From a virus, in IMG/VR virus record IMGVR_UViG_3300020220_000153, positions 1-37,215 of that record: 37,215 bases of DNA. One strand, given 5' to 3'. The translations under genes were made by a program, and so were the position numbers. The notes beneath the pieces are model-generated. The model was given only the letters and a program-made list of their open reading frames with translations, had not been told where the DNA came from and did no database searches. Below, in pieces: positions 1 through 37,215 of this stretch; positions within the stretch are counted from its first letter, which is position 1, and each line of letters begins with the position of its first letter.

Positions 1-1032
1 ACGAACTATCTTTCCTGGCACTATTTTACCTTTATGCGGCACTCTTACAATAGTACCAACTTTTAATATCTCCTTGCCTTGACTGCCCGCAAAATTTTGA
101 CCTAGCGGTTTGTGCCCGCGTGGATCCTGTAATCCTTGCAATCGGTCGTAACCAGTAGCATCAAAACGTGCTTCATCAGTTTTTTCCTTCATAGAATTAA
201 TAAATTTTCTATAAACGCCTGCTGCTTCGCTTTTACCTGCTGCTTTTGCTCGTTGTTCCATAGCAACTGCAGCCTGTATCTTATGAGCATGACTGCGGCC
301 GCTGTTTCTAATTTTACTAACACTTTTTCTAGCATCATCTGCTGTAGCAAATTTCAATCCAGTAATAGTGCCTTTAGGATTTTCATCTGTATATAAATCG
401 CTATGCTTTTTGCTATTAGCAGGTTGTCCGGGCTTTCTTGCTATTCTTTTACCTTCCTCCAAACCTTGCAACTCACCAGTCATTTCATCTAAACTTTGTT
501 TCACTTTAGCATCATACTCTAAACTGTCAGCTACACTATTTAGGTAATCGGCTGCAAGTGTTATATAACTCTGCTGCCAACCCATCAAACCGTCATCTTC
601 ACTACGATTTTTTAGTATTTGAAAAATACGCATTGCATTTTTTGCTGCTGCATATAAATCACTACGTGCCATTTCAACCTCATGGTCGCGGCGATCTTCT
701 TTATGTGAAATAAAACTTTTATCCTTCATACGGCGCATGCCAGGAACAATAAGTACTTCTGCTTCTTTTACTTTGGTTTCGCTTAAACTTGCTTTAACTT
801 CTTCTTTGGTTTTGCCGTATTTTTTCTTAAAATTGCCTGGATCCATATGTTCTAAATCATAGGCTAATTCTTTCATTTTGCCTTCGCTAATAACATTAGC
901 ATACTTCTTACCTTTAGCAACCTTAGGCGCTTTTGGTGGTTTTTGTGAGCGAGTTTGTGTTGCTCCTAATGGGCTTGCTACTGTTGCAATACTACCTGCG
1001 ACTGTGCTTTCAGATAATTCATTTATACGCAT
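1..1032 (-). CDS. Putative virion-associated protein, C-terminus cut by window edge
   Basis: An open frame of 344 codons starts at ATG 1032 and runs off the left edge without a stop. A Shine-Dalgarno AGGA lies 7 bases before the ATG, and a late box sits 21 bases upstream. The N-terminus MRINELSESTVAGSIATV has an L-S-E/S step that resembles the prohead protease site and following residues of the major capsid protein in this window. A middle segment (about residues 95-175) is helical and charged. Near residues 210-280 is a Lys/Arg-rich stretch with HSDLYTDENPKGTI followed by RSHAHKIQAAVAMEQRAK, resembling a small uncharacterised domain (possibly DUF5872) seen in aquatic phage proteins. The visible C-terminal part has VGTIVRVPHKGKIVPGK, a beta-rich, SH3-like piece. 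The late promoter and neighbours suggest a structural or packaged protein. The function is not known. Confidence 0.75.
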   Translation of the reverse strand, partial: MRINELSESTVAGSIATVASPLGATQTRSQKPPKAPKVAKGKKYANVISEGKMKELAYDLEHMDPGNFKKKYGKTKEEVKASLSETKVKEAEVLIVPGMRRMKDKSFISHKEDRRDHEVEMARSDLYAAAKNAMRIFQILKNRSEDDGLMGWQQSYITLAADYLNSVADSLEYDAKVKQSLDEMTGELQGLEEGKRIARKPGQPANSKKHSDLYTDENPKGTITGLKFATADDARKSVSKIRNSGRSHAHKIQAAVAMEQRAKAAGKSEAAGVYRKFINSMKEKTDEARFDATGYDRLQGLQDPRGHKPLGQNFAGSQGKEILKVGTIVRVPHKGKIVPGKIVR

Positions 1033-1052
1033 AATATAATCCTATTATGTAT

Positions 1053-1060
1053 TATTTATC
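1053..1060 (-). promoter_or_regulatory. T4-type late promoter box GATAAATA
   Basis: GATAAATA reads on the minus strand, one base from the T4 late consensus TATAAATA. It lies 21 bases before the ATG of the gene starting at 1032, with an AGGA ribosome site between. The same box at the same distance recurs at 5833 and 20309, which supports it as a genuine gp55-dependent signal. Confidence 0.65.
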
Positions 1061-1129
1061 AGAAAAACTCTAATATGATTATAGGTATCGTTTTTATATC
1101 AACAAATAAAGTAATTTATTATGATGTCT

Positions 1130-1642
1130 TTATGATGATTTATCTATCATATAATCTACAGCAGCCTTAACAAGATCATCTGATAAGTCAGATCGACCTC
1201 CCCTAGCAGGCATTACTCCCTGCTGTCCCTGATAGCCCTCTATAGCATGTTTATATAGTGTTTCTTTGCCTTGCGCTATTCTGACTGCCCAAGCAGCTTT
1301 GTCATCCGATCTAGGAGCACCCGCAAGACCGTTAAGATGACAAGCAGCGCATACTTGTTCATATACACCTATACCATCTGATGGTATTTCTAAAGCGACT
1401 ATTACTGCGCCCTCTGCTGCTACTATTGCTAGTGATGAGTTATCCTGACCTGAAACTGCTACACGGGCTATAGCAAGATTGCTTTCGACCTGTTTGATAT
1501 ACTCTTGGTCACTAAATTTGTAGGTTGATTGTGTATTTTTTCCTACTTGCCACGCTACCGCAAACAATAAAATGACAACTACAAAAAGTATGCTTATTAC
1601 ATAACTAAAAGTATTGAAAAATTTTACGTCTTGACTTTCCAC
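1130..1642 (-). CDS. Membrane-anchored c-type cytochrome (cytochrome c5-like)
   Basis: The 170-residue product begins at GTG with AAAGGA 8 bases upstream. Residues about 12-33 form one hydrophobic segment (a signal anchor), so the rest would lie in the periplasm. The haem-binding motif CAACH is at 98-102. M144 in the VMPARGG context is the likely sixth haem ligand. Flanking patterns (VYEQVCAACH, then GAP, AAWAVRIAQGKETLY, and a final SDDLVKAAVDYM) match bacterial class I cytochrome c5 domains. In that family the haem carries electrons between membrane complexes and terminal oxidases. Residues 35-88 are a linker of unknown role. The gene follows a glycosyltransferase gene by 18 bases, and its start lies in a hairpin. 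Haem attachment would need the host maturation system, as no ccm gene is seen here. The family call is strong; the role in infection is inference. Confidence 0.9.
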   Translation of the reverse strand: MESQDVKFFNTFSYVISILFVVVILLFAVAWQVGKNTQSTYKFSDQEYIKQVESNLAIARVAVSGQDNSSLAIVAAEGAVIVALEIPSDGIGVYEQVCAACHLNGLAGAPRSDDKAAWAVRIAQGKETLYKHAIEGYQGQQGVMPARGGRSDLSDDLVKAAVDYMIDKSS

Positions 1643-1668
1643 GATAATAATCCTTTGTTATTATCGTG
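1640..1668 (-). promoter_or_regulatory. Perfect hairpin placing SD in loop and start codon in stem
   Basis: Positions 1640-1650 and 1658-1668 form a perfect 11-bp inverted repeat around a 7-base loop. In the minus-strand mRNA the loop reads CAAAGGA, the Shine-Dalgarno of the cytochrome gene. The GTG start is the last triplet of the 3' arm, and the TAA of the upstream glycosyltransferase lies in the 5' arm. Ribosomes finishing the upstream gene would melt the stem, which suggests translational coupling. It lacks a U-tract, so a terminator is unlikely. Confidence 0.7.
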
Positions 1669-2581
1669 CGTCATTGCCGTCTTTATCTTTAAATGTAAAT
1701 CCTTGTTGTTTTTTGCCATCAACATATAAAGGTCCTATATTATCATTTAAATATTGTTGATTTTCCATACAAAACACGTAACTACCGCTGTGACGCAATA
1801 ATACACGCCTATCGACCCAAACACGACCGCCTAAATCACGCCAGTTTTCACAGAACGTCCAGTCCTCACTATAGTATCGATTCTGACGCACTGCGGTATC
1901 AAAGTATGTTTTAAGGTGTACATCGTATTTAGGATCAAGACCAATATCGTTTTTATATTGTTTAACTGCTGGATGAGTCTTTAATTTTTCAAATACATGC
2001 TTTTTCATTAATAAGAAACCTGTGCCAGCTTTGCTAACTTCTTGTAAACCGTCTGGGCCTTCTTCTGCGCCTTCAAATCCATTAACTACCCACTTAATAG
2101 GCATAGTCTTCATTGGGTACAATCCACCAATCACATCTACATTTCTATTCAATAGAACTAGCAAATGCCATGGTTCCCAACCAATATCAGCGTCAACAAA
2201 GAATAAGTGAGTACTGTCTGGCATATCTAAAAACTTTGCTGTTAGCGTATTACGCGCACGACTAATTAAACTTTCATTAACCATTGTTTCTAGTGTCCAG
2301 TCTATACCCAACTGACGGGCAGTGTTTGCCCATTTGATGAAACTCATAAATGTAGACTCAGTAAGCATACCACCGTAACATGGCATTGCTATATGAACTC
2401 TGGTAGTCTTAAGAAAGTCTACATTTACTTGAACTTGATTTTGTCCTGGAGCAGGGGGCGCATTTTCTGCGGGGCCAGTTGCGCCTGTTGGGCCTGTTGG
2501 GCCTGTTGCTGCTTGATTTTCTACAATCTCCTGTAACTGTTCTACTGGTACAGTGTTTTCTTCCTTTTTATTTTTTGCCAT
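1661..2581 (-). CDS. Glycosyltransferase-like protein with collagen-like N-terminal tail
   Basis: The 306-residue protein has a start with GAGAGGA four bases upstream. Residues about 27-37 are a short Gly-X-Y run (GPTGPTGATGP) followed by a Pro-rich linker. From residue 60 the sequence follows a GT-A nucleotide-sugar fold: VHIAMPCYGGML, then a Ser/Arg-rich segment, then HLFFVDADIGWEPW. There DAD is the DxD motif expected to bind metal and sugar nucleotide. GTGFLLMKKHVFE and the aromatic EDWTFCENWRDLGG further on are typical of phage-borne family 2-like or Anp1-like transferases. The acceptor is unknown; it could be phage DNA, a virion protein or host surface glycan. The stop codon is inside the hairpin that covers the cytochrome start, so the two are probably co-transcribed. 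Confidence 0.75.
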   Translation of the reverse strand: MAKNKKEENTVPVEQLQEIVENQAATGPTGPTGATGPAENAPPAPGQNQVQVNVDFLKTTRVHIAMPCYGGMLTESTFMSFIKWANTARQLGIDWTLETMVNESLISRARNTLTAKFLDMPDSTHLFFVDADIGWEPWHLLVLLNRNVDVIGGLYPMKTMPIKWVVNGFEGAEEGPDGLQEVSKAGTGFLLMKKHVFEKLKTHPAVKQYKNDIGLDPKYDVHLKTYFDTAVRQNRYYSEDWTFCENWRDLGGRVWVDRRVLLRHSGSYVFCMENQQYLNDNIGPLYVDGKKQQGFTFKDKDGNDAR

Positions 2582-2604
2582 GTTATCCTCTCAAAATGTA
2601 TGAA

Positions 2605-2612
2605 TATTTACA
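2605..2612 (-). promoter_or_regulatory. Late-type promoter box TGTAAATA
   Basis: TGTAAATA on the minus strand differs from TATAAATA at one base. It lies 24 bases before the glycosyltransferase ATG, the spacing class of the better boxes in this window, with a GAGAGGA ribosome site between. Confidence 0.4.
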
Positions 2613-2631
2613 GTCTGAGAAGCTTGTGAAA

Positions 2632-5289
2632 TTATTTTTCTGGTAGATAATCTATTGTTTCAGATACAGACTTTTTAGACTTTTTAGGCTTTTTATTACG
2701 CTTTTTCATATTGATAGCGATTGCTGCTTGCTGTGCTAGATTTGCTGCTTCTAGCATTTTTAATAGTTTTTGCTTTTGCTCAAGTGTAGCATTTGGTAAC
2801 AGTGGTTGCATTTTTCGATAAAACTCTTTGAGTTTTTTGCCTTTAGGTTTTGGCATATTGAATTTAACAAGATTGTCTTTTGCTATCTTCATCATGTCTA
2901 ATACTTCTTTATCACTCAATGATAGGCTCATTGAGTCACGCCATATTTTAAACTTTTCTTCCTCGCTCATATTAGGGTCTAGTAATGCGTTACGCATAGG
3001 TGTTGCTCTTGGCCCTTCGTGATAATCTTTACTACTTGGGTCGCTGCCAGGAGCCTTAGTATCTTGTCTACTCATTACAGTCAAGTTATCTAAGCCAAAT
3101 GACTTATATGGTTCTACGCCCGTACTTTTTGCTGGCTTTAACAAATAACCAAATGCTTCTTTTTGATCTGCGCCTACAACTAATGCTACATCTTTGTAAC
3201 CCTTACTACCTAAATCAGTCAATACATCGTTGAGTGTAGGTTTATCTTCTGAGGGTAAATTAAATATGTTTTTGTACTTAGGAAACTTCTTTTGATACAT
3301 CTGTAGTTTCATTTCAGGTGGAATAGGATCGTCTTTACCAAAACTGCGTGAAACGATAAAGAATGGTTGTGCGTCTGTACTTTGTGCTTGATGTATAACT
3401 GCGTTTGCTAATGCGTCATGACCTGTATGACCCATACCACGCCCCCAACCTAACACAGCCTTTTTACCTTGCTGTTCTTTTAGTACGCTTTCTTTTGGGC
3501 TCCATGTTGGTTGATCAATGACCTTAATAAACTGTCCTGGTATATCATAGTTAAACTTGCGTCCTGGATGTGCCTGTGCATAACCTTCTGGTTTTGTTTG
3601 GCGTATGCCACCATGACTCATTTGATTTAGTTGATTGATGAAGTTTGTTTTTTCTCTACTTAATACTTCTATAGCGCCTAGTGTTGCTAGCATTCCTTCT
3701 TTGTCTGCTAACATTGTTTTTGCTTTATTAGCACTTAGATTTGTCTCAGCCCATTGTGGGAAATCACGCATCAATCCATCTCTACGCAAATGGTCATTTA
3801 AGTAAGAATATAGTTCTGCTGCTGGTTTGCCTAAGCCAGGCTTTGGTTTAAGATAGTTGTCAATTTTTTGTGCGTGTGACTTAATAAATTTTTCAGCGTT
3901 ATCAAGCATCTTTGTATCAACTTTCACAGGTTCTTGTACAAATGTAGTACCCTGTACTAATACATCAGATGTGCTTAAATTCTGTGCATCAGGGAAACGT
4001 TGCTCGTCACTTGAGCCTAATGCAGGATAATAACCTGTAGCAGCAACTCCTACTTTCGCTCTAGCAATCTTTTTACCTAAATCACTATCTGCTGGTACAT
4101 GAAATTCTGTAATGTTTGGTTGAAAGTCATATGTGTTTGTTTCTTTATTGAGTACAGGCATAGCACTTTGACCATCTGGCTTAGTACCTGGATAGAATAA
4201 TAATCCACCTTCAATAAATCCTTGTTTAGGACTAATCTTTTCAAAATATGGCCACAACATAGCAAACTGTTTAGCAAATTTAGCACGTTCTTTAGGATCA
4301 CCTCTCCCTGTGCCTAATATAAACTTAGCAACATCTTGTGGTGATTTAGTTAATGTAGGTGCCCCACTAGTTGTTTGTGTTGAACCACGCTTTAGATATG
4401 CCCATGCATTCTTGGGAATCATCATAAAGTTGCCACTTTCATCACGACCCCAATATACTACAGGCATCCCGTCCCACTTTAATTCAAGGCTACCACCTGT
4501 TGTTGCCATGTCACGCAATCTTTCTATTGCGTGTAGTCCACCATAACTACCATGACTCAATATTAAATCTTCAATATGTTGATACTTACGACCTACATCG
4601 GTTGCTTCTGAGATTTGGTCTGAAAAATATTTGTCTTTAATTGCTTGATATTTCTCAGGATATTTTTGTAGCGCCTTCATCAACTTTGTAGGATTGCCCA
4701 TATCGTCTGCTGATGCTGTTGGTCCTATAATGATTTTGGCAATCTTATCTTTGTCATTAGTCACTAATTCTTTTGTTTCACGATCTACTAAACCCTTATA
4801 TGGGCTCATCATTAAACTACTATGACCTTTAATACTACTCATGTTAGCAAGATCAGCCCACATACCATGTAGTGTGCCGCCCTTCATTGTTGGGTCGGTA
4901 TAATCGTGTGTATGTAATGGCACCGCTGCTTTAGCATTTTCTACAGCCATTAAATCTACTTGAACAATATCATCACCAGCGCCTGTAGGTATACCAACGT
5001 GTATGCTAACTCCTGTTCGTGCTGCTGGTAATCCTTTATCTTTAAAATAATCTTCTAATGCTTTGCGACTGAGTTTTAATTCTTTAGCAGGAAATGCTTT
5101 CATTAATTCGCCTGCATCAATCAATGCGTCAATGTCACTACTAATTTCTTTTTTGCCTGCACTACCAATTGGATATAAGTTTATACCTTTTGGTAAAATC
5201 TTTTGTAGGTTTTTTACAGCGGTAAGAAAGTTAGCCTTGTTAATAGGTTTGGCATTTGGAATAACATTGCCGCCCTCTTGTAAAATCAT
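2632..5289 (-). CDS. Three-module nucleotidyltransferase-like protein (DUF6267-like)
   Basis: The 885-residue product shows three nucleotide-transfer signatures in order. Residues 41-112 resemble a Pol-beta type nucleotidyltransferase: G-S at 42-43, D-I-D at 52-54, and VDLM with D112 as possible third carboxylate. Residues 240-425 carry KWDG at 271-274, then YWGRDESG, FIEGGLLFYPG near 358-368 and AKVGVAATGYY near 411-421. This order fits motifs I, III and V of covalent nucleotidyltransferases (ligase or capping fold), with K271 as the possible adenylated lysine. Residues 612-770 begin GRGMGHTGH, with HTGH at 621-624, and contain PRATPMRNAL, an ISSTxxR-like motif; this is the cytidylyltransferase-type HxGH fold. 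The C-terminus is Lys-rich and helical. Large proteins of this kind occur in marine T4-like phages, where I recall the middle part as DUF6267. Substrate is unknown. It starts one base after the preceding stop without a clear ribosome site. Confidence 0.7.
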   Translation of the reverse strand: MILQEGGNVIPNAKPINKANFLTAVKNLQKILPKGINLYPIGSAGKKEISSDIDALIDAGELMKAFPAKELKLSRKALEDYFKDKGLPAARTGVSIHVGIPTGAGDDIVQVDLMAVENAKAAVPLHTHDYTDPTMKGGTLHGMWADLANMSSIKGHSSLMMSPYKGLVDRETKELVTNDKDKIAKIIIGPTASADDMGNPTKLMKALQKYPEKYQAIKDKYFSDQISEATDVGRKYQHIEDLILSHGSYGGLHAIERLRDMATTGGSLELKWDGMPVVYWGRDESGNFMMIPKNAWAYLKRGSTQTTSGAPTLTKSPQDVAKFILGTGRGDPKERAKFAKQFAMLWPYFEKISPKQGFIEGGLLFYPGTKPDGQSAMPVLNKETNTYDFQPNITEFHVPADSDLGKKIARAKVGVAATGYYPALGSSDEQRFPDAQNLSTSDVLVQGTTFVQEPVKVDTKMLDNAEKFIKSHAQKIDNYLKPKPGLGKPAAELYSYLNDHLRRDGLMRDFPQWAETNLSANKAKTMLADKEGMLATLGAIEVLSREKTNFINQLNQMSHGGIRQTKPEGYAQAHPGRKFNYDIPGQFIKVIDQPTWSPKESVLKEQQGKKAVLGWGRGMGHTGHDALANAVIHQAQSTDAQPFFIVSRSFGKDDPIPPEMKLQMYQKKFPKYKNIFNLPSEDKPTLNDVLTDLGSKGYKDVALVVGADQKEAFGYLLKPAKSTGVEPYKSFGLDNLTVMSRQDTKAPGSDPSSKDYHEGPRATPMRNALLDPNMSEEEKFKIWRDSMSLSLSDKEVLDMMKIAKDNLVKFNMPKPKGKKLKEFYRKMQPLLPNATLEQKQKLLKMLEAANLAQQAAIAINMKKRNKKPKKSKKSVSETIDYLPEK

Positions 5290-5290
5290 A

Positions 5291-5647
5291 TTAGTAACTC
5301 AACTTAACAAAGTTTACAATACCATATTGAAAATCTTCAATCTTAGCACGTAGATATACAAAGTTACCTTCAATATTAGTATATGTGCTTATATTTGCAT
5401 TTGCATTGTTACTTGATTTGTATACCTGAAAATAATCAGTTGTCGAACTGTTTGCACTAAGTGTTGCTTCAATTATAATATTACCAGTAAAATCTGTAGT
5501 TTTAAAATTAATAGTTTGTAAATCTTCATTACCTAAATAATATCCGGCTGCTGGTTGAGCATTACTTGTAAGAGTATAAACATTAGCAGTACCACCACCG
5601 TCATATGTGGTTTGTGGAAATAGTATCAGTATAGTTTGTTGGCTCAC
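5291..5647 (-). CDS. Small beta-rich hypothetical protein
   Basis: The 118-residue product is rich in Thr, Asn, Ser and aromatic residues with alternating hydrophobic strands. That composition fits an Ig-like or jelly-roll virion decoration domain. It starts at GTG overlapping the TGA of the upstream 55-residue gene by four bases (GTGA), so translation is coupled. Its TAA lies one base before the start of the 885-residue gene. I recognise no named family and assign no function. Confidence 0.65.
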   Translation of the reverse strand: MSQQTILILFPQTTYDGGGTANVYTLTSNAQPAAGYYLGNEDLQTINFKTTDFTGNIIIEATLSANSSTTDYFQVYKSSNNANANISTYTNIEGNFVYLRAKIEDFQYGIVNFVKLSY

Positions 5648-5811
5648 GCTTTTAATACCTCTACGACTATACCCTCGCCTACAAGTTCTTGGGCTACCTG
5701 TTCTAGTGCTTGCTCTACGTCTTGCCCTGTAATATTTTCCTGTGCTTTATCTGTGTCCTTTACAATCTTGCTGAATTTTATTAAAAGAACCTCTTCCACT
5801 ATTTTAGCCAT
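5644..5811 (-). CDS. Conserved 55-residue T4-like phage protein
   Basis: ATG at 5811 opens a 55-codon frame beginning MAKIVEEVLLIKFSKIVKD and ending VVEVLKA. A GGAG ribosome site lies just upstream and a GATAAATA late box 22 bases upstream. Acidic helices with QALEQVAQELVGEG suggest a small alpha/beta protein. Similar short proteins occur near structural genes in marine T4-like phages. The four-base overlap with the next gene and the shared late promoter mark it as first gene of a late operon running through the 885-residue gene. The function is unknown. Confidence 0.75.
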   Translation of the reverse strand: MAKIVEEVLLIKFSKIVKDTDKAQENITGQDVEQALEQVAQELVGEGIVVEVLKA

Positions 5812-5832
5812 AAAAACTCCAATTTCTCAGAG

Positions 5833-5840
5833 TATTTATC
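5833..5840 (-). promoter_or_regulatory. T4-type late promoter box GATAAATA
   Basis: GATAAATA on the minus strand, 22 bases before the ATG at 5811, in the 34-base gap after the stop of the 229-residue gene. The ribosome site of the 55-residue gene falls between the expected +1 and its start. Confidence 0.65.
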
Positions 5841-5845
5841 TACTT

Positions 5846-6535
5846 TTACTGCTCTTTTGCTAGAGTATAGGTTTTACCCAACATATCTGAAAACCACATG
5901 CTTAAAACGTATAGCATTTTCTCATCGTTATATTCTACAAAAAACGACCCGTGCATGTATCTATAGGCATGCCAATTATTAGTAGTAAAAAGATGATTTG
6001 CTAAACCCCTACTAAAATGTAAAGTTTTATACATATCTACTAGTGCCCTAACATTATCACTAAAGTCTTTTGGCATGCGTCTAGCCTTAAAATATGTTCT
6101 AAATTTATATTTAGGCTGACGCCTAAAATATAAGGTCTTTGGATCATGGCATATTGCTTCATACAATTTTAGTTGCGGGTCCAAATTATCTAAGGTTTTA
6201 AGTAATTGCAGTTCATTACTAAAGAAACTTACGCAGTCTTGCTGAATTCTTATTACACAGCGTTCTTTTCCAATAAGGGTACGCCACGTTATAAATGCAG
6301 CGATTTGGTCTATATTAACTTCGTCCCAATATTCTTGCCAATCGTCATCTATCACTCTTATGCCGTACTTAGTACGATTCGTTTCACGCAACTTTTCCAT
6401 GCGCCCAATAAATGTAGATATATCGGGCGTATAATAGGTGTAGGACGCCCCTTTGATTTTGCAAACTGCCTTGTACGAAAATTTATTAAAGTATAGTTTG
6501 TTTCTTTTTTCAATTTTCAATTTTGATAATTCCAT
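5846..6535 (-). CDS. Conserved phage hypothetical protein
   Basis: The 229-residue product starts at ATG 6535 (MELSKLKIEKRNKLYF) inside the last 26 bases of clpA. An in-frame GTG at 6553 is possible, but GGTGA directly precedes the ATG. The protein is basic and rich in aromatic residues, with no membrane segment or signal peptide. A Trp/Tyr-rich region (DDDWQEYWDEVN near 65-75) and a C-terminal block with YRYMHGSFF and MLGKTYTL look conserved rather than low-complexity. The overlap with clpA suggests translational coupling and perhaps a shared time of expression. I do not recognise a family. Confidence 0.65.
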   Translation of the reverse strand: MELSKLKIEKRNKLYFNKFSYKAVCKIKGASYTYYTPDISTFIGRMEKLRETNRTKYGIRVIDDDWQEYWDEVNIDQIAAFITWRTLIGKERCVIRIQQDCVSFFSNELQLLKTLDNLDPQLKLYEAICHDPKTLYFRRQPKYKFRTYFKARRMPKDFSDNVRALVDMYKTLHFSRGLANHLFTTNNWHAYRYMHGSFFVEYNDEKMLYVLSMWFSDMLGKTYTLAKEQ

Positions 6536-8780
6536 CTTCACCAATACTAGCACTAGTTTTTTGTGTCACATTAAATGTAATATTATCATCATTATCTAAT
6601 ATAGCCATAATATTTGCATTATTAATGCGTTCAAAAAGAATTTTCTTACTTAATGGTACTCGAATTAATTCATCAATTTTACGTGCTAGAGGACGTGCGC
6701 CCATCTTAGTATCGTATCCCTTTTCGGCAAGATATTCCACAACTGGTTCACTTAAGTTAAGTGTAATATTGTGTTTCTCAACTAATGCTTTCTTAACATC
6801 TTCAGTAAATTTAACAACAATCTTCTTAATGCTAAGTAGATCCAACTTTTTAAACTTACATACTTTATCAAGACGATTTCTAAACTCTGGTTTAAAGAAG
6901 TCCTTAAATGCTTTATCATCCTCTCCAGTCTTTTGCAGATCACCGAATCCAATATTGTTACGCTCACTATCAGCACTGCCAAGATTAGTTGTTAAAATAA
7001 TTACACAGTTTTTACAACTTACTTCCTTGCCATTACTACCAGTAATACGACCTTCGTCAAGAATTTGCAAGAAGATATTAAAAATATCTGGATGTGCCTT
7101 CTCGACTTCATCAAAAAGCATAATAGCATGTGGGTTTTTACTTAGATCACTAATGAGTCGCCCACCCTGTACTTGACTATCACTAAAGCCAACATAACCA
7201 GGGGGAGGGCCAATCAAAGCACTCACAGTATACTTTTCGCTATATTCGCTCATGTCATATTTCAATAATGGCATGTCAAGGTTCTTGCTTAATAATTTTG
7301 CTAATTCAGTTTTACCTGTGCCAGTTGGACCCATAAACAAGAAACTTGCTATTGGCTTAGTTTCATTATTAATACCTGCAAATGAAACGTATATACGTTC
7401 CAATACATTGTTTACTGCTTCATCCTGTCCATATAATTTGTCTTTAATATTTGTATCTAAACTATTAATGCGTTCAAAGTTATCGTTATTAAGTTTGTCA
7501 GCAGGAACTCCTGTATATTTTTCAATCTCATCGAAAATCATACTTTTAGTAATTTCAATATTCTTGTTACCTTTTACCTTTTGTTTTGCACAGGCTGCAT
7601 CAAGTAAATCAATACTCTTATCAGGGTTTTTACGATCAGGAATATATCTTGTAGCCCCATCGACTGCTGTATCAATCGCTTCTTGGCTTATAGACACTTC
7701 ATGGAAGTCACCCAAACGCTGACTTAAGCCATTAAGTATACGAATAGTACTTTCTTTACTTGGCTCGTCTACAGTAATTTTAAAGAATCTACGCATTAAA
7801 GCACGATCTTTTTCAAAACTTTCATAGAAATCTTCCCAAGTTGTTGAAGCAATGACCTTAAGTTTGCCCTTTGTTATGGCAGGCTTAATCATGTTGCTAA
7901 AGTCAACACTTCCGTTTGAACTGCCACCAGCACTTTTCATGGTATGTGCTTCATCAATGAACAAGATAGCTTTCTTTTTGGTTGATAACGCATCGATTAC
8001 ATTCTTTACCTTTTCTTCAAAGTCGCCGCGATATCTTGATCCTGCAAGTAGTCCTGCTACTTCAAGACTATACAAATCATAACCCTGTAAGAATTCAGGT
8101 ACTTCATCTAATACAATAGCCCGTGCAATACCCTCAGCAATAGCAGTTTTGCCAACTCCAGGATCGCCGACCATCAACACATTACTTTTAAAACGTTTTG
8201 CTAATACATGGATAATATTTTCTATTTCTTTGTGACGCCCAATAACAGGTTCAATTTTATCTTCTTTTGCAAGATTAGTAAGATTTGTAGTATATTCACT
8301 TAGTACTTCGTCTGCTTGACTTTCTGTTAATTGTGTTGAATATTCTCCGCCCTTATATGTTTTTTGCCAGTGTAGTAAAAATTCCTGTCTATTGATACCA
8401 TACTTTAATAAAAAGTAATGCGCATGACTATTGTTTTCAGCAGCAATACTTAAATATAAGTCAAGTGTAGTAACCATGCGACGACCAGTGAACAATACTT
8501 GTGTAACACTACGATTCATCACACGTTCTAGACTATTGGTTTTACGTGGCTTACAATCTGGATCTCTACTTTTAATTGCGTGAAATCCTGAAATATAATT
8601 TTGCAGTTCACCAATAAACATATCCGTTTCGCAACCAAATCCACTCAAGCATTTCTTAAATGGCTTGTGTGTAACAAGTGCTAATAGAAGATGTTCCACT
8701 GTAACATATTCGTGATTAAAACTTTTTGCAATGGTAACTGCTTGTTCAATAATATTTTCAATTTCGGGTGAATTTTGCAT
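6510..8780 (-). CDS. clpA: ClpA-like AAA+ unfoldase, full length
   Basis: The 756-residue protein is close in length to bacterial ClpA (about 758). Residues 1-145 form a Clp N-domain. The first AAA+ module has Walker A GDPGVGKT at 205-212 and Walker B LFIDEAHT at 273-280. The second has GPTGTGKT at 484-491, pore loop GYVG at 528-531 and Walker B LFDEVEKAHPD near 555-565. The middle region is short, as in ClpA and unlike ClpB. Residues 610-612 are IGF in the ClpP-docking loop position, before FFKPEFRNRLD. In bacteria ClpA unfolds substrates and feeds them to ClpP. No clpP or clpS is in this window, so the phage protein may work with host ClpP or alone. It lies upstream of a 26-base-overlapping gene and 8 bases after the J-protein gene. 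Confidence 0.95.
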   Translation of the reverse strand: MQNSPEIENIIEQAVTIAKSFNHEYVTVEHLLLALVTHKPFKKCLSGFGCETDMFIGELQNYISGFHAIKSRDPDCKPRKTNSLERVMNRSVTQVLFTGRRMVTTLDLYLSIAAENNSHAHYFLLKYGINRQEFLLHWQKTYKGGEYSTQLTESQADEVLSEYTTNLTNLAKEDKIEPVIGRHKEIENIIHVLAKRFKSNVLMVGDPGVGKTAIAEGIARAIVLDEVPEFLQGYDLYSLEVAGLLAGSRYRGDFEEKVKNVIDALSTKKKAILFIDEAHTMKSAGGSSNGSVDFSNMIKPAITKGKLKVIASTTWEDFYESFEKDRALMRRFFKITVDEPSKESTIRILNGLSQRLGDFHEVSISQEAIDTAVDGATRYIPDRKNPDKSIDLLDAACAKQKVKGNKNIEITKSMIFDEIEKYTGVPADKLNNDNFERINSLDTNIKDKLYGQDEAVNNVLERIYVSFAGINNETKPIASFLFMGPTGTGKTELAKLLSKNLDMPLLKYDMSEYSEKYTVSALIGPPPGYVGFSDSQVQGGRLISDLSKNPHAIMLFDEVEKAHPDIFNIFLQILDEGRITGSNGKEVSCKNCVIILTTNLGSADSERNNIGFGDLQKTGEDDKAFKDFFKPEFRNRLDKVCKFKKLDLLSIKKIVVKFTEDVKKALVEKHNITLNLSEPVVEYLAEKGYDTKMGARPLARKIDELIRVPLSKKILFERINNANIMAILDNDDNITFNVTQKTSASIGEDGIIKIEN

Positions 8781-8788
8781 ATATGTAT

Positions 8789-9589
8789 TTAATTTCCTTT
8801 ATTACGTAATATACTATCAACAATATCTTGACTAATGTTATCAGGTATATATGGCTTTAGCAATATTAGTTGGTCACCATATTGCATAGTATTTGGTATT
8901 GGCATACCTTGATTAGTTAACTTAAGTTGCATAAACGGTTGAGTTTTTGCAGGTACATTTACATTTAATACTCTACCTGATATAGTCATAAAATCAAATT
9001 TGGTTCCCACAATCAAATCTAATACACTAATACTATGATTGCTATACAAATTATCTCCTTCACGGTCATACGACAGATGGGGCATAACAACGAATTCAAC
9101 AAGTAATGTTGCATTAGTAAATATATTATCTAGTCTAACTTGTTGTCCACTTTGTATGCCTTTAGGAATTTCTACATTTACAATTTTTTGTCCCTGAGCA
9201 GTATTTAATTTTAACGTTTGGCTACTGCCGTTATATGCATCTAGCAATGAAATTTTAATCTGTGTTCGCATTAACTGTCTTTGGTTTCTTCGTTGACCAA
9301 ATGCATTATTATTAAAGATTTGTCCGAATATGTCATTCATATCCATACCTGGACCCATGTTAAATTGAAATCCTCCAGGGCCCATATGAAATCCTTGTGG
9401 CTGAGGATTATCATATTGTTGACGTTTTTCACTATCGCTTAATGTATCGTAGGCTGTTTGAATTTCTTGGAACTTTGTAGTATTGCCGCCCTTGTCAGGA
9501 TGATGCTGACTAGCGAGTTTACGATAGGCTTTTTTGATTTCATCAGGCGTAGCAGTTTTGCTTACGCCCAAAACAGCATAATGATCCAT
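8789..9589 (-). CDS. DnaJ/CbpA-like J-domain co-chaperone
   Basis: From ATG 9589 the product is 266 residues (MDHYAVLGVS); a TTG two codons earlier is possible. Residues 1-65 are a J domain with HPD at 30-32, the tripeptide that stimulates DnaK ATPase. A short Gly/Phe-rich linker follows (about 67-105, rich in GPGGF). Residues 105-266 are a DnaJ C-terminal substrate-binding region. No CxxCxGxG zinc repeats are present, so it is CbpA-like rather than full DnaJ. It precedes clpA by 8 bases in the same operon. A probable role is recruiting host DnaK to phage substrates. Confidence 0.93.
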   Translation of the reverse strand: MDHYAVLGVSKTATPDEIKKAYRKLASQHHPDKGGNTTKFQEIQTAYDTLSDSEKRQQYDNPQPQGFHMGPGGFQFNMGPGMDMNDIFGQIFNNNAFGQRRNQRQLMRTQIKISLLDAYNGSSQTLKLNTAQGQKIVNVEIPKGIQSGQQVRLDNIFTNATLLVEFVVMPHLSYDREGDNLYSNHSISVLDLIVGTKFDFMTISGRVLNVNVPAKTQPFMQLKLTNQGMPIPNTMQYGDQLILLKPYIPDNISQDIVDSILRNKGN

Positions 9590-9607
9590 GCTCAAATTTT
9601 AACAGTT

Positions 9608-9841
9608 TTAACTCTTCTTAGCAAATTTTTCGGCGCCGGTAATACCCAAACCGCCAATTACTATCCACATCATTGCATTAAACAATTCTGGAGTAACTTT
9701 ATAGACTGAGAATTGATCTATAAAATAACTAACCAATATTGCCAAAAAGGCTAAAAAACTAATTACTCTTTTAGAGGACAGCATTGAAGCATCACTGCTG
9801 TCTGCTAACATTCCTTTGAGATTTTGTAAAATTTTATCCAT
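9608..9841 (-). CDS. Small two-span membrane protein, holin-like
   Basis: The 77-residue product has AGGA seven bases before its ATG. A charged N-terminus (about 20 residues) is followed by two hydrophobic spans, about 25-43 (VISFLAFLAILVSYFI) and 55-70 (MMWIVIGGLGITGAE), and ends in basic FAKKS. Size, two spans and charged ends fit a class II holin. The IVIGGLGITGAEKF end resembles small membrane proteins of marine T4-like phages that are often labelled holin. There is no endolysin gene directly beside it, so the lysis role is inference. Confidence 0.65.
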   Translation of the reverse strand: MDKILQNLKGMLADSSDASMLSSKRVISFLAFLAILVSYFIDQFSVYKVTPELFNAMMWIVIGGLGITGAEKFAKKS

Positions 9842-9842
9842 A

Positions 9843-10403
9843 TTATAATCCTGCTGCTGATTTCATGTTATCTAGTTCTGCGTCTGGTACTGAAGGTTCC
9901 GCTTCAACATCAGGGCGTTCTAAATTAGCAATATCACGCATTTGGTTAAGTTCATCTTCTTTATCTTCTTTGCGCTTTGCTCTAGCATACTCTCTAGGGC
10001 TTAATTCAATAACTTGTTTTAATATTTCTTTATCTGCTTGATATGTATTATCATTTACTTTTATTTTGTAATCTTCTAAATCTAATGCAGTTAAAGTTTT
10101 TAGGTCACTTAATAACTCTACAATTCTTTCTGGCACACTAAGTCGGCGTTGTAATTCTACGAATACTAACCACTTTCCATTATCGAGTTCACCGTCACTA
10201 ACTGCTGCGTCCTTTACAAAATCATAGCCTGTTTCGAACCAACTTACTAAATCTTCTCCGCATTTTTCAGATCCTACAATAAATGTAAGTGTTACTAAAT
10301 CTTTATCTTTGCCCATTTTAGCAGAGTATTCGTCCACAGTTACAACTGGTTCTACCTCATTTTTCATGTCATGGTAGTCTAGTGCTTCATTTAAATGTCT
10401 CAT
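9843..10403 (-). CDS. Conserved acidic hypothetical protein
   Basis: The 186-residue product begins MRHLNEALDYHD and is acidic. An N-terminal alpha/beta part (about 20-110) is followed by a charged helical C-terminus with EYARAKRKEDKEDELNQM. It overlaps the upstream 197-residue gene by four bases and ends one base before the membrane-protein gene, so the three are co-translated. It is similar in style to conserved hypotheticals of cyanophage-like T4 relatives. I cannot name a function. Confidence 0.7.
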   Translation of the reverse strand: MRHLNEALDYHDMKNEVEPVVTVDEYSAKMGKDKDLVTLTFIVGSEKCGEDLVSWFETGYDFVKDAAVSDGELDNGKWLVFVELQRRLSVPERIVELLSDLKTLTALDLEDYKIKVNDNTYQADKEILKQVIELSPREYARAKRKEDKEDELNQMRDIANLERPDVEAEPSVPDAELDNMKSAAGL

Positions 10404-10993
10404 AACGGTACTGCGCCCTGTAACGCTGATACATCAATAGCAGCGTTAACATCAGTGGCTTCGTCTGCTTTTGTAGTTTTGTCCATATCTTGTTTATAAC
10501 TATCTTGTAATTCTTGTAAGTCAATCTTTTGATCAGCAAGTTCCATACTACCTTGTTTAATGTTGTCAAGTAGTGACATCGGTAATCTAACTTTAACTAG
10601 CCAAACTTTAGTTTTAATCATTTTTGGATAGTTAGTACCAGGAACGAAATCATCGTAATTTTTTACTTGTATTGGAATATCTGTTTTCTTGCAGGTAAAA
10701 TAACATTTACCCCCAATTGATAAAATACGTTTTGCCCCGCGAGGATCTGGCATTAAATTATAGGGCCACATAAATGTGCAAGTAATACTATAACGATCAA
10801 TTTCTGGACCGTCTACAATCTCGCCTAATATCCAATTTTTATATGCGTACAAATCTATGCTATCTAGTACACGTTCAAAGTCTAGCAAAACAGACATAGA
10901 TCCGTCGCTAGTTAATATTCCTTTAAGGTTAGTAACTATGCTAACAAAGTCTACATCATTAAAGAATTCGTTTGCTGGTAAATTTTCAGACAT
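10400..10993 (-). CDS. Conserved hypothetical protein of marine T4-like phages
   Basis: The 197-residue product has a helical N-terminus (NLKGILTSDGSMSVLLDF) followed by a mixed domain with LYAYKNWILGEIVDGPEI and a Trp/Tyr-rich core. It ends with an acidic, Ala-rich tail. The N-terminal NLKGILTSDGSM resembles NLKGMLADSSDASM at the start of the holin-like protein two genes on, which may be a shared short motif. There is no Shine-Dalgarno. A GATAAATA box lies five bases before the ATG and a second one about 58 bases upstream. The function is unknown. Confidence 0.7.
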   Translation of the reverse strand: MSENLPANEFFNDVDFVSIVTNLKGILTSDGSMSVLLDFERVLDSIDLYAYKNWILGEIVDGPEIDRYSITCTFMWPYNLMPDPRGAKRILSIGGKCYFTCKKTDIPIQVKNYDDFVPGTNYPKMIKTKVWLVKVRLPMSLLDNIKQGSMELADQKIDLQELQDSYKQDMDKTTKADEATDVNAAIDVSALQGAVPL

Positions 10994-10997
10994 ATTG

Positions 10998-11005
10998 TAT
11001 TTATC
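10998..11005 (-). promoter_or_regulatory. Late promoter box GATAAATA abutting a start codon
   Basis: GATAAATA on the minus strand ends five bases before the ATG at 10993. By T4 geometry (+1 about six bases after the box) transcripts would begin at the ATG itself. Confidence 0.5.
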
Positions 11006-11050
11006 AAAAAGACAACTTAGCGGTTCATTGTTTTATAGACTGGTGTTGTA

Positions 11051-11058
11051 TATTTATC
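11051..11058 (-). promoter_or_regulatory. Second upstream late promoter box GATAAATA
   Basis: An identical GATAAATA on the minus strand 58 bases before the ATG at 10993. It would give a leader of about 50 bases, and with the box at 10998 it forms a tandem pair. The rest of the 10994-11144 gap holds the phoH leader on the plus strand; no clear consensus phoH promoter is visible. Confidence 0.5.
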
Positions 11059-11132
11059 ACCTTTTTACAACACAAATAGCGTTAACACTTAAGGTTTATA
11101 AAGGCTTTAAATATTATTGTACTGTTATAAAA

Positions 11133-11138
11133 AGGAGG
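11133..11138 (+). promoter_or_regulatory. Strong Shine-Dalgarno deciding the phoH start
   Basis: AGGAGG, with three preceding A residues, lies six bases before TTG at 11145. No ATG is available in frame nearby. The frame stays open further upstream but there it overlaps the divergent gene, so the TTG is the probable start. Confidence 0.8.
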
Positions 11139-11144
11139 TACAAA

Positions 11145-11915
11145 TTGGGCAAGAGAAAAACTGGTGAGTTACGTAAAGAACAACAGAAATACATCAATAA
11201 AAATTATGTAAAAACAATCAAAATTCAAGAAAATACAGTAAATCTTGTTACAGAAAATTATAAACGAAACAATAAAAAACCTATTGTACTGCTACCGCAG
11301 TCAGTCAATCAAGAAAAATACATCCTATCACTAATCGACAGAGACTTAGACATCGTAGTTGTATCCGGTCCAGCTGGCACCGGTAAGACGTACTTAGCGA
11401 TGCTAGCCGCGATCAAGTCCCTAAGACAAGGCGACTGCGATAAGATCATATTGACTAGACCTGCGGTAGCGGTCGATGATGAAAAACATGGATTTTTACC
11501 CGGTGATTTAAACAGTAAAATGGAGCCCTGGGTAAGACCATTAATTGATGTTGTTCAGGAGTTTTATTCTATTAAGGAAATAAAATACATGCTAGAAGAA
11601 CAGATAATTGAAATTGTTCCATTAGCATTCTGTCGTGGTCGTAATTTTAAAAATGCTTTTATCATATTAGATGAAGCACAAAATGCTACACCAAGTCAAT
11701 TAAAAATGTTAATGACACGTATTGCAGAAGGTAGTAAAATAGTCATTACAGGAGATATTGATCAAACAGACAGACGAACAATAGATAATGGTATATATGA
11801 CCTTATACAAAGACTAAATTTTAAACCTACAAATAGAATTGATGTTTGTAAGTTTGAAACAAAAGATATCAGAAGACATCCAATTATTGAAAGTGTGTTA
11901 GCACTTTATAATTAG
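11145..11915 (+). CDS. phoH: PhoH-like P-loop ATPase
   Basis: The 256-residue product starts at TTG behind a near-perfect AGGAGG. The first 45 residues are basic (GKRKTGELRKEQQKY). The P-loop GPAGTGKTYLA is near residue 78. Walker B with FIILDEAQNATPSQLKML lies near 180-197, followed by sensor-like KIVITGDIDQTD. This is the PhoH ATPase/helicase-like fold common in aquatic phages. In hosts phoH is linked to phosphate stress and RNA metabolism, while the phage role is unsettled. It is one of the few plus-strand genes and converges on the minus-strand 95-residue gene, with a four-base overlap of stop regions. Confidence 0.95.
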   Translation: MGKRKTGELRKEQQKYINKNYVKTIKIQENTVNLVTENYKRNNKKPIVLLPQSVNQEKYILSLIDRDLDIVVVSGPAGTGKTYLAMLAAIKSLRQGDCDKIILTRPAVAVDDEKHGFLPGDLNSKMEPWVRPLIDVVQEFYSIKEIKYMLEEQIIEIVPLAFCRGRNFKNAFIILDEAQNATPSQLKMLMTRIAEGSKIVITGDIDQTDRRTIDNGIYDLIQRLNFKPTNRIDVCKFETKDIRRHPIIESVLALYN

Positions 11916-12199
11916 AATTTTTTCTTTTTATCTTGTTGCGCCTTAAATGATATTGGAGCGTCACGCTCTAGTTGTGTGACGAGGCTAGGATATACCTTTC
12001 TATAATACTCGGCCAATTCATCAAAGGTCTTGTCAAGTTTTTGTCCTTCTATTACACACTTTTCAACTTTGCGTGTAGCAAAGTCCATAATTACGTGGCA
12101 GGTAGAACCATCACTCTTTTTTAAGGCTTTACGTACAACCAGTTGTTCATCAATTTGACCGCCTGGCTTACGAAAAAAGGTTAAACACAAATATCTCAT
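11912..12199 (-). CDS. Conserved small T4-like hypothetical protein
   Basis: The 95-residue product begins MRYLCLTFFRKPGGQIDE and has AGGT just upstream of its ATG. The pattern of an N-terminal strand, a GGQIDE turn, then VIMDFATRKVEKCVIEG and a helix ending in Lys-rich KKKKF resembles a short protein widely present beside gp44 or other replication genes in cyanophage-like T4 relatives. It follows gp44 by 13 bases and meets phoH tail to tail. The function is unknown. Confidence 0.75.
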   Translation of the reverse strand: MRYLCLTFFRKPGGQIDEQLVVRKALKKSDGSTCHVIMDFATRKVEKCVIEGQKLDKTFDELAEYYRKVYPSLVTQLERDAPISFKAQQDKKKKF

Positions 12200-12212
12200 A
12201 TTAATACCTGTT

Positions 12213-13139
12213 TTATAGTTCTGATAATTCTGCTAGGGTAGCCGAAACTGCTATTTCAGAAATTGCAACTGATGGCAACACAGCCATGTTATTTTTAATA
12301 ATTTGTATTGCCTTATCTTTCTTTTGATTTGTATCAGCCCATAAATCTAGGTTATTATACATCCAACGATAAATCTCTTCAACTCTAGTTGGATGCATAT
12401 TTAGATGTTCAAGCAATTTCTTTCTTGCTTCATAGGCTTGCTTAGTTTTAAATAATTGAACTGCATTTACTAGAAACGCATCATCATCAGTACTAGAATT
12501 AATTAATGAATTAAGTTTACCATTAATGACACTTTGCTGTAATGTGTTTAGACACTTGCGTAAATCGGGATAACTTCCGCGCACATATGTGTCCAAAGTG
12601 TCTAAATCAAAATCGACATTTTCACTTACTAATACTGTAGCCGCTCTTGATGTGAACTCAACAATATCTGGATTATTAATGTGGAATTCCTGACAGCGAC
12701 TTTTTAGCGCAGGAATAATACGATACTGATAATTGCATGTGAGTATATAGCGTACTGTCATGTGATATGCTTCCATATCATTTCTTAAAGCAGCTTGTGC
12801 ATTAGGAGTAAGATAATCTGCCTCATCTAAAAGAACTACCTTTAACTTGCCAAACGGCATAGTCTGTACGAAACTGTTGATCTTTGTACGTAGGTTCTCA
12901 ATACCATTTTCACGACTTGCGTTAATTTCTAGCACATCGTATGGGTCTATTTCAAGTGCTGATATAAGAACTTTTGCTAGTGTGGTTTTTCCAACACCAG
13001 GATCGCCGCTTAATAATAGATGTGGGATGCTTTCTTCAGCGATCCAGCGTTCAACAGTTTGGCGCTGAGTGTCATCAGCAAATACATATTCGCTAACAGT
13101 TTTAGGTCTGTATGCTTCGACCCAGAGTTTATTTTTCAT
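12213..13139 (-). CDS. 44: Clamp loader large subunit gp44
   Basis: The 308-residue protein is an AAA+ clamp-loader ATPase close to T4 gp44 (319 residues). Walker A SGDPGVGKTTLA is near 44-55, Walker B VVLLDEADYLT near 102-112, sensor 1 TCNYQYRI near 134-141 and the SRC arginine-finger motif near 147-149. With gp62 (not in this window) it loads the sliding clamp gp45 for replication and late transcription. It has no clear Shine-Dalgarno, and a sigma70-like promoter ends eight bases before the ATG. The small conserved gene downstream is probably co-transcribed. Confidence 0.95.
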   Translation of the reverse strand: MKNKLWVEAYRPKTVSEYVFADDTQRQTVERWIAEESIPHLLLSGDPGVGKTTLAKVLISALEIDPYDVLEINASRENGIENLRTKINSFVQTMPFGKLKVVLLDEADYLTPNAQAALRNDMEAYHMTVRYILTCNYQYRIIPALKSRCQEFHINNPDIVEFTSRAATVLVSENVDFDLDTLDTYVRGSYPDLRKCLNTLQQSVINGKLNSLINSSTDDDAFLVNAVQLFKTKQAYEARKKLLEHLNMHPTRVEEIYRWMYNNLDLWADTNQKKDKAIQIIKNNMAVLPSVAISEIAVSATLAELSEL

Positions 13140-13147
13140 ACAACTAG

Positions 13148-13174
13148 ATTATCTAAACTATAGTGTTTAGTCAA
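13148..13174 (-). promoter_or_regulatory. Sigma70-like promoter before gene 44
   Basis: On the minus strand TTGACT (13169-13174) and GATAAT (13148-13153) are separated by 15 bases, slightly short of the optimum. The -10 ends eight bases before the gp44 ATG, so +1 would fall within a base or two of the start codon. A small inverted repeat, CTAAAC/GTTTAG, occupies the spacer. Confidence 0.5.
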
Positions 13175-13178
13175 GTAA

Positions 13179-13532
13179 TTAAATGCCCTTATCACTAAAT
13201 GTAAGGTCGTTAACGGGTTCGTCGCTAACAAGCAATATGTCTTTTGGATCAACTTTGCGTATTACAACTTCGCCATTTTCATCTTCAATATTAATGCCAC
13301 GTGTCCAACGACCATGACTGACCATAATATATTGTCCAACTTCTAATCCTTTTACTTCAGGGCCTAGTGCGTATATCTTACCCCAGCGTGGGCGTATACC
13401 ATTACTTTTCATATCGTCATTAATAATCACGATACCACCATCACTTAAACGTTCATCAAACTTCATATCAGATACGATAATGGTATCCTTAAGTGGACGT
13501 ATTTTACCAGTTTTTGTTAATCCATATGCCAT
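13179..13532 (-). CDS. GroES/gp31-like co-chaperonin
   Basis: The 117-residue product matches the Cpn10 fold: IRPLKDTIIVSDMKFDER at the N-terminus, a GGIVII mobile-loop motif near 32-37, GKIYALGPEVKGLEVGQYIMV as the core beta region and DPKDILLV near the end. In T4, gp31 replaces GroES so that GroEL can fold gp23. Here the resemblance is to GroES proper. A purine-rich AAGGGGA lies 12 bases before the ATG. It starts one base after the previous stop. The C-terminal tail (after DPKDILLV) is slightly longer than in GroES. Confidence 0.88.
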   Translation of the reverse strand: MAYGLTKTGKIRPLKDTIIVSDMKFDERLSDGGIVIINDDMKSNGIRPRWGKIYALGPEVKGLEVGQYIMVSHGRWTRGINIEDENGEVVIRKVDPKDILLVSDEPVNDLTFSDKGI

Positions 13533-13533
13533 A

Positions 13534-13875
13534 TTACTTTTTTATCCCCTTGGCTTTAATTTTTTCTACTTCAATATCATGTTGTAGATCACTAATTAAA
13601 TCTTTTTCCTCTTCAGTAAGAGTATATTCAGATTCTGGTGCCTGTGTTGGCTTCTGAACAGCGCGTTTTGCTTGTGCAGAGCGTGTACCAACAGTAGCAG
13701 CATACCCTGAAGCAACTTTTTCAGTGACGGGTACGATTACCTTACCTTCACTATCAATAGTGTCTCCACGTGCATTAACTTTCATGTTGCCAACAGCGCG
13801 AGCCTTTTCATTTTTAGCTGCTAATGCTGTCATGTCTAATGTTCTACCTTGTGCTGTTCGATATTTACCTGTCAT
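13534..13875 (-). CDS. Conserved small phage protein
   Basis: The 113-residue product has AGGAG seven bases before its ATG. The N-terminal half (KYRTAQGRTLDMTALAAKNE, then AVGNMKVNARGDTID) looks conserved in cyanophage-like T4 relatives. The middle is Ala/Gln/Lys-rich linker, and the C-terminal third is a charged helix (LTEEEKDLISDLQHDIEVEK). No catalytic motif, signal or membrane span is visible. Position between the co-chaperonin and the Pol III-like gene does not settle its role. Confidence 0.75.
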   Translation of the reverse strand: MTGKYRTAQGRTLDMTALAAKNEKARAVGNMKVNARGDTIDSEGKVIVPVTEKVASGYAATVGTRSAQAKRAVQKPTQAPESEYTLTEEEKDLISDLQHDIEVEKIKAKGIKK

Positions 13876-13884
13876 AAAAAACTC

Positions 13885-14385
13885 CTATTTTAGAAACTCC
13901 TCAATAGGGAGATCATAATATAGACTATTTATTTTGTGAATACCTATCAAAAATAATACAAAACTTGCTACACTACTACCTCTACCCACACCCCAAACTA
14001 TATTATTTTCTCGCATAGTATCGACCAAATATTTAAGATATTGCAATAACGAAAACATATTACGCTCTTGAAATAATAGTAACTCATGTCCTGCACGGTG
14101 TAATTCGCTATCGGATTTACACTGTTCTAATACCCATTTAGCGATATCCATATTTTTATATTCGTCCGGCATAAGCCAATTTGATTGTTTTTGCTCATCA
14201 AATTTATCTATAGAAATATCCGGGTCATTGTATTTTTGTAGATTTGGAAAATTATCTAAATTTAAAGTATTTGTAATTTCAGTGGCTGTCAAAACATTAC
14301 GTAACTTAAGTTCAGGATTTTCCAGATAAAGGTCGCAGAGTTCGCCTTCACTATAAATGAATTGTCCATACTTATCTATTAGCAT
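13885..14385 (-). CDS. DNA polymerase III alpha-like fragment, no catalytic Asp pair
   Basis: The 166-residue product matches a short stretch of C-family polymerases. Residues 95-166 (ELLLFQERNMF, then VDTMRENNIVWGVGRGSS, then LFLIGIHKINSLYYDLPIEEFL) align by eye with E. coli DnaE about 320-392, including the GRGS motif that contacts the incoming nucleotide. It stops just before where DnaE has PDFDVDF with the catalytic Asp pair, so polymerase activity is not expected. The N-terminal 90 residues are not recognised. Similar stand-alone pieces appear in marine T4-like phages, which argues against a recent truncation. There is no Shine-Dalgarno, and a consensus sigma70 promoter abuts the ATG. 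Confidence 0.7.
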   Translation of the reverse strand: MLIDKYGQFIYSEGELCDLYLENPELKLRNVLTATEITNTLNLDNFPNLQKYNDPDISIDKFDEQKQSNWLMPDEYKNMDIAKWVLEQCKSDSELHRAGHELLLFQERNMFSLLQYLKYLVDTMRENNIVWGVGRGSSVASFVLFLIGIHKINSLYYDLPIEEFLK

Positions 14386-14391
14386 CTATTA

Positions 14392-14419
14392 ATTATAACA
14401 GATATATTACTATTGTCAA
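14392..14419 (-). promoter_or_regulatory. Full-consensus sigma70 promoter
   Basis: On the minus strand TTGACA (14414-14419) and TATAAT (14392-14397) both match the consensus completely, with a 16-base spacer. The predicted +1, seven bases on, coincides with the A of the ATG at 14385. The -35 overlaps the end of the upstream gene. Confidence 0.75.
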
Positions 14420-14955
14420 TTTTTCCAAATAAGGCCTGTCTTATTCCAATCTTCAATATCATTAAACTGTACAATCTTTTTATTTTTGGTTTTACGTAAT
14501 TTGGACTGATAATTTAAGTTGGGATCATTATACCAGTCATCTTCATTAAACTCTTCTGCTTCTTCAACTACATTATGAAAACGTATATCTGCACTAAGTT
14601 TACTACTAAGTTTGATTTCATCAATGTTGACTCGTCCTTCTGTTATAGCATTAAATTTGCGTAATAATATTAAACTAATAATTTGATCATAGGGATCTGT
14701 GGGCAGTGTTAGGATATTCATACCTGTTTTTTCGTATAATGCTATTTGCTTTTTGTCATTTTTATTAATAAAAATACTATGCTCAACATAATTCTGTATA
14801 AAATAAAATATTCTTTCAACTGCTGTAAGTTGCTCTTCCTCTTTTTCGGTTAGTATATCTATATAAAGCGTCATATGATATAGATTCATCATATGTGCCT
14901 TTTCAAAATAAACTGCACTTAAAAAAGTAAAATCTTTTTCAATTCTAGCATTCAT
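14416..14955 (-). CDS. Conserved hypothetical protein
   Basis: The 179-residue product starts with ATGA overlapping the stop of the 76-residue gene. The N-terminal two thirds is helical and rich in aromatic residues (FTFLSAVYFEKAHMMNLYHMT, in part). The C-terminus is acidic then basic (EEAEEFNEDDW, then SKLRKTKNKK) and ends DWNKTGLIWKN. No enzyme motif is seen. The coupled 76-residue gene and the Pol III-like gene downstream suggest a replication-region cassette, which is inference. Confidence 0.65.
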   Translation of the reverse strand: MNARIEKDFTFLSAVYFEKAHMMNLYHMTLYIDILTEKEEEQLTAVERIFYFIQNYVEHSIFINKNDKKQIALYEKTGMNILTLPTDPYDQIISLILLRKFNAITEGRVNIDEIKLSSKLSADIRFHNVVEEAEEFNEDDWYNDPNLNYQSKLRKTKNKKIVQFNDIEDWNKTGLIWKN

Positions 14956-15182
14956 TTTTTGTCAACTTTAATTTGCATGTTGACCTTTTGCTTATCAATT
15001 AAGTCATTCATTTTTTTATTATATGCAGTACGATAACTATCTATAGCCATATTAATTTGATTAATCATTGGCCTATTACCCATACGATATGCAAAATTTA
15101 GTTTATTTGTCAATTCACTTAATTTTGTTTGCAAATCTTCTAATGATTTATCATTCAAATCTTGAATAAACGGATGTTCCAT
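14952..15182 (-). CDS. Small helical (coiled-coil) conserved protein
   Basis: The 76-residue product, MEHPFIQDLNDKSLEDLQ onward, is almost wholly helical with heptad-like Leu/Ile spacing and basic C-terminus. Short proteins of this pattern (FAYRMGNRPMI, then SYRTAYNKKM) recur in cyanophage-like T4 relatives. It lies three bases after the stop of the 433-residue structural gene, with no clear ribosome site, so coupling is likely. The function is unknown. Confidence 0.7.
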   Translation of the reverse strand: MEHPFIQDLNDKSLEDLQTKLSELTNKLNFAYRMGNRPMINQINMAIDSYRTAYNKKMNDLIDKQKVNMQIKVDKK

Positions 15183-15185
15183 AAA

Positions 15186-16487
15186 TTAGAACGGCTGTAG
15201 CGGTACTCTCGTAAAAATATCTTTGCCTTCATAGATTGTATAATCTATATCAACGTTGCCCGAACTTACAGTTGTTAATGTATTTACCTCTGCGCCCGCT
15301 ATACCATTAAATCTATTTTGGCTTATTGTTATATTAGAACCAGTAACTGATCTAACATAGTATGCTTCATTAATAGTTACATTGCCAGTATTTCCTGTAC
15401 TCTCTCCGGTAAAAACGATTGGCATATTTGCAACTAAATTTGCTGTAGATCCACTTACGGTTATAATGTTTGGAGCAGTTATACTTGTAATACTACGGTC
15501 AAATACATTTGCTGAAAAATCATCTTTAGCAACATATAGATAAGTTACTGGGTTTACTTTCATGTTACCACTGCTGCCTGCTAAATCTACATTACCAGAA
15601 ATATTAGCATTTGCTGATACTGTAAAGTGCGTAGTGTTAGCAATATTACCTACATAGTAAGTTGTACCAACCGTTACATTGGCTTCAAAGCTTGTGCCAG
15701 TAAACACTACAGGCATACCACTGTATAATGTAATAGTATTTGCAGTTACAAAGAAGTCTGAGGCTGTGCTTGATGTTGCATAAAGTTGTGTGACTTCTGG
15801 ACTTACACAGACTGTACCTTCCATATCACCATACTGACCAGTGCTTGGTGGTGTACGTTGTACAATTTGTGTGCTTTGATATGGTCTGTTTACTGGAGTG
15901 ATGTAAATCGAGTTGCCGCAATCAGTTGAATAACAATCTAATACTAATTCAGTACAATTATGTGGAAATGTTAATGTTGCTAAATTACCAACATTAGCAT
16001 AGTTGTTTAATAATGTAGTACCATAGTCATCGTTTGAAAAAATAACTTCGCTGGGAAACTGTAGATTATAGTTTGCTGCGGTGTTACTAGTACTAATCAT
16101 TAATGTAACTTTGCTTAGTGTACCAGTTGGTGCCCAATTACCAAATGATAGTAATACGTTTCCACCTAATGTGCCGTAATGTACATCAGCAATACCCAAA
16201 TCAACAAGTATGCCGCCTGTAATAGATCCGCCAAGATTATACATAGTGCTGCGAAAGCCTAGTACGCTAGCATTAGCAATCAATACGTTAGCCATGTTGT
16301 TATCAATAGCAGCACTGCCTATAGCATTTTTAACTACAACACTTGTTTCTAAATCTGTAATCTCCGCAGATGCTATGTCTAGATTTTGTTTGATATTAGT
16401 GAAATTATTACGAAATCCTTGGCTATTATTATTAATGCCAGGTATTGGATAATTTACATCTAGACCATTTGTGTTAATTGTACTCAT
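15186..16487 (-). CDS. Virion/tail-fibre-like structural protein with beta modules
   Basis: The 433-residue protein is rich in Thr, Ser, Asn, Val and Gly, with low Lys content. The N-terminus (NTNGLDVNYPIPGINNNSQG) has the short FRNNFTNIKQNL helix that starts many phage tail and fibre proteins. Residues about 250-400 contain two copies of a module (PVVFTG, then GTTYYV, then FTVS; PIVFTG, then EAYYVRS, then ITIS), and a third variant occurs in the next gene upstream. No receptor-binding or enzyme motif is seen. A late-type ACTAAATA lies seven bases before the ATG. Confidence 0.75.
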   Translation of the reverse strand: MSTINTNGLDVNYPIPGINNNSQGFRNNFTNIKQNLDIASAEITDLETSVVVKNAIGSAAIDNNMANVLIANASVLGFRSTMYNLGGSITGGILVDLGIADVHYGTLGGNVLLSFGNWAPTGTLSKVTLMISTSNTAANYNLQFPSEVIFSNDDYGTTLLNNYANVGNLATLTFPHNCTELVLDCYSTDCGNSIYITPVNRPYQSTQIVQRTPPSTGQYGDMEGTVCVSPEVTQLYATSSTASDFFVTANTITLYSGMPVVFTGTSFEANVTVGTTYYVGNIANTTHFTVSANANISGNVDLAGSSGNMKVNPVTYLYVAKDDFSANVFDRSITSITAPNIITVSGSTANLVANMPIVFTGESTGNTGNVTINEAYYVRSVTGSNITISQNRFNGIAGAEVNTLTTVSSGNVDIDYTIYEGKDIFTRVPLQPF

Positions 16488-16522
16488 AGTGTGTATTTAG
16501 TATTTTATAATCCTGGGCTTTT

Positions 16523-19500
16523 TTATGCTTTTGGATATGCTGTTTTATTAGGCAATATTGTCTTTCTAGGAAACAACACTTGAAAATCTTGACTATCAAT
16601 AGGATTGGGTTGTGGAACAGCACTTGGGAGGTTTATAAATGCTCCAGGGTTAAATGTTGTATCATAGTCATATGTAAGTGATTTATTCACTGTGAATCTA
16701 TCTAATTGGAAATCAATGAGATTAAGCGATATTTTATTACCTATCTCATCTCGCCAGTTATTATTAATATTATATGCTATTTGTTCAGCATAACTTTTAA
16801 AATTATTTCTTATCCAACCGTTTTCAGTTTTTTGTTCTTCAAATTGTTTATAAGTTAACGAATCGTTATTAACTATTATTTTTGCTTCGCAATATGCTAT
16901 GACCCATGCTTTTGTAAACCCTAATGTGCTGCCATTTAATTGTTGACTTGACATCCATAGTGGTAGAAGAGCAGCACTACTGTCAACGCCTAGTACATCT
17001 TCAACTTGCTTACGCATATTTTCTAAACTATTTGGATATAATAATCTAGCATAGCCTGGGGATAAGCTTGTATAGAAAGTTGGCTGTCCTTGATTAGTTT
17101 TAAATTTTATATCATCTTGTGTTGATAACCAAAATATTTTATCTTGTGCAAGTATATTGAGTTGAAATGGATAAATGTAACTAGTATAGATATCTGTAAT
17201 ACTAGTGTACCATGGTCCTAAATTTAAATCTATCCAAAAGGGCCAATTAATTTCTTTACTTACGCTAATTCCTTGGGGGTTCACTAAGTTGTCTACAATT
17301 TCGCTATAAACAACTTCGTAAATAATTTCATTCTTTTCATTTCTTGCGATAGCAGTTTTAAGTGGACCTAAGGTAATATTTCTAAAATAATGCTGTATAT
17401 TCACGCTGGCTATATATTCTGGCAAACTACTAGCTTTAATACCATAGGCATGTACATATGTAACATTTTTTGCTTTTCCAAAATTACTATCATTAATACG
17501 ATATAAATAATTGTTTGGTATTAGAGTTGTATTATCTAATAAACTGTAAATAAGTTCTCTATCAGCAATACTTGGCGTGCATTTCATATATAATGATTCG
17601 GTCGGCTCAATAAATTTTTGAACCACATTTATTGTAAAGGTTTTTTCTTTTTGTATGTTTAATTTAAAATCTTCGCTATATGCATTTACAGTAAATGTAT
17701 ATGGAATAGATATATCTTTTGATTTATAATCATCTGTAGTTTCATATGCTACGTTTCCAACTATATCCCCATTAGATAATAAAGATAAATTTTTAGGGAG
17801 TGTGTTTGCATCAGTAGTCAATTCATATAGTAATGGTACACTACTGTTTTCAGCCTGTACACGAAATACACTTGTAGTGCCATTAAATATATTACCAAGA
17901 TTATTTGGAGTGATCCATGTTATGGTATTACTAATATCATTAGTTACTAATATGCTAAAGTTATAGGCAGGACTAATAATACTTGGATTATTTGCTTTTC
18001 TTACTCTAACAGAAAAATTATATTTGTAAATAGTAGTAATAGGTACGTTTATATTGCCACGTATCCAACCTGTGCTACTATCTCCAATTAATTGTGTATC
18101 TAGTTCGGTATTATCATCTGTTGGAAAACTAAACAAATATTCTATGGTATCACTATCAAAATCATACCCTAGTATTTTAAATGTAAAATAATTATTAGCA
18201 AAATACTTTCCAATTGGTGCATTAGTAGTTAAGGGAAATGTATCGCCAGTTATAATACTGCCTTCTGGTAAGACATAGAATCCATAATTTGAAACATCTT
18301 GGTCTATATTATATGTTTTTGGTCTTGTATTATAGATAATGGGAGTTCTAATATTTCCTACGCCCGTAACTAAATTTTGATTTAATACCTGTATACTAAA
18401 ACTTCTTAAAATATTTCCTAATTCGCTATCTATTCTTAGAGTAAAATTAAATATTTTATTTATTGGAGTAACTTGTGTATTGTCAGGCAATGTTGCATCC
18501 ATAATGCCTGTGTCGCTTGAAATTATAAATTCTGGCCCACCCAGTGCTGTACTAATAGTAAATTCTGAGTTGCTAACAATTTTTTTAATAAAATATGTAG
18601 TACCAGTAATATTTAAAGGATCAAATGTAGCAACACCACCAAACACTACTCCAGAAAATCTTATTGGTCTACCTATCTTAAATCCTATAGTAGATAATGC
18701 TGTCAGTGTATTTTTTCCATATGTAGTTTTTGTAATAGCAGTATTAATTTGTTCGTAAATCTCTGTTATTACTGGTGCTTCGGCATAGCCGCGTATTAGC
18801 CCTGCCTCGTTTATTTCTAATCCTGGTGGTAATGATCCGCTTGCTATCGCTATACTAGCGGCATACAAATTTTCTGCTGGATTAACAAATTCTATTTGAT
18901 TTGTATACCAAGTGCTATCAAGTGTTGCTTGTAATGCCCCGGCAGGAGTTTCAAAATAAGGAACTAAACTTCCAGAAATAGTCATGCTAAATGTTCTATC
19001 ACTAATAAAAGAGTTATTGTCTGTGCAACGAATTACAAAAATATAAGTTTCACTTTCAACATCTTCTGACGGCGTCCCTTGTAATATTGCACTATTATTT
19101 TGTTTGTCATTTACTAAACTTAAACCTAAAGGCAGTTTGCCTGAAATTATTTTGTATGTAAGTCTAGCAGTGGGATATGTTAGAAATGCAGTACCAGTTC
19201 CTGTTGCTGCTCCGGTAGCAATAAACTTTGTACCTATATTATTATTTGGGGCTCCTACAGTGGTAAAGTTTGTTTCTGTTAGAGGATTAACGCCAGCATT
19301 GGTACTTAATATTTCATAAGTATCTCCTGCTGTTAAATTAGTAGCTGATACAGCAGGACTACGGGCTTTAATTAGAATTCCAGGTATATTAATATCATTT
19401 GGAAAAGTTCCTAAATTCCATGTAACATTATTATAGATGCTTGTATCAGTTACTTGTCTGCCATTTAATTCATAAAAACTAGGTGTTATCCAAACAGGGT

Positions 19501-19792
19501 TAGGATTTTTAATAGTAATGAAAAAATCTCTTAATGATGTATTTCCTAAATCGTCATATGCTTGTATTGTAAAACCATATACAGTATCAGCGTTTACAAA
19601 TTGTGCTGTGCCACTAATTACTCCTAGCACTGACAATACTAAACCAGGAGGTAAATTTTCTGAGTATATTTTATAGAAAATGGTAGTTGCAGGATAAACA
19701 GGAGTAGCAGACAAAGTAATAGGTATTATTAATTTTTGACTTACTATAGTACCTAAATTTCCTGCAGGTGTTACCCAAATTGGATCTGACAT
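16523..19792 (-). CDS. Large virion protein with putative Ig-like (He_PIG) repeats
   Basis: The 1089-residue protein has repeated blocks of the He_PIG type: IWVTPAGNLGTI, LPPGLVLSVLGVISGTA, LPLGLSLVND, LPPGLEINEAGLIRG and LPKNLSLLSNGDIVG, each with the LPxxL then G-x-I-x-G pattern. Residues about 150-210 hold AGDTYEILSTNAG with NNIGTKFIATGAATGTG, a module common in phage structural proteins. Residues about 375-420 hold the module shared with the 433-residue protein. The C-terminal 400 residues are aromatic and charged, without He_PIG repeats. Such proteins form long fibres or whiskers, often carbohydrate-binding. Its placement between the collagen-like gene and the 433-residue gene suggests one late adhesin operon. 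Confidence 0.8.
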   Translation of the reverse strand: MSDPIWVTPAGNLGTIVSQKLIIPITLSATPVYPATTIFYKIYSENLPPGLVLSVLGVISGTAQFVNADTVYGFTIQAYDDLGNTSLRDFFITIKNPNPVWITPSFYELNGRQVTDTSIYNNVTWNLGTFPNDINIPGILIKARSPAVSATNLTAGDTYEILSTNAGVNPLTETNFTTVGAPNNNIGTKFIATGAATGTGTAFLTYPTARLTYKIISGKLPLGLSLVNDKQNNSAILQGTPSEDVESETYIFVIRCTDNNSFISDRTFSMTISGSLVPYFETPAGALQATLDSTWYTNQIEFVNPAENLYAASIAIASGSLPPGLEINEAGLIRGYAEAPVITEIYEQINTAITKTTYGKNTLTALSTIGFKIGRPIRFSGVVFGGVATFDPLNITGTTYFIKKIVSNSEFTISTALGGPEFIISSDTGIMDATLPDNTQVTPINKIFNFTLRIDSELGNILRSFSIQVLNQNLVTGVGNIRTPIIYNTRPKTYNIDQDVSNYGFYVLPEGSIITGDTFPLTTNAPIGKYFANNYFTFKILGYDFDSDTIEYLFSFPTDDNTELDTQLIGDSSTGWIRGNINVPITTIYKYNFSVRVRKANNPSIISPAYNFSILVTNDISNTITWITPNNLGNIFNGTTSVFRVQAENSSVPLLYELTTDANTLPKNLSLLSNGDIVGNVAYETTDDYKSKDISIPYTFTVNAYSEDFKLNIQKEKTFTINVVQKFIEPTESLYMKCTPSIADRELIYSLLDNTTLIPNNYLYRINDSNFGKAKNVTYVHAYGIKASSLPEYIASVNIQHYFRNITLGPLKTAIARNEKNEIIYEVVYSEIVDNLVNPQGISVSKEINWPFWIDLNLGPWYTSITDIYTSYIYPFQLNILAQDKIFWLSTQDDIKFKTNQGQPTFYTSLSPGYARLLYPNSLENMRKQVEDVLGVDSSAALLPLWMSSQQLNGSTLGFTKAWVIAYCEAKIIVNNDSLTYKQFEEQKTENGWIRNNFKSYAEQIAYNINNNWRDEIGNKISLNLIDFQLDRFTVNKSLTYDYDTTFNPGAFINLPSAVPQPNPIDSQDFQVLFPRKTILPNKTAYPKA

Positions 19793-19798
19793 TTTATA

Positions 19799-20287
19799 TT
19801 ACCAACTTGTTGTACCTGAGAACTTAGCCCAGGTATTTGCGTCTACACAAATATATAAGTTTCCACCGATATCATATGCAGCCTCTCCAGCAGTTCCTGG
19901 ATCAGTATTTGCTGTTGGCGCTGTTGCCCATATTATGCCAGCAGCACCGGTGGCTCCGACGTTACCTTCAGGCCCAGTTGCTCCCGCACTTCCAGTGGCT
20001 CCTGCTGCCCCTGTAGCACCTGCAGCACCTGCTGCACCAGTTGCTCCCGCACTTCCAGTGGCTCCTGCTGCCCCTGTCGCCCCTGCTGGACCAGTAGCAC
20101 CTGTAACATTAGCAAGAATTGATACACCGTTAGCGTAATTATAAACGTTTGCAAAAACACGATTTGCTGTAACATTACCATTAGCATAATTTAAATTAGT
20201 AATAATATTGCCATTGGCATCAACAACATCGATAGGTGGAATGCCTACTGTGATACCGCCTAGTGAATTAAATGGTTCAGCTGCCAT
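19799..20287 (-). CDS. Collagen-like tail or fibre protein
   Basis: The 162-residue product has a 60-residue beta-rich N-terminus, then 18 uninterrupted Gly-X-Y triplets (residues 63-117, mostly GAT, GAA, GSA), then a compact C-terminus with [15 protein letters not shown]. Collagen-like stretches trimerise as stiff stalks in phage fibres. AAAGGA is eight bases before the ATG, and a GATAAATA box is 22 bases upstream. It directly precedes the He_PIG gene. The triplet region has a 41-bp exact DNA repeat. Confidence 0.85.
19974..20077. repeat. 41-bp exact direct repeat in collagen-like region
   Basis: The 41 bases at 19974-20014 recur exactly at 20037-20077, an offset of 63 bases (21 codons, 7 triplets). 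Repeats of this kind allow the stalk to lengthen or shorten by recombination or slippage without changing frame. Confidence 0.85.
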
Positions 20288-20308
20288 ATGAATTATCCTT
20301 TATAAGAA

Positions 20309-20316
20309 TATTTATC
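20309..20316 (-). promoter_or_regulatory. T4-type late promoter box GATAAATA
   Basis: GATAAATA on the minus strand, 22 bases before the collagen-like gene start. It lies immediately after the intrinsic terminator that closes the gp23 unit, so the fibre operon has its own start point. Confidence 0.7.
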
Positions 20317-20317
20317 A

Positions 20318-20345
20318 CAAAAAAGAAAGGGCGCACTAGGCGCCC
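20318..20345 (-). terminator. Intrinsic terminator after gene 23
   Basis: In the minus-strand transcript GGGCGC and GCGCCC (20340-20345 and 20329-20334) pair around CTAGT and are followed by TTTCTTTTTT. This is a GC-rich stem with a U-tract, the clearest rho-independent terminator in the window. It would end the abundant gp23 mRNA. Confidence 0.85.
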
Positions 20346-20371
20346 AATCTTTTGAACAACACTTCCAACTA

Positions 20372-21568
20372 TTATTGGAATGTTAGGTTCTGTACAGCGA
20401 TCTCGCCTACATAGTCAGCTGCGTTACCGAAGCTGCTTGCAGTGTTAGTCAACTCTACATAACCATAACGTGTCATAAATGACACGACTGGTTCGAAAGT
20501 TGATGGATCAAGTACAACACCGCTTGACATCAATGGGATGTATGGGCAGTAGAATGCTGCTGCGTCAGTCTCACTTGAGCCCTTATAACCAACCAATACT
20601 GGTTGAGAATCGTTAGCATATGAGTTGACGAATACACGCATTGCACCGTTCAATGTACCAACAAACTTAGTGTTAGTTGGTGCTTCGAAAGTGCCTTCAG
20701 TTGTACGTGCGAATGCTGAAGTTGTTGCTGACTGTAGAACAGTCAAAGCTGCTGAAGATACAACTGCAAAGTTACCTGCACCGCGACGAGTGCGCTGTGC
20801 AATCAAGTTTGCAACGCGGTTGATTAGAACTGCTAGTGCAGCGTGTTCGTCACCAACATAAGTTGCTGTGCCTGATACTGTTGCTTGGTTGTATGTAAAT
20901 TCTGTTGCTGCTAGAGTGCTTAGTGACAACAAAATTTCTTGGTCGATTTCAGCAGTGATTTCCTGTGCTAGAGCAGCCATAATTTCTGCTTCTACGTCGA
21001 TACCATGCTGTGACTGTGCATCTTGAGCGGCTTCGAATGTCCAGCGAGCTTGTAGCTTGCGTGACTTTGCTTCAACAGCCTGTCTTAAGATTTGTACAGA
21101 AATTAACTTACCGCCGTTACCTTCTAATGCTGCTGTATCATTGCCTGTGTAGCTTGATGATGAAGCAGTATTTTGTGGTGTACGTGAATATGCCTGAGCA
21201 ATTTTGAATGGGCTCAATGCTTCTTCACCAGCAGTTACGCTTGTTGCGGCTGCTGAAGTGTCAGTTAATGACTGTGCGTAACGAACACGTAATGTATGAA
21301 TCTGACCCACTGGACCAGTCATTGGCTGAACGCCTACTAATTCGTTAGCGATAACAGTTGGCATAACACGACGAATTACTGGAAGAATAACGCGATTTAG
21401 TGTTGCGATATTACCAGCAGTTGTAGTGCCTGCAGAAGATTCTGCTAGCAACTGCTTGCGAGTGTTTTCTAGAATAACACCCATTGTTGAACGACGAGTT
21501 CCCTTTAGACCTTCTAACAGGGCATCTTTAGTCTCGTCCCAACGGCTTTCTAAGAGTACTTTAGACAT
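20372..21568 (-). CDS. 23: Major capsid protein gp23
   Basis: The 398-residue protein matches the T4 gp23 family, with conserved LNRVILPVIRRVMPTVIANELVGVQPMTGPVGQIHTLRVRY near residues 57-97 (in part). It is shorter than T4 gp23 (521), as in marine relatives. The N-terminal 43 residues are a probable propeptide. LAE at 41-43 before SS fits the gp21 consensus (hydrophobic-X-Glu). AGGAGA precedes the ATG. A weak TATAAAGA about 19 bases upstream may be its late box. The gene ends at the strong terminator. Folding in T4 needs GroEL-gp31; here a GroES-like protein is encoded elsewhere in the window. Confidence 0.97.
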   Translation of the reverse strand: MSKVLLESRWDETKDALLEGLKGTRRSTMGVILENTRKQLLAESSAGTTTAGNIATLNRVILPVIRRVMPTVIANELVGVQPMTGPVGQIHTLRVRYAQSLTDTSAAATSVTAGEEALSPFKIAQAYSRTPQNTASSSSYTGNDTAALEGNGGKLISVQILRQAVEAKSRKLQARWTFEAAQDAQSQHGIDVEAEIMAALAQEITAEIDQEILLSLSTLAATEFTYNQATVSGTATYVGDEHAALAVLINRVANLIAQRTRRGAGNFAVVSSAALTVLQSATTSAFARTTEGTFEAPTNTKFVGTLNGAMRVFVNSYANDSQPVLVGYKGSSETDAAAFYCPYIPLMSSGVVLDPSTFEPVVSFMTRYGYVELTNTASSFGNAADYVGEIAVQNLTFQ

Positions 21569-21594
21569 TATATTATCTCCTAATTGTCTTTATA

Positions 21595-22704
21595 TTAAAG
21601 CCCTGCCAGACGCTTGAAATCAATCAAGTTACTTTCGGCAACTGGATCTTCTTCAACTTTCTTATTGGCAGTTTGTTTATCACCTGTAACTTCTTTTACA
21701 ACACTTTCAGTTATAGTAGTTTTAGCGCCTACTTTTTCACTTCCAGTGTTAAGTACTGATGGTAAATATTTGTCGAAAGCGACCTTCAATTTTGGTGTTT
21801 GGACGCCTTCAAGTAAAGTTTTCATTACTGAAGCCTTCTCATCGTTTAATGGCGATAGCAATTCTGCCATAGCCTTTTCGCGCTGAGTTGATTCTTTAAT
21901 AATGCGAACTTCACGATCCTTTGATTCTACTAGCTTTTGGGCTTCATCAACCTTTGCTGTAGCTTGTGCTAGTTCTTGTTCCTTAGCAGCAAGTTCTGCC
22001 TTTATCTTGCGAGTTTCAGCCTTATCATTTAGATAAGTTACACTGTATTCGCTAGCATAGGCTTCGAACAACTTGCGACCAAAGTTATTTTCTCTAGCAA
22101 CTTTGATATCTTCTTTAAGCTGTGATAGTTCAGTCTTAAGATGTTTAGCAACAGCAGTGCCAACTTTTGATGCACTTTCAGCAATAAATTTTGCTTTGAG
22201 TGCTTCTAATTGTTCGCGACCTTCTGCTACTAACTTAACACGTGCTTCAACAACTGCTTGTTTGTCTGTGCTAAATTCCTTGATTTCACGCGCTAAGGCA
22301 TGAACAATGAACTTTTCAAGTTTTTGTTGATTTTCCGTTTGAACTTTACGATCATTACGTAGTTCACGAATTTCTTCAGCAAGTTTAGTGACCATAAAGT
22401 CATTAAACTTTTCTGCGTGTTCTTGCATCTTTAGTTGACCCTTGACTCGATCTTCACTTATAATCTTCTTTTCTTCGTGGAACTCACGAATTTCTTCTGA
22501 TAGACTTTCAGTTACCATCTTGTCTAGAGCCTCAACCATCACGCTTCTGTCATGCTCATACTTTTGTGCATACTCCTCACGTAGTTCTGCACGTACTTGT
22601 TCTTTGGCTTCAACTAACTTTGCTTCCCAAGCCTCATTTAAAGTCTTGGAAACGTCTTCATTAATGAGACCACTGTCAAGTAATGGTTTGATAGCATCTA
22701 ACAT
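21595..22704 (-). CDS. 22: Prohead core scaffold protein gp22
   Basis: The 369-residue protein is highly charged and helical, with repeated REE, EIREL and EEIREF heptads, the expected scaffold of the T4 prohead core. Its position between gp21 and gp23 matches T4. It begins MLDAIKPLLDSGLINED and ends IDFKRLAGL. An AGGGGA ribosome site lies upstream. gp22 is degraded by gp21 after assembly. It is longer than T4 gp22 (269), mainly in the coiled-coil middle. Confidence 0.92.
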   Translation of the reverse strand: MLDAIKPLLDSGLINEDVSKTLNEAWEAKLVEAKEQVRAELREEYAQKYEHDRSVMVEALDKMVTESLSEEIREFHEEKKIISEDRVKGQLKMQEHAEKFNDFMVTKLAEEIRELRNDRKVQTENQQKLEKFIVHALAREIKEFSTDKQAVVEARVKLVAEGREQLEALKAKFIAESASKVGTAVAKHLKTELSQLKEDIKVARENNFGRKLFEAYASEYSVTYLNDKAETRKIKAELAAKEQELAQATAKVDEAQKLVESKDREVRIIKESTQREKAMAELLSPLNDEKASVMKTLLEGVQTPKLKVAFDKYLPSVLNTGSEKVGAKTTITESVVKEVTGDKQTANKKVEEDPVAESNLIDFKRLAGL

Positions 22705-22718
22705 GCTGCGTTCCCCTA

Positions 22719-23360
22719 TTATGTAATTTTCAACTCTTTGATGAGGCGTTTAACTTCCTCAGCCAAATAGTTTTGTACCTTCTTGTCGCCCCTTGTTTCC
22801 CTAGCGATTTCTAAAACTTTATGACCATACTTCATATTATGAAGGCTTTCATAAATTGCTTTAGGATATGCGTTAGGTGCGCTTGGCTGTGCGACAATAT
22901 CAACAGTGATTATTTCAAAATCACTTACCTTACCGTTCAAGTCACTTACATTACCTGATCCGCGACTTGAAACGCCTAGTTTAACACCACTCTCCAACAT
23001 AGTCTTTACAAGTTGACCCATTGGAGTTGGTAAAATCTTTAGTTTGCCGTAGCCGTTTGGCCCATCCATCCACATGCTTGTAATCATGTGACTTACACGA
23101 TCTAAATTAATTTTTAGATCATCTGGGTGATCGACTTCGCCTAATACTGAGTAACCTTCTGTAATCTGCTTGTTTAACGTTTCAACGGCAGTCTCAATTT
23201 CAGCAACGGGATAAACACGCTCATTTGCGTTCTTTACCCCGCCCTGAATAAAGATGCCCTTCATATAGAGGGTCTTTAGGTCGCTGCCCTGTTCACTAAC
23301 AGATTCAACGACCATGTTTGCTCTATCAAACGTTAAGTGTTCCTTGAGATACAAAGCCAT
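22719..23360 (-). CDS. 21: Prohead protease gp21
   Basis: The 213-residue protein is the T4 gp21 family (peptidase S80, herpesvirus-protease-like fold). GEVDHPDD near 74-81 holds the likely catalytic His. GVSSRGSGNV near 130-140 holds the catalytic Ser. DIVAQPSAPNAYP is a conserved substrate-site block. AAGGGT precedes the ATG. It cleaves gp23, gp22 and core proteins after (Leu/Ile)-X-Glu during head maturation. Confidence 0.95.
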   Translation of the reverse strand: MALYLKEHLTFDRANMVVESVSEQGSDLKTLYMKGIFIQGGVKNANERVYPVAEIETAVETLNKQITEGYSVLGEVDHPDDLKINLDRVSHMITSMWMDGPNGYGKLKILPTPMGQLVKTMLESGVKLGVSSRGSGNVSDLNGKVSDFEIITVDIVAQPSAPNAYPKAIYESLHNMKYGHKVLEIARETRGDKKVQNYLAEEVKRLIKELKIT

Positions 23361-23379
23361 GTTTACAAGTTACCCTTAA

Positions 23380-24198
23380 TTAGCCTTTGGCCACTGGGCT
23401 CTTGCCACCAGCTGAGCCATCTTTCGTGACTGGCTTAGGTGCTGACTCACCCTTTTCTTTGAAATTGTCCTGGCCTGGGACATTCTTAAACTTACCTGCG
23501 CCTGGAAGACTGCCTTCTTTCTTGCTGTATTCATTTGATGGAGCCTTTGGACCAGTTGGGACCACTTCTGCATCGCCTGAGAACTTGACTGGTTTCACAC
23601 CTGCTGCTTCAACCTTAGGTTTAGTTAATGCTGGGCTCTTAGTGTTTGCACCATTGTCCCCGTGAGTTACACTTACTTTCTTGAGTGTTACTGCTTCTTC
23701 TAGATGTTCCTCTGATTCTTCCATTGCTTCATCTTCTTCATCTTCATCTTCCATCATTTCTTCAGACATATCTGCTTCTTCTTCCATTTCTTCGCCTGCA
23801 CCACTAAGTTCTTTTTCGAACTTAGCAATTAGTTCGTCAATTTCGTTTTCAGCGTCAACGATACGATCTTCTAGGTCATCTACTTTATCTTCGATGTCCA
23901 TATCTTCATCGCCGTCTTTTTCCATGTCTTTTGTTAGTTCGTCGCCGGCTTCTTCTGCATCGTGATCTAGTTCTTCTACATCTGAATCATCTTCTGCCAT
24001 AGTTTCATCGGCTTCGATTTCATCCATCATGGATCCAACCATGTCACCTTCTGACATGTCTTTTTCTTCTTCTGCCATGATATTTTCATAAATTTCGCGT
24101 GACTTTTCTACTACGATTTCGTGGAATAACTCGCGAGCTTTTTCTTCATTCTCATTGATAATTAGGTCAATGAGTTCTTCATACTTTTTGTTTTCCAT
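23380..24198 (-). CDS. Acidic prohead core protein (gp67/gp68 position)
   Basis: The 272-residue product is intensely acidic from 40 to 165 (runs of Glu and Asp, including EEMEEEADMSEEMMEDEDEE). It then switches to a Pro, Gly and Lys-rich tail (about 190-272). Its location between gp20 and gp21 matches the minor core proteins gp67 and gp68 of T4. It may neutralise or exclude DNA during prohead assembly and be cleaved by gp21. AAGGAGA precedes the ATG. No homology beyond composition and position can be claimed. Confidence 0.75.
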   Translation of the reverse strand: MENKKYEELIDLIINENEEKARELFHEIVVEKSREIYENIMAEEEKDMSEGDMVGSMMDEIEADETMAEDDSDVEELDHDAEEAGDELTKDMEKDGDEDMDIEDKVDDLEDRIVDAENEIDELIAKFEKELSGAGEEMEEEADMSEEMMEDEDEEDEAMEESEEHLEEAVTLKKVSVTHGDNGANTKSPALTKPKVEAAGVKPVKFSGDAEVVPTGPKAPSNEYSKKEGSLPGAGKFKNVPGQDNFKEKGESAPKPVTKDGSAGGKSPVAKG

Positions 24199-24306
24199 TT
24201 GAAATTCTCCTTGTAAGAAATGGCTTTGTAGATTTATTTATTGAGTATCAATAAAAAGTGTTCAATAAGTGCGATTTTTTTGCGTTTTTAAGGATTTTAG
24301 AGAAAA

Positions 24307-24528
24307 TTATGGAGTTGGGGCCTGAGGCGATGCTCCATACTGTTTACGTATTTGCTCTAAACTTAGTTTTTTTTCATAGTTACGTACATCCAACATTTTA
24401 CGTAAATGTCGTAATTGTTTAAGAGTAAGTTTGGATTTACGTGTAGTTTCCCACTTTGGTTTACTGTTATCATTCTTTACGTCCTGATACCCAGTAAGAG
24501 GGGGATCAAACATTTCAAATAGTTTCAT
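24307..24528 (-). CDS. Small basic head protein (core-like, between gp20 and gp21)
   Basis: The 73-residue product MKLFEMFDPPLTGYQDVKN, then LTLKQLRHLRKMLDVRNYEKK, is basic and helical. It occupies the spot of the small gp67-like gene of cyanophages. There is no Shine-Dalgarno. GATAAATA ends six bases upstream of the ATG. It is followed by 108 non-coding bases to the acidic core gene, with an AATAAATA that may be another weak late box (near 24234-24241). Confidence 0.7.
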   Translation of the reverse strand: MKLFEMFDPPLTGYQDVKNDNSKPKWETTRKSKLTLKQLRHLRKMLDVRNYEKKLSLEQIRKQYGASPQAPTP

Positions 24529-24533
24529 AAAAT

Positions 24534-24541
24534 TATTTATC
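24534..24541 (-). promoter_or_regulatory. Late promoter box abutting a start codon
   Basis: GATAAATA on the minus strand. Counting six bases from its last A, the predicted +1 is 24528, the A of the ATG. It overlaps the gp20 stop region, so transcripts could start at the 73-residue gene without a leader. Confidence 0.5.
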
Positions 24542-26332
24542 TTAAGTTACAGGACTAGCGGGAGTTGCTGGCGCTTCTGGGGCTGCTGGGGCGCCCCCTG
24601 CTGGTGCTGTCGAGACTGGCCCAGCAATATTTTCTGGGCCCAATGCTGCATTGGCTTCTGGAGCTGCTTGTAATTCATCTGCTGAGTCCTGATCACTGGA
24701 AATGTCACTAATAGATAATCCAACGCTACGCAAATCTTTACCAACAGGTTTATCTAATTTTTCATCAGTATTTTCTTGACGCCATAATTTATCATTCTTG
24801 GCCATTTCTTCCTCAGTTAAGCCTAAAAATCTTTCTAGTGCAAAACGTTTGCTAACATAGGGAAATTGTTGTATCGTATTGAAATTATTAGCGCGAACTG
24901 TATCCAGTTCGCCCTGACGATAACTAGCAAAATTTTGTGGAGGATTAAATTGTAATTTAAATAATCCTGCGTCAATACTAAATCCTCTCCAACGTAAGAA
25001 TAATTTAAATTCTTCGTCGAATCTAGTTGCCATATAACTTTGCAAACGTTCACAATATTGATTAAAACGAAATTCTTGAATTAGTGCAGTACCAACTTTA
25101 CCATCAGTCATAATACGCTCACTGTCATCTGGACCAGTTGGCAAGTATGAACTTGGTACACGCAGACCACGTGCTAATCTATTATTGAAATAACGTAGAT
25201 CGTCAATCTCACCTAAATTTTGTCCGCCCTGCATAACTTCTACACTTGATCCGCGACCATCTGCGGTGACTGGAAAGAAGTAATCCTCATTCATTGAAAG
25301 TGGGTTATATGTAGCATCTACAATTGATTGTCCGCCATACACGCTGGGAATTCTACGCTGGTGTATTTCGTTTTTAATGCGCTCTACAAATGCCATAGCC
25401 ATATGACTTGGCATGTTACCTACGTCAATCTTAAATAATCTGCGTTCTGGAGCACGTTGGACACGATAGATTAATACTGCATCTTCAAGTAATTCTTTTT
25501 GTTTGTAAACTTTAAATATATTTTCTAATATACTTTGACCGAATGGCCAAAATCTATCAAGTCCTTCAGTAAGACTAAAATGCACTACATGTTTTGAATC
25601 AATAGCACTTTCGCTTTGACCCAATGTAAAACGACTGCCTGTGGTATTATATGGCATTGCAGGTACAGTGTAAGGTGTATTAGTTCCGCCACCTGTTCCG
25701 CCTAATCCTGTTGCAGGATTAGCAGCAAAATCTGTATTTGTTTTTTGTGCTACGCTTAAATTTTGTAGATTAATATTTAAATCTTTTAATACATATTGCT
25801 CGGGCAGTTTGCCTTCGCTTTCATTCACAATAACTTTGATAACTTTTACCATATCCACCCAAAACAATTTAAATGTTTCTGGGTCTCGCACAAAAACTTG
25901 ATCGCCATACTTAATTGTATTACGAAATATTTTAAATATTCTATGGTTAAGTTCGTTTAAATTAGTCCATTGCTGTAGTTGAGTTTTTAATATTTCAACT
26001 TCGTGTGGCGTAGGATCATCTAAGAATTTAAATGCAAATGGTGTTCCATTTTGTTCATTTGTTTGTGTGCTGAATTCTGATATAATGTCTAAACAAGCAT
26101 TTATTTCAGCGTCAACATCCATCATTTCATATTGATTGTAACGTTCAATACGATTAGGATGTCCAGTGTAGACTTCAGGAAGTCTACTCATGTAGTTACG
26201 GAAACTCCAATCTAAATTGCTATTTTGCGTAGTATTATTAACGCTATTGTTCCAGGCACCAGTGTTACTATTAAGACCGCTAATGGGACTACTAATACCC
26301 GATTTATTTAAAAAACGTTTGGTTAATGGCAT
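24542..26332 (-). CDS. 20: Portal vertex protein gp20
   Basis: The 596-residue protein matches T4 gp20 (524), the dodecameric portal. Diagnostic stretches are YNQYEMMDVDAEINACLDI near 66-84, FKFLDDPTPHEVE and IYRVQRAPERRLFKIDVGNMP near 293-313. YLPTGPDDSERIMTDG and FRWRGFS-like segments follow. The C-terminus is Ala/Pro-rich (APEAPATPASP). An exact TATAAATA late box lies upstream. It is the entry point of the head operon going left. Confidence 0.97.
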   Translation of the reverse strand: MPLTKRFLNKSGISSPISGLNSNTGAWNNSVNNTTQNSNLDWSFRNYMSRLPEVYTGHPNRIERYNQYEMMDVDAEINACLDIISEFSTQTNEQNGTPFAFKFLDDPTPHEVEILKTQLQQWTNLNELNHRIFKIFRNTIKYGDQVFVRDPETFKLFWVDMVKVIKVIVNESEGKLPEQYVLKDLNINLQNLSVAQKTNTDFAANPATGLGGTGGGTNTPYTVPAMPYNTTGSRFTLGQSESAIDSKHVVHFSLTEGLDRFWPFGQSILENIFKVYKQKELLEDAVLIYRVQRAPERRLFKIDVGNMPSHMAMAFVERIKNEIHQRRIPSVYGGQSIVDATYNPLSMNEDYFFPVTADGRGSSVEVMQGGQNLGEIDDLRYFNNRLARGLRVPSSYLPTGPDDSERIMTDGKVGTALIQEFRFNQYCERLQSYMATRFDEEFKLFLRWRGFSIDAGLFKLQFNPPQNFASYRQGELDTVRANNFNTIQQFPYVSKRFALERFLGLTEEEMAKNDKLWRQENTDEKLDKPVGKDLRSVGLSISDISSDQDSADELQAAPEANAALGPENIAGPVSTAPAGGAPAAPEAPATPASPVT

Positions 26333-26349
26333 TGATATATCTCAAAGAC

Positions 26350-26357
26350 TATTTATA
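26350..26357 (-). promoter_or_regulatory. Exact T4 late promoter TATAAATA
   Basis: TATAAATA on the minus strand, 18 bases before the gp20 ATG, in the 25-base gap after the tape-measure gene. This exact match anchors the weaker boxes in the window. Confidence 0.8.
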
Positions 26358-29300
26358 TTATGACCTTGATGCACGTAGTATTTTTTCTTGTGTACTTTGT
26401 TGATTTTGTAGTATATCGATTACCCTTTCCAATCTTAAAATATACTCTCCGGTAGATTTAACTGTTTGATCGGAAACATGTCTCATCGCTGTTTCTACTT
26501 TTTCTGCTATTTGTTGGTTAATACTTTCAGCATTTGTTAAATTACTTTCCTTTGTTTCTTCCATTTTACTTATTTTATCTAAAATAGTATTTGAAATAGA
26601 TATTTGTTTAATTGAATCATTTTTGGTAATTCCTAATGATCCTTCATAAGATGGATTACCCATGGACATTTGACCTAATTGAGCAAGTACACTATTTTTT
26701 GCTAATGGCACAACAGCTTCAAGACCGTGCATTTCTACATCATATCCAGACTTAGGTCCTTGTACAATACCGCCTTCTGCCAACTGTGCGTGTATATGTC
26801 CACCTGTTGATTTTTCAGTTCTATTATTGTATTCATCTATTGCGTGGCTAAAGCCCATTGACTTTAGTTGTGCAACAATGTCTCTACCTTCTTTTACACT
26901 TGGCGTGCTAGTTAGTGTAAAATCTACTGCTCTGCCTTTTGTATGTTGACTATTAGGACTGTTCTGTTGATGATATTGATCATTGAATGATGAAAAATAT
27001 TTAAAGTCAGGAATAGTATTTTGTATTTGTTGTGATAAATCTATTAACCTACTATCTACTCTTGCCCCGGGAGCCTGAACATCTCCTTGTTTTAGTTTAA
27101 GTCCTTCTGCTATAAGATCGCCGCGATCTACTCCACTTGATGTGCTTGCTCCTGCTCCACCACTTAGTGGAGTTTTGCCGCTTACTAGGTCTGCTAGTAT
27201 CTGAAGTCTTTCGTCAGTTACCTTACTAAATGCTGCGGCATGTTCTCTAGTGATTTGAAGTTTTCTTCTTTGTTCTTCTAAATCATCTCTACTTTTAACA
27301 TATTCTTTTTCTAATGCATTTAAAGCTTGAGTGCGGGCACTTACGGATTTTTTTGTTGATGAAATTTTATTTTCTAATTCTGCTAATGATTCCTTAGCAG
27401 CCTTATCTTCAATATACTTTTCTTTAGCCATTATTGGGCCAAATTCACTAAACCCAACTACTACATCGCGCTCCCTTGTAAATCTATCGCGCATTTCTTT
27501 GGCTTCTTTTTCAAGTCTTTTTAATTCTGCTTCGTCATTTTTATTCCATGCATCCCATAATTTTTGACGTTTTGAGACATAGTCTTTTGCCATTTCAACT
27601 TGGCGTTCATCAAATCCTGCTTCTATTTGTTCTACTGTTTTTGATGGCCCAGTAGTTTCTTCTCCAGGTCGCGCTTCGGCACCCGGTACGGCACCAGACT
27701 GTGTGGTAACTGTGGTATTTTGTCTAGTTGCTTCTGTATTTGCTTCAATTGCTAATTTTAAGAAATCTTCATTGCGTGTTCTTTGGTCTGTTAATGTTTG
27801 TGATGCAATCGTTGCTGCTTCTGTTGCTTCTTTTGCTTTTTCTGTGATTTCATTGCTATCACTAAAGAATGATTTAATACCATCATAGTTTTCAATAACG
27901 CCCATTAACCCGCCGGCTACTGCTCCTAATCCTGTACCTATAGGACCAAAGACAGAACCCATCAGAGCAAATTGTGCCGCCGAACCTATTATTCCACCTG
28001 CCGCACTTAATCCTTGCGCGCCCTTTGCATCAACAACGTTTAGGCTTTGTAACATTCCTGCGCCTTGTTGTAGGGCATAACCACCTACCATAGCAGCAGC
28101 GCCGTGACCTCCTACCGTAGCCATATGGCCCATACGATCTCTAACACCTGCGCCGCTAGTAGGAATAATTCCAGTAGTATTTTCGTCGCCTAATACTAAT
28201 CTTCCGAATCTACCTCGTTGTGGTCCACCTGCTTGAGGTCCAGTAGGAGCAACTATGCCTCCTGTGCCCGGTAATGGCATACCTGTGCCAACGCCGCCTG
28301 CCCCTAAAATTCTACCACGAGCCTGTGCCTCTGACATGCCTTGGGCTCGCATTTTTCTATATTGTTTTTGCTGAGCCTTAGTCATGCCTGTAGAACCTAT
28401 AGGCATCATAGCGCCGCCACCTACACAGTTACATATTTCTTGTAGGTTAATAACTCTTACCAACATAGCATTTGCTGGTGTTTGACCTAACTGACCTTGA
28501 CCTGGACCAGTTAAACGACCAAATCTATCTTTGGTATTACTAAATGGGTTTCTACGTGCTTGCGCACTAGTCATAATACCCATAGCATATGTTGCAGCAA
28601 AGGCTGCTGCTGCTAGAACCTTAAAGGAGTCAATAGCATCTTCCATACCAACGGCTAATGGGTTAAAGCGGTCTATTACACGATCTAGGCCTTGCTGGAA
28701 CTTTCTTTCCATTGCTTCCATGTTAGCAACGCCTTCCATTAAGGCGTCCCTAGTAGCCTGCTGTGCATCTACACCTTTTTTACCTGCCTCTAATGCTGCT
28801 TGCGCATTTTTTCTTTGACCAGTGACACCTTGCTCTGATGCCATAGTCATTCGTTCAGTGCTTACTCCTATAGTTTTTGCTAATTCAATACCGGCTGGAC
28901 CTAATTCAGCAATGCCGGTACCAAAACGTTGCATAGTCTTGTCAATTGAAGCAGTGTTTTCATTCATTATATTTGCAGTTACAACAGTGCCTTCTACGCC
29001 TGCTTCTAAATCTCTACCTGCTTTTAATACATCTAGACCGCTTACTTGCAATCGCGCAGTGTATTCAGTCATTACCTTACCGCCGCTGGCAAATGATTGT
29101 AGATAGGCTATCTGCGCTTCTTTATCAAATCTTGAAATGCCTTTTATAGCAGTTTGTATATTTTCAACTTGTTGACGTATTCTTTTTTCAGTATCAAAGT
29201 CTCCGGCTCTATTTGCGTCTGATGCTTGTTTTTCAAGCATCATAATTTTCATTTTAATATTTTCATTTGCTGCTGCTAAGTCAAGTGCTGCTTGCTGTTG

Positions 29301-30032
29301 TTTAATATCGGCTCCAGTTAAATCAGCCAATATAACTAAATTCTTCATGTAGGCTTCAGATGATTTTCTTAGATCAGCAACAGGGCGATTTAAGTTTATA
29401 CCTAATGCGTTGGCTTGTTGTAAATATTTGCCGGTGTATTCAAAAACTTCTTCAAATGTAAATCCTAATTTTCTAAATCCAGTCATGTTTTTGGTGACGA
29501 TATCACCAAATTTCTGCATACCAGTACCTACACTATCACCGACATTTATAAATGCAGCGCCCGCAGTCTTAGCAGCCTTACCAACAGCCTGCATTTGGAA
29601 TGTACTACCACCTGCGGCTTCTGTCACACCTCTTAATGCTTGTGCTGTAAAATGTGCTTGTGCACCTATATCAGCAATCTCATCAAATCCTCTACTAATT
29701 CTATCAGTCTGAGCAAAGACTTGTTCGATCATAATTGCTGAGGCTTTAGCAGCAGCACCTATACTTTTTCCAAAGACACCCATATCAGAGGTTAGTTGTC
29801 CTACAGTATCAGCCAAGCCTTGGAATAAATTGCCGTATTTGCTGAAACCTTTTTCTGCTGAACTAATGGCGCTAACAAAACTCATGGTTGCCTTGCCGGC
29901 ACCCTCGAATGCAACATTCATAGCCTTGCCAAACTTTGAAGTATCGGCTGTTAGTTTAGATTGGATCTTCGACTGTTCAATAATATAAGCTCTAACGCTT
30001 TCTGGGTCGTTTACGTCATATTTTTCTGCCAT
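26358..30032 (-). CDS. Tape-measure-like tail protein with M15-type peptidase domain
   Basis: The 1224-residue protein is Ala/Gly-rich and helical, with mixed amphipathic helices (about 30-460) and Gly-rich transmembrane-like segments (about 650-720, including AAMVGGYALQQGAGM). A long charged coiled coil covers about 800-960. Residues about 1025-1080 read SQHTKGRAVDF and later GGHIHAQ, the H-x(6)-D and HxH zinc ligands of M15/VanY-type peptidases that cut peptidoglycan. Next comes EAVVPLAKNS, a common tape-measure closing motif. T4 gp29 lacks such an enzyme domain. It neighbours gp26 and gp51, supporting a tail role. The peptidase probably helps DNA cross the cell wall. Confidence 0.8.
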   Translation of the reverse strand: MAEKYDVNDPESVRAYIIEQSKIQSKLTADTSKFGKAMNVAFEGAGKATMSFVSAISSAEKGFSKYGNLFQGLADTVGQLTSDMGVFGKSIGAAAKASAIMIEQVFAQTDRISRGFDEIADIGAQAHFTAQALRGVTEAAGGSTFQMQAVGKAAKTAGAAFINVGDSVGTGMQKFGDIVTKNMTGFRKLGFTFEEVFEYTGKYLQQANALGINLNRPVADLRKSSEAYMKNLVILADLTGADIKQQQAALDLAAANENIKMKIMMLEKQASDANRAGDFDTEKRIRQQVENIQTAIKGISRFDKEAQIAYLQSFASGGKVMTEYTARLQVSGLDVLKAGRDLEAGVEGTVVTANIMNENTASIDKTMQRFGTGIAELGPAGIELAKTIGVSTERMTMASEQGVTGQRKNAQAALEAGKKGVDAQQATRDALMEGVANMEAMERKFQQGLDRVIDRFNPLAVGMEDAIDSFKVLAAAAFAATYAMGIMTSAQARRNPFSNTKDRFGRLTGPGQGQLGQTPANAMLVRVINLQEICNCVGGGAMMPIGSTGMTKAQQKQYRKMRAQGMSEAQARGRILGAGGVGTGMPLPGTGGIVAPTGPQAGGPQRGRFGRLVLGDENTTGIIPTSGAGVRDRMGHMATVGGHGAAAMVGGYALQQGAGMLQSLNVVDAKGAQGLSAAGGIIGSAAQFALMGSVFGPIGTGLGAVAGGLMGVIENYDGIKSFFSDSNEITEKAKEATEAATIASQTLTDQRTRNEDFLKLAIEANTEATRQNTTVTTQSGAVPGAEARPGEETTGPSKTVEQIEAGFDERQVEMAKDYVSKRQKLWDAWNKNDEAELKRLEKEAKEMRDRFTRERDVVVGFSEFGPIMAKEKYIEDKAAKESLAELENKISSTKKSVSARTQALNALEKEYVKSRDDLEEQRRKLQITREHAAAFSKVTDERLQILADLVSGKTPLSGGAGASTSSGVDRGDLIAEGLKLKQGDVQAPGARVDSRLIDLSQQIQNTIPDFKYFSSFNDQYHQQNSPNSQHTKGRAVDFTLTSTPSVKEGRDIVAQLKSMGFSHAIDEYNNRTEKSTGGHIHAQLAEGGIVQGPKSGYDVEMHGLEAVVPLAKNSVLAQLGQMSMGNPSYEGSLGITKNDSIKQISISNTILDKISKMEETKESNLTNAESINQQIAEKVETAMRHVSDQTVKSTGEYILRLERVIDILQNQQSTQEKILRASRS

Positions 30033-30041
30033 TTATATGCT

Positions 30042-30065
30042 CACTAAATACATTACTATTTAGTG
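30042..30065. promoter_or_regulatory. Bidirectional late promoter palindrome
   Basis: CACTAAATA (30042-30050) and its reverse complement (30057-30065) form a perfect 9-bp inverted repeat with a 6-base loop between divergent genes. Each arm contains CTAAATA in the direction of its gene, close to the late box. The minus-strand gene starts 25 bases and the plus-strand gene about 50 bases away. Confidence 0.45.
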
Positions 30066-30099
30066 CCAAAATTACACTATTATTGAGGTTAATCCATTT

Positions 30100-30924
30100 A
30101 TGAATACTAATCCTTTAAAACAGTATTTTCGTCGCCCTAGCGTTTATTTAAAACTTCCTAGCGGGGGTCAAGGATATCCAGAAGGTTCTATCACACTTAG
30201 TGATTCAGGTGAACTTCCTGTCTATCCAATGACCGCTATAGATGAAATTACTAGTAAAACTCCAGACGCACTGTTTAATGGTACTGCTGTTGTTGAAATT
30301 ATTAAAAGTTGTGTACCAGATATTAAAGATCCATGGGTAATAAAGAATATTGATATTGATAGTATCTTAATTTCTATACGTGCTGCTTCAGGAGCAGGAA
30401 GTATAGATGTGAACACTAAATGCCCAAAGTGTTCAAATGAAGCCATGTATGGTGTTAATTTAGTGAGCGCACTTAATACTATGAAAAGTGGCGATTATAA
30501 TAAAGAACTATCAATAAATGATTTAAAAATTAAGTTTAAACCGTTAGATTATCGTGAATTAAATCGATCTAGTTTAGAACAAATGGAGATACAAAAACTT
30601 TTTACATCAATTGAAGGCACTGAAGATATAGCACAAAAGAATAAGTTAACAGAACAAGCATTACGTGGCCTTACTGATTTAACTATGGAACTAGTTTCTA
30701 AAGCAATAGATTATATAAAAACTCCAGAAACCATAGTGTCTCAGCCTGAATATATTTTAGAATTTTTAAAGAATGTAGATATGAAAGATTATGTAACTAT
30801 ACGTGATTATAATGCTAGCCTTCGCTCACAGGCATCTTTAAAACCACTCGATATAAAGTGTACGGAGTGTGGGAACGAGTTTGAACAACCGTTTACACTA
30901 AACATGTCTGATTTTTTCGGCTAA
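30100..30924 (+). CDS. 26: Baseplate hub subunit gp26 (zero frame)
   Basis: The 274-residue product matches the T4 gp26 family of baseplate hub assembly proteins. Recognised blocks are LPSGGQGYPEG near 19-29, VYPMTAIDEITSKTPDALFNG near 41-61, and a conserved CVPDIKDPW. Four Cys (C108/C111, C254/C257) form a zinc-ribbon-like pair, TKCPKC and IKCTECG. It ends NMSDFFG. A GAGG ribosome site precedes the ATG. The final codons are a -1 slippery heptamer, so some ribosomes may continue into the gp51 frame. It is divergent from the tape-measure gene. Confidence 0.93.
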   Translation: MNTNPLKQYFRRPSVYLKLPSGGQGYPEGSITLSDSGELPVYPMTAIDEITSKTPDALFNGTAVVEIIKSCVPDIKDPWVIKNIDIDSILISIRAASGAGSIDVNTKCPKCSNEAMYGVNLVSALNTMKSGDYNKELSINDLKIKFKPLDYRELNRSSLEQMEIQKLFTSIEGTEDIAQKNKLTEQALRGLTDLTMELVSKAIDYIKTPETIVSQPEYILEFLKNVDMKDYVTIRDYNASLRSQASLKPLDIKCTECGNEFEQPFTLNMSDFFG

Positions 30925-30962
30925 GGCTTCTTTATCTCGCTCCTGACGAAATTAAGAAGCTC
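30912..30962 (+). promoter_or_regulatory. -1 programmed ribosomal frameshift site
   Basis: T TTT TTC at 30912-30918 is read in the gp26 frame (GAT TTT TTC), a canonical X XXY YYZ slip site. GCTTCTT (30926-30932) pairs with AAGAAGC (30954-30960) as a 7-bp stem plus a possible G-U pair, seven bases after the heptamer, with a 21-base loop. Both spacing and stem size fit known -1 signals. The zero frame stops at 30922-30924, just after the slip site. Confidence 0.8.
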
Positions 30963-31148
30963 ATAGATCAATACGAAAAAGACGTTAATACAATTAAAAA
31001 AAATGCTCTATCAATAGCATGGTATATGCGTGGTGGTATTTCCTATACAGATGTTTTAAACTTAAGTCAAGAGGAATATGACATGTGTAATAAATTAATT
31101 GAGCAAAATCTTGAAACAACCAAAAAGAGTAATTTACCATTCTTTTAA
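30918..31148 (+). CDS. 51: gp51-like baseplate hub domain, expressed by -1 frameshift
   Basis: In the -1 frame, 76 codons follow: RLRLLYLAPDEIKKLIDQY, then ALSIAWYMRGGISYTDVL, ending LETTKKSNLPFF. These match T4-like gp51 (WYMRGG and the TTKK-LPFF end are conserved). No ATG, GTG or TTG lies in frame between the upstream TGA (30909) and WYM (30-odd codons in). The gp51 part is therefore best read as the C-terminus of a gp26-gp51 fusion of about 349 residues. T4 has gp51 as a separate assembly protein. A 1-base deletion in the sequence is the alternative. Confidence 0.85.
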   Translation, partial: RLRLLYLAPDEIKKLIDQYEKDVNTIKKNALSIAWYMRGGISYTDVLNLSQEEYDMCNKLIEQNLETTKKSNLPFF

Positions 31149-31167
31149 AGTTGTCCTACGGACAACT
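31149..31167 (+). terminator. Hairpin after gp51 (weak terminator)
   Basis: AGTTGTCC and GGACAACT pair perfectly around TAC, directly after the gp51 stop. No U-tract follows at once (a T-rich stretch begins about 23 bases on), so it may be a stabilising 3' hairpin rather than a classical terminator. Confidence 0.5.
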
Positions 31168-31184
31168 ACTTCGTTCGCTATCGC

Positions 31185-31310
31185 TCACTCAGTTTCTTTT
31201 AAATTATTCTTGGATTTATATATTTTGCCGCTTTGAAGCCATGGTAGTGCTATTACAGCACTACCAAAGATTGAACTTGCCTGCCCATCATCCATGTCGT
31301 TTGTTCCCAT
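31185..31310 (-). CDS. Candidate 41-residue protein
   Basis: ATG at 31310 with AGGA seven bases upstream opens MGTNDMDDGQASSIFGSAV, then IALPWLQSGKIYKSKNNL. A hydrophobic patch with Trp follows an acidic head and ends in a basic, Asn-rich tail, a protein-like pattern. The 10-bp inverted repeat at 31242 falls inside it, so selection may act on RNA rather than protein. It overlaps the 61-codon frame below by 58 bases. Confidence 0.4.
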   Translation of the reverse strand: MGTNDMDDGQASSIFGSAVIALPWLQSGKIYKSKNNLKETE

Positions 31311-31438
31311 AATACTATCCTGTTTTGATGTATTATGCTACCGGTTATACTGTAAAGTTTATGGACTGTAGTTGTAGACTCATCATCTACTATAACGCAT
31401 GTTACATATCCGCAAAACGAAATAAGATATGTACTCAT
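31253..31438 (-). CDS. Candidate 61-residue protein
   Basis: ATG at 31438 opens MSTYLISFCGYVTCVIVDD, with a hydrophobic N-terminal strand. No ribosome site precedes it. Its last 19 codons overlap the start of the 41-residue frame. It may be real, or a chance frame in a structured region. No family is recognised. Confidence 0.25.
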   Translation of the reverse strand: MSTYLISFCGYVTCVIVDDESTTTVHKLYSITGSIIHQNRIVLWEQTTWMMGRQVQSLVVL

Positions 31439-31555
31439 TGAGGGTTCGCAAACCTTTCGATTGCCCTCTCGGTATACGATACTATAAAAGTATCTTTACT
31501 CCAGATCCGCAGGCTACTGGCTTCCCAGGCTTGCTCAAGGAGGATAGTTAAACTA

Positions 31556-32137
31556 TCAATTAAGTTTTGTGCTAACTAAAGTATTGGTATTTGTATCAAG
31601 TGTTATAGTATTCGACTTGGTGTCTATAGAGATATTAGAGTATTTTTTAACGAAATCTTTATTCAATTTAAAAAAGTGATCAAAATCAATTATTAACCAA
31701 TCACCCAATTTATTACTAGTATAATACATAAATTGATCAGTGACCCAAGTGTATTTGCTTTGTACGCATACAAAACGTCCCTTGCGGTTAAATTTCATAA
31801 ACAGTATATTAAAATCATCAGATTCAGCTACAGCCATCATTTGTTCTAACCAACCATCTAATACTTTACAGTCGCCCATTAGTACTAAATGAAATGGAAA
31901 ATCAGCGTAACTCTTACATTCTGCATTAAATTTTGGGAAACTCTGTCCTGGAACAATGTCACCCTTAAAACTACGTATTTGGCCTTCGTGTAATATCTGT
32001 GTACGAACTTGATTTTTGCCGCCCACATATGCGCCGCTGCCCGGAGCACGTATAAAACTTTCGCGGTATAGGTTGCTTAAAAAAGCAGCAATTTCACGTT
32101 CAAAACTTGAACCCTTTTGTTTTTGTGGGCTAGGCAT
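31556..32137 (-). CDS. PD-(D/E)XK nuclease, Holliday-junction-resolvase-like
   Basis: The 193-residue product has the core of the archaeal Hjc/RecU-like nuclease fold: FEREIAAFL near 12-20, RAPGSGAYVG near 30-39, KGDIVPG near 58-64 and the AECKSY motif near 71-76. The Asp and the Glu-x-Lys pair are the expected metal and catalytic residues. The C-terminal 50 residues are Asn/Thr-rich. It lies eight bases after a glycosyltransferase gene and near gp46/gp47, consistent with recombination or resolution of DNA junctions. T4 uses gp49 for this; no gp49 is seen here. Confidence 0.75.
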   Translation of the reverse strand: MPSPQKQKGSSFEREIAAFLSNLYRESFIRAPGSGAYVGGKNQVRTQILHEGQIRSFKGDIVPGQSFPKFNAECKSYADFPFHLVLMGDCKVLDGWLEQMMAVAESDDFNILFMKFNRKGRFVCVQSKYTWVTDQFMYYTSNKLGDWLIIDFDHFFKLNKDFVKKYSNISIDTKSNTITLDTNTNTLVSTKLN

Positions 32138-32145
32138 ATTGTTAG

Positions 32146-33348
32146 TTATTCGTAAAATTTGTTATGAAATATTTTCTTACTTATTAATACACTTTGGTTG
32201 TGTTTGGTAATTTCCTTTACACCGTTAAGAAAATAAGTTAATTGATCTTGATTTAAATTACACAATCTTTCAATTTCTAACAGTATACAATATAGTCTCT
32301 CATTGTCATCTAAAACTGTATCATAGAACTCATTAATGTAAGGGCTAAATGTTTTGTATCCTATCTCTTTAAGTTTTTCTAGAAAATTAGGAACGCTTAC
32401 TACGATAAAAGGATGTCCACACAATATAGGCTTGAAAATTTTCTCGCTTAATAATCTACCAGATTGATTATTTAAATGTGGTGCAGTACCAGTATAAAAG
32501 TTAGTTTCAGTGATTACACTAAAATATGAATCTTTATAATACTTTATTAATTTTGGTTCTAAAGCTACACGATTTGTTTTTAAATCTGTAGTATCTACAT
32601 ATAGTGAAGGACTGTTAATTAAAGACTCTTTATTTTTATCTAAAGAATTTTTTATAATTGCATAATGTTTACTTAATTCTATAATTTCATCCCATATGTT
32701 TGACCAATTTTTATTATCATCAGCCTCACCTAAACTTACAAAGCCCTTATCAATTAAATTAAAATCTTTTAGCAGAGCAACTAATGTTACTCTATGTGGG
32801 CGCCATCTGCGATTTAGACATAAGAATTTCTTATCATATTCTTTAGTCTGCAATATATTTACATTTTGGTTACGTATAAGTTTACTACATTTTTGTATGT
32901 CGTACTCTCCCTGACGTAACCATTCTGCTTTAATTAATTCTTTATTATAAATTTTACTTACACTGAGAATTTTATCAAATATGTCACTAGATTCACTGCA
33001 TAGTATTATTTGTGATTCAGGTATATGCTGCTCAATTACTATATTGGTATAGATACTGTCTACAACATCATGGAATGATTCATAGGAGTTGTTTAGTACC
33101 AAAAATATATCTTTGTTTATTATTTTATTTAAAATTTCAAAATTAATAAATGAATTTAATTTAAATTTGTTAAGACTTTTTGCTGAATTAAATTCCAGAT
33201 AATATACAGGCAATTCAGAAAAATTACGAAAGCGTAACGAAATACCTCCAAAACCCTGAACCATTTTACTAGTATGAACTTGTATTAGTTCGTCTTTGAT
33301 ATCATCACTATACAAATAGTAAATTTTGTCAGGATTTAGTATTGGCAT
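32146..33348 (-). CDS. Glycosyltransferase-like protein (exostosin-type C-terminus)
   Basis: The 400-residue product has KKFLCLNRRWRPHR near 170-183. Its C-terminal pattern is YFSVITETNF, then LLSEKIFKPILCGHPFIVVSVPNFLEKLKEIGYKTF (in part), near 280-335, followed by YDTVLDDNERL. That pattern (E-T-x, E-K-x-x-K-P, G-H-P-F) is shared by exostosin-like and other GT-B transferases in T4-like phages. The N-terminal half is not recognised and has no signal peptide. The start overlaps the gp46 stop by one base (TAATG). Likely substrates include phage DNA or host glycan. Confidence 0.7.
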   Translation of the reverse strand: MPILNPDKIYYLYSDDIKDELIQVHTSKMVQGFGGISLRFRNFSELPVYYLEFNSAKSLNKFKLNSFINFEILNKIINKDIFLVLNNSYESFHDVVDSIYTNIVIEQHIPESQIILCSESSDIFDKILSVSKIYNKELIKAEWLRQGEYDIQKCSKLIRNQNVNILQTKEYDKKFLCLNRRWRPHRVTLVALLKDFNLIDKGFVSLGEADDNKNWSNIWDEIIELSKHYAIIKNSLDKNKESLINSPSLYVDTTDLKTNRVALEPKLIKYYKDSYFSVITETNFYTGTAPHLNNQSGRLLSEKIFKPILCGHPFIVVSVPNFLEKLKEIGYKTFSPYINEFYDTVLDDNERLYCILLEIERLCNLNQDQLTYFLNGVKEITKHNQSVLISKKIFHNKFYE

Positions 33349-35114
33349 TACATTGCATATTCGGCAGAAGCATTGTATGTTGTAAAGCCATTTTCTTTTA
33401 CAACCTTAAGTACACTAGGAACACGCCCCGCTAATTCCTCACGATGCGAAACTAGCCATACTGATTTGTTTCTATTGCGTGACATGTCTTTGAGAATAGC
33501 CATGCTATTTTCTACGCCCATACTATCCATACCACTATCAATTAATTCGTCAATAAATAATGTGTTAATTGGACTATATAAACTTTCCCATACATCACGG
33601 AAAGCAAATGATAGACCCAGTATTAATCTATTGCGTTCACCACGACTTAGATTATCGAAATCAAGTTCGCGTCCATACTCAGTTATCTCAACAGATAGAT
33701 CGTTTAAAAATATTACTTGATGAGGTAATCCGATTCTATCAAGGTAGTGTGTGAGCCTTGCATTGAGATAACTGAGATTTTGATCAATAATTTTCTTACG
33801 TACAAAACTGTCTTTGCTGGTTAATAAATCTAATAAGAACTTTTGATGGTCAAGAACTCTATTGTATGTGTTGATGTTACTAAAGTCAACGATTTGTAAT
33901 GCTTGATTCTCCATCTCACTTATTTGATCAGTATATGGATTTTCATCACTTTCTTTTTCATCTATAGATTTAACAAGACTGTCAACCATACTACGATGTT
34001 GGAACGCCTCTTGCTCTGTGTCGTAATATAGTTTTGGTTGTTTACCTATAGGACCCAATGCTATTTTAGCAGATTTAAGTTCATGTAAAAATTCAGTATG
34101 TTCGGTAATTGCTTTATTACTTTCTGCTTTGGCTAATTGTTTTTCTTTTAATACAGTAGCATGTTTATCATCGTGCAAGTCTTGCCCACAAGCATAACAC
34201 TTGTGTTCAGCAAGTTGTTCTAGTTCCTTTTCTACCTTCTTAAGATTTTTTTCTTCTTTGTGAATATCATCTTCAGTGCGCGAGATGTTTTTGTCGATAT
34301 CAGCCATGTCTTTTTTACGCTGATTATACTCAGACAAATCTTTGTGACCTTGTAACTCAACATCAATGTCTAACTTCTTAAGTTCTTCAAGGTCATCCTT
34401 TAACCTCTTTAAATCTTCGTTGTGCTTGGCATCCCACAACTTTGACCTTCGTTTTAGGTTTTCAATTTGTTCTTGTATACGTTTGTTTGCTTCTTCAACT
34501 GCTTTGTTCTTGTATTCTTCTTCGGTTAGTTTATCTTTAGTTAATTTAATTTGTTCTTTGATAAGGTCTGCTTTTTCCGAGAGTAATGTTATGCCAAGCA
34601 ACTGTTCGATAATGTTACGTTGATCATTAGCCTTCATGGCTAAAAAAGGTTCACTATAGGTATTTAGCGCAACAATATGTTTAAACATATCAGGTGTCAT
34701 GTTTAACGCACGTTCAATATGCTCTTGTGTTTCTTTATTCTCACCCTGAGCATCGTTCACACATTCTTCTTCTTTGTTATCTACATAAAACTTAAGTATA
34801 TTTGGCTTGCGTCCACGTTCAATCTTATAATCAACACCGTTTACAGTAAATTCAAGTGTAACCATCATGCCTTTAGCATTAGTGCGATTGATTAAATTAT
34901 CTTTACGAATTTGATTGATTGGAGTACCAAACAATACATATGAAAGACCTTGGATTAGGGTAGTTTTACCAGTACCATTTCTAGCACCATCTCCCCCTAA
35001 ATCAAGATTCTCACCCAGTATTAATGTTAATTCTTTGCTATCAAAGTTCACAGCCTGTGTAACTGCACCAATAGACAAAAAATTTCTTAATGTAATATTT
35101 TTTAATAGTATCAT
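33348..35114 (-). CDS. 46: Recombination endonuclease subunit gp46 (Rad50-like)
   Basis: The 588-residue protein is the SMC/Rad50-like ATPase of the T4 gp46-gp47 complex. Walker A ARNGTGKTT is at 44-52. A long coiled coil (about 180-420) carries the zinc-hook CYAC motif near 305. LSRGERNRL (signature) is near 485 and Walker B NTLFIDELID near 521. The complex resects DNA ends for recombination-dependent replication. Its ATG overlaps the gp47 TGA by four bases. Confidence 0.96.
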   Translation of the reverse strand: MILLKNITLRNFLSIGAVTQAVNFDSKELTLILGENLDLGGDGARNGTGKTTLIQGLSYVLFGTPINQIRKDNLINRTNAKGMMVTLEFTVNGVDYKIERGRKPNILKFYVDNKEEECVNDAQGENKETQEHIERALNMTPDMFKHIVALNTYSEPFLAMKANDQRNIIEQLLGITLLSEKADLIKEQIKLTKDKLTEEEYKNKAVEEANKRIQEQIENLKRRSKLWDAKHNEDLKRLKDDLEELKKLDIDVELQGHKDLSEYNQRKKDMADIDKNISRTEDDIHKEEKNLKKVEKELEQLAEHKCYACGQDLHDDKHATVLKEKQLAKAESNKAITEHTEFLHELKSAKIALGPIGKQPKLYYDTEQEAFQHRSMVDSLVKSIDEKESDENPYTDQISEMENQALQIVDFSNINTYNRVLDHQKFLLDLLTSKDSFVRKKIIDQNLSYLNARLTHYLDRIGLPHQVIFLNDLSVEITEYGRELDFDNLSRGERNRLILGLSFAFRDVWESLYSPINTLFIDELIDSGMDSMGVENSMAILKDMSRNRNKSVWLVSHREELAGRVPSVLKVVKENGFTTYNASAEYAM

Positions 35115-36130
35115 AGATTCTTATAAATCTCTAGCAATAATTTTTGGTCATAAAATTGACTTTCAATATTGCTGATTTGATCTAATATTATCTGATCAAC
35201 ACTTTCGAATTTCAACTCACCTGGAGCAAGATCAAGTGTGTGCTGATCAAGTTTTATGGGTATTAATCCCATCTCACGTAATTGATGCTTTGGTACAAGT
35301 GTTTCTTTAATGTAATTTGCCTCTTCATAACTAATATCAATATCAAGATGTACACGAATACTACTGCGTGGTAATAGATATCCGTCAGGATTTTCTAATA
35401 CTTCACTTAATTTATAAACTCTAAATGTTGGTTGTTTAGGCCATGATTTGAATATAGGATCCTCTCCCCATTCAATTATCATCATGCCACGTGCGTCATC
35501 ACCTGCATCAGCATAGTTGTGTGGGAAAGCATTGCCCATATACCATATATTTTTACGCGATTGTCTTTTGTGAAAATGTCCTGAATATACTTGTTCAAAT
35601 CCAACTACATGTTCATCGCTAATTTCACCATGATCTGGCATTTCTACCATGGCATTCATATAGAAGCGTGGCAACTCAAGATGCGAAAACAAATATTTTG
35701 TTGCTTTGATCTTGGGCAGTTTCTTATATTCATCTCCTACTAACCATGGCGCGATAGTGACATCGCCTTCACTAAACCAGTCATTGATGATATGCACGTT
35801 TGGCAGATGCCTTGCCCACTCAACACTATGTATATCTCTGCGGTCACGATAATAAAGATCGTGATTGCCTGGAATAAAATAAACACTATCAAAATTGTCA
35901 TTTAATTTTTCTAATGCACGTAATCCATATTGCATAGTATGGATATTAATACTGGCACGATGATGATTATAATCACCTAAGAAAAAGCATGTCTTACAAC
36001 CTTCACTTTTTGCAGTTTCTATGAACCAATCAATGAAATCGGCGCAATCTTGATTATGTTCCAGACTATTTGACTTTAAACCAAAATGTATATCTGTAAA
36101 GATTGCTGCCTTCTTAAATAAGTTAGACAT
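35111..36130 (-). CDS. 47: Recombination endonuclease subunit gp47 (Mre11-like)
   Basis: The 339-residue protein has the calcineurin-like phosphoesterase motifs: FTDIHFG near 11-17, FLGDYNHHR near 50-58, PGNHDLYY near 86-93, FSHLE near 148-152 and SGHFHKRQ near 183-190. These residues bind the two metals of the Mre11 nuclease. It has no Shine-Dalgarno; a weak sigma70-like TTTAAG-17-TAAAAT ends six bases before the ATG. The four-base overlap with gp46 couples the two. Confidence 0.96.
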   Translation of the reverse strand: MSNLFKKAAIFTDIHFGLKSNSLEHNQDCADFIDWFIETAKSEGCKTCFFLGDYNHHRASINIHTMQYGLRALEKLNDNFDSVYFIPGNHDLYYRDRRDIHSVEWARHLPNVHIINDWFSEGDVTIAPWLVGDEYKKLPKIKATKYLFSHLELPRFYMNAMVEMPDHGEISDEHVVGFEQVYSGHFHKRQSRKNIWYMGNAFPHNYADAGDDARGMMIIEWGEDPIFKSWPKQPTFRVYKLSEVLENPDGYLLPRSSIRVHLDIDISYEEANYIKETLVPKHQLREMGLIPIKLDQHTLDLAPGELKFESVDQIILDQISNIESQFYDQKLLLEIYKNL

Positions 36131-36174
36131 CTATATATTTTATCTAAGTTGTTGATTTACTTAAAGTTTTTTGG

Positions 36175-37074
36175 TTATTCTTCATATTGATTGAATTTTG
36201 TTCCACTCATTTGACGAGTAAAACTTGGGTTCAATCCATTCATTTCAAGAATATCATCACGAATATTTTGATTACGCTTTTCAGTATTCAATACACGGCA
36301 GAAACTATTTGTGATAGCAGCAGTGTAATAAGCGAATGGATTAGCACTCTTTGCTTCATTGAAACGTAATCCAACATATGTCAATTGAAGTATGGCACTG
36401 TTACGCATTTCATCATTGTATGTGTAACCGCGCCAGTTAAACTTCATGGCATATTTTTCGCAAAGCATGATAAACATACGTGCTAACTTATCAGTTAGTT
36501 TACCATGATCTTTACTAAACTGACCGGTCTTAACACCGCCCTTCCAATGACTTTTACCTACGCATATTGCACTATTGTTTTGATCTAACTTGTAGTGTTG
36601 GAACGGTGGAAAGTTCACCTTAACATGAACCATATCATCCACATCATCTTTGGTATAATCTTCAAGGTCAAGGTCGGCAAATAGGTTCTCTTCACTATCT
36701 TCAAATTCAAGTATATCTAATGCTGTTTTCTTTTTTACAACCTTACGTGGTTGCTTTGGACTAACTGGGATATGATCCCAAGTCATAACACGAAATACTA
36801 GATCAGTTACAGGAATATCTTTTAATTTTACTTCTTGTCCTGTTTGATTTAGTATTCTTGCTGCTCTTGCTTCTCTAGCAGCCTTAATGTTTTTGGGTCT
36901 TGATAATTGATCTAATGACTTTTCTAATGCACTTTGTGGCATATCAATGATTAGATCGTATTGATGATATTCCTGCCTAGCATAGCAGCAATATGATGTT
37001 TTGCTAGCGTGAATCTCTTTGAGAATATCTTTATTGTTTAAATAATTTACAGGTTTCTTAATTGTTATAGACAT
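36175..37074 (-). CDS. 55: Late transcription sigma factor gp55
   Basis: From ATG 37074 the product is 299 residues. GAGGAA lies just upstream. The in-frame ATG at 37119 lies outside the predicted transcript, before the -10. The C-terminal part, ARMFIMLCEKYAMKFNWRGYTYNDEMRNSAILQ then ANPFAYYTAAITNSFCRVLNTEKRNQNIRDD (in part), is the gp55 sigma2-like region that reads the late TATAAATA box. VGKSHWKGG is typical of marine relatives. It is longer than T4 gp55 (185), with an acidic insert near 115-145. The late boxes throughout this window are its probable targets. Confidence 0.95.
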   Translation of the reverse strand: MSITIKKPVNYLNNKDILKEIHASKTSYCCYARQEYHQYDLIIDMPQSALEKSLDQLSRPKNIKAAREARAARILNQTGQEVKLKDIPVTDLVFRVMTWDHIPVSPKQPRKVVKKKTALDILEFEDSEENLFADLDLEDYTKDDVDDMVHVKVNFPPFQHYKLDQNNSAICVGKSHWKGGVKTGQFSKDHGKLTDKLARMFIMLCEKYAMKFNWRGYTYNDEMRNSAILQLTYVGLRFNEAKSANPFAYYTAAITNSFCRVLNTEKRNQNIRDDILEMNGLNPSFTRQMSGTKFNQYEE

Positions 37075-37100
37075 AGTTCCTCTATTAATATGTTGCGTAA

Positions 37101-37129
37101 ATGATACATGGCCTGGCAACCTTTGTCAA
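37101..37129 (-). promoter_or_regulatory. Sigma70-like promoter of gene 55
   Basis: TTGACA (37124-37129) and TATCAT (37101-37106) on the minus strand are 17 bases apart. The +1 near 37094 gives a 20-base leader with GAGGAA. This is an early/middle-type host-polymerase promoter, as expected for a gene that switches on late transcription. Confidence 0.75.
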
Positions 37130-37161
37130 GCCTAATTAACAAAAACGGTGATTTTTAGGGT

Positions 37162-37191
37162 GATAAATAATACACAGACATGCTATTTATA
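37162..37191. promoter_or_regulatory. Two facing late boxes upstream of gene 55
   Basis: GATAAATA (plus strand, 37162-37169) and TATAAATA (minus strand, 37184-37191) face each other. The minus one could add late transcription of gp55, about 110 bases upstream of its start. The plus one may serve a gene beyond the right edge. The remaining bases to 37215 hold nothing else recognisable. Confidence 0.45.
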
Positions 37192-37215
37192 CTAGCATTA
37201 CAGGGTAAAAATAAT

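Follow-up and report, generated by a model that had tools for sequence, protein, structure and literature searches.

The window, the whole stretch of viral DNA that we analysed (37,215 nucleotides, positions 1 to 37,215 of IMG/VR record IMGVR_UViG_3300020220_000153), is a fragment of a T4-like phage genome, with genes for a portal protein, SbcCD-type gp46/47 and a late sigma factor. All window features described here are on the minus strand. An uninterrupted reading frame at 2632..5289 encodes an 885-aa protein, a putative precursor consisting of three nucleotidyltransferase modules (A, B and C, from the N- to the C-terminus); the plus-strand frame over the same positions contains many stops, and the minus strand is the coding one. 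Pfam recognizes only DUF6267 (residues 237-558, 1.9e-13) in this protein, PHROGs adds a 'cytidyltransferase' (residues 603-852, 1e-16), and a search of NCBIfam gave no match. The three-way A-B-C fusion is not an assembly error, as it recurs in 13 further, independent IMG/VR contigs (identity mostly 79-90%, one 100%).

Elsewhere in the window, a gene at 1130-1642 encodes a membrane-anchored c-type cytochrome with a CAACH motif (Cytochrome_CBB3, 1e-11), which is an unusual phage gene. The gene at 1661-2581 encodes a 306-aa protein without a Pfam match, in which a collagen-like repeat (GPTGPTGATGP) precedes a region resembling a glycosyltransferase on visual inspection. A ClpA/ClpB-type AAA+ unfoldase (6510-9595) is found beside a DnaJ protein; an unfoldase of the same type is also found upstream of the A-B-C cassette in seven other loci of our collection (L034, L036, L047, L055, L063, L101 and L104).

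Module A (residues 6-224, 4618..5274) is a Pol X-like nucleotidyltransferase. Its AlphaFold2 model, built with 50 homologues, has a pLDDT of 93.5, and the best 50 Foldseek matches in the PDB are all Pol X polymerases (mu, lambda, beta and TdT; E ~1e-5, probability 1.00, TM ~0.5), a list that may be inflated by the abundance of Pol X among PDB entries. Module A shares with these polymerases the whole-module fold, the GS..DxD catalytic motif (residues 42-54, 5128..5166; G42, S43, D52 and D54 in 50 out of 50 homologues) and a third aspartate, D112 (4954..4956; 50/50), presumed from Pol X to be the third catalytic carboxylate; Q110 and R170 are also invariant (50/50). It differs from them in sequence: identity is only ∼15%, the Pfam palm model DNA_pol_B_palm matches one of the 50 members, weakly (0.071), and NTP_transf_2 matches two (0.017). 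Neither A nor B had a meaningful match among PDB sequences in direct sequence searches, and tblastn with the window's module A found no homologue in known phages; a divergent A (from locus L114) was required as the query to reach those of the phages PA5oct, Atu_ph07 and Phosso. Homologues of A and B were found with peptide patterns (DIDALID or MILxEGGN; KWDGxP or xxHLE), which partly biases the residue counts, although D112, Q110, R170, E568-G569, K589 and all residues of C are outside the patterns. We have little doubt that A is a nucleotidyl-transfer module. In two loci (L013:6001-9219 and L014:1309-4527) a 1072-aa A-B-C fusion has a strongly diverged A as its N-terminal module (32% identical there), whereas B and C are very similar to those of the window; this is apparently a recombination or replacement of A.

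Module B (residues 229-600, 3490..4605; AlphaFold2 pLDDT 91.1) is the DUF6267 part of the protein, and its fold matches and a chain of homologues point to a divergent RNA-ligase-like adenylyltransferase. The earlier note had placed this module at residues 235-470; it in fact extends to about residue 600, with ligase motifs IV and V at 568 and 589. Motifs I (K271-W-D-G, 4468..4479), IV (E568-G569, 3583..3588) and V (K589, 3523..3525) occur in order along the module: K271, D273 and G274 are kept in 81 out of 81 rows covering them (but KWDG belonged to the search pattern for B homologues), and motifs IV and V in 82/82, as are N498 and K547. Ligases dominate the PDB fold matches: the top one is Trl1, a tRNA ligase of fungi (probability 0.80, E 0.02), and the ligase of African swine fever virus is among those that come next; every PDB match is above E 0.001. 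In a comparison with viral models, B has high-confidence matches to its own family; next come PA5oct A0A4Y5JUK8 (1e-5) and a protein of Atu_ph07 that is annotated as RNA ligase (probability 0.80). A profile of B leads to PA5oct EST35_0228 (1.6e-4), which leads to Phosso 446 (1e-11) and on to Atu_ph07 AUZ94878 (5e-28); the last of these has a weak match to PF09414 RNA_ligase (0.002, under the family cut-off). The window's B itself has no match to PF09414 over the cut-off, DUF6267 being its sole Pfam match, and hhalign comparisons with single sequences of T4 Rnl2 or T4 DNA ligase were not significant, the only piece aligned with Rnl2 being motif IV (EGYV). Compared with RNA ligases (PF09414, Trl1, T4 Rnl1/Rnl2), with which it shares the ordered motifs I, IV and V, B differs by a helical stretch that separates motif III from motif IV and by a chain that ends soon after motif V. 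We call B ligase-like rather than a tested ligase, but it is likely that it is a ligase-type enzyme. A search of bacterial genomes with B matched mostly MAG contigs.

The RNA-ligase-like gene of this homologue chain lies directly before the A homologue in Atu_ph07 and Phosso, and ∼1.3 kb from it in PA5oct. In Agrobacterium phage Atu_ph07 this pair is directly followed by an array of tandem paralogues (L209:10676-16426) that start with MRWHQLTEA or MKWEQLTES and have a common YRGM motif; they have no Pfam match and are possibly further packaged effectors.

Module C (residues 608-826, 2812..3468) is an NMNAT-like HxGH nucleotidyltransferase. The PHROG cytidyltransferase match (1e-16) covers it, and a profile of C compared with PDB sequences finds nicotinate-nucleotide adenylyltransferase (NadD) best, then NadM and NadR. 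Like these adenylyltransferases, C homologues have a (T/H)xGH motif (H621-T-G-H624 in the window, 3418..3429) and a counterpart of the NMNAT S/TxxxR motif (RATPMR, residues 761-766, 2992..3009): G623, H624 and R766 are kept in 56 out of 56 homologues, as are G616, R617 and D708, and the first position of HxGH is H in 28 and T in 28. The window's C differs from the NMNAT/NadR type in that GRGMGHTGH replaces the usual GRFNPPTxGH (NPP is lost), and in having short inserts. CTP_transf_like (PF01467) has matches with E of 0.01 or lower in 32 of the 56 homologues, but none in the window's own module. That C is a nucleotidyl-transfer module is as little in doubt as for A. The earlier note had read three nucleotidyltransferase-type modules on one chain from the motifs G42-S43..D52xD54, K271-W-D-G, H621-T-G-H624 and PRATPMR (last residue R766). 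All of these motifs are found, and the reading is borne out by the folds (Pol X-like for A; RNA/tRNA-ligase-like for B, best PDB E 0.02) and by the conservation of catalytic residues among homologues of A, B and C.

The three modules form a cassette that we found in more than 150 distinct loci (contigs ending inside a locus hide some of the genes). As separate genes, A, B and C are found together in 40 loci, A and B in 24, and B and C in 42. Fusions are less frequent: A-B-C in 14 loci, A-B in six and B-C in one, and mixed loci have either a separate A next to a B-C fusion (nine) or an A-B fusion next to a separate C (five). Single modules are A in one locus and B in 26, so that A is accompanied by B in 98 out of 99 A-bearing loci. 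The order across cassette loci is A, B, C without exception, and neighbouring module genes overlap or are at most 20 bp apart in 126 out of 160 pairs. It is very likely that A and B are functionally linked. The strict co-occurrence and fixed order support the suggestion of the earlier note that the three modules act together; in most phages they are separate genes, and a single chain is therefore dispensable for function. Cyanophages, Melnitz and HTVC008M have B and C as adjacent or near-adjacent genes without A; in T4-like cyanophages, DUF6267 (PF19782)/T4-GC 71 beside the 'cytitidyltransferase' T4-GC 190 are homologues of B and C in the same order, but as separate genes and with A absent, in contrast to the window.

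Other domains are found in and around the cassette. In HTVC008M (L019:7751-8413) a P-loop kinase (Zeta_toxin/AAA_33) separates B from C, and in another locus (L146:7168-9909) such a kinase is fused ahead of C; it could be a polynucleotide-kinase-like partner. Two loci without module A (L121:2517-4994 and L130:4211-7603) have a second, different Pol-beta-type domain before C (PF18765/PF01909, weak). An HD_4/HD domain (1.9e-15) extends a B-C protein (L038:2338-5616), and an NT5C-type 5' nucleotidase/phosphatase, fused with a possible peptidase region, is encoded just downstream of A-B-C (L063:10261-12006). In L179 (1325-4138) a different HxGH-like region is found before B: the 937-aa protein has an N-terminal GGFKPPHAGH (HxGH-like by eye), a SET domain and a C-terminal DUF6267, joining an HxGH region and B in reversed order.

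The short linkers of the window protein contain predicted sites for the prohead protease of T4-like phages. The presumed processing enzyme, a gp21-type head maturation protease, is encoded at 22719..23360 (phrog_207, 1.7e-60), close to a gp22-like scaffold assigned by position (21595..22704, eight [LI]xE[AGS] sites) and the major capsid protein (20372..21568; phrog_138, 8.5e-97), which has an LLAE/SS site at residue 43. In the 885-aa protein, residues 1-5 (MILQE, 5275..5289) would be a propeptide with an [LI]xE[AGS] site after E5 (kept in 46 out of 50), E228 (4606..4608; QISE/ATD) is at the A/B junction and E605 (3475..3477; VLKE/QQG) at the B/C junction. E847 (2749..2751; KMLE/AAN) is a possible site, by motif and in one sequence only, before a basic tail (residues 848-885, 2635..2748; AQQAAIAINMKKxxKKPKK..DYLPEK) conserved among the close family. 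The strict motif [LI]xE[AGS] is found at the A/B junction in 14 out of 19 non-redundant A-B fusions and at the B/C junction in one out of 17 (1.6% expected). The relaxed motif [LIVM]xE[AGSQDNE] is found in 19/19 and 17/17, respectively (3.7% expected); these counts are weaker evidence, as the motif was picked after inspecting the sequences. The window protein has five relaxed sites (5, 228, 605, 776 and 847), of which 5, 228 and 605 coincide exactly with module borders, and residues 1-5 and the junctions are disordered in the predicted models. Given the apparent head-protease sites in its linkers, the protein would probably mature into three separate enzymes. Several observations count against a packaged precursor: the B/C junction fits the relaxed motif only, the conserved EGGN of A may have a structural role instead of marking a cleavage site, and, as described below, the A homologue of PA5oct has no targeting peptide, B was undetected in the virion of S-SZBM1 and the virion C proteins could be carry-over.

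Many of the stand-alone genes encode proteins with T4-type capsid-targeting starts (e.g. MKITHLLSEA, MKSFKQYLSEA-like and MRLRELFVES), resembling the N-termini of T4 IPII and IPIII (MKTYQEFIAEA). Within residues 4-23, an [LI]xE[AGS] motif occurs in 86% of A, 45% of B and 41% of C proteins, the value for A being due in part to search bias. Control ORFs have it in 14% of cases, and elsewhere along the module proteins its frequency is mostly 0-5%; the peptide is absent from many cyanophage B proteins. In T4, the first 10 residues of the capsid-targeting sequence are enough for packaging, and processing at its Glu end removes the peptide; enzymes such as Alt are delivered by this route (PMC9026906). 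With T4 IPI-IPIII and Alt, our family has in common a short [LI]xE-terminated peptide at the N-terminus, a T4-type protease gene in the genome and, for homologues of A and C, occurrence in virions. The window protein differs from the T4 internal proteins in having three nucleotidyltransferases in one precursor, with a predicted site per junction.

C homologues have been detected in virions by mass spectrometry in three cyanophages: S-CREM2 (ORF154; PMC10665884), S-SZBM1 (S-SZBM1_140; PMC9146016) and S-SCSM1 (ORF91; PMC9602691). Our C profile confirms the latter two as homologues, and for S-CREM2 we follow the paper's annotation. The published proteome studies also name S-CBWM1, discuss the virion NMNAT-like proteins as NAD enzymes and caution about possible carry-over. 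A homologue of A, PA5oct EST35_0231 (profile 7e-16), is deposited as 'structural protein, ESI-MS/MS', and has no targeting peptide. In S-SZBM1, B lacks a targeting peptide and was undetected in the virion, whereas C has one and was detected (PMC9146016), a contrast consistent with the peptide acting as the signal. The S-SCSM1 virion protein beside the NMNAT (ORF90) was considered as a DUF6267 member and ruled out by profile.

On the whole, we give an even chance to the reading that the ORF encodes a precursor inside the head of a T4-like phage, cleaved by gp21 and injected together with the genome, with A and B serving end repair and C a cofactor; packaging with processing, taken by itself, is somewhat the better bet. 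The precursor, stringing together the Pol X-like A, the RNA-ligase-family B and the NMNAT-like C, would be taken up by the prohead, and during maturation gp21 would cut it at the sites in the short disordered linkers into three enzymes, which would enter the host along with the genome. B would self-adenylylate on K271, and A and B may form an extend-and-seal pair acting at broken or nicked nucleic-acid ends, either of incoming phage DNA or of RNA, from host or phage, that a defence system has cleaved. C would make or restore an adenylylated cofactor, most likely NAD. A role of A and B in nucleic-acid end repair is somewhat favoured because A almost never occurs without B; candidate substrates are RNA ends, DNA ends and NAD. 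The fullest version is a more tentative proposal: an end-repair kit carried in the head as a polyprotein (a Pol X-like extender, a ligase and an NAD- or nucleotide-activating enzyme) would be processed by the head protease and injected, and would mend breaks that host defences make in DNA or RNA before phage gene expression, with C perhaps recycling the cofactor of B (we considered that B may be an NAD-dependent enzyme, whose NMN C would recycle).

Among the alternatives, the one that survives best, though unlikely, is that the protein remains an uncut, cytoplasmic trifunctional enzyme, fused for equal amounts or substrate channelling, with the linker motifs as relics of former N-termini. The open chain with each module well folded, the existence of several fusion states and the frequent location of the cyanophage genes near replication genes (uvsX, gp41) agree with this, but every fused junction keeps a site, even in A-B fusions that are apparently independent, and virions contain homologues of A and C. 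It is less probable still that the virion carries a packaged NAD system, in which C would be an NMN adenylyltransferase that restores NAD when a host defence depletes it, with A and B as accessories: the resemblance of C to NadD, NadM and NadR and the published discussion of virion NMNAT-like proteins as NAD enzymes would fit, but the linkage of A to B is far tighter than their linkage to C, neither A nor B has an obvious part in making NAD, and NPP is missing from the window's C. Injected effectors that nucleotidylate host proteins (by AMPylation or similar) and reprogram the host, delivered as T4 Alt is, are very improbable: the delivery signal is similar and the A/ligase pair of Atu_ph07 is followed by the paralogues with MRWHQLTEA-like starts, but protein nucleotidylation would not be expected to involve a ligase partner, and the first matches of A are to Pol X polymerases that use a template.

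The individual folds, the virion NMNAT-like proteins of cyanophages, packaging by targeting peptides in T4, and the B and C families, separately, were known before. In an incomplete search of the literature, in which DUF6267 was nowhere mentioned, we found neither the A-B-C cassette nor a ligase-like character of DUF6267 described, and no case of a polyprotein of enzymes that a head protease appears to process. Our analysis gives DUF6267, a family of 'unknown function' widespread in marine T4-like phages, a testable ligase-like biochemical identity, links the family with a Pol X-like partner that is almost never found in its absence, and relates A and B to the puzzling NMNAT-like proteins repeatedly detected in cyanophage virions. 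If the packaged-precursor reading is true, the head protease would also serve as a polyprotein-processing enzyme, and many phages would inject a ready-to-use repair or cofactor toolkit, an early layer of counter-defence that would be invisible to expression studies.
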